52,203 bases of DNA from a virus: positions 1 through 52,203 of IMG/VR virus record IMGVR_UViG_3300038825_000220; one strand, written 5' to 3'. Shown one piece after another: positions 1 through 52,203 of this stretch. The notes under the pieces were generated by a model. The model was not told the DNA's origin, searched no databases, and saw nothing but the letters and a program-made list of their open reading frames with translations. Numbering within the stretch: the first letter of the stretch is position 1; each line of letters opens with the position of its first letter. The translations under genes and the position numbers were made by a program.

Positions 1-57
1 ACTTATGAAAATGTTAGACTTGGTTTTGAAATCACAATGTATTACAGCAATAGGTAA
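1..57 (+). CDS. pqqA: 3' part of the pqqA peptide gene, continued from the right end
   Basis: This is the redundant left-end copy of codons 6-23 and the stop of the PqqA gene that is complete at 52089-52160. It lacks its start only because the contig was opened here. It contains the family's crosslinked pair, Glu and Tyr separated by three residues (EITMY), and ends SNR-stop. It is not a second gene copy. Confidence 0.85.
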   Translation, partial: TYENVRLGFEITMYYSNR

Positions 58-100
58 GGAAATATAGTATGCCACAAATAGGAAGTGAAAAAAATCCAAT
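1..100. repeat. Terminal direct repeat, left copy
   Basis: Bases 1-100 match 52104-52203 at 99 of 100 positions. The only difference is an A at 99 against a G at 52202. An overlap of this kind is expected when a circular or terminally redundant genome is assembled as a linear contig, so the window is probably a complete unit of about 52,103 bp. The repeat cuts through the pqqA gene and the start of the next small gene. Whether virion DNA ends here cannot be told from the sequence. Confidence 0.95.
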
Positions 101-239
101 ACGGTTTAATGTTAATGGTAAAGTTAAAATTCGTGCTGCGTATATGAAAGCTGAAGATAAAAAGAAATATGATGATAATTATGATCGTGTTTTTAGAAAT
201 CCTAATAATCCCGTAAATCATAAAGAGCTTGAAAAATAA
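69..239 (+). CDS. Small protein of unknown function after pqqA
   Basis: A 56-residue open frame starts MPQIGSEKNP and ends HKELEK, with AAGGAAAT about 8 nt before the ATG as a Shine-Dalgarno site. It is rich in Lys, Asn and Asp, with no signal peptide or membrane segment. It lies 11 nt after pqqA and 2 nt before the tail adaptor gene, so it belongs to the late operon. I do not recognise a family. The right-end repeat carries its first bases with one substitution that would change Ile11 to Val. Confidence 0.65.
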   Translation: MPQIGSEKNPIRFNVNGKVKIRAAYMKAEDKKKYDDNYDRVFRNPNNPVNHKELEK

Positions 240-241
240 TT

Positions 242-1012
242 ATGGCTACTACATTTTTAGAATTAACAAATGAACTATTAAGGGAGTTAAATGAAGTAGT
301 ATTAACTTCCTCAACTTTTTCTAGTGCTGTAGGTATTCAAGCACACGCTAAAGATTGTATTAATAGATCATACTTAGATATAGTTAATGAAGAACCTCAG
401 TGGCCTTTTTTAGCTACAGGTGAAAGCGGTGCTACCGATCCTATGTATGGCAATGTATCAGTAGATACTGTAGCAGGTACAAGATGGTATGAATTAAAAG
501 CTGCTAGTTCATCTATAATTAATGACTATGGCTCTATAGATTGGGATAATTTTTATTTAACTACAGTGGGTGTAAGCGGTCAATCAGCTCCTTACGTTTC
601 TAAAAATTTAAGATTTGTAACTATAGAAAAATGGAAAGACTTTAGAAGGGCTAGAGAAAATGCTGATGATGCTGATCAAGCAGTAGGAGGAGAACCTAAT
701 CTTGTTATTAGAAGTCCAGATTCTAGAAAGTTTGGATTAAGTCCTATACCCGATAAAGTTTATAAGGTTTGGTTTTTTGCTTATGACCTTCCTACACAAC
801 TATCTGCACATAGCGATGCTATAGTTTTTCCTGATTTATATAAAACAGTAATATTATCTAAAGCTAGATATTATACACATCAATTTAAAGACAACCCTCA
901 AATGGCTGCTTTTGCCTTAGAAGATTATAGAAAGGGATTAAAAAGCATGAGGGAAAACTTAATAGGGACTGTTCCAACATTTATTTCTGATGACAGAGTT
1001 AGGTTTGATTAA
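242..1012 (+). CDS. Putative head-tail adaptor / tail tubular protein A analogue
   Basis: A 256-residue protein with no signal peptide or membrane helix. In podoviruses the gene between capsid and the large tail-tube protein usually encodes the adaptor (T7 gp11 or P22 gp4 type) that binds the portal ring and starts the tail. The N-terminus is helical and polar, followed by a Trp-rich segment (EEPQWPF near residue 50), as in adaptor proteins of marine podoviruses. It is followed after 2 nt by the tubular protein B-like gene. The assignment rests on position, size and general character, not on a diagnostic motif. Confidence 0.6.
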   Translation: MATTFLELTNELLRELNEVVLTSSTFSSAVGIQAHAKDCINRSYLDIVNEEPQWPFLATGESGATDPMYGNVSVDTVAGTRWYELKAASSSIINDYGSIDWDNFYLTTVGVSGQSAPYVSKNLRFVTIEKWKDFRRARENADDADQAVGGEPNLVIRSPDSRKFGLSPIPDKVYKVWFFAYDLPTQLSAHSDAIVFPDLYKTVILSKARYYTHQFKDNPQMAAFALEDYRKGLKSMRENLIGTVPTFISDDRVRFD

Positions 1013-1014
1013 CT

Positions 1015-2625
1015 ATGCAAGCATTTGGTTTATCATGTCAAGGCGGTCTAAACACTAATCTTAACCAGTTTCAAATGTTACAGCAACCGGGATTTGCTAC
1101 AGAGTTACAAAACTTTGAAGTTGACCCCGATGGTGGTTACAGAAGAATAAATGGTTATACACTTTATGGTGGCAGTAGTGCAGCAAGACCTAATGGTTCT
1201 AATCCAATATTAGGACTTTTTGTTTATGCCGATGGTGTTATTGCAGCATCAGGTACTAATCTTTATTTTTCTTTAGACGGTACAAGTTGGGTACAAATAA
1301 ATCGTTCTAGTGTAAGTGGATCAGGAGATAATTACTCTACATTTACAGGAAGAAGCACAGCAACTAGAACAAGTCAATCGTATGCAAACTTTGCATTATT
1401 TGAAGGAAATACTACTTATGGTGAAGTAGTAATAACTGATAAAGGCTCTGGCGTAAAACCTGCTTTATTTAAAATGACAGGTACAGGTGATAGCTTATCA
1501 GATAGAACTTATTTCTATGAAGAAATTACAGTAAGTGGCACACACTATCCAAAGTTTTGTACTATACATGACAAACACTTAGTAGTTGCAGGAGCAGCTA
1601 CAGCACCTAATACTATATTCTATAGTGGCACAAGTGATATAAATGATTTTACTTCAACGGGTTCTGGAAGTATTGTATTAGATGATCAAGTAGTAGGACT
1701 AAAAAGTTTCCGTGGCGATTTAATTATATTTTGTAAAAACAGTATTTATAAATTAGTAAATATAAATGATTCAAATTCTATAGCTATTACACCTATAACT
1801 AAAAACGTAGGTTGTTTAGATGGTAATAGTATTCAAGAAATTGGTGGTGATCTTATATTTTTAAGCCCTGATGGATTTCGTTTAGTTGCAGGTACGGCTC
1901 GTATTGGTGACGTAGAGTTAAGTTCAGTATCAAGACAAATACAATCTATTGTTGCTTCTTTAGCTTCTAACATAGATTCTTTAGTTATATCTAGTGCAGT
2001 ATTAAGAAGTAAGTCTCAATATAGATTATTTTATAGTTCAGGTGCAGCTTCTACTACTACTGCAAAAGGAATTATAGGAACAATAACACCACAAGGTTTT
2101 GAGTGGTCTGAAACAATAGGAATACAAGCTCATGGATTTACATCAGGTTTTGATAATAATAGTGTAGAACAAATATATCATGGTGATAAAGATGGCTATG
2201 TTTATAATCATAATACAGGAAATTCTTTTAATCCGGCAGGAACAGAAACAAATATAGATGCAAGATATAAAACACCTAATTTAGATTTTGGAGATGCAGG
2301 AACATTAAAAACATTACACTACACAAAAATATCTTTTACACCTGAAGGAACAGTACAGCCTACATTAAAGATAACATATGATTTTGATGATACTAATAGA
2401 CCACAGCCTCCAAACTATACACTAGATTCAATACCAACTCCGGCAGTATTTGGAGATTCAACTTTTAATACAGCAGTATTCGGAGCTTCTCAAGACCCTA
2501 TGGCAAGACAGGCAGTACAAGGAAGTGGACACAATATAGCCTTTAAAATATTTAGTCAGGATACTAATGCACCTTATTCAATAAATGGTTTCTATGTAGA
2601 CTATAGACCTTCCGGTAGGAGATAA
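1015..2625 (+). CDS. Tail tubular protein B / tail-stabilisation protein analogue
   Basis: A 536-residue, Gly/Ser/Thr-rich, beta-type protein. The N-terminus (GLNTNLNQF, then ENFEVDPDG-like GGYRRINGY near residues 37-48) is typical of the P22 gp10 / T7 gp12 class of tail nozzle proteins, which begin with a strand-rich 'gly-gly-x-R' segment and form a beta-propeller-like plug. It lies between the adaptor and the first fibre gene. It would form the lower tail tube through which DNA and internal proteins are ejected. The function is inferred from synteny and the N-terminal pattern. Confidence 0.7.
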   Translation: MQAFGLSCQGGLNTNLNQFQMLQQPGFATELQNFEVDPDGGYRRINGYTLYGGSSAARPNGSNPILGLFVYADGVIAASGTNLYFSLDGTSWVQINRSSVSGSGDNYSTFTGRSTATRTSQSYANFALFEGNTTYGEVVITDKGSGVKPALFKMTGTGDSLSDRTYFYEEITVSGTHYPKFCTIHDKHLVVAGAATAPNTIFYSGTSDINDFTSTGSGSIVLDDQVVGLKSFRGDLIIFCKNSIYKLVNINDSNSIAITPITKNVGCLDGNSIQEIGGDLIFLSPDGFRLVAGTARIGDVELSSVSRQIQSIVASLASNIDSLVISSAVLRSKSQYRLFYSSGAASTTTAKGIIGTITPQGFEWSETIGIQAHGFTSGFDNNSVEQIYHGDKDGYVYNHNTGNSFNPAGTETNIDARYKTPNLDFGDAGTLKTLHYTKISFTPEGTVQPTLKITYDFDDTNRPQPPNYTLDSIPTPAVFGDSTFNTAVFGASQDPMARQAVQGSGHNIAFKIFSQDTNAPYSINGFYVDYRPSGRR

Positions 2626-2627
2626 TA

Positions 2628-5600
2628 ATGGGTACAAGTTATGTAAGACAAAGCTCAATGGCAGATGGAGATACTATAACTGCCGCTTTATTTAATGATG
2701 AATTTAATAGACTACTAACAGCTTTTTCATATGCCTCTAGTAGTACTACAGGTCATCAACACGATGGTACTGCCGGGGAAGGCGGCAATATACCTACTAT
2801 TGGTGATCAAGATTTTTTAAATAAAATTGCAGTAGATAGTACAAATAATCGTTGGGGTTTTTATGTAGAGGTTTCAAGCGCAGCAGTAGAACAAATTCGT
2901 ATCCAAGATGGAGCTATTGTACCTGTTACAGATAATGATATTGATTTAGGAACAAGCTCATTAGAATTTAAAGATGCTTACTTTGATGGCACAGTTACTA
3001 CAGATGCTTTAGTTGCCGATACAGCCGACATTAACGGAGGAACCGTAGATGGTGCAACTATTGGTGCTAATTCAGCCACTACGATTGTAGGTACAACTAT
3101 TACAGCTAATACTGCTTTTGTACCTGATGCTTCTGATGGTGCTGCTTTAGGTACTAGTTCATTACAATTTAGTGATCTTTATGTAGCTGATGGTGCTGTT
3201 GTATATTTTGGAGATGATCAAGATGTATCCTTAACTCATGTAGCTGATACAGGACTTCTTCTTTCTAGCACTGATCAATTACAGTTTGGTGATTCTGGTA
3301 CTTATATACATCAATCAGCAGACGGAGTTTTAGATTTAGTTGCTGATACTGAAATAGAAATAAATGCTACTACTGTTGATATAAATGGTGCAGTAGATAT
3401 ATCAGGTAATTTAGAAGTAGGAGGAAATCTTACAGTTACAGGAACTACTACTTTAAATGGAGGTACATTAACTCTTGGTGATGCTGCAACTGATAATGTT
3501 GTTTTTGGAGCAGACGTAAATAGTAGTATTATTCCAAACACAGATAGTGCTTATGATTTAGGTTCTTCTAGTCAAGAATGGCGTGATTTATATATTGATG
3601 GTACAGCATATTTAGATGCTATAAATTTTAATGGCACAGCTATTAGTGCATCAGCAGCAGAAATAAATATATTAGATGGAGTAACTGCTTCAGCTTCAGA
3701 ACTTAACATAATGGATGGAGTTACTGCAACTACAGGAGAGCTTAACACTTTAGATGGTGTTACGGCAGTTGTAGGAGAGTTAAATTATTTAGACTTAGGT
3801 AGTACCGCAGTAGGAACAGCCATAGCTTCTAAAGCAGTTGTATTAGATTCTAATAAAGATTATACAGGTATACGAAATCTTACTCTTTCTGGTGATCTTA
3901 CTATTAGTGGTGATGATCTTACGATGGGTACTAATACATCTGGACATTTACTAATAGCAGACGGTACTAACTTTAATCCTACAGCAGTAGGAGATTTGTC
4001 AGAAATATCTACAGTAGCTAATGATGATGTATTACTTGCGGTAGATACTTCTGGTGGTGGGCTAAAGAAAATTTCAAGAAGCACATTGGTTTCAGGACTA
4101 GCTGCATCAGGAGCTATTTCAAATGTAGTTGAAGATACTACACCACAACTAGGTGGTGACTTAGATGTTGATGGAAATGCTTTAACTTCTACATCAAATG
4201 GTAATATTGCTTTATCACCAAATGGAAGTGGAGTAGTAAGAATAGATGGAAATGTAGATATTCAATCTGGAGAAATTGTATTAAAAAATGCAGGTTCAGT
4301 ATCTAATGTTAAGTTTTATTGTGAATCTTCTAATGCTCATTATACACAACTACAATCAGCAGCGCATAGTGATTATAGTGGTAATGTAACATTAACTTTA
4401 CCTGCATCTACAGATACTTTAGTAGGTAAAGCAACAACAGATACATTAACTAATAAAACATTAACATCTCCTAAAATTAATGAAGATGTTGCAGTTACAG
4501 CTACAGCTACAGAATTAAATTTAATAGATGGTTCTACAGCAGGAACAGTTGTAGCTAGTAAAGCTGTTGTAGTTGATTCTAATAAAGACATTGCAAGTTT
4601 TAGAAATGTAACTCTTACAGGAGAATTAGATGCTGCAACTCTAGACATTTCAGGTAATGCAGATATAGATGGTACACTAGAAACTGATGCTTTATCTCTT
4701 AATGGTACTGCCGTAACTTCTACAGCAGCAGAGCTTAATATACTTGATGCAGTTTCTAGAGGTTCTTTAATTTATGGAAATTCTAGTGGAGCAACAGCAC
4801 TTCTTACTAAAGGTAGTGCTAGTACAGTTTTAACTTCTGATGGCACTGATATTGCTTGGGCTGCACCCGCAGCAAGTGGAGTAACTTATGTTACTAAAAC
4901 TGCAAATTATACAACTCAAGATTTAGAAGGTGTTCTTGCTAATACTAGTGGTGGAGCATTTACAGTTACTTTACCTGCCTCACCATCAGCCGGAGCGCAA
5001 GTTATTGTTGCTGATTCCGGTGATGCTTTTGGTACTAATAATTTAACTGTTGCTCGTAATGGTGAAACTATTGATGGTACTGCTGCTAATCTTGTATTAG
5101 ATATAACTGGTGTTAGTGTTCAATTTGTTTATAATGGAAGCACTTGGAGAGTTTACGCACAGGTTGGTGGTAAGGGTGGTACTGCTGTAAATACAACAGC
5201 AACACAAACTCTTACAAATAAAACATTAACAAGTGCTGTTTTAAATACAGGTGTTAGTGGTACAGCAGTTCTTGATGAAGATAACATGGCTTCTAATTCA
5301 GCAACTAAATTAGCCACACAACAATCTATTAAAGCTTATGTAGACTCTCAGGTTGACAGTACAGAGTTTGTTCTTGAAGATGATGATGGTACAGAAGTTA
5401 CTGTTTCTAATGCTAAAGAAGTAAAATTTATTGGTTCAGGAATAACTACAAACTGGACAGATACGGATAATGGTACAGATGGTGATCCGTATGATTTAAC
5501 TTTTACAGTAGACGCAGCACAAACAGGAATCACTTCATTACTTGCAACTGACATAAAGATTGGTGAAGACGATGAAACTAAGATTGATTTTGAAACAGCA

Positions 5601-6434
5601 GATGAAATACACTTCTACGCTAACAATGTAGAACAAGTTTATCTTGGCGATAATATCTTTGGCCCACAATCAGATAGTGATGTTGATTTAGGTTCTTCAT
5701 CAGTTAGATGGAAAGATGCTTATGTAGATAGCATTACTGTAACTGGAGAAGTTGATGCTGCTTCATTAGATATATCTGGTAATGTAGATGTTGATGGAAC
5801 ACTAGAAACAGATAACCTTACAATCGGTGGAGCGCAAGGCAGCGATGGACAAGTACTAACCTCAACAGGAAGCGGAGTAGGTTGGGAAAATGCTGCGGCA
5901 GGTGGAACTAGCGGTATGCAAGTTTTATCTACAGTAACAGCATCTAATTCAGCAACAGTAGATTTAGAAACTACTTTTGACAGCACTTATGATGATTACA
6001 TTATTATGATTAGTGATTATGTTCCTGCTACTGATGGAACAGATTTATATATGCAATATAAAATTGGTGGATCATATCAATCGGCATCGTCAAGTTATAA
6101 TACAGTTTATGTATATAACTATCACAGCTCAAGTAGTATAAGTATTGAAAATACAGGTGGTACAACAAGTTATATAATGGTAGCGCGTAGTATAGGAAAT
6201 GCTTATAACGAAGTTGGTCAGTTTAAAGTAACTCTTTCTAATGTGCATGATACAGGCAGAGCTACACCTGCATACTGTTATGGTAGTTGCAAGAACTCAA
6301 GCGGTGAATCACAAGGTGGTTTTTCTCATGGAATAGATGCAAGTGGAGGCGCAGTAACAGGAGTAAGATTTAAAAGCAGTACAGGCAATATTACATCTGG
6401 TAACTTTAGATTATACGGAGTGGCAAAATCATGA
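2628..6434 (+). CDS. Large repeat-rich tail fibre protein
   Basis: A 1,268-residue structural protein with no charged core. It is built from degenerate repeats: AELNILDGVTA-like units (near residues 345-390 and again near 620 and 695), LDISGNADIDGT-like units (near 255, 670 and 1045) and DLGSSSxxWKDAYVD units (near 105, 305 and 1025). These are typical of beta-helical or coiled fibre shafts in marine phages. The last ~170 residues, from about GMQVLSTVTAS, are non-repetitive and end FRLYGVAKS, as in receptor-binding tips. The stop overlaps the start of the downstream chaperone-like gene (ATGA). Confidence 0.8.
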   Translation: MGTSYVRQSSMADGDTITAALFNDEFNRLLTAFSYASSSTTGHQHDGTAGEGGNIPTIGDQDFLNKIAVDSTNNRWGFYVEVSSAAVEQIRIQDGAIVPVTDNDIDLGTSSLEFKDAYFDGTVTTDALVADTADINGGTVDGATIGANSATTIVGTTITANTAFVPDASDGAALGTSSLQFSDLYVADGAVVYFGDDQDVSLTHVADTGLLLSSTDQLQFGDSGTYIHQSADGVLDLVADTEIEINATTVDINGAVDISGNLEVGGNLTVTGTTTLNGGTLTLGDAATDNVVFGADVNSSIIPNTDSAYDLGSSSQEWRDLYIDGTAYLDAINFNGTAISASAAEINILDGVTASASELNIMDGVTATTGELNTLDGVTAVVGELNYLDLGSTAVGTAIASKAVVLDSNKDYTGIRNLTLSGDLTISGDDLTMGTNTSGHLLIADGTNFNPTAVGDLSEISTVANDDVLLAVDTSGGGLKKISRSTLVSGLAASGAISNVVEDTTPQLGGDLDVDGNALTSTSNGNIALSPNGSGVVRIDGNVDIQSGEIVLKNAGSVSNVKFYCESSNAHYTQLQSAAHSDYSGNVTLTLPASTDTLVGKATTDTLTNKTLTSPKINEDVAVTATATELNLIDGSTAGTVVASKAVVVDSNKDIASFRNVTLTGELDAATLDISGNADIDGTLETDALSLNGTAVTSTAAELNILDAVSRGSLIYGNSSGATALLTKGSASTVLTSDGTDIAWAAPAASGVTYVTKTANYTTQDLEGVLANTSGGAFTVTLPASPSAGAQVIVADSGDAFGTNNLTVARNGETIDGTAANLVLDITGVSVQFVYNGSTWRVYAQVGGKGGTAVNTTATQTLTNKTLTSAVLNTGVSGTAVLDEDNMASNSATKLATQQSIKAYVDSQVDSTEFVLEDDDGTEVTVSNAKEVKFIGSGITTNWTDTDNGTDGDPYDLTFTVDAAQTGITSLLATDIKIGEDDETKIDFETADEIHFYANNVEQVYLGDNIFGPQSDSDVDLGSSSVRWKDAYVDSITVTGEVDAASLDISGNVDVDGTLETDNLTIGGAQGSDGQVLTSTGSGVGWENAAAGGTSGMQVLSTVTASNSATVDLETTFDSTYDDYIIMISDYVPATDGTDLYMQYKIGGSYQSASSSYNTVYVYNYHSSSSISIENTGGTTSYIMVARSIGNAYNEVGQFKVTLSNVHDTGRATPAYCYGSCKNSSGESQGGFSHGIDASGGAVTGVRFKSSTGNITSGNFRLYGVAKS

Positions 6435-6721
6435 GTAGACATCACGCAACAGCTAATGGAAATATTCCTTTTACTGCTGAAGAAGAAGCTGAATGGGATG
6501 CTGCTGAAGCTGAATGGCTTTCAAAAGCTGACGATAGGGCTGCTGTTGAACGAAGAAGAAAAAGAAATGAATTATTATCTGAAACAGATTGGATGGCTAA
6601 TTCAGATGTTACAATGCCTGATAATTGGAAAACATACAGACAAGCACTAAGAGATTTATCAACACATAGTAATTGGCCTAACTTAGAAGATAGCGATTGG
6701 CCTACAAAGCCGGAGGCATAA
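6431..6721 (+). CDS. Tail fibre assembly chaperone-like protein, copy 1
   Basis: A 96-residue acidic protein translationally coupled to the fibre gene by an ATGA overlap. The C-terminal half has the pattern RNELLSETDW ... NWKTYRQALRDL ... WPTKPEA, which matches the phage tail assembly chaperone family found next to fibre genes (Phage_tail_APC type). It has a paralogue at 9957-10457 sharing this C-terminal module. It is expected to help fold or trimerise the fibre encoded just upstream. A nested ORF in another frame here is a shadow. Confidence 0.7.
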   Translation: MSRHHATANGNIPFTAEEEAEWDAAEAEWLSKADDRAAVERRRKRNELLSETDWMANSDVTMPDNWKTYRQALRDLSTHSNWPNLEDSDWPTKPEA

Positions 6722-6724
6722 ACT

Positions 6725-7978
6725 ATGGCTAACTTATCAGATATTTTACCTCCTTCTAATCTTGTTACAGATTCGAGTACAGATACACTAACTAATAAAA
6801 CACTAACAGCTCCTAAATTTGCTGATGGTGGATTTATAGCAGATGCTAATGGAAATGAATTAATAAAACTTCAAACTACTTCTAGTGCAGTAAATGAACT
6901 TGAAGTAACTAATGCTGCTACTGGCGATGCAGTAATAATAGGTGCTTCTGGTGGAGATAGTAATATTGATATTACTTTAACTCCTAAAGGTACAGGTGAA
7001 GTTAATATAGCTGCTGATAATTTAAACTATGCAGGAACAGCAGTTACAGCTAGTGGAGCTGAACTTAACATTCTTGATGGCGTAACATCTACTGCTGCTG
7101 AACTTAATTACAATGATACTGGATCATCTGTAGGTACAGTAGTAGCAAGTAAAGTGGTAACAGTAGATGCTAATAAAGATGTAGCAAGTTTTAGAAATAT
7201 AACTTTAACAGGAGAACTAGATGCAGGATCATTAGATGTATCAGGTGATGCTGATATTGATGGCACAACAAATCTTGATGCCGTGGATATAGATGGTGCA
7301 GTACAAATAGATAATACTGTTACTGTAGGTGAAGATGATACAGGATATGATGTTAAGTTTTTTGGTGCTACTTCAGGAGCCTATTTACTTTGGGATGAAA
7401 GTGCAGATAAATTATTAACAGCAGGTGGTACTACAATAGATATTGTTAAAGATAAACTATTAATAGGTAGTACAGCAGTTACTACAACAGCAGCAGAACT
7501 TAATATTCTTGATGGGGTTACAGCAACTACAGCAGAGCTAAACTATTTAGACTTAGCAACACTAGGAAGCACAGCAGCTTCTAAAGTTGTATCAGCAGAT
7601 GCTAATGGCGTTGTTAGATTTACAAAAGGTATTGTTGAAGAAGTTGTAGATGTAACTAGCTCAATAAGTAGTAATGCAGTTGCACTTGACTTACAAGCCT
7701 CAACAAATTTTATTGTAGATTTAAATGGTGTTTCTAGTGCTTTAACATTAACTTTTAGTAATGATCCTCCAGACGCAGGTATTTTTACAGTAAAAGTAAT
7801 TCAAGGTTCTTCTGCTAAAACAATTACATGGCAAGGCGATGTAGATTGGCCCGGAGGAACTGCACCAACATTAAGTTCTAGTAACGATGCTGTAGATGTA
7901 TTTGTATTTTTAACGGTAGATGGCGGTTCAAACTTTTATGGCTTTACTGCCGGACTAGATGTAAAATCACCTTCATAA
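6725..7978 (+). CDS. Second repeat-rich fibre / structural protein
   Basis: A 417-residue protein made of the same repeat types as the large fibre gene: AELNILDGVT units at about residues 115, 260 and 275, a VGTVVASKVVTVDANKDV unit near 140-160 and a LDVSGDADIDGT unit near 175-187. The last ~100 residues form a different, beta-rich domain. It probably arose from the neighbouring 1,268-residue gene by partial duplication and may be a fibre subunit or a receptor-binding variant. Confidence 0.7.
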   Translation: MANLSDILPPSNLVTDSSTDTLTNKTLTAPKFADGGFIADANGNELIKLQTTSSAVNELEVTNAATGDAVIIGASGGDSNIDITLTPKGTGEVNIAADNLNYAGTAVTASGAELNILDGVTSTAAELNYNDTGSSVGTVVASKVVTVDANKDVASFRNITLTGELDAGSLDVSGDADIDGTTNLDAVDIDGAVQIDNTVTVGEDDTGYDVKFFGATSGAYLLWDESADKLLTAGGTTIDIVKDKLLIGSTAVTTTAAELNILDGVTATTAELNYLDLATLGSTAASKVVSADANGVVRFTKGIVEEVVDVTSSISSNAVALDLQASTNFIVDLNGVSSALTLTFSNDPPDAGIFTVKVIQGSSAKTITWQGDVDWPGGTAPTLSSSNDAVDVFVFLTVDGGSNFYGFTAGLDVKSPS

Positions 7979-7988
7979 AGGAATAATA

Positions 7989-9947
7989 ATGTCAGGATCA
8001 GCTAAAAAGTTATTACACGCTGCTGCCGGAACTGCTGCCAGTGGTGACCCAGTTTATGTAGAAGATGTTTTTAACGTACATCTCTATAAAGGTACTGGTT
8101 CTACTACACAATCTATAAATAATGGAATGGATTTGTCAGGTACAGGTGGGCTTGTTTGGGCAAAACCTAGAAGTTCAAGTGGAAGTAATAGTCTTTATGA
8201 TACTGAAAGAGGTGTTCAAAAAGCGTTAATTTCAAATGCGTCAGGAGGTAATCAAGACGATTCAGGCGGTGGTGGAACAGCAGGACTTTATCAATTTAAT
8301 TCAAATGGTTTTTCAGTTGGTGATAATTATGCTGCTGCTGCAAATAATAATAATGAAAATATGGTAGCTTGGACATTTCTTAAACAAGAAGGATTTTTTG
8401 ATTGTAAATCTGTAACTAAAAGTAGTGGCTCTGATCTTGTTGTTGATTTTTCAGATTTAGGTTCAATCGGTTTTGCTATTGCAAAAGAAACTGGAGGAAG
8501 TTCAAGTTGGTATGCTTGGTGTAAAGGAATGACAAGCACACATCATATAAAATTAAATGAAACAGGAGCCTCTTCTTCTGATAATTACATTACAGTAAGC
8601 GGAACGAATGTAACATTGAAAGATGGAGTTTATGGTTCAGGGACTTCAATGGTTTATGCTTGGGCTGATGGTGATGATTCTTCTGCACAAATCTTTGGTG
8701 ATGATGGTGATGAAGCAATTATAAAAACTGGTACTTATAATGGAAATGGCTCAACAGATGTAACGGTAGATGTTGGATTTGAACCACAATGGTTAATGAT
8801 AAAAAGAATTAGTGGTAATGATCCGGGAAATTCTCAGGCTAATTCTTGGAATATTTTTGATACTACAAGACAATGGACAGGAACAGGATATGACCAACAT
8901 ACATTGTTTTGGAACTCAAACGAAGATGAAGATAACAATTCATACAGAGGTAGATTAACAAGTACAGGCTTTGTTATGAATGAGTCAAATGTAAGTAATT
9001 CTGGCTCAACTTATATTTACATGGCAATTAGACGCAGAATGAAAACACCTGAAGCGGGTACTGAAGTATTTTCACGTTTAAAAAATACAAATTCTAGTAA
9101 TGATACCCATGATGCAGGTTTTAATGCTGATGTTGCTTGGATAGTTAGACAAACTCAAAATTCTGGCAACGAAAGATATATGTATTCTAGGCAAATTGGT
9201 TATAACAGAGGAGCATCTCTAAATAGTGATGGTACTTTTGGAGATACTCTTAACGCATTTGTTTTTAGTGATGAACAAAATAAATTTAGTAGTATATATA
9301 TTGATGACACTACTTCAATAAGTTACGCATTTAAGACAGCTCCAAAAGTTTTTGCTCATCATATAGTGTATGGAACTGGTTCAGGAGCAAAAACACATAA
9401 TCATGCTCTAGGCGTTACTCCTGAAATGATAATTATGAAATATATATCTTATAGTGGTAGTAGTTTTGGTAAAGATTGGTACGTTTACCATAAGTTACAA
9501 GGGTCTTCTGAAGGATATTTACGACTAAATGGTAATAGTGCTTTTGGTGATTATTCGGGGCATTTTGGATCAGTCTCTTCAACACAATTTACTTTAAATC
9601 AATATCTTAATAATGCTGCTACTGAACCTACGTCTGTACAATTATTTGCTACATTAGCCGGAGTATCAAAAGTCGGCTCAGTATCTCATTCTGGTTCAAC
9701 TGATGTGGATTGCGGATTTAGCAGCGGAGCTAGGTGGGTAATGGTGAAGCGTTATGATTCAACAGGTGATTGGTATGTCTGGGATACAGCAAGAGGCATT
9801 GTATCGGGTAATGATCCTTATTTTCTTGTAAATAATAAGGATAATGCAGAGACTACAAATACAGATTATATAGACCCGCTTTCGTCAGGATTTACCCTAA
9901 CATCCAGCTTCACCTCTGGCACATATATATTTTTAGCTTTTTCGTAG
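7989..9947 (+). CDS. Putative receptor-binding tail protein
   Basis: A 652-residue Gly/Ser/Asn/Trp-rich protein with a good ribosome site (AAGGAATAATAATG). It contains recurring modules with FNSNGFSVG / VAWTFLKQEGFFD, then VDVGFEPQWLMIKR, GVTPEMIIMKYIS and VDCGFSSGARWVMVKR, each a Trp-containing beta segment preceded by a TYNGNGST- or SHSGST-type turn. This layout is common in marine phage tail proteins annotated only by domain-of-unknown-function models. Its place between fibre genes and the second chaperone suggests a host-recognition role. That role is inference. Confidence 0.6.
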   Translation: MSGSAKKLLHAAAGTAASGDPVYVEDVFNVHLYKGTGSTTQSINNGMDLSGTGGLVWAKPRSSSGSNSLYDTERGVQKALISNASGGNQDDSGGGGTAGLYQFNSNGFSVGDNYAAAANNNNENMVAWTFLKQEGFFDCKSVTKSSGSDLVVDFSDLGSIGFAIAKETGGSSSWYAWCKGMTSTHHIKLNETGASSSDNYITVSGTNVTLKDGVYGSGTSMVYAWADGDDSSAQIFGDDGDEAIIKTGTYNGNGSTDVTVDVGFEPQWLMIKRISGNDPGNSQANSWNIFDTTRQWTGTGYDQHTLFWNSNEDEDNNSYRGRLTSTGFVMNESNVSNSGSTYIYMAIRRRMKTPEAGTEVFSRLKNTNSSNDTHDAGFNADVAWIVRQTQNSGNERYMYSRQIGYNRGASLNSDGTFGDTLNAFVFSDEQNKFSSIYIDDTTSISYAFKTAPKVFAHHIVYGTGSGAKTHNHALGVTPEMIIMKYISYSGSSFGKDWYVYHKLQGSSEGYLRLNGNSAFGDYSGHFGSVSSTQFTLNQYLNNAATEPTSVQLFATLAGVSKVGSVSHSGSTDVDCGFSSGARWVMVKRYDSTGDWYVWDTARGIVSGNDPYFLVNNKDNAETTNTDYIDPLSSGFTLTSSFTSGTYIFLAFS

Positions 9948-9956
9948 GAGACAACA

Positions 9957-10457
9957 ATGGCAAATGAATATCGTCTTAAATCAGACGGAAGTATAAAAAC
10001 TAAAGAAGAACTTATAGCAGCTAATAAAAATATGTCTATGCCTAAAGTATGGGGAGAGGGTGTATATGAAGCTTTAGGAGTTGACGTAGTTTTTGAAACT
10101 CCACAACCTACACCAAGCGGAGCTTATAAAAAAGTTGTACGAAATGGTGTTGAGCAAAATGCTAAAGACCAATGGGTACAGGCTTGGATTGAGCAAGATA
10201 TGTTTGCTGACACTACTGTTGATGGTGTGACAACAACTAAGGCAGAACATGAAGAAGCTTATCAAGCTACATTAGATGCTAATGCTGCTGAAAAAAATAG
10301 ATTAACTCGTAATAATTTGTTAGCTGAAACAGATTGGATAGGACTATCAGATGTTACAATGTCTTCTGATTGGGCTACTTATAGACAAGCTCTTAGAGAT
10401 GTTCCAAGTCAATCAGGATTTCCCCACGATATTACATGGCCTGAAAAGCCTGAGTAA
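9957..10457 (+). CDS. Tail fibre assembly chaperone-like protein, copy 2
   Basis: A 166-residue protein. The N-terminal ~110 residues form a distinct domain (starting MANEYRLKSDG, with NKNMSMPKVW near residue 25). The C-terminal ~55 residues (RNNLLAETDW ... DWATYRQALRDV ... ITWPEKPE) are a clear paralogue of the 6431-6721 chaperone. The pair suggests each chaperone serves the fibre gene just before it, here the 652-residue receptor-binding protein. Confidence 0.7.
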   Translation: MANEYRLKSDGSIKTKEELIAANKNMSMPKVWGEGVYEALGVDVVFETPQPTPSGAYKKVVRNGVEQNAKDQWVQAWIEQDMFADTTVDGVTTTKAEHEEAYQATLDANAAEKNRLTRNNLLAETDWIGLSDVTMSSDWATYRQALRDVPSQSGFPHDITWPEKPE

Positions 10458-10459
10458 CT

Positions 10460-10657
10460 ATGAAAGTTTTATTTATTTTAATAGTTACTATAGGCGATCA
10501 AAGAGTAGACCAAACTTGTGATCAAGCTCTTTGCTTTCAAGATATAGACAGATGTTTGTACTTTGCTCAAAGATTAAATAATCAACCGCAATACCCAGAC
10601 ATTAAAGCTCATTGTCAGCATATTAATGTTGATGAAGACTCAAGGTGGTACAAATAG
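10460..10657 (+). CDS. Small Cys-containing protein with hydrophobic N-terminus
   Basis: A 65-residue protein beginning MKVLFILIV, a short hydrophobic start resembling a weak export signal. Four Cys follow (TCDQALCFQDIDRC ... HC near residues 20, 25, 32 and 54), which would suit disulfides if it is exported. It starts 2 nt after the chaperone gene and ends 1 nt before the next gene. No family recognised. Confidence 0.6.
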   Translation: MKVLFILIVTIGDQRVDQTCDQALCFQDIDRCLYFAQRLNNQPQYPDIKAHCQHINVDEDSRWYK

Positions 10658-10658
10658 T

Positions 10659-10847
10659 ATGGAAAACATTGTTTATTTAAATCCTAAAAATAAAGATAAA
10701 TTAATTGAAACTGCCACTAAAGAACTAGTAGATTATCTTGTTACTCAAGCAGATAGAGGTGTACCTCTTGAAGCTATCATAGGTCTTTTAGATGTTTATA
10801 AAACTAATATAACTATTGAACTTTTATCATTTAGTGAGGATAAGTAG
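10659..10847 (+). CDS. Small helical protein of unknown function
   Basis: A 62-residue, mostly helical, charged protein (MENIVYLNPKN ... LLSFSEDK). I chose the ATG at 10659, directly after the previous stop, rather than an in-frame ATG at 10626 that lies inside the upstream gene. One base separates each neighbour (TAG-T-ATG), so translation is probably coupled. No recognised domain. Confidence 0.6.
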   Translation: MENIVYLNPKNKDKLIETATKELVDYLVTQADRGVPLEAIIGLLDVYKTNITIELLSFSEDK

Positions 10848-10848
10848 T

Positions 10849-11142
10849 ATGGCAACTAAGAAAAAAGGGTCTATGAAAGGTCACACCATTAAAGGTGGTC
10901 ATAAGCGTCCGACTAAATCTGGTGCAGGTATGACCAAGAAGGGTGTGGCTAAATACCGTAGGGACAATCCCGGTTCTAAGTTGCAAACAGCAGTAACGGG
11001 CAAGGTCAAGAAAGGCAGCAAGGACGCAAAGAGGCGTAAATCTTTTTGTGCTCGTTCTGCGGGGCAGATGAAAAAATTTCCTAAAGCTGCCAAAAATCCT
11101 AATTCTAGGCTGCGTCAAGCAAGAAAACGGTGGAAGTGTTAA
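10849..11142 (+). CDS. Small very basic protein
   Basis: A 97-residue Lys/Arg-rich protein, MATKKKGSMKG ... RQARKRWKC. It contains the segment KGVAKYRRDNPGSKLQTAV and then KRRKSFCARSAGQMKKF, a conserved pattern in small phage proteins of unknown function from marine and soil phages. The composition suggests nucleic-acid binding or charge neutralisation in the virion. The start at 10849 follows the previous stop by one base. Local GC is higher than in neighbours, consistent with the Lys/Gly-rich conserved sequence. Confidence 0.75.
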   Translation: MATKKKGSMKGHTIKGGHKRPTKSGAGMTKKGVAKYRRDNPGSKLQTAVTGKVKKGSKDAKRRKSFCARSAGQMKKFPKAAKNPNSRLRQARKRWKC

Positions 11143-11384
11143 TGATGACTGAACAGGAATTAGAATTACTTATACATAAAGCAGCCCAAGAGGGAGCTAA
11201 AGAAGCTCTCAAGGAAGTAGGTTTGTCTGATGAAGAAGCCTATGACGATGTTAAAGAACTTAGAAGTTTACTAGATTCTTGGAGAGCTACTAAAACTACA
11301 GTAGGACAGACTATAGCTAGAATGGTAACAACAGCGTTACTGACTGCACTAGCGGTTGGTATTTACATGGGATGGGGAGAATAA
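11142..11384 (+). CDS. Small membrane protein of the lysis region
   Basis: An 80-residue protein with an acidic, helical N-terminal two thirds and a single C-terminal membrane segment (MVTTALLTALAVGIYMGW, about residues 61-78). Its ATG overlaps the stop of the preceding gene (TAATG), with a second ATG immediately after. It stands first of three consecutive membrane-protein genes that end with the 3TM holin, so a role in lysis timing is plausible but not shown. Confidence 0.65.
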   Translation: MMTEQELELLIHKAAQEGAKEALKEVGLSDEEAYDDVKELRSLLDSWRATKTTVGQTIARMVTTALLTALAVGIYMGWGE

Positions 11385-11386
11385 CT

Positions 11387-11542
11387 ATGTTGACAGCACT
11401 ACACGCACTACTAGAAAAACTTCAAGGATTTTTAACACGCACTAAAGATAAACTAGATGAACGCTCTAATTTAGATAATAGAGTATTAGTCTATGCAGGT
11501 GTTGTAGTCGTTATACTTCTTGGAATCGCAATAGCAATTTAA
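11387..11542 (+). CDS. Small single-pass membrane protein
   Basis: A 51-residue protein starting MLTALHALLEKL, with a charged middle (TRTKDKLDERSNLDNR) and a C-terminal hydrophobic helix (VLVYAGVVVVILLGIAIAI) that runs to the end. It lies 2 nt after the previous membrane protein and 12 nt before the holin gene. It could be a holin partner or antiholin, by context only. Confidence 0.6.
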   Translation: MLTALHALLEKLQGFLTRTKDKLDERSNLDNRVLVYAGVVVVILLGIAIAI

Positions 11543-11554
11543 AGGACATAAATT

Positions 11555-11962
11555 ATGATTGGACTTGTAGATAAATTAATTGGGCCTGTATCAAGTATCT
11601 TAGATAAGTTTGTAGAAGATAAAGATCAGCGTTCACTGTTAGCACATGAAATAGCAACCATGAGCGAGAAACACGCTCAAGCAACTATACAAGCTCAATT
11701 AGAAATAAATAAAACTGAAGCAGCACATAACAGTTTATTTGTAGCAGGATGGCGTCCGGCTATAGGATGGGCTTGTTGTTTGGGTATGGTCGGTAACTTT
11801 CTTATAATTCCATTTGCTAACTTTGCATTAGCATTAGCTGATACAGATATAGTTATACCATTAATTGATTTACAAACTATGATGCCTGTTCTTTTAGGTA
11901 TGCTTGGTCTAGGTGGACTAAGAACTTTTGAAAAGGTTAAAGGTGTTCAAAGAGAGAAATAA
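11555..11962 (+). CDS. Holin of the 3TM family
   Basis: A 135-residue protein. The amphipathic N-terminus (IGLVDKLIGPVSSILDKFV) and charged helix to about residue 64 are followed by the family hallmark AGWRPAIGWACC at about 68-79, then hydrophobic segments to about residue 125 and a basic tail (EKVKGVQREK). This matches three-transmembrane holins that let muramidase reach the cell wall. It is preceded by AAAGGACATAAATT, a good ribosome site. The lysozyme partner lies at 19224-19724. Confidence 0.8.
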   Translation: MIGLVDKLIGPVSSILDKFVEDKDQRSLLAHEIATMSEKHAQATIQAQLEINKTEAAHNSLFVAGWRPAIGWACCLGMVGNFLIIPFANFALALADTDIVIPLIDLQTMMPVLLGMLGLGGLRTFEKVKGVQREK

Positions 11963-11964
11963 TT

Positions 11965-14900
11965 ATGGCTAGAAAAAGAGCATACAAGAACAGAGTAGAC
12001 TATCGTAAAGGTGGTAGAGTTTCTTATCAAATTGGTGGTATGACTGATGAAGATAGGCAAGAAGCTCTTGGAGCTATTGACTCAAATGTTAATACAAGAA
12101 CTACGCCTACAGCTACACAACCTCAACCTAGTAATGTACCTACTAAATCTTTTACTCAGGCAGATGTAGATAAAGCTGTAGCTGATTTAAATGCAGGTAG
12201 AATAACTGCTGCTGCTCTTGCAAAAGAGTATGGTGTTACTGAAGATTATGTTAATCAAAACTTAGCAGCTATTAATACAGCTTCAGGCTATACACCTCCT
12301 GCTGCTCAAGCTGCATCTGCTCCGGCTGCTACAACTACTACCACTACTACTCCACCTGTTACTGCTGCTGAGATAGCTAATATACCTGCTGATGGTAGCT
12401 ATACGGCTGATGAAACTCAAAAAGTAATTAATGCTCTTAATACTGGTGCTATAACTTCACAGCAAGCTGCTGATCAATTTGGAGTTACAGCAGCACAAGT
12501 AGAACAAGAATTAGCTAGACAAAATCAAACAGCAGATGTTCCTGATCCGTTTGCAGGTCAAGCACTTCCAAATGTTGCTAGTCAAAAAGCTATTAGAGAT
12601 ACTATTAAAGATGTATCTTTTACAGATGCAGCAGGTAAAGACACTTATGTACCCGGAAGTTATTTAAAAAATTATAATCCTGTTAATGTAAGTACTGTTC
12701 GTCCAGAACAAACTGCTACGGCTATAAGCACAGCAGGGACTATAACCCCTGATAGTGCTGTACAAAATCTTGATTCTTTTACGGGGATTACTGGTATAGA
12801 CCCCGCTACTTCAGAAGCTATCACAAAAGCTAGTGGTAAAGTTAAAGAAGGCGTAGTTGATGGAACAATTCAAGCTTCTGATTATGAAGCTGTATTAGCA
12901 GGAGAACTAGCAAAAACAATTCCGGCTTTTGCAGGTGCGCCAACTAAAGCTGTAATGGATGAAATAAAAGCTTTAACATCTCCGGCTCAAGCTGCTCAAA
13001 TTAGCGAAACTGAAGCTGCATCAAGAAGGGCTTCTGGTGTAGATTATGTTATAGATTCAAAAGCTTTTGTTCCTGAAGTTACTGGAACTGCTGTTACACT
13101 TTCAGATACTCCTGAAGCTGAAGCAGCTACAAGAGCAGCTATAACAGGAACTAAAGCTACTGGACAAGAAGCTCAAATTATAGATCAAGTAGGGTATACT
13201 GCTAGACAAAGAGTAGCAGTAACAGGTGAAGCTGCTAAAGGTGCTGCTGCAAATGCTATTGCTGCAACGGCTGAAATACCTCCAGATATAGCTGCTAATG
13301 TAGTGGAAGACCCTGCATCAGTAGCAGCCGTTGTAGATACTCAGCCTATAGAAGTTCAAGCAGCCATAGCTGCATTACCTCCTGAAGCATTAGTATCTGC
13401 ACAAATGGAAACTTTATTAGGAGGCATGGAGTCTGGTAATATTCCTGCGTGGGCTAAACCTGCTGTATCTACCGTAGAACAAGGATTAGCTGCTAGAGGT
13501 TTAGGAGTTTCTACAGTAGGCAGAGATGCTTTATTTAATGCAATTATACAGACTGCATTACCTATCGCTCAAAGTAATGCTCAAGCTTTACAATCTAATG
13601 CTGCACAAAATTTAAGTAATCAACAACAAGCTAATTTAGAAGAGGCTCGTTTAGATGCTACAAGACGTTTAAGTAATTTATCTAATCAACAAACGGCTGC
13701 TGCACAGACGGCTCAGTTTGCACAGAATTTAAAAGTACTCCAGAGTCAACAAAACCAAGAAGCTGCTTTATTATCTGCTCAACAGCAACAACAAACTAGA
13801 ACACAAAATTTACAAAATAGACAAAGAGCAGCAGAACAAAGTTCACAGAATCAACAACAAATTAATTCACAAGAACTTGGCAATGCTCAACAAATAGAGT
13901 TAGCTAATTTAGAAATAAAGAATCAAACAGAACAGCAAAACATGACTGCTGAAAATCAAGAGCGTCTTGTTGAAATGCAAGTAGCGGCTGATTTCTTATC
14001 TAAGAATGCTGCCTTTAAACAACAAATGGAAGTAGCTAATTTAAATGCCGATCAACAAATGCGGTTGGCAAATCTTACTGCTTTAAACCAAGCTGATGCA
14101 CAATCTTTAGATAATAGACAAAGAACAGAATTAGCAAATCTAAATGCTAGAATGCAAAGTAATATTATGCAGGGTAGAATAGCTGCTCAAATGGGAGTAG
14201 CCCAACTTAATGTAGATCAACAAAGGGCTATTACTAATGCAGCTACTCAAGCAAGAATTGATTTAACTAAGTTTACTACAGAACAACAAGTAGAATTAGC
14301 TAATAGTCAATTTATGCAGAATACTACAATAACTAATATGAATGCTAGACAACAAGCAGCTATGCAAAATGCAACAGCTATGGCATCTTTAGATTTAAGT
14401 ACAGCAGATTCTAGAACAAGATTAGCAATAGAAAATGCTAGAAACTTTTTACAAATAGATGTAGCTAATTTAAATAATGCACAACAAGCTACTATACTTG
14501 ATACTCAAATGGAACAACAAAGATTATTATCTGATCAATCGGCTGCAAATGTAGCTAGACAGTTTAGTGCTACAGCAGATAATCAAGTTGATATGTTTCT
14601 TGCTACACAAAAAAATGCTATGGAACAATTTAATGCTAGTCAAACAAATGCTATGGAACAGTTTAATACTTCTGAAGCAAATAGATTAGCAGCTTTAGAT
14701 GCAAATAACGCTTTAGATGTTGCTAGATTTAATGCACAAATAGAACTACAAGTGCAGCAGTTTAATAACAATGTAGAAAATCAACGAGATATTTGGAATG
14801 CTTCTAATACACAAGCAATAGAGCAAGCTAATACTAATTGGCGTAGACAATCTAATACAGCTAATACTGCTGCTATAAACGCAGCTAACGCTCAAAATGT

Positions 14901-15114
14901 ACAGAATGCTTTTGCAATATCTACACAAGAGTTAGATTTTATATGGAACTCTTTAAGAGATGAGGCTACATTTTTAAGAAAGCAAGCACTTGATACAGCT
15001 AGTCAAAAAACAAATATGTATATTACTGCTATGAACAATGAAGCTAATACAGCTATAAATAGTTCTGGTGTTGCCGAAGGTGTTAAAACTTTAATTAATG
15101 AAATGTTTGAGTAG
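11965..15114 (+). CDS. Large Ala/Gln/Asn-rich internal virion protein
   Basis: A 1,049-residue protein starting MARKRAYKNRVDYRKGGRV. Two helix-turn-helix-like repeats, FTQADVDKAV...LAKEYGVTEDYVNQNL (about 63-100) and YTADETQKVI...AADQFGVTAAQVEQEL (about 136-173), sit in a linker-rich N-terminus. From about residue 520 to the end there is a very long Gln/Asn/Ala heptad-like region with repeated QQxxxANLNA and NAMEQFN units, probably coiled coil. It is the first of a series of very large proteins between holin and lysozyme, where T7-like phages carry their internal ejection proteins. Confidence 0.65.
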   Translation: MARKRAYKNRVDYRKGGRVSYQIGGMTDEDRQEALGAIDSNVNTRTTPTATQPQPSNVPTKSFTQADVDKAVADLNAGRITAAALAKEYGVTEDYVNQNLAAINTASGYTPPAAQAASAPAATTTTTTTPPVTAAEIANIPADGSYTADETQKVINALNTGAITSQQAADQFGVTAAQVEQELARQNQTADVPDPFAGQALPNVASQKAIRDTIKDVSFTDAAGKDTYVPGSYLKNYNPVNVSTVRPEQTATAISTAGTITPDSAVQNLDSFTGITGIDPATSEAITKASGKVKEGVVDGTIQASDYEAVLAGELAKTIPAFAGAPTKAVMDEIKALTSPAQAAQISETEAASRRASGVDYVIDSKAFVPEVTGTAVTLSDTPEAEAATRAAITGTKATGQEAQIIDQVGYTARQRVAVTGEAAKGAAANAIAATAEIPPDIAANVVEDPASVAAVVDTQPIEVQAAIAALPPEALVSAQMETLLGGMESGNIPAWAKPAVSTVEQGLAARGLGVSTVGRDALFNAIIQTALPIAQSNAQALQSNAAQNLSNQQQANLEEARLDATRRLSNLSNQQTAAAQTAQFAQNLKVLQSQQNQEAALLSAQQQQQTRTQNLQNRQRAAEQSSQNQQQINSQELGNAQQIELANLEIKNQTEQQNMTAENQERLVEMQVAADFLSKNAAFKQQMEVANLNADQQMRLANLTALNQADAQSLDNRQRTELANLNARMQSNIMQGRIAAQMGVAQLNVDQQRAITNAATQARIDLTKFTTEQQVELANSQFMQNTTITNMNARQQAAMQNATAMASLDLSTADSRTRLAIENARNFLQIDVANLNNAQQATILDTQMEQQRLLSDQSAANVARQFSATADNQVDMFLATQKNAMEQFNASQTNAMEQFNTSEANRLAALDANNALDVARFNAQIELQVQQFNNNVENQRDIWNASNTQAIEQANTNWRRQSNTANTAAINAANAQNVQNAFAISTQELDFIWNSLRDEATFLRKQALDTASQKTNMYITAMNNEANTAINSSGVAEGVKTLINEMFE

Positions 15115-15123
15115 GAGTTTTAA

Positions 15124-16350
15124 ATGGGATTCTTTAAAAAAATATTTAAAGGCATAGGTAAAGTCTTTAAAAAGATAGGCAGAGGAATTAAAAAGGTTGT
15201 CGGTAAAGTCGGCAAGTTTATGAACAAAATAGGTATTGTAGGTCAAATAGCTATGGCGTTTATACTGCCGGGAATAGGGAATGCCTTAATGAATGGTATA
15301 GGGGGTATTGCCTCCAGTATGGTTACTAATAGTTTAGGAGGCATTGGTGGTGCATTAGTTAAAGGTGCAGGTCATATTGTTAGTGCTGCTCATAAATTTG
15401 TAACTGTTGGCAAAAATGCTTTTAATACTGTAACTCAAGGTGTTACTAAATTTATAGGAGAGTTTGGTAAAACAGCTTTAAATAAAATACCCGGAGTTGA
15501 TATAAAAAGTGCTTCTAAAAACTTTTTTGGAAAAGGAGGAGCTTGGGAAACAGTACAAAAAGATATAGTTAAAAATGCAGGTAATATAGCTAATCCGTTT
15601 AGAAAAACTGTTAATGTAAGAGAAGGTATGGATATAAAAGACCTTGTAAACAGCACTGGAGTTTCTAAAGAAAGAATACAAAATATGAATCTAGATTTAG
15701 ATTTAGATAATCTTAAAGTTGGGGATACAATAAATTTTGATGCAGGAACTTTAGATGATGCAGTTGATCCTTTTACTAGAATAGGTTCTGATGTTGGAAA
15801 AGATTTTAGAAAGGCAGCAGTAGATAGTAGTGGAGCACCTCAAGATTTTATGAATACTGTTGAGCTTGATAAATCCGGTCAAGTAACAGCAGATAGTTTA
15901 TTAGCTCCTAAACCTTTACCTGATACTTATACAGAAGCAGCAGTACAGGGCAGAGCGCAAGAATTTATAAATGCTCAATCAAGTGGAACTGTTGGTGCGC
16001 CTCCTCCCCCACCTGATCCTTCTTTAGTTAGTAGAATGAAAGATGAGATAACAAGCAGGTATGATTTTGATAAAGCTCCTATTGCTAGTACACTAACAGC
16101 AGTTCAAGATGTAGGCACAGCTTCTCAACTTATTGATCCTGAAACTCTAGAGTATGGAGGTTCTTATAACACTCCAATGTATGTAGGAGCAGGATCACAA
16201 GATATGGATGTTATGGTTCCAACAGCACAAAGAAATTTTCAGGCTTATTCAAATATGGGTCAGTACGGATCAACATCTAGAATATATGATAGTATTTTAA
16301 TGAATCCTGTGTCTACTTGGTCTAGAGATTTATCATCTAGATTTTCATAA
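15124..16350 (+). CDS. Internal virion protein with cationic amphipathic N-terminus and LysM-like segment
   Basis: A 408-residue protein. Residues 1-40 (MGFFKKIFKGIGKVFKKIG...) form a strongly cationic amphipathic helix like membrane-active peptides. Residues 41-75 are hydrophobic and glycine-rich. Around 162-205 the pattern NVREGMDIKDLVNSTGVSKERIQ...LKVGDTINF resembles a LysM peptidoglycan-binding repeat. The C-terminal part is low-complexity and proline-rich (PPPPPDP). The features fit a protein that enters or crosses the host envelope during DNA ejection. That role is inferred from composition and position. Confidence 0.6.
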   Translation: MGFFKKIFKGIGKVFKKIGRGIKKVVGKVGKFMNKIGIVGQIAMAFILPGIGNALMNGIGGIASSMVTNSLGGIGGALVKGAGHIVSAAHKFVTVGKNAFNTVTQGVTKFIGEFGKTALNKIPGVDIKSASKNFFGKGGAWETVQKDIVKNAGNIANPFRKTVNVREGMDIKDLVNSTGVSKERIQNMNLDLDLDNLKVGDTINFDAGTLDDAVDPFTRIGSDVGKDFRKAAVDSSGAPQDFMNTVELDKSGQVTADSLLAPKPLPDTYTEAAVQGRAQEFINAQSSGTVGAPPPPPDPSLVSRMKDEITSRYDFDKAPIASTLTAVQDVGTASQLIDPETLEYGGSYNTPMYVGAGSQDMDVMVPTAQRNFQAYSNMGQYGSTSRIYDSILMNPVSTWSRDLSSRFS

Positions 16351-16361
16351 AGGTAATAATT

Positions 16362-16952
16362 ATGTTAAGAGAAATAACAACTGATTTTGCAAATTATTCT
16401 GGTAGGATGAATAGGTCTGTTCCGGGCGAAGGAATGGCTAATGATCCAGATAATCCTTACCCATTTGAGGCTGCTCCAGAATTTACAGTACAGCGAGAAG
16501 CGTTAGAATATTTGTTTACCCTTATAACAGAAGAAGAAAGGTATGCAGATATTTTAATAGCTATTAATAACGATGTACCCATAATGGAGCTTACCCAAGT
16601 AATGCTATTCAAAGGTTTTACAGAAGGCAAATGGAATCCTGATTTAATGTTGTTATTAGCAGAACCTTTAGCGTTTATGCTTATTGCTCTTGCAGAAAGA
16701 CAAGGTATAGATTATGTAATAAATAATGATGATGACGAAGAAGAAGGAAGACAAGTTAGTAAACTTAATACTAAAAATATAGAAAAAAGATTAAAAGATA
16801 AACAAGACAAAATAAAATCTAATAATCCTTTACCTCCAGAAATCACACAACTTATAGAAGAAGCACCCATAGTAGAACGTAGTTTATTAGACAAGCCAGA
16901 AGAACCTGAAGAAGCTAATAGCGATAGTCTTTTAGCACAGCAAGGAGTATAG
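16362..16952 (+). CDS. Acidic structural protein of unknown function
   Basis: A 196-residue protein, predominantly helical and very acidic, including NNDDDEEEGRQ near residue 125. A hydrophobic patch near residues 95-110 (MLLLLAEPLAFMLIALAERQG) could be a core helix. It ends one base before the next gene. It is unrecognised, but it sits inside the block of internal virion genes and is probably a virion or assembly component. Confidence 0.55.
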   Translation: MLREITTDFANYSGRMNRSVPGEGMANDPDNPYPFEAAPEFTVQREALEYLFTLITEEERYADILIAINNDVPIMELTQVMLFKGFTEGKWNPDLMLLLAEPLAFMLIALAERQGIDYVINNDDDEEEGRQVSKLNTKNIEKRLKDKQDKIKSNNPLPPEITQLIEEAPIVERSLLDKPEEPEEANSDSLLAQQGV

Positions 16953-16953
16953 G

Positions 16954-19167
16954 ATGAGCGAAATAGATCAACTAGGTAGTTCTCTTTTAAACAGACAAAG
17001 AGCCACTAGAAAAAGAACTGAAAAAAGATTAAGAAGAGATACGCGAAATCAAGCTGTTCTTAACTTAGCTGCTAAAGGTGTGCAATTAGTTAATAGTGCA
17101 TTAAAGAATCGTGCTGATACTTTTGTTAATAACAATGAAGATTTAATAGGTCAAAAAGTTCTTTATCAACAAGCTCTTAATGATAGAGATTCAATAATAA
17201 CTAACTATAGTGCAGCTCAACAACACGCAGGTGGAGTAGAAGAATATTTAACAGAACAGTTTTTACCTGATGTAACTAATTCTTTAAGTTTAAATATTGA
17301 CGAAACTCAATATACAGCAGATTCTATAGCAAAATTAGCTAGAACAAAAGCTAGAGAAGCAGCAAAAGAATATATGCCCCAGTTTCAAACAGCATATGAA
17401 GCAGCTTTAAAGCTTCCAGATATGGACGATTATGATGCTTTTGTAGCTACACAAACTAGAGGTAAGAAAGCTACTAATGTAGGTGGATACTTAGTAAATT
17501 CTGTTTTGCGTAATATTAATGAACAATCTCCAGAAGATACAGATAAAGAAATAGTAGATGCTGTATTAAATAGTAGGTTTGGGGATAATGCTCAAGCTGT
17601 TATAAATGCTAAAAAAGCTATGGATCAAGGTTATTCAATAGGTAAAGCTGAAAGGTTATCAGAGAGTATCGAAGATGTTAAAGAAAATGGTTTAGAATCT
17701 ATAGGCGTTAAATTTATAAAAGCTGATCCAGTTGAAAAAGAGATAACAACTTTTGGAATAACAAGAAAAGTTACTGTAATGAATGTAACTTATTCTTTGC
17801 CGGGAGGAGGAGTTGTAACACAAGTAGAACCATTCTTTAATTTTAATAAAGAAACAGGGGAAAGAATTGAATCTGATACTGTATCTGTAGATGCTACAAA
17901 AGATTATTTAGCTTTTATAGCTGCTACAGGTAATCGTTCTTTTGAAGGCATTGATAGTATTACTCAAGAAGATGTAAATAAGTTTTCTAATTCAATTCAA
18001 TATCAACCTTTAGACCCTGATGGTACTAGAGTTACTAACTATGGAGTATTTGGTCAACCCGGAAGAACTTTTTCTATAAAAGCAGTTGACATAAATGGCA
18101 ACCTAAAAGGAGTTTATGTAGATAAATTTGTTCCTGATGAAATATTATCTGATAGTCAAAAGCTATCACAGATTAATGAAAAATTAGTAGAACAACAACA
18201 AGGTAATTTTCAAGAAACACTTAGAGATACTATTATTTCTACAAGTATGTTTGGTGGTCAAGAAAGCGCACTTTCCGAAGATATGATATTAGTTGCTTTT
18301 AGTGGCGATGCAGATGTAGGTGAAAAATTAATAGATGAAGATAGAGATGCAATTATTCAAAGTATTTATGATCCTGCAATGAGACGTTTAGCTGTTGATA
18401 CTCAAAATTTAATAGAACAATTTTCAGAATTAGATGAAGCAGTAGCTAGAAGATTAACTAATGTAGCTGCTGTGCAAAGTATTAAATCAGGATTAAAAGA
18501 TAACAATACAAAGTTTATACAGGATAGTACATTTTTAAATACAAAAGATTTTAAAAATACATTAATGATATATGGTGATGCTGCAATAGAAGAAGTTACT
18601 CCGGGTAATAGAATAGAAATACCTGTATCTGTTTATAATGAAATGGTTATAAATACATTAAATGAAGTTGAGCCTATTGAAAATGATATTCTTAATGATA
18701 ATAGAAAAGAAGCAAGAAGATTATTAGCAGGAGCAGAAGAATTTAAAAACCATACTATAGCTGTTAGTGATGAGTTAGAAGAAGCTTTAAAGTCAACTCA
18801 TAATAATACAGATGAAATTATAAGTTCAACTGGAGATGTTAGAGTTATTCATATACTAGAGCATTTCGATAGACTCGAAGCAGGACGAACAGGCGATAAT
18901 AAAGTTGGAGCAGAAGTAACTCCAGAACCTCCAAAAGAAATTAATTTAGAAAATTATAGAGGAACTGTTTCTCCTGAAGTAAGAGATGTTATAACTCCTG
19001 TTATAGAAACTTTAGAAGCTAATGTAGAAAGAAATAGAACAAGACAAGAAGCTATATCCGCATATGTAAAAGAAGGAATGGATCAAGGTTTAAATGCAGC
19101 AGAAGCAAATAGATATGCTAAAGATAAAGTAGATTCAATGGGAGACAATATAGTACTCCCAAAGTAA
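16954..19167 (+). CDS. Internal virion protein, likely -1 frameshift-fused to lysozyme
   Basis: A 737-residue protein, charged and helical, with no signal peptide. It lies between other internal virion genes and the GH24 lysozyme gene. Its last sense codons read CTC CCA AAG before the TAA, forming an in-phase slippery heptamer CCCAAAG (19158-19164). Slippage by -1 would enter a frame that is open through 20 linker codons into the lysozyme ATG at 19224, giving a 923-residue fusion. T7-like phages also place a wall-degrading domain on an internal ejection protein, so the fusion makes biological sense. The unslipped product would end PK-stop. Confidence 0.7.
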   Translation: MSEIDQLGSSLLNRQRATRKRTEKRLRRDTRNQAVLNLAAKGVQLVNSALKNRADTFVNNNEDLIGQKVLYQQALNDRDSIITNYSAAQQHAGGVEEYLTEQFLPDVTNSLSLNIDETQYTADSIAKLARTKAREAAKEYMPQFQTAYEAALKLPDMDDYDAFVATQTRGKKATNVGGYLVNSVLRNINEQSPEDTDKEIVDAVLNSRFGDNAQAVINAKKAMDQGYSIGKAERLSESIEDVKENGLESIGVKFIKADPVEKEITTFGITRKVTVMNVTYSLPGGGVVTQVEPFFNFNKETGERIESDTVSVDATKDYLAFIAATGNRSFEGIDSITQEDVNKFSNSIQYQPLDPDGTRVTNYGVFGQPGRTFSIKAVDINGNLKGVYVDKFVPDEILSDSQKLSQINEKLVEQQQGNFQETLRDTIISTSMFGGQESALSEDMILVAFSGDADVGEKLIDEDRDAIIQSIYDPAMRRLAVDTQNLIEQFSELDEAVARRLTNVAAVQSIKSGLKDNNTKFIQDSTFLNTKDFKNTLMIYGDAAIEEVTPGNRIEIPVSVYNEMVINTLNEVEPIENDILNDNRKEARRLLAGAEEFKNHTIAVSDELEEALKSTHNNTDEIISSTGDVRVIHILEHFDRLEAGRTGDNKVGAEVTPEPPKEINLENYRGTVSPEVRDVITPVIETLEANVERNRTRQEAISAYVKEGMDQGLNAAEANRYAKDKVDSMGDNIVLPK

Positions 19168-19199
19168 CTGAGGAAGCTTCTGAACCCACCGAAGTTTCC
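19158..19199 (+). promoter_or_regulatory. Programmed -1 ribosomal frameshift signal
   Basis: The heptamer CCCAAAG (X XXY YYZ type, correct phase) is at 19158-19164. The zero-frame stop TAA follows directly, giving a 7-nt spacer (19165-19171). Then comes a hairpin with arms 19172-19180 (GGAAGCTTC) and 19191-19199 (GAAGTTTCC): nine pairs including one G-U, with a 10-nt loop. All three parts match bacterial frameshift sites in order and spacing. The -1 frame contains no stop between here and the lysozyme gene. Activity itself is unproven. Confidence 0.75.
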
Positions 19200-19223
19200 G
19201 ATAATCAACAAGAGGATCAAGAC

Positions 19224-19724
19224 ATGGCTCAACCTTTTAGTGGCGGTAATATTTCTGAAAAACGTTTAAAAGAAATAACTTTACCTTCAGATACCGCAAC
19301 ATCTTTATTAATTAAAAGATTTGAAAACTTTACACCCGTAGCTAGTTTTGATGTTAGACAAAACACTAATGGCTTTGGCACAGAAGCTACATCTGCTAAT
19401 GAAGAAATAACATTAGAAGAAGCTCAAGAAAGATTAATGGCTAGAATAAATAAAGATGCTGATTATATTAGAGACTTTGGAGAAAGATATAACTATAACT
19501 TTACAGATAATGAAGTTGCTGCTTTAAATTCTTTTATATTTAATTTAGGTCGTGGTGCTTTAAATCAAGTAACTGCTAATGGTACAAGGTCTAAAGAAGA
19601 AATAGCATCTAAGATGCTAGAGTATAATAGAGCAGGTGGTAAACAACTAGCAGGTTTAGTTAAGCGTAGAAAAGATGAACGAGATGTATTTGTAGGAGAA
19701 GCCATACTAGGCGGTGGTGATTGA
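19224..19724 (+). CDS. GH24 (T4-type) lysozyme
   Basis: A 166-residue glycoside hydrolase 24 muramidase that cleaves the MurNAc-GlcNAc bond of peptidoglycan. The catalytic Glu34 (KRFENF) and Asp43 nine residues later (FDVRQNTNGFGT) keep the T4 lysozyme spacing. The family blocks NEVAALNSFIFNLGRGAL and YNRAGGKQLAGLVKRRKDER follow. It has no signal peptide. It can be made free from the ATG at 19224 (AGAGG about 8 nt upstream) for lysis with the holin. It can also be made as the C-terminal domain of the upstream virion protein by -1 frameshifting. The upstream in-frame region encodes an acidic linker VTEEASEPTEVSDNQQEDQD. Confidence 0.9.
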   Translation: MAQPFSGGNISEKRLKEITLPSDTATSLLIKRFENFTPVASFDVRQNTNGFGTEATSANEEITLEEAQERLMARINKDADYIRDFGERYNYNFTDNEVAALNSFIFNLGRGALNQVTANGTRSKEEIASKMLEYNRAGGKQLAGLVKRRKDERDVFVGEAILGGGD

Positions 19725-22700
19725 TGGGAAAAGCTAGGACAAAAAATATAAGTATTTTTGATAGTATAAAACCAGAAGATGTAAGTCCTCCCGATAAAAA
19801 AACATATGGACTAAGTACTAGTTATGCTACAAAAACTCATGCCGATCTTAGGCGTGACCCAAAGTTTCAGGAAGAGTCTGAAAAACTTCTTAGCTATTTA
19901 GCAGAGCAACAAGGAGCAGCAGAAGCTTTAACAGGAGGCTTAGTATCTAGTGATATTTTTGAAACTCTTAGAGATGAAGAAGGCCGTTTGCTTACAGTAG
20001 CAGATAGGGCTAGAGTTTTAAGAGATGCTCCAGAAGATATAAAACAAACCTATAGTTATTTAAGAAATGAGTTTGAAAACTCTAAACCCGGAAGTTATGG
20101 AGAAGTAGCTAAAGCAGTTTTTGATAGGGGAGTAGATTTATTTACTGACCCTGTTAATTTAGCTTTTGCTTTTTTAGCTCCGGCTGTAGGTAGTGCTGCA
20201 ACAAAAGCATCTACTACTGCTTTGTCTAAAACATTATCTAGCGGTGCAGGTAAAGAAAGTGTTAGAAGAACACTAAACAATATATCGGCTGCTAACGTAG
20301 GTAAAGCTACAGCTTTTGAGGGTGCAGCGTGGACAGGCATAGAGAATGCAAACAGACAAGATATAAATATAACTACAGGAATACAAGATTCTTTTAGCAA
20401 AGGTGACTTTGGTTTATCAACAGTTGCGGGTGGTATATTTGGTGGAGCTTTAGGATACGGAGCTACTAGAATGTTTTCTAGAAGCAGCCCTAGTGTTGCA
20501 GAAACTCCAGTAACTACAAAGAAACCTTTGTATACTGAACTAGAATCATACACTCCATCTAAAACTTTAGAAACTGACGGAGATGTTGATGCAAACATTG
20601 AAGCTACTTTAACTGGTGTGTTTGATAATGTTAAATTAAGAACTGATAGAACGGGCAAACAATATTTTGATAGAAATAATAATCCTGAAGTAGACGGAAA
20701 ATTATTAGATAGATTAGGAAAAAGTTTAAATAATCAATATGACGATATAAGAGTAGCTAATATTATTTTAGGTATAAAGGATACTATTTTTAAAAGATTA
20801 ACACCTAGAGAAATTGATAGAGGTTTAAATATTGCTACAGGGCGAAGAGAAATACAAGTAAATGATATTGATCCAGAAGTTTTAAATTTATTTAATCAGT
20901 ATGGTTTAACTAATAATGAACTTCAAATAGCTATTAGAGAAGTTAGAGATACATATATAAAAGATGGTCAAAGAACTGCAACTGGAAAATTAAAATCTGG
21001 ACAAAAAGTTAAAGTAACTCAAAGAATAGATTTAACTGATGAAGACATTGGCAACCTTTCAGAAAAACTAGCAAGTGATATGGGTGGTGGTCAAAGAACT
21101 TCAGATGTTTTAGCAGATGCAATAAGAGAAGCAAATGCAACTAGAGGTATAAGTGCTAGTGCTAAAGAAAGTTCTATATTAAGCAGAACTTTAAATCAAG
21201 CTTCTAGATTAAATGCTAAATATGGTACAGGTAAAGTTGCAGGTATTCTTGATCCTTATGTAAACTCCGCGCCTAATGTAATAGGTTCCTTACAACAACG
21301 AATTACATCTTCTCTTTCTAACTCATGGAAAAGAGGAGAAGCAGTTATACGAGATACAAATGATTATGCAACTGTTTTTGATAGAGAGTTTGGAAGACTA
21401 GCTGCTCCTTTTAAAGATATATATGAACCTGTTTTAACTTTAGCTAAAGGTAATTATAAAGAAGAAGTAGACCTTTTATTATCTAATGCAATTAGAACTG
21501 GCGATATGCGTGAATTATCTAGAAAAACGCAACATTTAAGTAAAGATGTTAGAAAAGGATTAGTAAACATAGTAGATTTTTCTAGAAACCAATTAAAAGA
21601 AATAGGCGATGAGTTACAAGCAAGAGGATTTGTAACTAATTTAGTAGATAACTATTTACCTAGACTTTGGAAACGCTCAGAAATTGAAGCAGATAAAGAT
21701 AACTTTATTAATCTTTTAGAAAAGAATGTTGCGTTTGAAGGAGATGCAGCCGCTAGAAGAAAGGGTGCTGAAGAATTATATGAAGAATTACTAAACATAA
21801 AGTATCAGTTAGGTAATGAATCTGGTACAGGTATGAACAGTTTTTTTGCTAGAAGGCAATTAGTTTTAAAAGATGAAACTGCATTTACTAAATATTTAGA
21901 TAATGATTTAAATAATGTAATGATAAGCTATCATAGATCGGCTGCTAAAAGTTTTGCTAAAGATAGTGTATTTAATGCAAGAAACTTAGAAGAGTTTAGA
22001 AGCAAATGGATTCCTGCTATGCAAAAAGAAATGCAGGAAAATGGAGCAGGTGCAGATATTATTCAAAAAGCTGAAAGAGATATGATAGCTGCTTATCAAA
22101 ATATTACAGGAGAAGGTTTAGATAGATTTGGGGAAACAACTCAAAAACTTGCAGACAGTTATATGTTAGCAAATAGAATGGCTTTATTACCGCTATCAAC
22201 CTTATCAAGTCTTACAGAGATATTTATAAATATTTCAAAGGCAGGGCCAAGTACTGCGTTTGCAGCTTATAGAGATGCAATATTTAATGGCTCTAAAAAA
22301 ATGTACGATGACTCATTAAATGGTTTAGAAAAATCTTTTAACATGACCAGAAAAGAAGCTATGGCAGAGCTTAACTATATGGGTATTGCATTAGATCAAG
22401 CCTTTGCTGACTATGCTGATAGACTAGGAGGAGATGCTTTAGCTAGTCCTACTATGAGAAAGATTAGTAATAAGTTTTTTAGATTTACATTACTAGATCA
22501 ATGGACAAGAGGAGTTCAAACAGCTTCATATATAACAGGTAAAAGATTAATAGCAGAAAATTTAGAAAGTATTGCAGCACATATGCCATTAATACAAGCC
22601 GGAAAAACTTCTAGAAGAGTAGAGCGACAAATAGCAGAACTTTCTGATCTTGGTATAGATTATAATGAAGGAGTAGATTGGATAAAAAGAGGGGCAAGTG

Positions 22701-24154
22701 TAGACGATAGATTTTATTCTAAACTAAAAGAAAGTGCAGGTGTCTATACTAATGAAGTTATTTTAAATCCTAGCGCACAAGCAGGTATAAAGCCTATGTA
22801 TATGTCTAATCCTAAGACAGCTATACTAGGTCAGCTTCTTGGATACCCTGCTGCATTTACAAATACTATATTAAAAAATGTTGTAAGAGAATCAGTAAGA
22901 AACCCTGAAACTTTTTTAACTCAACATATACCTGCTGCTGCTATGATGACAGGTGTAGCTGTACTAACTAATGCTATAAGAACACAAGGAGAATCTTTAG
23001 AGGAAGACCCTGAAAAAGTTATAGGTTCATCAATAGCTAGATGGGGCGGTAACGGTTTACCCGCAGATATGTTTATGAGAGGCAGAACTGCTGCACAAAT
23101 TTATCAAAGCCCTACAGCTTATGTTACTGGACTAGGCCCAGTATGGGGTGACACGTACAAACTTATAACAAGTGGAGATATATTTTCTATTTTAGGGCAA
23201 AAGGTTCCGGGCTATGGAGCTTTTAATGCAGTCTTTGGAGCCTCTGAAGTTACTGAAGATTTTCCTGCTGAATATAGACAATTCCTTAGAGATATAGATA
23301 GAGGCTTTCAAGACGTTTCTGTTCCTCCACAGGAGTCTACACCTAGAAGAGACTTTAAAAAAGGCGGTGAAGTTTATAATGTAATGCAAGCTCCAATAGA
23401 ACCTGATGAACGTATAGATAAAATGACAGGATTATCTTATGATATACAAGCAGGGGAAGCTTTCATAGATGAAGAAGATCGTATGTTTAAAAAAGAAGGC
23501 GGTATAATAAAAAATATTATAAGAGAAGGAGCTAAACTATTAGGCTTTGATGATGACAGACAAGTACAAATTACTGCTGATGCTGTTGACTTAACAAATC
23601 AAATTGTTCCTTATAATAAACGAGTAGGTGTCAAAAGAGTTATACCTATTAATAAAGAGGTTCAAGGCCCACCAGAAAAAGAACAGTCTAATCCTTATAC
23701 TGCTGCACCAACTAAAAAAGTTAATGCAGAATATAAAATGACTACTGATCAATTAAGAAAAGCAAAAACAAATAGAAATCAATTTAAAATTGATGGTGAT
23801 GAAGAAGTTTTTGATATAGTTAATCATGCACTATTTGGATATGAATCAGGCGAAAACATTTATAGTGCAGTTGGCGGTCAACTAAAAGAACTTTTACAGG
23901 GTATAGAAAGAACAATAGATGCTCCTCCAGAGTTTAAAAATACAGCATATAAAACAGAATTAAAAGATGCTTGGAATAATCAATGGGGAATAAATCAAAG
24001 ACGTAAAAATTTAAGCAGAATTGAATTTGATATGAATCTTGCTCAAGCATTAGCAAGAACTAAACAAAAACTGCAACGTGGCGAAAAATTAATAATAGGT
24101 GAAGATTTAATAATTAATCCTGAAGATGCTTATTTTCCTTTTCCAAATGGATAA
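19724..24154 (+). CDS. Giant internal virion / DNA ejection protein
   Basis: A 1,476-residue protein, the largest gene, starting at ATG 19724, which overlaps the lysozyme stop (TGATG). An upstream TTG in the same frame is less likely. A hydrophobic stretch near residues 140-170 (DLFTDPVNLAFAFLAPAVG) and another near 1075 (AAAMMTGVAVLTNA) may insert into membranes. The rest is helical and charged. Size and position match T7 gp16-like ejectosome proteins that are injected with the genome. I see no transglycosylase motif here, consistent with the wall-degrading domain being on the neighbouring lysozyme gene. Confidence 0.7.
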   Translation: MGKARTKNISIFDSIKPEDVSPPDKKTYGLSTSYATKTHADLRRDPKFQEESEKLLSYLAEQQGAAEALTGGLVSSDIFETLRDEEGRLLTVADRARVLRDAPEDIKQTYSYLRNEFENSKPGSYGEVAKAVFDRGVDLFTDPVNLAFAFLAPAVGSAATKASTTALSKTLSSGAGKESVRRTLNNISAANVGKATAFEGAAWTGIENANRQDINITTGIQDSFSKGDFGLSTVAGGIFGGALGYGATRMFSRSSPSVAETPVTTKKPLYTELESYTPSKTLETDGDVDANIEATLTGVFDNVKLRTDRTGKQYFDRNNNPEVDGKLLDRLGKSLNNQYDDIRVANIILGIKDTIFKRLTPREIDRGLNIATGRREIQVNDIDPEVLNLFNQYGLTNNELQIAIREVRDTYIKDGQRTATGKLKSGQKVKVTQRIDLTDEDIGNLSEKLASDMGGGQRTSDVLADAIREANATRGISASAKESSILSRTLNQASRLNAKYGTGKVAGILDPYVNSAPNVIGSLQQRITSSLSNSWKRGEAVIRDTNDYATVFDREFGRLAAPFKDIYEPVLTLAKGNYKEEVDLLLSNAIRTGDMRELSRKTQHLSKDVRKGLVNIVDFSRNQLKEIGDELQARGFVTNLVDNYLPRLWKRSEIEADKDNFINLLEKNVAFEGDAAARRKGAEELYEELLNIKYQLGNESGTGMNSFFARRQLVLKDETAFTKYLDNDLNNVMISYHRSAAKSFAKDSVFNARNLEEFRSKWIPAMQKEMQENGAGADIIQKAERDMIAAYQNITGEGLDRFGETTQKLADSYMLANRMALLPLSTLSSLTEIFINISKAGPSTAFAAYRDAIFNGSKKMYDDSLNGLEKSFNMTRKEAMAELNYMGIALDQAFADYADRLGGDALASPTMRKISNKFFRFTLLDQWTRGVQTASYITGKRLIAENLESIAAHMPLIQAGKTSRRVERQIAELSDLGIDYNEGVDWIKRGASVDDRFYSKLKESAGVYTNEVILNPSAQAGIKPMYMSNPKTAILGQLLGYPAAFTNTILKNVVRESVRNPETFLTQHIPAAAMMTGVAVLTNAIRTQGESLEEDPEKVIGSSIARWGGNGLPADMFMRGRTAAQIYQSPTAYVTGLGPVWGDTYKLITSGDIFSILGQKVPGYGAFNAVFGASEVTEDFPAEYRQFLRDIDRGFQDVSVPPQESTPRRDFKKGGEVYNVMQAPIEPDERIDKMTGLSYDIQAGEAFIDEEDRMFKKEGGIIKNIIREGAKLLGFDDDRQVQITADAVDLTNQIVPYNKRVGVKRVIPINKEVQGPPEKEQSNPYTAAPTKKVNAEYKMTTDQLRKAKTNRNQFKIDGDEEVFDIVNHALFGYESGENIYSAVGGQLKELLQGIERTIDAPPEFKNTAYKTELKDAWNNQWGINQRRKNLSRIEFDMNLAQALARTKQKLQRGEKLIIGEDLIINPEDAYFPFPNG

Positions 24155-24174
24155 TTAAATAAGAGGTATTTAAT

Positions 24175-25461
24175 ATGAGATATTTACTACTAGTTGGGGC
24201 TATGTTGTGTAGCTCTATGGCTCATGGAGCACCTACTTATGTAGATGATGTAGCTGAAATAATAAATAATAATTGCGTTGTGTGTCATCGTGATGGTGGT
24301 ATTGGCCCAATGCAGTTTGAAACCTATGATCAAGTTAGACCGTGGAGTCCTTTGATACAACTTAAAGTTGCTAACAGAGAGATGCCTCCATATGCCTATG
24401 ATCAGGGTATAGGAATACAAGAATTACATGGTGATTGGAGGCTCTCAGAGGCCGATATAGCCACGATAGTAGAGTGGGTGGATACCGGATCAGAGTATGG
24501 AAATACTGATATTGTAGTACAACCTCCGGCCCTCTCAGACCCCGATCAGTGGAACTTCTACGGAGAGTTTGGAGAGCCTACAATGGTTATTCCTTCTACT
24601 CCTATAGATATACCCGCCAGTGGCAATGACCTATGGCACAAACACAATGTAGCTAGTGGATTGACAGAGGATAGATGTATTAAAGCTATCCAAGTTAAAC
24701 CGAGAGGCGATGCTAAGAGTGTAGTGCATCATGCCAATAGCTCCGTTAATGTTGATGGTGAGAGGTATGGGATGCTTACAGAGTATGCTATGGGTAAGTG
24801 GGGCGAGATAGTACCTGAAGGTGTCTGTCGTACTATACCTGCTAACTCTGAGATAGCTTGGGACATTCATATGTTCCCCGGTGGTTTAGGAGCTATAGCA
24901 CCCGGAACTATTATTGAAGATAATGTTGTAGAGATAGGACTATGGCTATACTCTCCAGAGGAATCTAAAGCACTTACATACACTCAAGACCTCAAGCTTT
25001 ACAGGATAAGCGATCAAGATGATATTGTTATTCCTCCTCATGGTTATCACATGACTCAAGGATTCCACTCCTTTGATCACCCTGTTCGCATTGATTCATG
25101 GCAACCTCACGGACACCTAAGAATGAACGCAGCAAGCTTTGAAATCTTTTACCCTGATACTGGAGTAACAGAGCAGATTAGTCAGGTATCTAACTGGAGT
25201 GCAACATGGCATCACAGTCACATATATGATCCAGACTTTGCACCTTTGATTCCAACAGGAGCAGTACTGGTTCTTAAACAGTGGTACGACAACACTGAAG
25301 ATAATCCTAACAACCCTGATGCAGATCAGTGGGTTTATGGAGGCAGTAGAACAGGAGATGAAATGACTCACGCTTGGATAGCAGTAACCCATCTTGATGA
25401 AGAAGGCTACCAAGAAATTTTAACTGAAAGAGAAAATAGGAGAATGATAGCCGGACAATGA
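24175..25461 (+). CDS. Exported c-type cytochrome fused to a PHM-like copper monooxygenase domain
   Basis: A 428-residue protein with a signal peptide (MRYLLLVGAMLCSSMAHGA, cleavage near residue 18). A heme c site CVVCH is at 34-38, with a likely distal Met70 in REMPPY. From ~110 on it resembles type II copper, ascorbate-dependent monooxygenases: HH at 185-186, HxH at 312-314 (HGHLR), then NPNNPDADQW and a Met ligand candidate in DEMTH at 397. It would be periplasmic. It is not a virion gene type and looks like an auxiliary metabolic gene; substrate unknown. GC is visibly higher than in flanking genes, suggesting recent transfer from a bacterium. Confidence 0.75.
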   Translation: MRYLLLVGAMLCSSMAHGAPTYVDDVAEIINNNCVVCHRDGGIGPMQFETYDQVRPWSPLIQLKVANREMPPYAYDQGIGIQELHGDWRLSEADIATIVEWVDTGSEYGNTDIVVQPPALSDPDQWNFYGEFGEPTMVIPSTPIDIPASGNDLWHKHNVASGLTEDRCIKAIQVKPRGDAKSVVHHANSSVNVDGERYGMLTEYAMGKWGEIVPEGVCRTIPANSEIAWDIHMFPGGLGAIAPGTIIEDNVVEIGLWLYSPEESKALTYTQDLKLYRISDQDDIVIPPHGYHMTQGFHSFDHPVRIDSWQPHGHLRMNAASFEIFYPDTGVTEQISQVSNWSATWHHSHIYDPDFAPLIPTGAVLVLKQWYDNTEDNPNNPDADQWVYGGSRTGDEMTHAWIAVTHLDEEGYQEILTERENRRMIAGQ

Positions 25462-25640
25462 AAAGACTATTAATAATAATTTTACTATCACTTACAGGAT
25501 GTTCTTTAAGCGAAATGAGTATGCAGATGTCAGATTATCCTGAGTGGAATTGGATGGATCAACAATTATATATGCAAAACGTAAGGATTTGCAGAACTAT
25601 GGATCACTGTGCTGCTGAAAATTTATTTAGAAGATATTAA
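25458..25640 (+). CDS. Small lipoprotein
   Basis: A 60-residue protein with an N-terminal lipoprotein signal: KR, a hydrophobic stretch LLIIILLSL, then the lipobox LTGC with lipidated Cys15. The mature part is 45 residues, Met-rich (SEMSMQMSD), with two further Cys. Its ATG overlaps the stop of the cytochrome gene (ATGA), so the two are probably co-translated. It could be an outer-membrane lysis lipoprotein or a partner of the exported cytochrome. Neither is proven. Confidence 0.6.
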   Translation: MKRLLIIILLSLTGCSLSEMSMQMSDYPEWNWMDQQLYMQNVRICRTMDHCAAENLFRRY

Positions 25641-25657
25641 ATTGAGGAGAGGCAGTA

Positions 25658-26128
25658 ATGGTAGAAGTTACAGTAGCTATTGCTGCTGCCTCAAGAGCAG
25701 TCACCATAATCAAAAAAGGTCTTGCATTAGGTAAGGACACCCAAGAGTTATCATCTCAGTTTGCACAATTTTTTGATGCAAAAGACAAAATAGATAAAGC
25801 TAAAGCAGATTCAGATCATGCACCTATAGGTAAGAAGGTGTTTGCTGCACAGTCTGTAGAGGCTTATGCGCTTGAGGTAGCACTGGCAGAACACAAAGCA
25901 AAAGAATTAGAGAAACAATTAAGAGAACTATTTGTATACTCAGGACAAGCTGACGTTTACAAATCCATGATGAGAGCTAGACAAAAAGAAAGACAAAGAA
26001 GATTAGTAGTTGCAAGAAAAATAGCAGAACGTAGAAAATTTTTATTAGACTTAACACTAATAGGCACAATGATTATTTCGGGAATGATGTTTTTAGGATT
26101 TATAGTTACGTCAGTAATGGGGAGTTAG
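25658..26128 (+). CDS. C-terminally anchored membrane protein
   Basis: A 156-residue protein with good ribosome site TTGAGGAGAGG. It has an Ala-rich N-terminus (VAIAAASRAVTIIKKGLALG), a long Lys/Glu/Ala helix including ALAEHKAKELEKQLRELF (about 85-110), a basic patch (RQKERQRRLVVARK) and a C-terminal membrane helix (LTLIGTMIISGMMFLGFIV, about 134-152). This long-helix-plus-anchor design is common in phage structural or lysis accessory proteins. No family named with confidence. Confidence 0.6.
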   Translation: MVEVTVAIAAASRAVTIIKKGLALGKDTQELSSQFAQFFDAKDKIDKAKADSDHAPIGKKVFAAQSVEAYALEVALAEHKAKELEKQLRELFVYSGQADVYKSMMRARQKERQRRLVVARKIAERRKFLLDLTLIGTMIISGMMFLGFIVTSVMGS

Positions 26129-26129
26129 T

Positions 26130-26309
26130 ATGTTAGCACTGTACACGGAAGATCAACTAGGAGCAGCATACCAGATATATGCTAGAACACACGCTGCTAG
26201 AGGACTAGACATAGTAGACTTTGAAACCTACAGAGAAATATTTGAGACTCAATTTATAGCTATGTCAGAACCTCATAAAATATTTGATGGTAAGGAGAAA
26301 ACGCACTAA
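26130..26309 (+). CDS. Small protein of unknown function
   Basis: A 59-residue soluble protein, MLALYTEDQLG ... DGKEKTH, starting one base after the previous stop and ending two bases before the next gene. Segments ARTHAARGLDIVDFETYREIFE and FIAMSEP look helical. Tight spacing on both sides supports it as a real gene. No recognised domain. Confidence 0.55.
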   Translation: MLALYTEDQLGAAYQIYARTHAARGLDIVDFETYREIFETQFIAMSEPHKIFDGKEKTH

Positions 26310-26311
26310 CA

Positions 26312-26641
26312 ATGTCTCCAAAGAAACTAGAACTACAGTCTAAGTACGAGAAGTTTGATCTAAACAATGATGGCATCATCAGTGATGAGGAACTAGATCG
26401 GGCTAAAGAAATGGTAGACTTAGAACTAAGAGAAGAAAAGTCTGAGGCTCAAAAGATGATGGCTTGGTTAGCTATCATTATCATGGTAGTAACTACGGTA
26501 GTTTTATTTACGCCCCTCATATCTGATAGTAGAGTGAATGCTCTGTCAGATTTGTTGGGGCTTTTTTATTTTTCTATGTGTGGCATTGTCGGTACATACA
26601 TGGGGGCTACCGCATTTATGCACCACAAAGCTACTAAGTAA
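26312..26641 (+). CDS. EF-hand membrane protein
   Basis: A 109-residue protein. Residues 16-27 (DLNNDGIISDEE) form a canonical calcium-binding EF-hand loop with Asp16, Asn18, Asp20, Gly21 and Glu27. A charged helix and two membrane helices follow (about 49-67 and 80-100). It is the last rightward gene and overlaps the convergent gene at 26634-26861 by 8 nt. Unusually, a strong terminator-like hairpin with T-tract lies inside its coding sequence (26512-26572), so most transcripts may end before the C-terminal helix is transcribed. Confidence 0.7.
   Translation: MSPKKLELQSKYEKFDLNNDGIISDEELDRAKEMVDLELREEKSEAQKMMAWLAIIIMVVTTVVLFTPLISDSRVNALSDLLGLFYFSMCGIVGTYMGATAFMHHKATK
26512..26572 (+). terminator. 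Terminator-like hairpin inside a coding region
   Basis: A nested stem pairs GCCCC (26512-26516) with GGGGC (26557-26561), ATCTGA (26521-26526) with TCAGAT (26546-26551) and AGAG (26531-26534) with CTCT (26541-26544). It is followed by TTTTTTATTTTT. It would stop rightward transcription just before the leftward block converges. It lies within the EF-hand protein gene, about 70 nt before its stop. Confidence 0.65.
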
Positions 26642-26861
26642 TTGTGGTTAAGTTTTTAACTTCTTTTTCTATGTAATCGTGTAGCCCCTCTAGTTTAAGA
26701 AATCCTTCTTTAATTACTTTTTGTATAATAGGGATTTCACTTTCTGGAAATACTTTACCTATATCTTCTATTGGTAGATATTTAAACTCAGATAAAATAT
26801 TTCCATCTCTAGCTAAAAACACTCTAAAAGAAACAAGATTCCCTTCTTCTTTGCTGTCCAT
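26634..26861 (-). CDS. Small protein after nrdB
   Basis: A 75-residue acidic protein (MDSKEEGNLVSFRVFLARDG ... VKNLTTIT), the last gene of the leftward operon, preceded by GAGGGG as ribosome site. It starts 5 nt after the nrdB stop. The first half looks like two beta strands, the rest helical. No family recognised. Its end overlaps the convergent EF-hand gene. Confidence 0.55.
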   Translation of the reverse strand: MDSKEEGNLVSFRVFLARDGNILSEFKYLPIEDIGKVFPESEIPIIQKVIKEGFLKLEGLHDYIEKEVKNLTTIT

Positions 26862-26866
26862 ATTTA

Positions 26867-27847
26867 TTACCCCTCTACTGCTATTCCTTTAAATTGAACA
26901 GACTCCATGCTGCCCTTTAGACCGCCCTTCATATAAGTTGTTGCTCGGCCTTCAAAAAAGTTTTGATGTTCTACTCCTAGTACATCATCTATCCAATCAA
27001 TAGGGTTATCCTTTACCCCAAAGTTAGTTTTTAATCCTAGCTGCAACAGTCTCCTGTCTGCTATATATCTTATATACTCTTTCATTTCAGATTTAGTAAG
27101 ACCTTGTATGTCTCCCATTTGAAATACTAAATCCAAAAACTTATCTTCCAGTTTAACCATCTGCCTACAAACAGTATATATTTCTTTCTTAAAGTCATCT
27201 GTCCAAAGGCTAATGTTTTCCTGCATAAATTCTCTAAAGAGTTTAGTCATTGCTTCTACATGAAGAGACTCATCCCGAATACTATAAGTAACTATCTGCC
27301 CCATACCTTTCATTTTACCAAACCGGGGGAAGTTTAAAAGTATTGCAAAGCTACTAAACAGTTGAAGCCCCTCAGTAAACGCTGAATAGATCGCTAAGTT
27401 TTTAGCAATAGATTCTTTGTTATTTATTTTTAATGGAGAGCTACTTATGTATTCATGCTTGTCAGCCATAGCCTCATACTCAGCAAATGCCTTATACTCA
27501 ATCTCAGGCATCCCTACAGTATCTAACAGTAGACTATAAGCGTGTTGATGTATTGACTCCATGTTAGCAAACGAAGACATCATCATCCTAGACTCAGGCT
27601 TTTTAAAGACCCTCATGTATCTATCTATATATCCTGATGCTACATCTACATCTGATTGTGTAAACAATCTAAATATTTGTGTAAGTAAATTCTTTTCCGT
27701 GTCATCCATCTCTTGCCAATCTTTCACATCATTGTGAAGCGGAACATCTTCTGGCAACCATATCATTTGATTTTGTTGAACGTAATAATCAAACATCCAC
27801 GGATAATCAAAAGGTTTATAGTAATCTCTAGTTCCTAGTAAGCTCAT
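26867..27847 (-). CDS. nrdB: Class I ribonucleotide reductase, small (radical) subunit
   Basis: A 326-residue NrdB that houses the diiron-tyrosyl radical used by NrdA to make deoxyribonucleotides. Metal ligands are visible: Asp66/68 in TQSDVD, Glu97 and His100 in MESIHQHAY, and the second ExxH in ESLHVEAM. Tyr104 sits seven residues after Glu97, as the radical Tyr122 does in E. coli. The C-terminus (GSMESVQFKGIAVEG) lacks an obvious intein or fusion. It overlaps the small gene between nrdA and nrdB by 20 nt, so the three are one operon. Confidence 0.93.
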   Translation of the reverse strand: MSLLGTRDYYKPFDYPWMFDYYVQQNQMIWLPEDVPLHNDVKDWQEMDDTEKNLLTQIFRLFTQSDVDVASGYIDRYMRVFKKPESRMMMSSFANMESIHQHAYSLLLDTVGMPEIEYKAFAEYEAMADKHEYISSSPLKINNKESIAKNLAIYSAFTEGLQLFSSFAILLNFPRFGKMKGMGQIVTYSIRDESLHVEAMTKLFREFMQENISLWTDDFKKEIYTVCRQMVKLEDKFLDLVFQMGDIQGLTKSEMKEYIRYIADRRLLQLGLKTNFGVKDNPIDWIDDVLGVEHQNFFEGRATTYMKGGLKGSMESVQFKGIAVEG

Positions 27848-28094
27848 CTATCTCATACTCCCAATAGTCTATTATCATACCTTTAGGTATAACCATTATT
27901 GCATTAACGTACTCTTTGTCTTTGTCATTGTGGTACATATCGGTAGCTAATATCAATTCATTTTCATTATCAGATACTAACCATCCAACAGTAGAACGAG
28001 ACACAGCTTTTAATTTTTTAGCTTCAGATATTAAAACATCTTCAGTATCAATCCAAGCATCATCCCATTTTACTTCCACAATTTTACCCTTCAC
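27828..28094 (-). CDS. Small protein between nrdA and nrdB
   Basis: An 88-residue protein that starts with GTG at 28094, inside the last codons of nrdA, and ends inside the first codons of nrdB. This double overlap supports translational coupling. It is acidic with a hydrophobic block AIMVIPKGMIIDYWEYE near the end and no Cys, so it is not a glutaredoxin. No family recognised. It may be an accessory of the reductase by position only. Confidence 0.6.
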   Translation of the reverse strand: MKGKIVEVKWDDAWIDTEDVLISEAKKLKAVSRSTVGWLVSDNENELILATDMYHNDKDKEYVNAIMVIPKGMIIDYWEYEIDELTRN

Positions 28095-29913
28095 AACTTA
28101 GACACCCCTCTTCTTCTAAATTAATTTTAGGAATTTTTATATTAACATTCTCTGTATTACGGGCAGCATTAGATCGCAAGTAATATAAAGATTTAAGTTT
28201 ATGTATTCCCGCCCAGTGTACATCATTTAGATACTGTAAAAAAACATCATGGGTTTCTTGGTCAGCTTCTATTGATGGGGTCTTAAAAAATAAGTTTACG
28301 CTTTGGCTTTGGCAAACATATTTTTGTCTCATAGCAGCGTGTTCTATTATCCATATCTGATTTATTTCAGGAGCAGTTTTAAACATCTCTTTTTGTGCAT
28401 CTGATAATATATCTAAATGTTGTACTGATCCTTCATGTGCTGCTATATCTTTCCATATCTCATCACGTTTCTTTTTACTGGGTACAAGCTCAAGTAAAAG
28501 ATCGTCTAAGTATTTGTTTTTAACTTTAAAGCTGCCTGTTAAAGTCTTGTGTGTATATACATTAGCCCTGTTAGGTTCTATAGAGGGGCTAGTACCGCCA
28601 CATATAATAGAGCTAGAAGCATTAGGAGCTATAGCAAGTAAGTGTGCATTACGTTTACCACTACCCTTCATATCAGGGGCTTCCCCTCGTTCTTCTGCAA
28701 GTTTCCTAGTGGTAGCAGAAGCTCTATCCTTTATGTAAGAAAACGCTTTGTTATTAAAAGAAGATGCGTACATACTTTCAAAAGCTATATTGTTCTTCTG
28801 TAAATAACTGTGGAATCCCATAGCTCCAAGTCCCACAGACCTTTCACGCATAGCAGAGTAAGCTGCTTTACTGTAACCGCTTTGTCCTGCAACGCCATCA
28901 ATAAAGTTTTGAAGTACATTATCTAGCATAGTTATAAGATCAGGAATAAATGTATCTACTTTAGACCACTCATCAAAATGTTCTAGATTAACACTAGACA
29001 AACAACAGACAGCAGTTCTTTCTTCATTGGTAGGTAAAGTTATTTCAGAACATAAGTTACTTTGTTTAATCTCTAACCCTAGTTTCTTTTGTTCTTCTGG
29101 TAGAGCAGCATTACAATTATCTATATTAATTAAGTAAGGCTCTCCAGTTTCCATACGAGTCTGTAGTATTTGAAACCATAAGTTTCTAGCAGATACTATC
29201 TTAACTGCGGTATTAGTTTTAGGGTCTATTAGTCTCCACTCAGAATCTTTTTCTACTGCATTTAAAAACTCTTTAGATATATTGACAGCGTTATGTAAGT
29301 TCAAACATTTTCTATTTAAATCACCGCCAGTGGTTTTCCTCATGTTTATAAATTCTTCTATCTCAGGATGAGATATATCCATATAAGCAGCATAGCTTCC
29401 TCTTCTTGTAACGCCTTGATTGAAAGCTAACATCTGAGAGTCTACAACGTGCATAAATGGTATTGATCCAGTAGACCTGCTACCGTTAGAAGTGTCCACA
29501 CCATTGCTCCGAATATCACCCCAATATCCACCGATGCCTCCACCTCCACTTGCAAGCCATATGTTCTCATCATAGTGAACAGAAAGACCATCCCTTGAAT
29601 CAGGTACATAATTAAGAAAGCAACTGATAGGTAAACCGCGAGAGGTTCCCCCGTTAGAAAGTATAGGAGTGCTGAAGCTGAACCAAAGATTACTAGCGTA
29701 CTCGTAAAGTCTCTGTCCAAGATCAAAGTCAGTATTCCCCATATAAGTTCCACCAAATATACTGGCACGAGCAAAAGCCTCTTGAGCATGAGTTTCTCCT
29801 TCCCATAAGTATCTATCTCTTATGGTTTCTTTTGTAAAAGTATTTAATAAATCTTCCTTGCCGTAATCTATCCTTATCCCTAAGTATGGCTGAACTCCAA
29901 TCTTCTCAGTCAT
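28084..29913 (-). CDS. nrdA: Class I ribonucleotide reductase, large (catalytic) subunit
   Basis: A 609-residue NrdA. Active-site residues are visible: Cys98 (LPISCFLN), the N-x-C-x-E motif NLCSEI near residue 286 with the thiyl-radical Cys, the partner Cys in TAVCCLSSVNL, the Tyr pair in LYYLRSNA for radical transfer, and the C-terminal redox pair Cys604/Cys607 (GCLSCEG). It is about 150 residues shorter than E. coli NrdA because the N-terminal ATP-cone is absent, so dATP feedback shut-off is likely lost. The start ATG overlaps a small upstream basic ORF. Confidence 0.93.
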   Translation of the reverse strand: MTEKIGVQPYLGIRIDYGKEDLLNTFTKETIRDRYLWEGETHAQEAFARASIFGGTYMGNTDFDLGQRLYEYASNLWFSFSTPILSNGGTSRGLPISCFLNYVPDSRDGLSVHYDENIWLASGGGGIGGYWGDIRSNGVDTSNGSRSTGSIPFMHVVDSQMLAFNQGVTRRGSYAAYMDISHPEIEEFINMRKTTGGDLNRKCLNLHNAVNISKEFLNAVEKDSEWRLIDPKTNTAVKIVSARNLWFQILQTRMETGEPYLINIDNCNAALPEEQKKLGLEIKQSNLCSEITLPTNEERTAVCCLSSVNLEHFDEWSKVDTFIPDLITMLDNVLQNFIDGVAGQSGYSKAAYSAMRERSVGLGAMGFHSYLQKNNIAFESMYASSFNNKAFSYIKDRASATTRKLAEERGEAPDMKGSGKRNAHLLAIAPNASSSIICGGTSPSIEPNRANVYTHKTLTGSFKVKNKYLDDLLLELVPSKKKRDEIWKDIAAHEGSVQHLDILSDAQKEMFKTAPEINQIWIIEHAAMRQKYVCQSQSVNLFFKTPSIEADQETHDVFLQYLNDVHWAGIHKLKSLYYLRSNAARNTENVNIKIPKINLEEEGCLSCEG

Positions 29914-30019
29914 TTAATTTCTTCTCCTTCTTTTTTATAGGTTGTTTCTTAGGTTTAGGTTTTATTGAGTTCTTTTTTCTGTTGTACCTTTCGGTTCTTT
30001 CAGCTTTCCGATCCCACAT
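29906..30019 (-). CDS. Tiny Lys/Arg-rich protein overlapping nrdA start
   Basis: A 37-residue open frame starting MWDRKAERTER and ending KEKKLND. Its start lies inside the 3' end of the DUF3310 gene and its stop (TGA 29908-29906) lies inside the first codons of nrdA. It fills the only gap in this operon and contains the nrdA ribosome site (AAGAAGGAGAAG). It may be a real coupling ORF or just a basic leader. No family recognised. Confidence 0.4.
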   Translation of the reverse strand: MWDRKAERTERYNRKKNSIKPKPKKQPIKKKEKKLND

Positions 30020-30344
30020 TCTCGTTTACCTTCTCTATAAGTTTGTCTAAATACCAACGAGCTTTACGCAAGTCTTTTATATTATCTTTGTATTTAAACC
30101 GCCAAACATATTTTAATACATTGCCTCTTAAATATCCTTCAAACTCTTCCTGAGTAGAAGCAGCTTCTATTGCTTCAATACATTCAATCTTGCCATTATT
30201 ATAATGACTAGGATGATTTACTTCATCATTCGTTTGACTGTTCCAAAGGTCAGCAAGAAAAGATTTTCCTTCATCTTTTTTTGTTGTTTGTGTGTTCATA
30301 TTAACTTCATTCCATTCTTGAGGTGTTATATTATCAATACTCAT
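30000..30344 (-). CDS. DUF3310 protein (T7 gp1.7-like family)
   Basis: A 114-residue protein. The second half has the DUF3310 signature: VNHPSHYNNGKIECIEAIEA near residues 42-60, then a helix ending LRGNVLKYVWRFKYK and DLRKARWYLDKLI. Members are widespread in phages; T7 gp1.7 is a nucleotide kinase, so a nucleotide-related role next to the reductase is plausible but not proven here. The N-terminal ~40 residues are low-complexity. Confidence 0.75.
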   Translation of the reverse strand: MSIDNITPQEWNEVNMNTQTTKKDEGKSFLADLWNSQTNDEVNHPSHYNNGKIECIEAIEAASTQEEFEGYLRGNVLKYVWRFKYKDNIKDLRKARWYLDKLIEKVNENVGSES

Positions 30345-30352
30345 AGTGTCTC

Positions 30353-30844
30353 CTATTCACTTTCAATATTTAAAGTATTATCTTTACGATAGTTTATGTC
30401 TATCCACTTATCAGGTAATGAGTCTTCACTATACCAATCAAATCCATTTGCGGAAGCCCATTCACCATGACTTCTTTTAGTGCCATCCTTTCTTCTTTTA
30501 GCCTGTGGCATTGGAGCAGAAGGATTGGCAAACAAAAATACTAATGAAGTATTGGGCGGTAAAGCCTTTTTAATCCATATGTATTTACTGTATTCTGCAA
30601 AGTCCCAGAATCTACCTTTAGCTTCTAAAAGAATTATTTGATTACCCATAATTCTAACAAAGTCAGGTTCGTAAACGTGCTCAATTATATATGATACTTG
30701 TTTAGTATGATGATCCCATTGTTTAAGAAGACCGTTATGAAGTTCATGTTCCCAATTAGAATCATAACTAGGAGGAACATTCTTTTCTTTAGGCCGTTTA
30801 ACTCTAGGCTTTCTAAATCCTTTGCGTACTCTTTTTTTGGTCAA
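30353..30844 (-). CDS. Endonuclease I-like nuclease (T7 gp3 type)
   Basis: A 163-residue protein with a very basic N-terminus (MTKKRVRKGFRKPRVKRPKEK). A PD-(D/E)xK core follows: YEPDFVRIMGNQIILLEAKGRF at about 67-88, where Asp and the Glu-x-Lys pair are the expected metal ligands, as in T7 endonuclease I and similar phage resolvases. It would cut branched DNA or Holliday junctions during replication and packaging. It overlaps the upstream gene (start of frame at 30844 versus 30813). Confidence 0.7.
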   Translation of the reverse strand: MTKKRVRKGFRKPRVKRPKEKNVPPSYDSNWEHELHNGLLKQWDHHTKQVSYIIEHVYEPDFVRIMGNQIILLEAKGRFWDFAEYSKYIWIKKALPPNTSLVFLFANPSAPMPQAKRRKDGTKRSHGEWASANGFDWYSEDSLPDKWIDINYRKDNTLNIESE

Positions 30845-31103
30845 TGTCCTTTAACCTCACTTTGTCAACGTCCATATTAGTTTTCTTTACTAAAGCTTTG
30901 ATTCTCTTAACAGTCCACTTAAAAGAGTAAGCACTCAATCTCATTTGTTTGTTAGCAAAGATGTGTGTTTGATGTGATAGGTACGAAAGTATATTACGTT
31001 CGTTTATATCTTTAGATTGTTCTTCAGATACTAAAGTCTTAAACCACTCTACTAGTACAACTTTAGATTGCTTCCGTATCTTCTTGCAAGTTTTTGAATT
31101 CAT
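30813..31103 (-). CDS. Small basic protein of unknown function
   Basis: A 96-residue Lys-rich protein (MNSKTCKKIRK ... IDQKKSTQRI), largely helical, overlapping both neighbours (41 nt with the upstream nuclease gene, 32 nt with the downstream one). The segment FANKQMRLSAYSFKWTVKRIKALVKK resembles conserved small proteins in this position of marine podovirus replication operons. No function assigned. Confidence 0.6.
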   Translation of the reverse strand: MNSKTCKKIRKQSKVVLVEWFKTLVSEEQSKDINERNILSYLSHQTHIFANKQMRLSAYSFKWTVKRIKALVKKTNMDVDKVRLKDIDQKKSTQRI

Positions 31104-31959
31104 GGTCTAGCTCCTGTACTTTAGGTTCTACTACAACTTTAGTAAGAAAAGCGTAGCCTTTAGAGTATTGAAAGATTCTTAAACCTTTACCATTATTAGA
31201 ATCTTTATAGCACTCAAACTTATGTGGACACCAAGCACAGTTTTTGTGTAGCTTTTCATTACCTTTAACTCCATCAGGTATAGTGTTATAACAATATTCT
31301 GCCGGAGGATTTGAATCTTTTAATGCTTTATCTATAGCTTTAATTTTATTTCTTATGTTTGGTTTATCTAAATCTTCTGGTTGATAGAAACAAAGCTCAC
31401 CGTTCTCTTTATTGATAACAAGAAGACCACCATTACTTGTACCCTCAGACTCTTCATAACCTGCAAGCTGTCCTAGATAACCAAAAGGATCATCATCTCT
31501 TAGCGTTCCGTTTTTAAATTTGTTAAATGCAAAGCCTGATGCAGTTTTAATATCAACTACTTCATCATCTATTATACAATCTATATGCCCTGATACGCCA
31601 TCAACAACAACTTCTTTTTGTTGCCCTGTTAAATCGTGACCAGATATAATTACAAATAATTTAACTAACTCTTCTAGCATATGACCGTAAAGAAATTTAA
31701 TTTGTGTATGAGGACTAGGTTTAGAATCAGAGTGTGTATTTTTATATTTATTATCAAACCATAAACGTCTAACAGGTTTACCAACATTAGACATTCTAAT
31801 ATTAAAGTTAGAATCCCTGTGAGTTGGGTTAGCCCAAGATCGAAGCGCAGATTCCATAGCTTTACCAAATAATTCTATTTGATATTCAGATATATCTATA
31901 GCTTCACCATCTGATAGAGGCTCTATAGTATTATATATATCTTCAATTAAATTATTCAT
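31063..31959 (-). CDS. PD-(D/E)xK exonuclease, Cas4/RecB-like
   Basis: A 298-residue nuclease. The core motif is SGHIDCIIDDEVVDIKTASG near residues 123-143, with Asp and Asp-x-Lys ligands, followed by the QLAGYEES helix typical of RecB/Cas4-type nucleases (QL/Y motif). The C-terminal cysteines YCYNT ... NCAWCPHKFEC (C-x2-C-x5-C plus one earlier Cys) could hold an iron-sulfur cluster or zinc, as in Cas4. It probably acts as a 5'-3' DNA exonuclease in recombination or host DNA breakdown. There is no CRISPR array in the window. Confidence 0.75.
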   Translation of the reverse strand: MNNLIEDIYNTIEPLSDGEAIDISEYQIELFGKAMESALRSWANPTHRDSNFNIRMSNVGKPVRRLWFDNKYKNTHSDSKPSPHTQIKFLYGHMLEELVKLFVIISGHDLTGQQKEVVVDGVSGHIDCIIDDEVVDIKTASGFAFNKFKNGTLRDDDPFGYLGQLAGYEESEGTSNGGLLVINKENGELCFYQPEDLDKPNIRNKIKAIDKALKDSNPPAEYCYNTIPDGVKGNEKLHKNCAWCPHKFECYKDSNNGKGLRIFQYSKGYAFLTKVVVEPKVQELDHEFKNLQEDTEAI

Positions 31960-32321
31960 TCTTTATGCCTCGGAAATTTTAGTTTTCTGGTTCTTGGATT
32001 ATAATATAATATTTGAATGTTATTATCTATTTGTTCTTTTGTTCTTGAATGGCTTCCATGTCCTTTACTTCTATCGCCCTCTGTTTTAACATCTATTAGC
32101 ATAAGTTCTCCACTAGAAGGTTTCCATGCTATCATATCTACCATACCATCACATCCTGCATTTGTGAACACCTCATATCCTTGATCCCACAACCATGTAA
32201 CTGCATAGTATTCTGCTAAATCACCAGTTCTACTTGGTGAAATAGTATTTAATTTAGTTTCATATTCTTTTACTAATTTACAATCTGGAAATATTTTTAA
32301 TTGCTCATCAATGTGTTTCAC
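31956..32321 (-). CDS. Hjc-like PD-(D/E)xK nuclease
   Basis: A 121-residue protein with the Hjc/YraN-like pattern: Glu in GDLAEYYAVTWLWDQGY (about 33-49), Asp in DGMVDMIAW (about 59-67) and IDVKTEGD (about 76-83). It would resolve branched DNA or act as a small endonuclease. It overlaps the polymerase gene by 14 nt and the exonuclease gene by 4 nt, so all three are one translational unit. Confidence 0.7.
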   Translation of the reverse strand: MKHIDEQLKIFPDCKLVKEYETKLNTISPSRTGDLAEYYAVTWLWDQGYEVFTNAGCDGMVDMIAWKPSSGELMLIDVKTEGDRSKGHGSHSRTKEQIDNNIQILYYNPRTRKLKFPRHKE

Positions 32322-34056
32322 TCCAGTTATCTCCTATATGATACTCACCATCTAAAGGACACTTCATATCAAACTGAAGCCCTGCATTTTTAATTGCTAA
32401 CACACCTAGTTTACCTACTTGCTGTGCATCTTTTTCAGCTACTTCTATCTGCCATTCATCATGTATGTTAGCGACAAAGTGGGCATCAAGATTATGTTCT
32501 ATAATGTATTGGTTTAAAAGCTCTAAAGCTTTCTTCATTACTATACTACCACCGCCCTGTAATAAAGCATTGAGGGCTGAGTGTGCTGATCTAATATAAA
32601 TCTTACGACCATCTAACCCTTTGATGAAACCTTTTGCTGCTGCTCTCGTAACTCTGTTTTTAAGAGTTCTAAGTGATGGGAGATTATCAAGGAAACGTTG
32701 TTTAAGTCTTTGACCATCTTGTTTGCTTCCTCCAACCACGCTTCCAATTTTTTCATTTCCCGCTCCGTATATGAAGGCGTATATAAAAGTTTTTGCCTGA
32801 TTTCTAGATTTAAGTCCTGCAATTTTTTGATTAGCGGAGTGTATGTCTCCGTGTAAAATTTCATCAGTGAACTCCTTATCGTTCATATAATGTGCAAGCA
32901 TCCTAAGTTCTAGCCCCGAAGCATCTATACCTACTAGGTTATAACCTTTGGGTACTATCCAACAAGCTCTGCAATCTTTTCCGTAAGGAGAGCTAGAACT
33001 AGGAACTTGTGCAAGGTTAGGTTCTCTATGAGTCATACGCCCTGTTATAGTTCCATTAGGATTAACAAAGCCGTGAACTCTACCATCATCATCTGCATTA
33101 TCTAACCAAGATTTAATTTGAGCTATACGTTTTTGGTACATCAAATAGTCAGCTATAAGTTTAGCTTGAGGTATAGAATCTATTCTTTTAAGAGTTGATT
33201 CATCTACAATAGGCTGACCAGTGGGAGTAAACTTACTAGGTTTCCAACCAAACTTCTGTAAGTATTCTCCTATTTGTTTTCTAGAACCTAGATTAAACTC
33301 TGTTCTACTAATTCTTGCGACTTGATCGTGAGCTTCTAAAGCATCATACTCATCAGAGTTTAACCTATACTTAGTACCATCAGAAGCTACAGCCATCCTA
33401 GATAGTTTACCTGCTTTAGTTTTAACAGGATAAAGAATTAAAGTATGTTCCTCTGGCTTAAATTCTTTATGTACTTCTGCAACTGTAGCATCTAACTTAT
33501 CTTTTAATGTAGCCAACAAAAGCGTAGCAAACTTAACGTCTAACAAGAATCCCTTATCTCTTTGTTTAGTTAGTATACCTGCTATGCTTTGTTCTAAGTT
33601 TATAGAGTCTCTAGAAAACCCATGCTTTTCTTTACTCAAAGCATCATAAACTCTTTTGTTAAGTAGTACATCACGCTCACAATACTTAACCATATCAATA
33701 GAGAATGTTTGATAATTATTAAACTCTATCTTAGGGCAATCTAATCTAAAACCCCAAGACTCAAGGCCATGATTACCCTCTCGTACTGGATTGAATAATC
33801 TAGAAAGAACTAAAGTATCTATTAGTTTTTTGCCGGACAAATCAACGCCAGTAAGTTTCTTCAGTACAGGTATATCAAAACCTATAATATTATGACCTAT
33901 AAGTTTGTCAGCATCCTGTAAAGCTTGAAGACCCTTATCAAGTTTGTCACCCCAATAAGAACAAACGTGTTCTGTATCGACATCACAGGTACTTAAACAC
34001 CAAATCTTAGTGGCATTTAAGTCATCTGTTTCTATGTCAAATACTAAAGAGGTCAT
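32308..34056 (-). CDS. Family A DNA polymerase with 3'-5' exonuclease
   Basis: A 582-residue polymerase. The proofreading domain shows Exo I FDIET (Asp7, Glu9), Exo II HNIIGFDIPVL (55-65) and Exo III YCERDVLLN (about 128). The polymerase domain shows motif A DASGLELRM, motif B RNQAKTFIYAFIYGAG and motif C NIHDEWQIEV, all intact. It is shorter than T7 polymerase and has no 5'-3' nuclease. I do not see the DnaJ-like insert described for HMO-2011 polymerase. It overlaps the helicase gene by 4 nt. Confidence 0.95.
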   Translation of the reverse strand: MTSLVFDIETDDLNATKIWCLSTCDVDTEHVCSYWGDKLDKGLQALQDADKLIGHNIIGFDIPVLKKLTGVDLSGKKLIDTLVLSRLFNPVREGNHGLESWGFRLDCPKIEFNNYQTFSIDMVKYCERDVLLNKRVYDALSKEKHGFSRDSINLEQSIAGILTKQRDKGFLLDVKFATLLLATLKDKLDATVAEVHKEFKPEEHTLILYPVKTKAGKLSRMAVASDGTKYRLNSDEYDALEAHDQVARISRTEFNLGSRKQIGEYLQKFGWKPSKFTPTGQPIVDESTLKRIDSIPQAKLIADYLMYQKRIAQIKSWLDNADDDGRVHGFVNPNGTITGRMTHREPNLAQVPSSSSPYGKDCRACWIVPKGYNLVGIDASGLELRMLAHYMNDKEFTDEILHGDIHSANQKIAGLKSRNQAKTFIYAFIYGAGNEKIGSVVGGSKQDGQRLKQRFLDNLPSLRTLKNRVTRAAAKGFIKGLDGRKIYIRSAHSALNALLQGGGSIVMKKALELLNQYIIEHNLDAHFVANIHDEWQIEVAEKDAQQVGKLGVLAIKNAGLQFDMKCPLDGEYHIGDNWSETH

Positions 34057-35720
34057 AACTCTACTCCATCATCTTCAAAGTCTGCGGCATCTAACTCTTT
34101 AAGTCTACCAGTATCCTGATCGTACAGCAAATGAGTAGCCATACCAACGTCACCAGTATATCTAGATTTAAGTATCCGCATATGAGTTGTTTGAGAATCT
34201 ATAGGATCATCAGACTGTTGGTTACGCTCAAGAGCTATAACACAATCAGATAGCTGAGCGATAGACTGAGAACCTCTGAGGTGATTGAGTCCTACTGTCA
34301 CTCCATTCTCATGTCCTCTATTACCTTCAACCCTTCTTAGATGTGAAACTAATATCATACCCGCCCCTGTTTCTTCAACGATAGATCGTAGCTTAGTCAT
34401 AATACTATCTATGGTTCTACGTTCATCGCCCTCAGTGGTAGCTGATACAAGCATATGTAAGTGATCTACTACTACCCACTTACAGTCACAACCTATAATC
34501 ATAAACCTAATCTTACTAAAGATTTCGTCTATATCATTAGAGCCAAAGTGAGCATGAATCCACACTCTACCATCACTATAAATTTTATTATAAATTTCAT
34601 CTAAATATTTTTGATCATAGCCTTCTCTAACATGATCTATATACAGTCTATCATTAGCCTCAATAGACATAAGACAATCCAATGTTCTCATATCATGTTC
34701 TTCAAGAGCTACGATTCCTACATTATCTTGAGTCTGAGTTATAAGCCAATGCTCTAGCTCTCTGGTAATACTAGATTTACCTAGACCAGTGCCACCAGTT
34801 AGGGTAACTAGCTCACCTGATCTAAGGCCATAAAGCTTTTGATTTAAACCTTCCCACGGATAAGGGACAGACTCTTTCTTTTCTCTGTTAAAGTATTTCT
34901 CTTTTAAATCTCCGGCATTAACCACACCGCTAGGAGTATATATCTTAGCACTCCACCAAGCGGTAGTATAAGCTTTGGGACTGCCTTTGCGTAGCATATC
35001 ATTGGCATCTTTAAAGTCCTCTGGTAAATTCATTATCTTAGCTTTACCCGGACTTAATATCCTAGCTACCTTCTTAGCTGCATCCCTGCCCGGTTTATCA
35101 TTATCAAAATTAATTACAACTGTGTCGAACTTCTCTAGGAACTCAAGAGATTGTTTAACATCTTTGACTGCACCACCCGCCCCATTCTTAACAGAAACTA
35201 CAGGCCACTTGGAGCCAAGCAATTCGTATGCTGCCATTGCATCACACTCACCCTCAACAAGAGTTATAAACTTACCACCTGATTGACATAGCTGTTCACC
35301 AAACAATCCACTACCTTGTCCAGTTCCTTTCCATGTAAACATTTTGTTTTGTTCTCTTACTTTATAACCTACAATTTCATTGGCTATATAATAAGGATAA
35401 AGATGTTTAATTATTTCTCCTTGTAAGTTCTTTACAGCTTTGACTCCAAAAGTCTTAGCTGATTTTAAAGATATACGCCTATCAGTAAGAGCTATAAACT
35501 CTCCTTCTGCATTATTCATAGCATTATTCCTGTAAGGTTTAATGTCTACAGGCTGTTTACAAAAATCATTTTCAGGAGTAAAACTACTTCTACAAGATGA
35601 CTCATAGTTCTTAAAGTACTTTGTGCAACTAAAACAATAGCCTGACCCGTCATCATTTACTGAGACAGGATCACTCCCCCCACACTCAGGGCAGGGTAAA
35701 TGATACTTAGCAAATCCCAT
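34053..35720 (-). CDS. Primase-helicase (T7 gp4-like)
   Basis: A 555-residue bifunctional protein. A zinc finger (Cys10, Cys13, Cys29, Cys32) reads primer sites. The Toprim primase core has Glu156 (TLVEGECDAMAA) and Asp206/Asp208 (INFDNDKPG). The RecA-like helicase has Walker A GGTGLGKSS (Lys315), then Walker B-like WVVVDHLHML and the LRGSQSIAQLSD segment. It unwinds DNA and primes lagging strands with the polymerase encoded just downstream. Confidence 0.95.
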   Translation of the reverse strand: MGFAKYHLPCPECGGSDPVSVNDDGSGYCFSCTKYFKNYESSCRSSFTPENDFCKQPVDIKPYRNNAMNNAEGEFIALTDRRISLKSAKTFGVKAVKNLQGEIIKHLYPYYIANEIVGYKVREQNKMFTWKGTGQGSGLFGEQLCQSGGKFITLVEGECDAMAAYELLGSKWPVVSVKNGAGGAVKDVKQSLEFLEKFDTVVINFDNDKPGRDAAKKVARILSPGKAKIMNLPEDFKDANDMLRKGSPKAYTTAWWSAKIYTPSGVVNAGDLKEKYFNREKKESVPYPWEGLNQKLYGLRSGELVTLTGGTGLGKSSITRELEHWLITQTQDNVGIVALEEHDMRTLDCLMSIEANDRLYIDHVREGYDQKYLDEIYNKIYSDGRVWIHAHFGSNDIDEIFSKIRFMIIGCDCKWVVVDHLHMLVSATTEGDERRTIDSIMTKLRSIVEETGAGMILVSHLRRVEGNRGHENGVTVGLNHLRGSQSIAQLSDCVIALERNQQSDDPIDSQTTHMRILKSRYTGDVGMATHLLYDQDTGRLKELDAADFEDDGVEL

Positions 35721-35722
35721 AT

Positions 35723-36040
35723 CTAATCCTCTTTATCGGGCTGAACGTATGCTTCGTTTACATCCGGTGTAGAAGGATCATCAGCTTTATATTGTCCTGT
35801 AGCAGTCCTCGCTCTTTCAGGTTTAATAAGTGTATCATCATTACATTCATTATCTATAATGCTTTGGCGTAATGATTGTAATGCTTCTCGTTGTATCATA
35901 ACTCTATCACTTAAATCAGACAGTTCAGTAACAGCTTTCTGTGCTAATTTAAATTTTAATTTACCTTCATCGCTGAAAAGGGAGACATTAAAGTCTCCCT
36001 CGTCAGTCCTGAATCTTGGAGTTTCAGGAGTTACATTCAT
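35723..36040 (-). CDS. Small acidic protein between SSB and helicase genes
   Basis: A 105-residue acidic protein (MNVTPETPRFRTDEG ... VQPDKED) with a helical centre (KLAQKAVTELSDLSDRVMIQREALQSLRQ is a likely amphipathic helix). It overlaps the SSB gene end by 4 nt and precedes the helicase by 2 nt. No family recognised. It may be a replication accessory protein. Confidence 0.6.
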   Translation of the reverse strand: MNVTPETPRFRTDEGDFNVSLFSDEGKLKFKLAQKAVTELSDLSDRVMIQREALQSLRQSIIDNECNDDTLIKPERARTATGQYKADDPSTPDVNEAYVQPDKED

Positions 36041-36468
36041 AGTTCATCATCCTCTTCTAAAGATTCTTCGACATCAAACTCATCACCTGCTTGATTGTAG
36101 GATACTAAGTCAAGAACTTGTACAGCTTGAAGATCAAGACCCTTAAAGGTTTGTCCTTGTCGCTGAACTTCCCACTCCTTGTATTGAACATTACAGGTTG
36201 ATCCATTACCTACTGATACATCTATTTCATTCTTAGATTTATCAAATAGTTTTGGAGCCGGACGAGTCATACCATTCGGGCCATTAACCTTTCTTTTAAT
36301 AACAACTGCTTTACCGTTCTCAGTTTCTTTTACTTTGAAGCCACGCTTCTCAAAGTCACTAGCAGTATTGTTATCCAATAATACATTAACTGTATATACT
36401 GGTTCATAGGTTGTGTTTGGGACAGTTATAGAAGCCCACTCTACTTTGCAGTTTTTAAGTACCGCCAT
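36037..36468 (-). CDS. Single-stranded DNA-binding protein (T7 gp2.5-like)
   Basis: A 143-residue protein with a predicted OB-fold (alternating strands such as YEPVYTVNVLLD and STCNVQYKEWEVQ) and a very acidic tail (EFDVEESLEEDDEL), the hallmark of phage SSB proteins that contact polymerase and helicase. It sits immediately upstream of the helicase-polymerase genes. Its ribosome site GGAGGT is partly enclosed in a small hairpin (36474-36489), so translation may be regulated. Confidence 0.75.
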   Translation of the reverse strand: MAVLKNCKVEWASITVPNTTYEPVYTVNVLLDNNTASDFEKRGFKVKETENGKAVVIKRKVNGPNGMTRPAPKLFDKSKNEIDVSVGNGSTCNVQYKEWEVQRQGQTFKGLDLQAVQVLDLVSYNQAGDEFDVEESLEEDDEL

Positions 36469-36473
36469 ATGTT

Positions 36474-36489
36474 ATACCTCCATAGGTAT
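36474..36489 (-). promoter_or_regulatory. Hairpin over the SSB ribosome site
   Basis: On the leftward transcript, ATACCT and AGGTAT pair around a 4-nt loop. The perfect Shine-Dalgarno GGAGGT (36481-36476) is half in the loop and half in the stem, 7 nt before the SSB start at 36468. Such a stem could tune SSB translation. Confidence 0.4.
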
Positions 36490-36510
36490 GTTGTTGATAA
36501 TTCTATTAAA

Positions 36511-36801
36511 TTAGACATCCTTGTCTGTGTTTCTTCCTTTATGCTTTATATAACCTTTCTTTGATTCCTTATATTGATCTGAATGTATCATAGATTTGTT
36601 GAACTTCCTAGCATTTTTAGCTACAGGATTACTTTTAATTAATTCATGTGGAGATTTTCTACGCATATCATCTTCCTCGTATCTATCTACGATCAACCGA
36701 ACTGCATCTACATATGCTATATCTTTTTGAGATTCATAAGGTAATCCTTCTAAAGTATCTAGAAGTAATCTTAAATCATCATAAGTTTTTTTCTGTATCA
36801 T
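36511..36801 (-). CDS. Small protein of unknown function
   Basis: A 96-residue protein. I prefer the ATG at 36801 (MIQKKTYDDLRLLLDTLEGL) over one eight codons upstream because it better fits the conserved-looking start. Helical first half, then a basic half (KNARKFNKSM ... KKGYIKHKGRNTDKDV). It overlaps the upstream micro-gene in another frame. No family recognised. Confidence 0.5.
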   Translation of the reverse strand: MIQKKTYDDLRLLLDTLEGLPYESQKDIAYVDAVRLIVDRYEEDDMRRKSPHELIKSNPVAKNARKFNKSMIHSDQYKESKKGYIKHKGRNTDKDV

Positions 36802-36904
36802 TATGGATTTTATCCCAAGTACCATCCATATAAGAATCTATCATAAGATAAATAACTATGTCAACAAAAAGAATAAGCATAAAAAATACTGAACCTAATA
36901 TCAT
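36779..36904 (-). CDS. Small single-pass membrane protein
   Basis: A 41-residue open frame: MILGSVFFMLILFVDIVIYL followed by a polar tail DSYMDGTWDKIHNDTEKNL. The first 22 residues make a membrane helix. Its ATG overlaps the stop of the preceding gene (ATGA at 36904-36901), supporting translation by coupling. Function unknown. Confidence 0.5.
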   Translation of the reverse strand: MILGSVFFMLILFVDIVIYLMIDSYMDGTWDKIHNDTEKNL

Positions 36905-37149
36905 TTGATAGCCCCGCAAACTCTATTTCTTTGGCTGCTAGTCATTACTAATCTTTGACCATCTGAATATGTACAAGGAGTACACTTTTGTATTTGACCT
37001 CCAGAGTTTACATAGGCTTTAATTTGAACTTCTAATTTTTTACTAAGTTCTCTTTTGTTTTCTACAAACTCTTCTTTTTTGTGGTTCTTTCTACTAAACA
37101 AAAAGTTTCTGTCACTTGTTAAATTTTTATGTCGTTGCTTTGCGCTCAT
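36901..37149 (-). CDS. Small basic protein with Cys pair
   Basis: An 82-residue protein from the ATG at 37149 (MSAKQRHKNLTSDRN), chosen because it overlaps the end of the upstream gene; an in-frame ATG ten codons earlier is possible. It has a C-terminal QKCTPCTYSDGQRLVM with C-x2-C and a later Cys, perhaps a half zinc site. No family recognised. Confidence 0.5.
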   Translation of the reverse strand: MSAKQRHKNLTSDRNFLFSRKNHKKEEFVENKRELSKKLEVQIKAYVNSGGQIQKCTPCTYSDGQRLVMTSSQRNRVCGAIK

Positions 37150-37375
37150 TAAAATTACCCCACTCATATTTATCATCATTAATATTTATATTTGTTTGCA
37201 TTTGAAAATTACCAGTATCCATGATCTCTATCTCTAATAGTTTAAAGTCAGTATCATGTTTATCTTTCATAAGCTTTTGAATATACTCAGCATTTTTTTT
37301 ATTTATATAACACAGCTTATGCCTATCTTCTATAAAGTTTGATGCCTGTACAGTGGCTAACATATATACATTCAT
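37127..37375 (-). CDS. Small protein of unknown function
   Basis: An 82-residue protein (MNVYMLATVQASNFIEDRHK ... ERKATT) whose ATG overlaps the upstream stop (TAATG). Likely alpha/beta. No signal peptide or membrane segment. No family recognised. Confidence 0.5.
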   Translation of the reverse strand: MNVYMLATVQASNFIEDRHKLCYINKKNAEYIQKLMKDKHDTDFKLLEIEIMDTGNFQMQTNININDDKYEWGNFNERKATT

Positions 37376-37539
37376 TATATCACATCTCCAGTATCTTTAG
37401 TTACAAAGTTGCCTGATCTTTTTTCATAGAATACACCAAGAGCCTCAGTAATTTCATTAAAAGCTTTCTGCCATTCTATGTCATCAGGATCATAGTCTGA
37501 ATAGTTAAGCATTATCTTTAGTGCTTCATTGATCTTCAT
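37375..37539 (-). CDS. Small acidic protein
   Basis: A 54-residue protein: MKINEALKIMLNYSDYDPDD, then IEWQKAFNEITEALGVFYEK and a short tail ending GDVI. It has a good ribosome site (TTGGAGAATAA) and its stop overlaps the next start (TAATG). It is the first gene after the terminator at 37551-37578, so it needs its own promoter or read-through. Confidence 0.55.
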   Translation of the reverse strand: MKINEALKIMLNYSDYDPDDIEWQKAFNEITEALGVFYEKRSGNFVTKDTGDVI

Positions 37540-37550
37540 ATTTATTCTCC

Positions 37551-37578
37551 AAAAAAACGGGGGGTTTTTACACCCCCC
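37551..37578 (-). terminator. Rho-independent terminator after the DUF932 gene
   Basis: On the leftward transcript a stem of six G-C pairs (37578-37573 with 37564-37559) and an 8-nt loop is followed, after one G, by a run of seven T (37557-37551). It ends or attenuates transcription from the upstream small-gene block. Confidence 0.75.
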
Positions 37579-37604
37579 AAAGGACTACACCACACGCACC
37601 GAAA

Positions 37605-38600
37605 TTAGACTGCTATTTTAAAACCCCAGTTATCTTTATTCAAGACCTTTTGAACTTTATTTTCTCTAGTATGTTGAATACTAGCAGAGTATGTAGGAGC
37701 ATTAGACTTTGAAACATGAGTAGCCCAATCAGTAAGAGTATTGTAAACACCCCAAAGATTTTGTCCTAAAGCTTTTCTGTAATGAGTATTCCAACGATCC
37801 CAAAGATGTATAAAATTTCTATTACTTTTAATATGCTCATGTTCAGTAAAATGTATACCGTCTACATACTCTATAATCCCATGATTACCTTCAGCTTCAT
37901 GGTTACCCATATATTTGTACAAAGCATTAGCAATCTCAGGTTTCTGAACTACATCTGCAAATATGTGTAGAGCTTTATAATTATTACATTTAGTATTATG
38001 CCACTTATGCCATAGCTCAGATTGCTGCATAAATATTGGAACTGCTTTGGTCATAACATCAGCAGCATGATCTAAGTTTAAATGTATGTTATGCCTAGAT
38101 TTATAAAGAGTTGCTACATCATTTAAAAATATCTGACCATTCTGACAAGCATCTTGTTTAGCTCCGGCTGAAACTATATAAGCCCAACTACCATTGAAGC
38201 TGTTGGTAGATAGAAATCTTAAACGTGCTACGTCACCATCTGGAGTATACAGATAATGATTAGGCAACTCATGTTTGACATAACATTTTTTACCTGTCTT
38301 ATCTAAAGAAATAGTTTCTTTTATAGAGCCATCAGCTAAACCAGATCGAATAATAATCTCTCGCTGATTATCTATCATTTGTTTGTGGGTCAAAGGCTTG
38401 TAAGATTTACTGTGAATCCCTAGTATTTGCCCGTTGTCTTTACGAACACTAGCATATTTATTATCTACAATAGCTCCAGTATTATCTAAACGTAGATTAG
38501 AATACTCTACGCCAAAGTCAGCACCATTATAGCTTGCTTCTCTTAGTGCTAGTCGAGCTTCGTTTTGAGCATTAACGTGTAAAGGTGTTATATTTTGCAT
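37605..38600 (-). CDS. DUF932 protein
   Basis: A 331-residue protein of the DUF932 family, which is common in phages and plasmids but has no firmly known function. Typical features: the N-terminal YASVRKDNGQILGIHSKSYKPL segment (about 48-69), a central RLRFLSTNSFNGSWAYIVSAGAKQDACQNG block (about 127-157) and a C-terminal helical part with LWDRWNTHYRKALGQNLWGVYNTLTDWATH. A ribosome site GGAGATATGCC precedes the ATG. A strong terminator follows directly. Confidence 0.75.
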   Translation of the reverse strand: MQNITPLHVNAQNEARLALREASYNGADFGVEYSNLRLDNTGAIVDNKYASVRKDNGQILGIHSKSYKPLTHKQMIDNQREIIIRSGLADGSIKETISLDKTGKKCYVKHELPNHYLYTPDGDVARLRFLSTNSFNGSWAYIVSAGAKQDACQNGQIFLNDVATLYKSRHNIHLNLDHAADVMTKAVPIFMQQSELWHKWHNTKCNNYKALHIFADVVQKPEIANALYKYMGNHEAEGNHGIIEYVDGIHFTEHEHIKSNRNFIHLWDRWNTHYRKALGQNLWGVYNTLTDWATHVSKSNAPTYSASIQHTRENKVQKVLNKDNWGFKIAV

Positions 38601-38623
38601 GGCATATCTCCAAGTTTTAAAGT

Positions 38624-38815
38624 TTAATAATCGTCTAAGTAACCTAAAAAAGTATCACCAGATTTGTTTGATACTTTTACTACCCAATAGTCTCCTGTAA
38701 TACCTAATGATTCTACAAGTTCTACATTATAGATATAGTCAGAGTCATATTGATTCCTCATTGAATCATATGCACCTTTTAAAGTGCGATATTTAAATGG
38801 TTCTTTCAGAAACAT
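38624..38815 (-). CDS. Small protein of unknown function
   Basis: A 63-residue protein (MFLKEPFKYRTLKGAYDSMRN ... FLGYLDDY), with a ribosome site CTGGAGACTATA. It overlaps the upstream gene by 23 nt. The sequence VELVESLGITGDYWVVKVSN looks like a beta hairpin. No family recognised. Confidence 0.5.
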   Translation of the reverse strand: MFLKEPFKYRTLKGAYDSMRNQYDSDYIYNVELVESLGITGDYWVVKVSNKSGDTFLGYLDDY

Positions 38816-39434
38816 TATAGTCTCCAGTTAAGTATGTGTAATGTAATTCAGATACATGATGGGCATCAACAAAATCTTTAGGATACTTGTCTGCTATCAT
38901 TGAACACCAAGAGTTCCAAAGATTTCTACTGCCGTAGTCATGACATAATTTTATATATTGTTTTATCTTCTTTTCATTGTTTTCTATACCTCGCTTGCTA
39001 GTTAAATTTTTATTTAAAACCAATGACTTAGGATCGACACCATAAGTTTTTATATTATGAACATCCATACAGCCAACTAAACCAGATACTAATTGACAAA
39101 CAAATCCGGCTTTAGCTATACCTAAACCATCTATCTTTAAAAATATTTTCATAAGTGAAAATGCTTTAAGATCATTGGAGTAATGTGAATTTAATGCAGC
39201 CATCATTTGACCATACATAAAATGTTTATGTGTAGATATATAATCATAAGTTGCTGCTTTGTTACCCCAAAGATATATAGAATCTTTCTTTTCTCTTTTA
39301 ACTGATGACAACATATGACCAACTGTAGACCATTTCTGTTGTATACTTAACGAAACCATTAGTATAACTACAGCTAAGTTATCAGCGTTCCTTTGAGCAA
39401 AAGAATTTATTTTAAAATTGTGGTCACGAAACAT
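38793..39434 (-). CDS. Helix-hairpin-helix protein, DNA glycosylase-like
   Basis: A 213-residue protein. The central segment FLKIDGLGIAKAGFVCQLVSGLVGCMDVHNI (about 107-137) reads as a helix-hairpin-helix motif (LxGLGIAKA) followed by a helix ending in CMDVHN, the place where HhH-GPD glycosylases carry their catalytic Asp. The rest is helical and basic. It could bind or modify DNA, but the classical iron-sulfur Cys and Lys are not evident. The start overlaps the zinc-ribbon gene by 11 nt. Confidence 0.5.
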   Translation of the reverse strand: MFRDHNFKINSFAQRNADNLAVVILMVSLSIQQKWSTVGHMLSSVKREKKDSIYLWGNKAATYDYISTHKHFMYGQMMAALNSHYSNDLKAFSLMKIFLKIDGLGIAKAGFVCQLVSGLVGCMDVHNIKTYGVDPKSLVLNKNLTSKRGIENNEKKIKQYIKLCHDYGSRNLWNSWCSMIADKYPKDFVDAHHVSELHYTYLTGDYNVSERTI

Positions 39435-39582
39435 AACGAACTCTCCGTTTATTAGAAGTTCTTCTTAAATAATCTGTGTAACATCTTGCACACCATAAAA
39501 CTTCTCCGGCTTCACTAGCTTGTGAAACTACTAAGCCTTGAGTTTGGCTACAAGATACACACTTTTTCTTTTCTTTAGACAT
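39424..39582 (-). CDS. Small zinc-ribbon protein
   Basis: A 52-residue protein: MSKEKKKCVSC and then WCARCYTDYLRRTSNKRRVR. Cys8-x2-Cys11 and Cys31-x2-Cys34 make a compact zinc site, and the C-terminus is strongly basic, so it may bind nucleic acid. A ribosome site TTGGAGATAGTT precedes it. Confidence 0.6.
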   Translation of the reverse strand: MSKEKKKCVSCSQTQGLVVSQASEAGEVLWCARCYTDYLRRTSNKRRVRYVS

Positions 39583-39802
39583 AACTATCTCCAACTATTT
39601 CTACAGGGTCTTCAGTTTGTATCCATACTTTAGCCCCACATGACAATGGTTTGTCAGGACTATAAACAACTCGTCCATTAGTAAACTTAACTTCATTACA
39701 TTTAATATTTTGTTTATAATTTTTTACAGTTAGTACAGGCTTATTAGCCCCTTTATTATTAGCTTTAATATTATGTTGGTTTACATGGATGTAGGTCTTC
39801 AT
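39575..39802 (-). CDS. Small protein of unknown function
   Basis: A 75-residue protein from the ATG at 39802 (MKTYIHVNQHN), chosen because GAGGAG lies 8-9 nt upstream; two in-frame upstream ATGs lie inside the previous gene. Beta-rich, with KQNIKCNEVKFTNGRVVYS and a C-terminal WIQTEDPVEIVGDS. Ends 8 nt inside the zinc-ribbon gene. No family recognised. Confidence 0.5.
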   Translation of the reverse strand: MKTYIHVNQHNIKANNKGANKPVLTVKNYKQNIKCNEVKFTNGRVVYSPDKPLSCGAKVWIQTEDPVEIVGDSYV

Positions 39803-39803
39803 G

Positions 39804-40073
39804 TTAATGTAACTCCTCATTATCATCTTTATTAATTATTATTTTATATTCACTTGCTGCTGTATCAAATGCTTCTTTATCCCATTCTTGATCTTCTAGA
39901 ATTTTATTTACTAAAATTTGCATAGCTAAAGAACCTTCAAGCAAACCAACTTCAAGCTTACCCATTATCATAGCTATTGCAGTTTTAGCAGTATGAATTT
40001 CATCAATAACTCGTTGAGCTTCTTTTCTATCTTTTTTATGTTTAACACTACGCCATTCTATTACTTTACCCAT
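39804..40073 (-). CDS. Small helical protein
   Basis: An 89-residue protein from the ATG at 40073 (MGKVIEWRSVKHKKDRKEAQ), chosen for the AGGAGA ribosome site just upstream; earlier ATGs overlap the preceding gene. Mostly helical, ending IIINKDDNEELH. No family recognised. Confidence 0.55.
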   Translation of the reverse strand: MGKVIEWRSVKHKKDRKEAQRVIDEIHTAKTAIAMIMGKLEVGLLEGSLAMQILVNKILEDQEWDKEAFDTAASEYKIIINKDDNEELH

Positions 40074-40086
40074 TTTATTTCTCCTA

Positions 40087-40287
40087 TTAACAATATTGTT
40101 TTTTAACTCCAGATTTTTCTTGGTCATCATAACCTTTATTGTAATCACTAAGTTCCTTAGTATTTAAATCTGTTATTTTATTTGAAGTGTAACTAGCTCC
40201 CTCATAGTAATGAGGTTCTCTAGGTCTACCATAATAACTATCAGCAGAGCCTCTATCATATGGGCCACCATGTCTTAAACTAATCAT
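40087..40287 (-). CDS. Conserved small phage protein (RHGGPYDRGSADSYY type)
   Basis: A 66-residue protein starting MISLRHGGPYDRGSADSYYGRP and continuing REPHYYEGASYTS. I recognise this Tyr/Arg/Gly-rich opening from small proteins of unknown function common in marine phages, where it appears almost unchanged. The C-terminal half is acidic and helical (ELSDYNKGYDDQEKSG). Its start overlaps the stop of a short upstream ORF. Confidence 0.65.
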   Translation of the reverse strand: MISLRHGGPYDRGSADSYYGRPREPHYYEGASYTSNKITDLNTKELSDYNKGYDDQEKSGVKKQYC

Positions 40288-40336
40288 GTATTTCTCCCAT
40301 TAATTTTACAAAAGTATCGTGGTCTAAATTTTCCAT
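40280..40336 (-). CDS. 18-residue ORF with strong ribosome site
   Basis: A micro-ORF MENLDHDTFVKLMGEIHD preceded by a perfect AGGAGG. Its stop overlaps the start of the RHGG-type gene (ATGATTAG), so it may be a coupling leader peptide rather than a functional protein. Confidence 0.35.
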   Translation of the reverse strand: MENLDHDTFVKLMGEIHD

Positions 40337-40345
40337 AGTTCCTCC

Positions 40346-40423
40346 TTAGAATACAATATTAACTATTAAAAATAAAATAAAAATTATTGTTACAGCCATT
40401 CCCATAGCCCCTAGATTATCCAT
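40346..40423 (-). CDS. 25-residue membrane micro-protein
   Basis: A micro-ORF: MDNLGAMGMAV followed by TIIFILFLIVNIVF, a single membrane helix running to the end. It follows the 127-residue gene by one base and has GAGAGG upstream. It resembles the very short membrane peptides that phages make early to affect the host membrane. That role is inference. Confidence 0.45.
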   Translation of the reverse strand: MDNLGAMGMAVTIIFILFLIVNIVF

Positions 40424-40424
40424 A

Positions 40425-40808
40425 TCAATAGTCCTCTCTCCAATTTTTAGGTAATCTTCTACGTTTTGGTTTATCTGTGTGATATTTTTTAGTTTCATCA
40501 AGATAATATGGTTGAGTTATACAGTGCTTGCCAAAAGCATCACTAGCAGCTTTGCGCCAATAGTAATTTTTTAAATATACTTTAGCTTTAATTACACTAA
40601 GTTTAATAACACCATGACCAAATGCTTGTCTAAACGTAGCCCATTTTCTACCCCAAGTTACATTATAATATCGCTGTCCATTTTTAATATTAATATCTAT
40701 AGAGAATTTATCTCCAGACTTAGGGCTAAGTAACTGATCTTTATAAGATTTAAAGTTACTTGTATCAATAGTATTATCAAATAAATATTTAATTATAGTT
40801 GTAGCCAT
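40425..40808 (-). CDS. Basic protein of unknown function
   Basis: A 127-residue basic protein with a CAGGAG ribosome site. Aromatic-rich middle (RYYNVTWGRKWATFRQAFGHG) and basic end (KPKRRRLPKNWREDY). Could bind DNA. No family recognised. Confidence 0.55.
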   Translation of the reverse strand: MATTIIKYLFDNTIDTSNFKSYKDQLLSPKSGDKFSIDINIKNGQRYYNVTWGRKWATFRQAFGHGVIKLSVIKAKVYLKNYYWRKAASDAFGKHCITQPYYLDETKKYHTDKPKRRRLPKNWREDY

Positions 40809-40811
40809 AAT

Positions 40812-41063
40812 TTATCTCCTGTAATTTTTAGGATAATTATCCATGTGCCAACACCACTCAGGTATACTTCTGTGATCTGAACTAACTTCTTTTACTTCTC
40901 CACCAGATTTAAAAAACTCTTCAATCTGTTCATTGATATTGCTAAGTCCGGTCAACTTAGATTTAACTTCTTTAGATTCAACTGGTCTAGGTTCAGACAT
41001 TAAATCACAAACACCATTTAAAGTTAAATGATTTTTGTTATTAGTTTTTGTTTTAATGTTCAT
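40812..41063 (-). CDS. Small protein of unknown function
   Basis: An 83-residue protein from the ATG at 41063 (MNIKTKTNNKNHLTLNG), which has TATGGAGATTTT upstream; a longer frame from 41102 lacks a good site. It ends SIPEWCWHMDNYPKNYRR. No family recognised. Confidence 0.5.
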   Translation of the reverse strand: MNIKTKTNNKNHLTLNGVCDLMSEPRPVESKEVKSKLTGLSNINEQIEEFFKSGGEVKEVSSDHRSIPEWCWHMDNYPKNYRR

Positions 41064-41176
41064 AAAATCTCCATAGTAATCAATAGCTTGTCTCAGGATC
41101 AATCAGCCTAGCATGGATTCCAGAACGCTGTCAACCCTCAAGAATTTTATAATCGGAACATCCTTGTTCCTAATAA

Positions 41177-41248
41177 TTATTTAACTCTTTTCCAAACAAG
41201 AGTCCCATTAACTACAGTAAGTTTCCAAGTTGGATGATTGTTGTTCAT
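41177..41248 (-). CDS. 23-residue ORF
   Basis: A micro-ORF MNNNHPTWKLTVVNGTLVWK ending RVK, with AAAGGAGAAAA as ribosome site 7 nt upstream. It looks like a small beta hairpin. Probably translated because of the strong site. Function unknown. Confidence 0.4.
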   Translation of the reverse strand: MNNNHPTWKLTVVNGTLVWKRVK

Positions 41249-41349
41249 ACTAATTTTCTCCTTTTAAATTTTCGGTCAACTGTAATAACAATTTTCCCGG
41301 CTCTGTTAAATTTTAAAATTCAGCCCCGTCTGCCGTGGTTCGTGGAGTT

Positions 41350-41472
41350 GTTAAAGTAAAATAAAAAATTATTTTGTTCCTCTGAAAATTAAAATAAAAA
41401 ATATCTCTCAGGAAACGTGGAGATATTTTTTATGCCCTTCAGATTATATAACAAAATAATTTTTTCTTTAAC
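41350..41472. repeat. Imperfect 123-bp palindrome in the control region
   Basis: Three nested inverted repeats: outer arms 41350-41378 and 41450-41472 (23 matching bases, with a 6-nt insert TAAAAT in the left arm), middle arms TCTGAA (41381-41386) and TTCAGA (41438-41443), and an inner perfect 12-bp stem 41396-41407 / 41420-41431. As DNA this can extrude a cruciform. As RNA it folds into a long hairpin. Confidence 0.7.
41396..41431. terminator. Possible bidirectional terminator
   Basis: A perfect 12-bp stem (AAAAAATATCTC / GAGATATTTTTT) with a 12-nt loop has an A-run on its left arm and a T-run on its right arm, so it looks like a terminator in either direction. The stem itself is AT-rich, which makes it weaker than the terminator at 41501-41532. 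Confidence 0.45.
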
Positions 41473-41500
41473 CTATTTTAATATTTAAATTTCTTTAAAC

Positions 41501-41532
41501 AAAAAAAATCCCCACTTAAAAAAGCAGGGATT
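41501..41532 (-). terminator. Terminator of the 132-residue early gene
   Basis: On the leftward transcript, AATCCCTGC (41532-41524) pairs with GTGGGGATT (41515-41507), nine pairs including two wobbles, with an 8-nt loop, then a run of eight T (41508-41501). It lies 18 nt after the stop of the gene at 41551-41949. Part of its stem belongs to a 25-bp repeat also found inverted at 42248-42272. Confidence 0.75.
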
Positions 41533-41550
41533 CTTTGGAGAACTTTAGAG

Positions 41551-41949
41551 TTACTTGCTAAGTTCCTTGAGGGTTAAACCTTTTCCGTAACTCCAGAAGT
41601 CTTCCATGACTGCTTTCTTTAGCCTTACTTCATTTCCTTTTATCTTCTTGGGATTTAGAAATATACCGAAGAATTTCTTTGCAGATATATTATTATCTTG
41701 AGAAACTACCTTACTAATAATAGTTCCTCTCATTCTGCTATAAATTCTTCCGGTATATTTCTTTTGAATCTCCGAATTATCTTCAAGGAGTGTTGAAGTG
41801 ACGTTGTAGGCCACGCTGTTAATCCAACTCCACCCATTAAAAACTGGGACGTCTTGTGAATCTTTTTTATCTACTTCATTGCCAAGAAGAGATTTCTTAA
41901 CAAATTGCTCAACTGTCATGTACTGATTTTTGTTTGGTTGCATAGTCAT
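41551..41949 (-). CDS. First leftward gene, function unknown
   Basis: A 132-residue protein (MTMQPNKNQYMTVEQFVKKS ... WSYGKGLTLKELSK). Mixed alpha/beta, basic C-terminal half, no membrane segment. It has AGGAAATAATT before the ATG. It is the first substantial gene downstream of the strong leftward promoter, so it should be made very early. A decayed, inverted copy of its leader, parts of its coding sequence, its 3' end and terminator lies at 42036-42300. I do not recognise a family. Confidence 0.65.
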   Translation of the reverse strand: MTMQPNKNQYMTVEQFVKKSLLGNEVDKKDSQDVPVFNGWSWINSVAYNVTSTLLEDNSEIQKKYTGRIYSRMRGTIISKVVSQDNNISAKKFFGIFLNPKKIKGNEVRLKKAVMEDFWSYGKGLTLKELSK

Positions 41950-42035
41950 AATTATTTCCTGTTTTAAAATTTAATTTATGTTTTCCGAGGAATTTCAAAC
42001 CCCTCACTCGCTTGGGGGGTATTTAAATTACTCAA

Positions 42036-42300
42036 TAAATTAAATTTTAAGGAAATAATTATTGCTGACCCAACAAAATGAAATGGCGGTTATTTGTTAA
42101 GAAATCTCTTGGCGCGGAACCCTAAATTAGTTGGGTGGAGTTTGATGTTGTGGCCGTGTCACTTCAACACGTTACAACTCTTCTAGGCTAAAGTGTCATG
42201 GAAGATTTCTGGAATTAAGAACATAATACCCTCATGTACTTTATAAAAACTCTAAAGTTCTCCAAAGAATCCTTCTACCAGTAGTGGGGATTTTGATTTT
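42036..42300 (+). pseudogene. Decayed inverted copy of the 41551-41949 cassette
   Basis: On the plus strand this stretch repeats, in order, pieces of the 132-residue gene read in its own sense: the leader (AAATTAAATTTTAA...GGAAATAATTAT), TTTGTTAAGAAATCTCTT, GGGTGGAGTT, GTGGCC and GTCACTTCAACAC, GGCTAAAG, TCATGGAAGA and TTCTGGA, then a perfect 25-base match (42248-42272 versus 41552-41528) and a terminator-like tail GTGGGGATTTT. The ATG is lost and about 175 bases in the middle are deleted, so it cannot encode the protein. The exact 3' end match against a degraded body suggests selection on the end. Confidence 0.7.
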
Positions 42301-42680
42301 ATGCTTAGAAATTTATAAACTCTTTTAAATTATTATAGTTTCAATACTTAATTTAGTAAGTCATTGTAAATTTTAAAGTTCTCTAAAGTTTTAAAGCTAC
42401 TCTAAAGACTCAGGAGTTTCCATAATTCTTTGGAAACCTGATGTTAATTCTCTGGAGAACTTTAAAATGCTCTAGAGTTTTAGCATAAAATCCTTCGGAG
42501 TTCTTTATAGGATGGGTAATAGTTAGTTAGTTTTATATAGAACCTCCAGAGTTATAGTAGGGTACGCAGGAGGCCACTACCCCCCACTAGTATATATTAT
42601 AGTTGACATACATTTTAAAGGGTTTTAGAGTGTCAACCAGTTAGGGCGGGAACTCTAAAGACTCTAGAGTGTCTTTAGAG
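42250..42680. repeat. Cluster of CTCTAAAG / CTTTAGAG / CTCTAGAG octamers
   Basis: At least seven copies of an 8-base, near-palindromic motif occur at 42250, 42381, 42400, 42470, 42653, 42662 and 42673, plus one at 41543 outside the cluster and a CTCTGGAG variant at 42450. A 12-bp perfect inverted pair (TTTTAAAGTTCT at 42371, AGAACTTTAAAA at 42456) overlaps them. No gene is seen in this ~430-bp stretch. It could be a set of protein-binding sites or a replication origin. Confidence 0.6.
42602..42637. promoter_or_regulatory. Dyad GTTGACA-N22-TGTCAAC
   Basis: Two perfect inverted heptamers face away from a 22-bp centre. Each contains a consensus -35 hexamer TTGACA on one strand, but only weak -10 matches are found 17 bp away (TAGAGT rightward). 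It may be an operator, or a pair of weak promoters. Confidence 0.35.
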
Positions 42681-42730
42681 GAAGAGGCGGGGCTGTATGG
42701 GATGTAGTGAACCCCGGTGGGTTCTATAGT

Positions 42731-42759
42731 ATTATACATATAAATCTTTAATTTGTCAA
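42731..42759 (-). promoter_or_regulatory. Perfect sigma70 promoter for the leftward (early) block
   Basis: On the minus strand TTGACA (42759-42754) is followed after exactly 17 bp by TATAAT (42736-42731). Both hexamers are full consensus. Transcription should start near 42724 and run through ~775 nt of untranslated leader, including the octamer cluster and the decayed cassette copy, before the 132-residue gene. Confidence 0.85.
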
Positions 42760-42788
42760 GCACAGTTACAATTTGTGACAGAATAGAC

Positions 42789-42817
42789 TTGACAAACCTT
42801 GTAAAACTATGTATAAT
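42789..42817 (+). promoter_or_regulatory. Perfect sigma70 promoter for the rightward (late) block
   Basis: TTGACA (42789-42794), 17 bp, TATAAT (42812-42817): full consensus. The predicted start point near 42824 is only about 4 nt before the ATG of the small terminase gene at 42828, so the first mRNA would be nearly leaderless. It is back to back with the leftward promoter, the two -35 boxes 29 bp apart. Confidence 0.85.
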
Positions 42818-42827
42818 ATACAGTATT

Positions 42828-43220
42828 ATGAAAAAAGAATTAACAGTCAAGCAACAGACTTTTTTAGACCATCTGATAGATACAGGGGGTGATCCTAAGA
42901 AAGCTGCAAAGTTAGCCGGATATGCAGACAATGGACATTGGCAAGTCGTACAAGCACTTAAAAACGAAATAATCGAACTAGCCTCTAACATACTTGCACA
43001 ATCCGCACCTAAAGCAGCTATGAAACTTGTGGATGTTATGGAATCCGATGATCCAATTCCACAGGCTAACATTAGGCTCCAAGCTGCCCAAACTATCTTG
43101 GATAGAACTGGCTTGGGTAAGCAAGAAAGAATGGATGTTAATCACAAAGTAGAAGGTGGTTTATTCATACTCCCGGCTAAAGATGAGATTATTATAGATG
43201 CAAAAGCGGAGATCAAGTAG
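42828..43220 (+). CDS. Terminase small subunit
   Basis: A 130-residue protein with the typical small-terminase start MKKELTVKQQTFLDHLIDTGG and AAKLAGYADNGHWQVVQAL, a helix-turn-helix-like segment that recognises packaging sites. It is followed by a helical oligomerisation region and a tail (EIIIDAKAEIK). It lies two genes before the large terminase. I chose the ATG at 42828 because the promoter -10 ends at 42817, so upstream TTG starts would not be transcribed. There is no Shine-Dalgarno site. Confidence 0.8.
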   Translation: MKKELTVKQQTFLDHLIDTGGDPKKAAKLAGYADNGHWQVVQALKNEIIELASNILAQSAPKAAMKLVDVMESDDPIPQANIRLQAAQTILDRTGLGKQERMDVNHKVEGGLFILPAKDEIIIDAKAEIK

Positions 43221-43455
43221 TACAATCCCATTTGGGTATGAACTATCTGAAGATAATAAAACTTTAAAGCCTATAGAAAATCAATTAGAAGTTTTAAAGA
43301 ATGTGTCTTCTATGGTAAAAGAGGGTATACTTTCTTTACGAGAAGGAAGTCTTTGGATAGAACATAAAACTGGGAGGTCTTTAAGCCATACAGGGCTAAA
43401 GAAAATTATAACGAATGGAAGATTGGAAAGAGAATCCACAGAACTATCTGACTGA
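43198..43455 (+). CDS. Short recombinase-domain-like protein
   Basis: An 85-residue protein. The pattern IPFGYELSEDNKTLKPIENQLEVLKNVSSMV and GILSLREGSLWIEHKTGRSLSHTGLKKIITN resembles the start of the 'recombinase' DNA-binding domain of large serine recombinases (PxGY ... E ... slr-ia-L-n ... s-x-v-xxIL), but the catalytic resolvase domain is absent. It overlaps both terminase genes (23 nt and 41 nt), so it is probably a DNA-binding packaging partner rather than an integrase remnant. Confidence 0.55.
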   Translation: MQKRRSSSTIPFGYELSEDNKTLKPIENQLEVLKNVSSMVKEGILSLREGSLWIEHKTGRSLSHTGLKKIITNGRLERESTELSD

Positions 43456-45091
43456 TGAAGACGGGAACTTCATACTTAAAAAGGATGGTACTCCCCGTAA
43501 AAAGACCGGAAGGCCCAAAGGGTCTAAAGGTAGAGGGTATAACTACCACTCTGAGACTAAGGCAAAGATTAAAGCAAGACGAGCAGTTAAAGATAAAGAA
43601 AAAAGAACAAAAAAATTAAAACAAAGATTAGAAGCTAAACGAAATTCATTAAATGCTTCTAAAGAAACTTTAAAAAAACTAGAAAAGAAAACAACTAATA
43701 AAGTTGTTACTGAAGATATACTAGATAAAGTACCTAAAGCTCTAAAGCAAGAAGTCGATGACAATGTTATATTTAAACCTAACACTGGGCCACAAACAGA
43801 TTTCTTAGCAGCACCAGAGCGTGATGTACTTTATGGTGGTGCAGCAGGTGGTGGAAAGTCTTATGCTATGCTTATTGACCCGCTACGTTTTGCACACAGA
43901 GCAGCGCATAGAGCTTTAATACTTAGGCGATCTATGCCAGAGCTAAGAGAACTCATAGATAAAAGTAGGGAGCTTTACCCCAAAGCATTTCCGGGGTGTA
44001 AGTACAAAGAAGTTGAAAAACTTTGGAACTTCCCAAGCGGAGCCAAAGTAGAGTTCGGCTTCTTAGAGCGAGATGCCGATGTCTATCGGTATCAGGGCCA
44101 AGCCTATTCTTGGATTGGTTTTGACGAGATTACTCACTTGCCCACTGAGTTTGGATGGAATTATCTCGCTTCTCGCCTAAGAACGACCGACCCTGAAATT
44201 ACACCCTATATGCGGTGTACGGCAAACCCCGGTGGTGTTGGAGCTACATGGGTAAAGAAGAGATATGTTGATCCACATCCACCTAACGAATCGTTTACTG
44301 GAGAAGACAACCTAACTCGAAAGTTTATTCCGGCTAGGCTAGATGACAATCCTTACTTAGCTGAAGATGGTAGATATGAAGAAATGCTAAAAGCATTGCC
44401 TCCAACTCAAAGAAGGCAGCTTTTAGAAGGTAATTGGGATGTTAACGAAGGAGCAGCCTTTACCGAGTTTGAACAAGACATACACGTTATTACACCTTTT
44501 GAAATTCCTATATCGTGGGAACGTACAAAAGGTATTGACTATGGATATGCTTCTGAAAGTTCTTGTGTATGGGGAACAGTAGACCCATCAGACGGTACTC
44601 TTATAATTTATAGAGAATTATATCAAAAAGGTTTGACGGGAGAAGATTTAGGAGATAGGATTACTCAAATGGAATTAAGTGATCCTTATTCAGTTCAAGG
44701 GGTTTTAGACACGGCAGCGTGGGCTAGGACAGGAACTACAGGCCCAACAGTAGGTGAGTCCTTAATTCGTGCAGGTCATAAACTACGAAGGGCCGATAAA
44801 AATAGGATACAAGGAAAGATACAAATCCACGAATACTTAAAAGTGCAACAAAGCGGTAGGCCACGACTACAGATATTTAATACTTGTCCTAACCTGATAC
44901 GGGAGCTACAAAGTATTCCTCTGGATCGTTCAAACCCTGAAGATGTTGATACTCACGCGCCAGATCATGCTTATGATGCTCTGCGCTACTTAATAATGTC
45001 TAGACCAAGAATACAAGATTCTTTTAGCAGAATAAGAAATCTACATTTGGAACAGGCTTATACCCCGGCTGATAGCGAATTTGGCTATTAG
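43415..45091 (+). CDS. terL: Terminase large subunit
   Basis: A 558-residue packaging motor. The ATPase has Walker A GGAAGGGKS (141-149), Walker B WIGFDE (Asp237, Glu238) and coupling motif TANPGG (269-274). The nuclease has Asp in GIDYGYAS (near 372) and in VLDTAAWA, and the end DHAYDALRYLI is typical. The first ~100 residues are an unusual basic extension with an AT-hook-like core (TGRPKGSKGRG at 31-41) and a Lys-rich coiled coil. The start overlaps the recombinase-like gene. Confidence 0.95.
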   Translation: MEDWKENPQNYLTDEDGNFILKKDGTPRKKTGRPKGSKGRGYNYHSETKAKIKARRAVKDKEKRTKKLKQRLEAKRNSLNASKETLKKLEKKTTNKVVTEDILDKVPKALKQEVDDNVIFKPNTGPQTDFLAAPERDVLYGGAAGGGKSYAMLIDPLRFAHRAAHRALILRRSMPELRELIDKSRELYPKAFPGCKYKEVEKLWNFPSGAKVEFGFLERDADVYRYQGQAYSWIGFDEITHLPTEFGWNYLASRLRTTDPEITPYMRCTANPGGVGATWVKKRYVDPHPPNESFTGEDNLTRKFIPARLDDNPYLAEDGRYEEMLKALPPTQRRQLLEGNWDVNEGAAFTEFEQDIHVITPFEIPISWERTKGIDYGYASESSCVWGTVDPSDGTLIIYRELYQKGLTGEDLGDRITQMELSDPYSVQGVLDTAAWARTGTTGPTVGESLIRAGHKLRRADKNRIQGKIQIHEYLKVQQSGRPRLQIFNTCPNLIRELQSIPLDRSNPEDVDTHAPDHAYDALRYLIMSRPRIQDSFSRIRNLHLEQAYTPADSEFGY

Positions 45092-45127
45092 TAAAATAAT
45101 TTTATAACTCAAGCGAGGAAATAACCA

Positions 45128-45718
45128 ATGGCAAATCCAGTATATAATGTTAGAGATACAGGCAGAAACTCTGCTAGAACAGGTGATGTAAGAGAGATGG
45201 CTGAGAATATGGTACATTCTTGGACTTCTGTAACTACAGGAACTATTGCAGTTACGGCTGATACAAATACTGATGTTAGTTTTACACAACCTGCCGATAC
45301 AATTATTCGTAACCTTATTGCTATTCCGGCAGGTAACATTGTTACAGCAGGAGCTTCAGGTGATGATGTTGATTTTGATTTAGGTACTTCAGCAGGTGGT
45401 GGTCAAATTATTGATCAAAAAGCTATCTTAGATGATGGTGGTTCAGCAGTAACTTGGTCAGCTAATGCACCGTTGTATATTATTCAAAACTCACATGGTC
45501 ATGCAGCAAACCAATTTGTAAGTACATCTACTACAGCAGGTGTAGTTGGTGGCCCTGCTACAAGTGAAGCTATTGTTATAGCAGGTACTTTGTATACAGC
45601 TAGTGCAAGAACACTTCATGCTCGTCTTACGCCATTAGCAAATGATCTTGCTACGGCAGCAACGACTGTGACTTACTTAGTTCAGTTCTTACACATGGGT
45701 ACAACACCTGATCAATAG
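45128..45718 (+). CDS. Putative head decoration / structural protein
   Basis: A 196-residue Ala/Thr/Gly-rich, beta-type protein with few charges (IAVTADTNTDVSFTQPADTIIRNLIAIPAG ... LVQFLHMGTTPDQ). It lies between the large terminase and the portal gene. Its composition fits a capsid-decorating or spike-like virion protein. A ribosome site GCGAGGAAATAACC precedes it. Homology unknown to me. Confidence 0.55.
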   Translation: MANPVYNVRDTGRNSARTGDVREMAENMVHSWTSVTTGTIAVTADTNTDVSFTQPADTIIRNLIAIPAGNIVTAGASGDDVDFDLGTSAGGGQIIDQKAILDDGGSAVTWSANAPLYIIQNSHGHAANQFVSTSTTAGVVGGPATSEAIVIAGTLYTASARTLHARLTPLANDLATAATTVTYLVQFLHMGTTPDQ

Positions 45719-45739
45719 ATCATAACTGTTTAATCATGG

Positions 45740-45758
45740 ACGCTACCTTTGGTGGCGT
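45740..45758 (+). terminator. Stable hairpin before the portal gene
   Basis: ACGCTACC (45740-45747) and GGTGGCGT (45751-45758) pair over eight positions, one of them a wobble, with a TTT loop. No clean T-tract follows, so it may be a weak terminator or an mRNA-processing or stabilising element. Confidence 0.4.
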
Positions 45759-45781
45759 TCGTGGTTGTTTAAGGTTTTAAT

Positions 45782-47968
45782 ATGGCTGAAGAAGAAAATA
45801 CTTTAATACAAAATGCTGATGGTCTTTATTTTGAATCGGTAGATGATGAAGAAGGTATGAACTTAAATCTTGAAGAAGATTTAAATAATAAACTTGCCGG
45901 ACTTATACAAGACAGATTTACTTCTGCTGAGTTAGCTAGAGATGCTGATGAAAACAGATGGATGACATCCTATCATAATTATCGTGGGCTGTATCCTAAA
46001 AATGTAAAGTTTAGAGAATCAGAAAAATCCAGAGTATTTGTAAAAGTTACTAAAACAAAAGTCCTTGCAGCTTTTGGTCAATTAGTAGATGTTATCTTTG
46101 GAGGCAATAAGTTTCCTATAGGTGTGTCAGAAACTAAAATACCAGAAGGTATTCCAGAAATTGCACACTTAGATACTAATAATCCTGTGCCGGGAATTGA
46201 AACTAGTGAAGCAGAAACTTACAGTGAAGTAGAAACACCTTCAAATCCTTTTGATGTAGGATATGAAGGAGATGGCAAAACTTTAAATGCAGGAGAAACT
46301 TTAACAGTAGTAGAGCCTTTAGATAAACAAGCTTCTAATAATTTAGCTACAGGGCCATCTGCAAATCCACAGATTCCAGAAATAAAACCTGCACAAAAAG
46401 CAGCAAGACGCATGGAAAAATTAATCCATGATCAAATAGAAGAATCTAATGGTGCTAGTGAAATAAGAAGTTCTTTGTTTGAAGCATCTCTATTTGGAAC
46501 AGGAATTGTTAAAGGCCCATTTAATTTTAATAAAACATTAAACAGATGGACTGATGAAGATGGAGAGCGTAGCTATAATCCTGTTCAAGTTCGTGTACCT
46601 CGAATTGAGTTTGTAAGTATTTGGGATTTTTTTCCAGACCCTAATGCAACTAGCATAGATGAATGTGAATATGTAATTCATAGACATAAACTTAATCGTT
46701 CACAATTTAGAAGTTTGTCTAAGCTCCCTTATTTTAATAAAGATCAAATACGAATGTGTCTTGAAATGGGGCCAAGCTACGAAGAAAAAGATTATGAGTA
46801 TGAACTAAAAGACGATAATAGAATGTCTGACATGGGTTCTGCTAAGTATGAAGTACTAGAGTATTGGGGCATCATGGATGCTCAATATGCTAGAGAAGTA
46901 GGAATGGAATTAAGTGATGATGTAGATGATTTAGATGAAGTTCAAATTAATGCTTGGATTTCAAATGGTAAAGTACTGAGAGCAGTTGTAAATCCATTTA
47001 CGCCACACCGTATTCCTTACCATGCTTTTTCTTATGAAAAGAATCCTTATAGTTTTTTTGGTATTGGTGTTGCTGAAAACATGGATGACTCCCAAAAGAT
47101 TATGAATGGTCATGCTCGTATGGCAATAGATAATCTAGCACTATCAGGATCACTAGTATTCGATGTAGATGAAACTGCCCTTGTAGGTGGACAAAGCATG
47201 GAAATATATCCGGGTAAAGTATTCCGCAGACAAGCAGGAGTTCCGGGTACAGCTATAAATGGTTTAAAGTTTCCTAATACATCTACAGAAAACATGATGA
47301 TGTTTGATAAGTTTAGACAACTTGCAGACGAACAAACAGGAATACCTAGTTACTCTCATGGACAAACAGGTGTTCAAAGTATGACAAGAACAGCATCAGG
47401 TATGTCGATGCTACTTGGAGCAGCTTCACTAAACATAAAGACTGTTATTAAAAATCTTGATGACTTTCTTTTAAAGCCTTTAGGGGAAGCGTACTTTCAA
47501 TGGAATATGCAATTCTTAGAAAGTAAGTTGGGCGTAGAAGGAGACTTAGAAGTTAAGGCTACTGGTACAGCAAGTCTTATGCAGAAGGAAGTACGAAGTC
47601 AAAGGCTTACTACTTTTCTTCAAAGTATACAAAATCCTGCTATTGCTCCGTTTGTTAAAATTAATAAACTCATTGGAGAGCTTGCATATTCGCTTGATCT
47701 TGATCCTGATGAAATACTCAACGATCCAGAAGAAGCAGCTATCATGGCTCAAATTATAGGGATGCAAAATAATGTTGGACAAGCAACTGGCGAAACGCCT
47801 CTCACTCCTAACGAGCAACAAGGAGTTATGGGAAGCCCTGAAGGAACACCTCAACAACCTCAAGACCTTGGAGTTACGGGTACTGGTGGGGGCAATATCG
47901 GAACAGGAAATGTGCCGCAGTCAGGGGAGGATCAATTCTCTGGAACGCCTAGAGCAGTTGAAGGATGA
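45782..47968 (+). CDS. Portal protein
   Basis: A 728-residue protein of the podovirus portal (head-tail connector) type. Typical points: an acidic N-terminus, RWMTSYHNYRGLYP near residue 59, IEFVSIWDFFPDPNATSIDECEYVIHRH near 278, and a helical core TENMMMFDKFRQLADEQTGIPSYSHGQTGV (about 502-531) followed by ASGMSMLLGAASLNIKTVIKNLDDFLLKPL. It forms the ring through which DNA is packaged and ejected. The C-terminus is low-complexity. The stop overlaps the next ATG (ATGA). Confidence 0.9.
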   Translation: MAEEENTLIQNADGLYFESVDDEEGMNLNLEEDLNNKLAGLIQDRFTSAELARDADENRWMTSYHNYRGLYPKNVKFRESEKSRVFVKVTKTKVLAAFGQLVDVIFGGNKFPIGVSETKIPEGIPEIAHLDTNNPVPGIETSEAETYSEVETPSNPFDVGYEGDGKTLNAGETLTVVEPLDKQASNNLATGPSANPQIPEIKPAQKAARRMEKLIHDQIEESNGASEIRSSLFEASLFGTGIVKGPFNFNKTLNRWTDEDGERSYNPVQVRVPRIEFVSIWDFFPDPNATSIDECEYVIHRHKLNRSQFRSLSKLPYFNKDQIRMCLEMGPSYEEKDYEYELKDDNRMSDMGSAKYEVLEYWGIMDAQYAREVGMELSDDVDDLDEVQINAWISNGKVLRAVVNPFTPHRIPYHAFSYEKNPYSFFGIGVAENMDDSQKIMNGHARMAIDNLALSGSLVFDVDETALVGGQSMEIYPGKVFRRQAGVPGTAINGLKFPNTSTENMMMFDKFRQLADEQTGIPSYSHGQTGVQSMTRTASGMSMLLGAASLNIKTVIKNLDDFLLKPLGEAYFQWNMQFLESKLGVEGDLEVKATGTASLMQKEVRSQRLTTFLQSIQNPAIAPFVKINKLIGELAYSLDLDPDEILNDPEEAAIMAQIIGMQNNVGQATGETPLTPNEQQGVMGSPEGTPQQPQDLGVTGTGGGNIGTGNVPQSGEDQFSGTPRAVEG

Positions 47969-48126
47969 AATTAGTGAAGCTAGAGGAAGAGACTCCTAGC
48001 TATGAAGGAAAGTATTGGTCTTATCCACAAAGAAAATTTTTATGTTATAACGAATGGATAAAAGAGGAATGGTCTGATGGCAGTAAAGAAAAAGTCAACC
48101 AAGAAAAAAACATCAAGAGTAAATGA
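47965..48126 (+). CDS. Small protein overlapping the portal stop
   Basis: A 53-residue open frame (MKLVKLEEETPSYEGKYWSY ... EKNIKSK) starting with ATGA at the portal stop. It has aromatic, protein-like content (PQRKFLCYNEWIKEEWSDG). It overlaps the next gene by 50 nt. Plausible but unproven. Confidence 0.45.
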   Translation: MKLVKLEEETPSYEGKYWSYPQRKFLCYNEWIKEEWSDGSKEKVNQEKNIKSK

Positions 48127-48277
48127 AGCAGGTAATTACACTAAACCTACAATGCGTAGAAATTTATTTAATAGAATTAAAGCAGGTTCAAAGGGTGGTA
48201 AGCCCGGACAATGGAGTGCTCGAAAAGCTCAAATGTTAGCTAAAGAGTATAAAGCAAAAGGCGGTGGATATAAATAA
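48077..48277 (+). CDS. Small basic protein (KAGSKGGKPGQWSARKAQ type)
   Basis: A 66-residue Lys-rich protein with RNLFNRIKAGSKGGKPGQWS and ARKAQMLAKEYKAKGGGYK, a conserved pattern of small marine phage proteins of unknown function (DUF5872-like). Probably binds nucleic acid. Its stop overlaps the next ATG. Confidence 0.75.
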   Translation: MAVKKKSTKKKTSRVNEAGNYTKPTMRRNLFNRIKAGSKGGKPGQWSARKAQMLAKEYKAKGGGYK

Positions 48278-48579
48278 TGGCTAAGAAGAAAGACCCCAAA
48301 GTAGGTACAGGTAAAAAACCTAAAGGGTCTGGAAGACGTTTATATACAGATGAAAATCCTAAAGATACTGTTCGTATAAAATATGCTACAGTTCAAGATG
48401 CAAGAGATACTGTTAAAAAAGTTAAAAATATAAATAAACCTTTTGCTAGAAAAATACAAATATTAACAGTATTAGAACAAAGAGCTAAAGTAGCAGGAAA
48501 AAATCAACAAGCTGCTATAGCTAAAAGAGGTAAAGAAGTTTTACGCAATAAACATAAATCTAAATCTAGGAGAACTTAA
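48277..48579 (+). CDS. Small basic protein (GTGKKPKGSGRRLYTDENP type)
   Basis: A 100-residue Lys/Arg-rich protein with the conserved opening KVGTGKKPKGSGRRLYTDEN followed by PKDTV, then a helical region and a basic tail (RNKHKSKSRRT). It is one of four consecutive small basic genes between portal and scaffold. Probably nucleic-acid binding or virion-associated. Confidence 0.75.
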   Translation: MAKKKDPKVGTGKKPKGSGRRLYTDENPKDTVRIKYATVQDARDTVKKVKNINKPFARKIQILTVLEQRAKVAGKNQQAAIAKRGKEVLRNKHKSKSRRT

Positions 48580-48581
48580 TT

Positions 48582-48737
48582 ATGCCAAAGCACTATGGTG
48601 ATAGAAAAAAGAAAATGATGGGCGGTATGAATAAAAAGAAAAAAGGTATGATGATGGGTGGTATGAATAAAAAGAAAATGATGGGTGGTGGCAAAATGAA
48701 GTACTCAATGGGTGGTGAGGTTGCTAAACCTAATTAA
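48582..48737 (+). CDS. Met/Gly/Lys-repeat peptide
   Basis: A 51-residue protein, about one quarter methionine, made of repeated MMGGMNKKK units after MPKHYGDRKK and ending YSMGGEVAKPN. Spacing of 2 nt on both sides supports it as a gene. Repeat units vary, suggesting slippage-driven expansion. Met-rich repeats can bind Cu(I) in some proteins, but nothing shows that here. Confidence 0.55.
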   Translation: MPKHYGDRKKKMMGGMNKKKKGMMMGGMNKKKMMGGGKMKYSMGGEVAKPN

Positions 48738-48739
48738 TT

Positions 48740-48985
48740 ATGGCATTAAAGAAATCACAAAAAAGTCTTAAATCTTGGACTAAACAAAAGTGGCGTACTA
48801 AATCTGGAAAACCTAGTGCTAAAACAGGTGAAAGATATTTACCAGAAAAAGCTATAAAGTCTTTATCTGCTAAAGAGTACGCTGCTACAACAAGAAAGAA
48901 AAGAGAAGATACTGCAAAAGGAAAGCAACACTCAAAACAACCTAAACGTATTGCAAAGAAAACAAGGAAGTATAGAAGAAAGTGA
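48740..48985 (+). CDS. Small basic protein (KWRTKSGKPSAKTGERYLPEKA type)
   Basis: An 81-residue Lys/Arg-rich protein: SLKSWTKQKWRTKSGKPSAK, TGERYLPEKAIKSLSAKEYA and a C-terminal KKTRKYRRK. The pattern is conserved in many marine and cyanobacterial phages without known function. Its stop overlaps the next GTG start (GTGA). Confidence 0.75.
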   Translation: MALKKSQKSLKSWTKQKWRTKSGKPSAKTGERYLPEKAIKSLSAKEYAATTRKKREDTAKGKQHSKQPKRIAKKTRKYRRK

Positions 48986-49203
48986 GAGATTTAATACTTA
49001 GTGCTTTAGCTTCTAAATACTCAGCAGAGTTAGAAGTACTTGCTGTTAATATAGAAAATTATTTATCTGGTTCTGTTGGTGTGCCTGAACATCCAGACTT
49101 AGTTGGTGAAGTAGATAAACTAATAGAACAAGTAGCAGCAGCAGAAGAAAAGTTAAAAATTGTAAACGACTTACTACAAATACAGGACATGACCAAGCAA
49201 TGA
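48982..49203 (+). CDS. Small helical acidic protein
   Basis: A 73-residue protein starting with GTG at 48982, overlapping the preceding stop. Helical (DLVGEVDKLIEQVAAAEEKLKIVNDLLQ looks like a coiled coil). It ends overlapping the next ATG (ATGA). No family recognised. Confidence 0.6.
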   Translation: MRDLILSALASKYSAELEVLAVNIENYLSGSVGVPEHPDLVGEVDKLIEQVAAAEEKLKIVNDLLQIQDMTKQ

Positions 49204-49349
49204 AAGTTAAAGCTCCCGCAGGATACCATTGGATGAAACAAAAAAATGGTGGCTATAAACTTATGAAACACACTGGTAAGTTTAAGCCACATAAAGGTGC
49301 TACATTGAATGCAAGTTTTGATGTACAAAAAGTTCATAGGGGAAAGTAA
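49200..49349 (+). CDS. Small basic protein
   Basis: A 49-residue protein (MKVKAPAGYHWMKQKNGGYK ... QKVHRGK), coupled to the preceding gene by ATGA and to the next (TAAATG). The opening AGYHWMK is typical of small phage proteins in this position. Function unknown. Confidence 0.6.
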   Translation: MKVKAPAGYHWMKQKNGGYKLMKHTGKFKPHKGATLNASFDVQKVHRGK

Positions 49350-50069
49350 ATGGCTAGTAAATCTAAAAGAAATAGACAACGTAGAAAAAGAAAAGAAGCC
49401 TTACTAGCTGCTCCTGATGTTTCTATAACTGTGGCAGTTAAAGAAAAGAAGATGGGTGGTGGCATGATGGTTCCTCCTGAAAGAGAAGAGATGGCAGAAG
49501 GTGGTAAGTTTCCAGACTTAACAGGTGATGGAAAAGTAACACAGGCTGATGTTCTTAAAGGGCGTGGTGTATTTCAAGAGGGTGGTCAAGTCCCAGTAGA
49601 TACATACCCCAACATACCACCAGAACAAATGGCAGCAGTAAAAGCTTCACAACTTCCAGATAATGAAATGGAAGATAAATATATAGATTATGTAATGAAT
49701 GAAGCTTTAACAAATGATGAACAAACATATTTAATGAACGCTTTAGAAGGCGATCCTCAACTGAGTATGATATTTGACAAAGTTGTAGGAACGGCTTCTG
49801 AGTTTACTGGCTCTGGAGAAGTTACAGGGCCGGGAACGGGAGTCTCAGATTCAATACCCGCTAGATTATCTGACGGTGAATTTGTGATGACTAGAAAGGC
49901 CACTGATCAAATAGGTGCAGACAGACTTCAACGTATGATGGATGAAGCTGAACGTGCTTATGATGGTGGTTTAATGAGAAAGGGCGAGGAAACTGATTTA
50001 GAAGATGACATGAATAAAGTAATGATGTCTTCTAATCAAATGCCTAGCTTAAATGTTAGACAACGATAA
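49350..50069 (+). CDS. Structural protein with a calcium-loop-like motif
   Basis: A 239-residue protein. After a basic start (MASKSKRNRQRRKRKE) it has MGGGMMVPP, then FPDLTGDGKVTQADVLKG (about 53-70), which matches an EF-hand/dockerin-type calcium loop. A conserved C-terminal block GPGTGVSDSIPARLSDGEFVMTRKA (about 158-182) is known from many marine phage proteins near the scaffold gene. Probably a virion or head-assembly protein. Confidence 0.6.
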   Translation: MASKSKRNRQRRKRKEALLAAPDVSITVAVKEKKMGGGMMVPPEREEMAEGGKFPDLTGDGKVTQADVLKGRGVFQEGGQVPVDTYPNIPPEQMAAVKASQLPDNEMEDKYIDYVMNEALTNDEQTYLMNALEGDPQLSMIFDKVVGTASEFTGSGEVTGPGTGVSDSIPARLSDGEFVMTRKATDQIGADRLQRMMDEAERAYDGGLMRKGEETDLEDDMNKVMMSSNQMPSLNVRQR

Positions 50070-50169
50070 CGGCTACCTTGAAGTAAAAGCACCATTATAA
50101 ATTATCCGTACAAATAATTTATTGTAATGGCTACCTTTTAAAACTTACAAGCCCCGTGGAGGAAGTATT

Positions 50170-51024
50170 ATGGCTGAAACACAAACTAATCCTGTGGAGG
50201 AAAAAGCACCTAACCCTTATAATGCAAAGAAAGATTGGCACACTCCTGATAAACCATCAATGGGTGATGCCGATGGATTATTCTATGCACGACCTAAAGA
50301 AGAACAGGCTACGCCTTCTGAGGAATCAGAAACGCCCCCTGCTAAAAATTCTAAGGATGTAAATTATAAGAAAAGGTATGATGACCTAAAGAAACATTAC
50401 GACAATAGAATTGCTGAGTTCAAACAAAAGGAACAAGAGCTTCTTGCGGAGGCTGCTGAAAAAGCACCTAAGTATCAGGCTCCTAAAACTTTAGAAGAAC
50501 TAGAGGAGTTCAAAGCAAAAAATCCAGACTTGTATGAGACAGTTGAAACTGTAGCTCATTTACAAAGTGAAAATCAAACCGAAGAACTAAGACAGCAACT
50601 TACAGCTTTGCAAGAACGGGAAGCTGACATTATGAAACGAGAAGCTGAAACAGTTCTTAGGGAACGTCATCCAGATTTTGAAGATATACGAGGTGATGAT
50701 GCTTTTCACGAATGGGCTAAAGAACAGCCTGACGATATACAAAAATGGATTTATGCTAATAATAGTGATGCTACTTTAGCTAGTCGTGCTATTGACCTTT
50801 ACAAAATGGAAAAGGGAATAAATCAGCCACCACAAAAGAGGCAGTCCAAGCAACAGGAGAATAGGTCTGCTGCCGATATGGTGTCTACAAAAACTACAGC
50901 GGTGGATGCGAAAGCTCCTAAAGTTTGGACAGAAAGAGAAATTGCTAATATGTCTATTGACCAGTTTGATAAGCATGAAGATGAAATCAAACAAGCATTG
51001 GCAGAAGGCAGAATAGCGAAATAA
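50170..51024 (+). CDS. Scaffolding protein
   Basis: A 284-residue acidic, helical protein directly upstream of the capsid gene, the usual scaffold position. It has a charged coiled-coil core (KKRYDDLKKHYDNRIAEFKQKEQELLAEAAEK, about 68-99), low aromatic content and a C-terminal helix (EDEIKQALAEGRIAK). A good ribosome site GTGGAGGAAGTATT precedes the ATG. Scaffolds direct capsid assembly and then leave. Confidence 0.8.
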   Translation: MAETQTNPVEEKAPNPYNAKKDWHTPDKPSMGDADGLFYARPKEEQATPSEESETPPAKNSKDVNYKKRYDDLKKHYDNRIAEFKQKEQELLAEAAEKAPKYQAPKTLEELEEFKAKNPDLYETVETVAHLQSENQTEELRQQLTALQEREADIMKREAETVLRERHPDFEDIRGDDAFHEWAKEQPDDIQKWIYANNSDATLASRAIDLYKMEKGINQPPQKRQSKQQENRSAADMVSTKTTAVDAKAPKVWTEREIANMSIDQFDKHEDEIKQALAEGRIAK

Positions 51025-51044
51025 GTTTTTGAGAGGATATTACA

Positions 51045-52034
51045 ATGGCTTATAATCAATCTGACCAATATTTTGAACCGTCTACGGATACTAACGCAAA
51101 CTTTGCAAATTCCGTATCGGGTCAAACAAACTCGTATTTCTTACCTGCAATTTATTCTAAAACTGTTTTAAACTTTTTTAGAAAATCATCTGTAGTAGAA
51201 GCAATTACTAATACAGATTATGCGGGAGAGATTGCGGCATATGGTGATTCTGTAAGAATTATCAAAGAACCTGAAATTACTGTTTATCAGTATGAAAGGG
51301 GACAAGACGTAACTGCGACTAAGTTGACAGACCAAGAAATTAACTTGGTTGTTGATACAGCAAACGCATTTAAGTTTATCGTAGATGACATTGAAACTAA
51401 TATGTCACACGTTAACTTTCGTGACGTTGCTGCATCTTCAGCAGCTTATTCAATCAAAGATGCGTTTGATGAAGGTGTGCTTGCAGTAATGTTTGCAGGT
51501 GTATCAGCTTCTAGCCCTAATCACATTTTAGGTTCTGACAACGCAACTGATCTAGCAGCAGGTACTTTTGATGGTACTGGTAATCTAGACATAGGTTTTG
51601 CTTCTGGTGAGCATGATCCTATTGACGTTCTTTCACACATGGCTCGTCTTCTTGATGAGCAAAATGTTCCAGAAGAAGGTCGTTGGTTCGCAGCAAACCC
51701 AGAGTTTTATGAGCAGCTTGTACAAAGCAGTTCTAAACTTCTGTCTGTTGATTACAACGCAGGTCAAGGTTCAATCCGTAACGGACTAGTATCAACTGGT
51801 AAGTTGCGTGGATTTGATATGTACAAGACTAACAATATTGCTTCTACCTCTAATGCAGCAGGTAAGTGTATTGCAGGTCATATATCATCTACGGCAACTG
51901 CTCAGACTATTACTAGTACTGAAGTAATTCGTGATCCTGATAGCTTTGGTGATATAGTACGAGGTCTTCATGTATATGGAGCTAAAGTACTACGTCCAGA
52001 AGCATTGGTTTCTGCGTTCTACGGCATTGACTAA
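51045..52034 (+). CDS. Major capsid protein
   Basis: A 329-residue HK97-fold-type capsid protein by position and composition: N-terminal arm (DQYFEPSTDTNANFANSVSG), a central block DYAGEIAAYGDSVRIIKEPE (about 58-77), an alpha helix near 210 (DPIDVLSHMARLLDEQNVPEEGRWFAA) and a C-terminal HVYGAKVLRPEALVSAFYG. No signal or protease domain. It is preceded by GAGAGGATATT and followed 7 nt later by a strong terminator. Confidence 0.88.
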   Translation: MAYNQSDQYFEPSTDTNANFANSVSGQTNSYFLPAIYSKTVLNFFRKSSVVEAITNTDYAGEIAAYGDSVRIIKEPEITVYQYERGQDVTATKLTDQEINLVVDTANAFKFIVDDIETNMSHVNFRDVAASSAAYSIKDAFDEGVLAVMFAGVSASSPNHILGSDNATDLAAGTFDGTGNLDIGFASGEHDPIDVLSHMARLLDEQNVPEEGRWFAANPEFYEQLVQSSSKLLSVDYNAGQGSIRNGLVSTGKLRGFDMYKTNNIASTSNAAGKCIAGHISSTATAQTITSTEVIRDPDSFGDIVRGLHVYGAKVLRPEALVSAFYGID

Positions 52035-52041
52035 ATATTAC

Positions 52042-52070
52042 GGGGGGCTGAAATATGCCCCCTTTAATTT
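52042..52070 (+). terminator. Terminator between capsid and pqqA genes
   Basis: GGGGGC (52043-52048) and GCCCCC (52057-52062) form a six-pair GC stem with an 8-nt loop, followed by TTTAATTTTTATT. It would reduce but probably not abolish transcription into pqqA and the tail genes, a common arrangement after capsid genes. Confidence 0.7.
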
Positions 52071-52088
52071 TTATTGGAGGTAATTATT

Positions 52089-52160
52089 ATGTGGACTAAA
52101 CCTACTTATGAAAATGTTAGACTTGGTTTTGAAATCACAATGTATTACAGCAATAGGTAA
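52089..52160 (+). CDS. pqqA: PqqA, precursor peptide of the cofactor pyrroloquinoline quinone
   Basis: A complete 23-residue gene: [15 protein letters not shown] followed by ITMYYSNR. It has the PqqA length and pattern: MW-x-KP start, R-x-G-x-E, the Glu15-x3-Tyr19 pair that PqqE crosslinks to build PQQ, and the SNR end (K. pneumoniae PqqA is also 23 residues, MWKKP...SNR). It has a perfect GGAGG nine bases upstream. It lies after the capsid terminator and before the tail genes. No pqqB-E genes occur in the window, so host enzymes would have to process it. It is too short for ordinary gene calling and is cut by the contig ends. Confidence 0.88.
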
Positions 52161-52203
52161 GGAAATATAGTATGCCACAAATAGGAAGTGAAAAAAATCC
52201 AGT
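52104..52203. repeat. Terminal direct repeat, right copy
   Basis: Matches bases 1-100 except for G at 52202 (A at 99). It contains codons 6-23 of pqqA and the first codons of the following 56-residue gene (ATG at 52172). Confidence 0.95.

Follow-up and report, generated by a model that had tools for sequence, protein, structure and literature searches.

The window analysed here, a stretch of 52,203 nt, is taken from IMGVR_UViG_3300038825_000220, a marine virus of bacteria. On its plus strand, an open reading frame (ORF) of 737 aa (16954-19167) ends in the codons CTC CCA AAG TAA. These codons contain the slippery heptamer C_CCA_AAG in the zero phase (19158-19164), recognized from the sequence itself, its relatives and the published literature (PMC5009743), and the zero-frame stop TAA (19165-19167) follows directly, in the conserved context TAAC. 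A spacer of 7 nt (TAACTGA, 19165-19171) separates the heptamer from a predicted stimulatory hairpin (19172-19199), proposed on the basis of covariation and energies, in which GGAAGCTTC (19172-19180) pairs with GAAGTTTCC (19191-19199) through 9 bp, including one G-U pair, around a loop of 10 nt (19181-19190). The -1 frame starts with GTA at 19164 and remains open through a linker of 20 codons, VTEEASEPTEVSDNQQEDQD (19164-19223), to the ATG at 19224 of a GH24 lysozyme that ends at 19724. The predicted fusion comprises 737 + 186 = 923 aa and 102 kDa, compared to 82 kDa for the unshifted product. An initial sequence-only reading had described this arrangement, and its account of the in-phase heptamer with the adjoining stop, the spacer, the stem and the loop agrees with the DNA base for base; the open -1 frame and the 923-residue fusion that it predicted are likewise correct by sequence.

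Published data place the signal in a favorable range. C_CCA_AAG has been rated highly shift-prone in E. coli, which may not be the host of this phage, slippage on A_AAG after other codons is known, and spacers of 5-9 nt are those commonly studied (PMC5009743). A further possible stimulator is the Shine-Dalgarno-like GGGAG (19140-19144, plus strand) located 13 nt 5' of the heptamer. This site was noticed post hoc. Its duplex energy of -7.3 kcal/mol ranks in approximately the best 7% of the coding background or better. Resembling sites are present in the related loci L014, L015, L016, L002 and L055, the strongest being that of L055 (AGGAGG), and absent in L034.

The lysozyme (19224-19724, plus strand), which could start at its own ATG (166 aa) or form the C-terminal domain of the fusion, matches PF00959 along the entire model (positions 1-125 of 125; E 1.6e-16; 61 bits, cut-off 22.3). 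The predicted catalytic Glu, Asp and Thr (E54, D63 and T68, in the numbering of the 186-aa shifted part) are invariant in eight sequences, and their Asp-to-Thr spacing falls one residue short of that in T4 lysozyme. No relative of this lysozyme was returned when bacterial and archaeal genomes were scanned. A Shine-Dalgarno-like AAGAGG (19210-19215, plus strand) is positioned 8 nt 5' of the ATG. The lysozyme stop overlaps the ATG of a giant ORF (19724-24154, plus strand), which encodes a probable gp16-like ejection protein with matches to structural-protein families (phrog_7348, phrog_6958). In L002 (5561-10384) and L003 (2278-7149), this giant protein contains an extra, metalloprotease-like stretch with an HExxH motif (HELNH and HELDH), which is apparently lacking from the 1477-aa protein of the window. 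The window also encodes a 428-aa ORF (24175-25461) with weak cytochrome c-like matches below the Pfam cut-off and no PHROG match.

The 737-aa protein itself yielded no Pfam, PHROG or PDB-fold match and only a weak AlphaFold model (pLDDT 67). Homology to T7 gp15 was not demonstrable by sequence or fold, and the phage isolate collection contained no relative. Within the ejection gene block, its gene precedes the giant gp16-like gene. A survey of this block with the conserved MGFFKK gene as anchor (window 15124-16350) assembled 80 loci, and ORF lists from 26 of them reveal a near-constant order, in which the MGFFKK gene is followed by genes of ~190 aa and 440-770 aa and then by the giant gene. 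The last two abut in most of the 26 loci and the lysozyme, where present, lies between them. By gene order, it is plausible that the 737-aa protein is a gp15-like ejected internal virion protein. The label 'internal virion protein' given by the sequence-only reading is thus backed by position in the gene block, and not by any family or fold match. The capsid protein of the window is closest to those of HMO-2011-like podoviruses (HTVC115P, 59%).

We propose that a programmed -1 ribosomal frameshift very probably yields two forms of one virion protein at this junction. The majority of ribosomes would terminate at the TAA and release the 737-aa protein. A minority, held up by the hairpin while on C_CCA_AAG, would shift back to CCC_AAA, translate the linker and then the GH24 lysozyme, and thereby produce the 923-aa fusion. 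Gene order suggests that the upstream protein belongs, as a gp15-like component, to the ejection set of an HMO-2011-like podovirus; in that case, the fusion would equip the ejected assembly with a restricted number of wall-cutting domains that act in entry. Slippage itself, its efficiency, the presence of the fusion in virions and its role in entry are steps that we infer from the DNA.

Comparison with relatives lends considerable weight to this proposal. Scans of IMG/VR gave nine distinct junctions: those of the window, L002, L003, L014, L015, L016, L034, L055 and L005. Duplicates were merged (L008 and L010 with L034, L004 with L005; the L055 junction also occurs in L043), with L004 and L008 dropped because they are 100% identical to L005 and L010, and the independence of the junctions is argued from their unrelated upstream sequences. 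Distant GH24 domains in L035, L037, L046, L048 and L050, which belong to other large proteins and are read in frame with them, were not counted. Eight of the nine junctions have the -1 arrangement of the lysozyme, and in seven of these the heptamer and stop read CCCAAAG TAAC. The eighth, L055, reads GAG GAA AAG TAAC; its weaker heptamer, GGAAAAG, has kept the A_AAG half and the phase and lost the P-site half. All nine junctions retain the stem, which shows compensatory changes. In L005, a C7 run brings the upstream protein and the lysozyme into one frame of 919 aa. In L052, a homologous upstream protein is fused in frame to a lysozyme of the same type within a 995-codon open frame that contains neither heptamer nor stop, and the C-terminus of this upstream protein is nearly identical to that of L055, which has the frameshift arrangement. 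Related phages therefore have either the predicted frameshift or a constitutive fusion, with equivalent products. Conservation of the heptamer and stem, which the sequence-only reading had named as a check, is thereby largely borne out, and no relative with the lysozyme at this place was found to leave it unlinked; L052 lacks the signal but is fused in frame. With heptamer or variant, stop, stem and frame kept, and in-frame fusions elsewhere, the fusion by -1 frameshift is strongly supported at the sequence level.

The signal is also rare by chance. Among the 66 window ORFs of at least 80 aa, one other ends in an XXXYYYZ heptamer (83 aa, 32613-32864, minus strand), and CCCAAAG directly before a stop occurs at 4 of 426 distinct ORF ends from 83 related loci, all four of them belonging to this cassette. 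Compared with dinucleotide shuffles, the stability of the hairpin corresponds to a z of -3.4 in the window and of -2.4 to -5.6 in the six relatives tested. When the nine junctions are aligned, the 12 pairs of the stem are formed in 88.9% of cells, six cells are changed on both sides, and the covariation score is reached by none of 500 shuffles; sliding the stem to other registers drops pairing to 30-54%. Since relatedness can inflate such counts, we regard the covariation as support and not as proof. Changes in linker length among relatives preserve the frame. The 60-nt linker displays no third-position or codon-position bias, and the codon-position test gave no support for selection on the shifted frame; protein-level selection on the linker is therefore not seen. 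Separately, a 290-aa ORF in L121 (283-1155), unrelated to this cassette, carries an in-phase AAAAAAA that lies 6 nt ahead of its stop codon, and its -1 frame would extend it by 155 open codons.

The most serious alternative is that the two ORFs are simply separate genes. An ordinary endolysin would then be translated from the ATG at 19224, directly or by re-initiation after the TAA, the hairpin would be an element of translation or RNA processing, and the heptamer would be incidental. An ATG with a Shine-Dalgarno-like site is indeed present in seven of the nine junctions, the linker lacks codon-position bias, and the phage encodes a holin (11555-11962, plus strand; phrog_3427, PF11351), its only recognized lysis partner, with no other recognized endolysin. 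We nevertheless consider separate genes unlikely because of the in-frame relatives L005 and L052. Moreover, a usable ATG is lacking in L005, where no start codon precedes the catalytic Glu, and in L016, where a free lysozyme could start only at poor TTG or GTG codons. The heptamer and its phase also persist behind unrelated upstream C-termini. Finally, a profile search of the 80 surveyed loci detected the lysozyme in nine, all of them L052 or junctions already listed, and each of the nine is joined to the protein before it, either in frame or through the slip arrangement. No unlinked lysozyme was found at this place among the 80 loci; as many of these are fragments, the absence of a lysozyme from some of them is not firm.

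The proposed frameshift could coexist with a function of the same enzyme in host lysis. One GH24 domain was found in each of six related records, and no second, so that a holin accompanied by a single GH24 domain fits dual use in entry and exit, as the sequence-only reading had suggested, without proving it. In most of these phages, the free enzyme may act in lysis. This role cannot hold for L005, since it offers no start codon, and with L016 also deficient, an own lysozyme start is not a property of all members. Elsewhere in the window, an ORF at 1015-2625 matches PHROG 5107 ('amidase', lysis) along almost the whole of its length and contains no Pfam domain; the label may be wrong because the ORF lies among tail genes. 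Two further ORFs (6431-6721 and 9957-10457) both match tail fiber assembly (PHROG 4912), which suggests a duplication or two fiber modules.

A second alternative is that the heptamer and stem are conserved merely as the edge of a block exchanged by recombination, with no role in translation. In BLASTN comparisons of the window with L002 and with L003, similarity resumes precisely where the heptamer begins, at 19158, following dissimilar DNA upstream. L002 and the window differ in their upstream proteins (26%) and share the linker and lysozyme (96%). The sharp boundary favors this alternative. However, heptamer and stem are still present in L034, although its linker and lysozyme share only 47% identity with those of the window, the bases of the stem change in a compensating manner, and the reading phase is preserved. 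We therefore give this explanation very little credence, and less still to the idea that a single ORF only appears broken through a mistake in sequencing or assembly, or was recently disabled by mutation. The in-frame L005 and L052 might lend this idea some appeal, but we rejected it because the same break, stop and stem recur in eight distinct junctions from different assemblies.

Returning to the programmed frameshift, the restart of similarity at the heptamer has a counterpart in L016. There, the cassette occurs in the same phase behind a different protein of 259 aa without detectable similarity to that of the window, and behind every upstream C-terminus the phase is the one from which a -1 shift reaches the lysozyme. 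These observations suggest that the signal and lysozyme have been exchanged between phages as a unit. It is about an even call whether this extends to a portable recoding cassette, consisting of heptamer, stop, hairpin, linker and lysozyme, which phages would transfer between ejection proteins by joining at the slippery site and which would place the enzyme on a set minority of copies irrespective of the C-terminus of the upstream protein, lineages alternating between slippage and constitutive fusion.

Among phage isolates, the closest capsid relatives are the HMO-2011-like podoviruses HTVC115P, HTVC103P and HMO-2011. Their late-gene order is similar, yet unlike in the window, the late proteins tested contain no GH24 domain and the slip signal is absent. 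The late genes of HTVC115P, a Pelagibacter phage, include gp46 (L109 13511-13960), annotated as a toxin-activating lysine-acyltransferase. Related GH24 domains (~40% identity) do exist in the ejection-gene region of Colwellvirinae and similar marine T7-like phages, such as Marinomonas CPP1m, Vibrio D530 and Shewanella phiY2. There, in contrast to the window, the domain is encoded in frame at the N-terminus of the large ejection protein downstream.

A wall-cutting domain on an ejection protein is biologically expected given known precedents: some gp15-like ejection proteins, those of the E. coli phages K1E and K1-5, have lysozyme activity, in T7 the activity resides on gp16, and swaps of wall-cutting domains between ejection proteins have been described (PMC8954989). 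That review makes no mention of frameshifting. As in K1E and K1-5, and in T7 with its gp16 transglycosylase domain, the enzyme of the window would be carried by a member of the ejection set. What would be unusual is the production of the wall-cutting domain by frameshift, which, unlike in those phages, would leave most copies of the protein without enzyme. L055, with predicted slippage, and the related L052, fused in frame, provide a natural comparison for how many enzyme-bearing subunits are needed per ejection machine. Standard gene calling lists two genes at such junctions, although a fusion of the two is probably synthesized.

We found no report in the open-access literature of a lysozyme joined to a virion protein via frameshift, and the text of a recoding review (PMC5009743) does not mention lysozyme, endolysin or peptidoglycan. 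Frameshifting in phage structural genes is otherwise known, with -1 examples in lambda G/GT, gene 10 of T7 and T3, and the capsid gene of Lactobacillus phage A2 (PMC5009743). These systems likewise use a heptamer and a 3' structure to append a sub-stoichiometric C-terminal extension to a morphogenetic protein. What is appended in those cases is either a domain of a tail chaperone or a capsid extension that is often Ig-like, whereas in the window it would be an enzyme. If our interpretation is correct, this junction represents a case of frameshifting that doses a virion entry enzyme.
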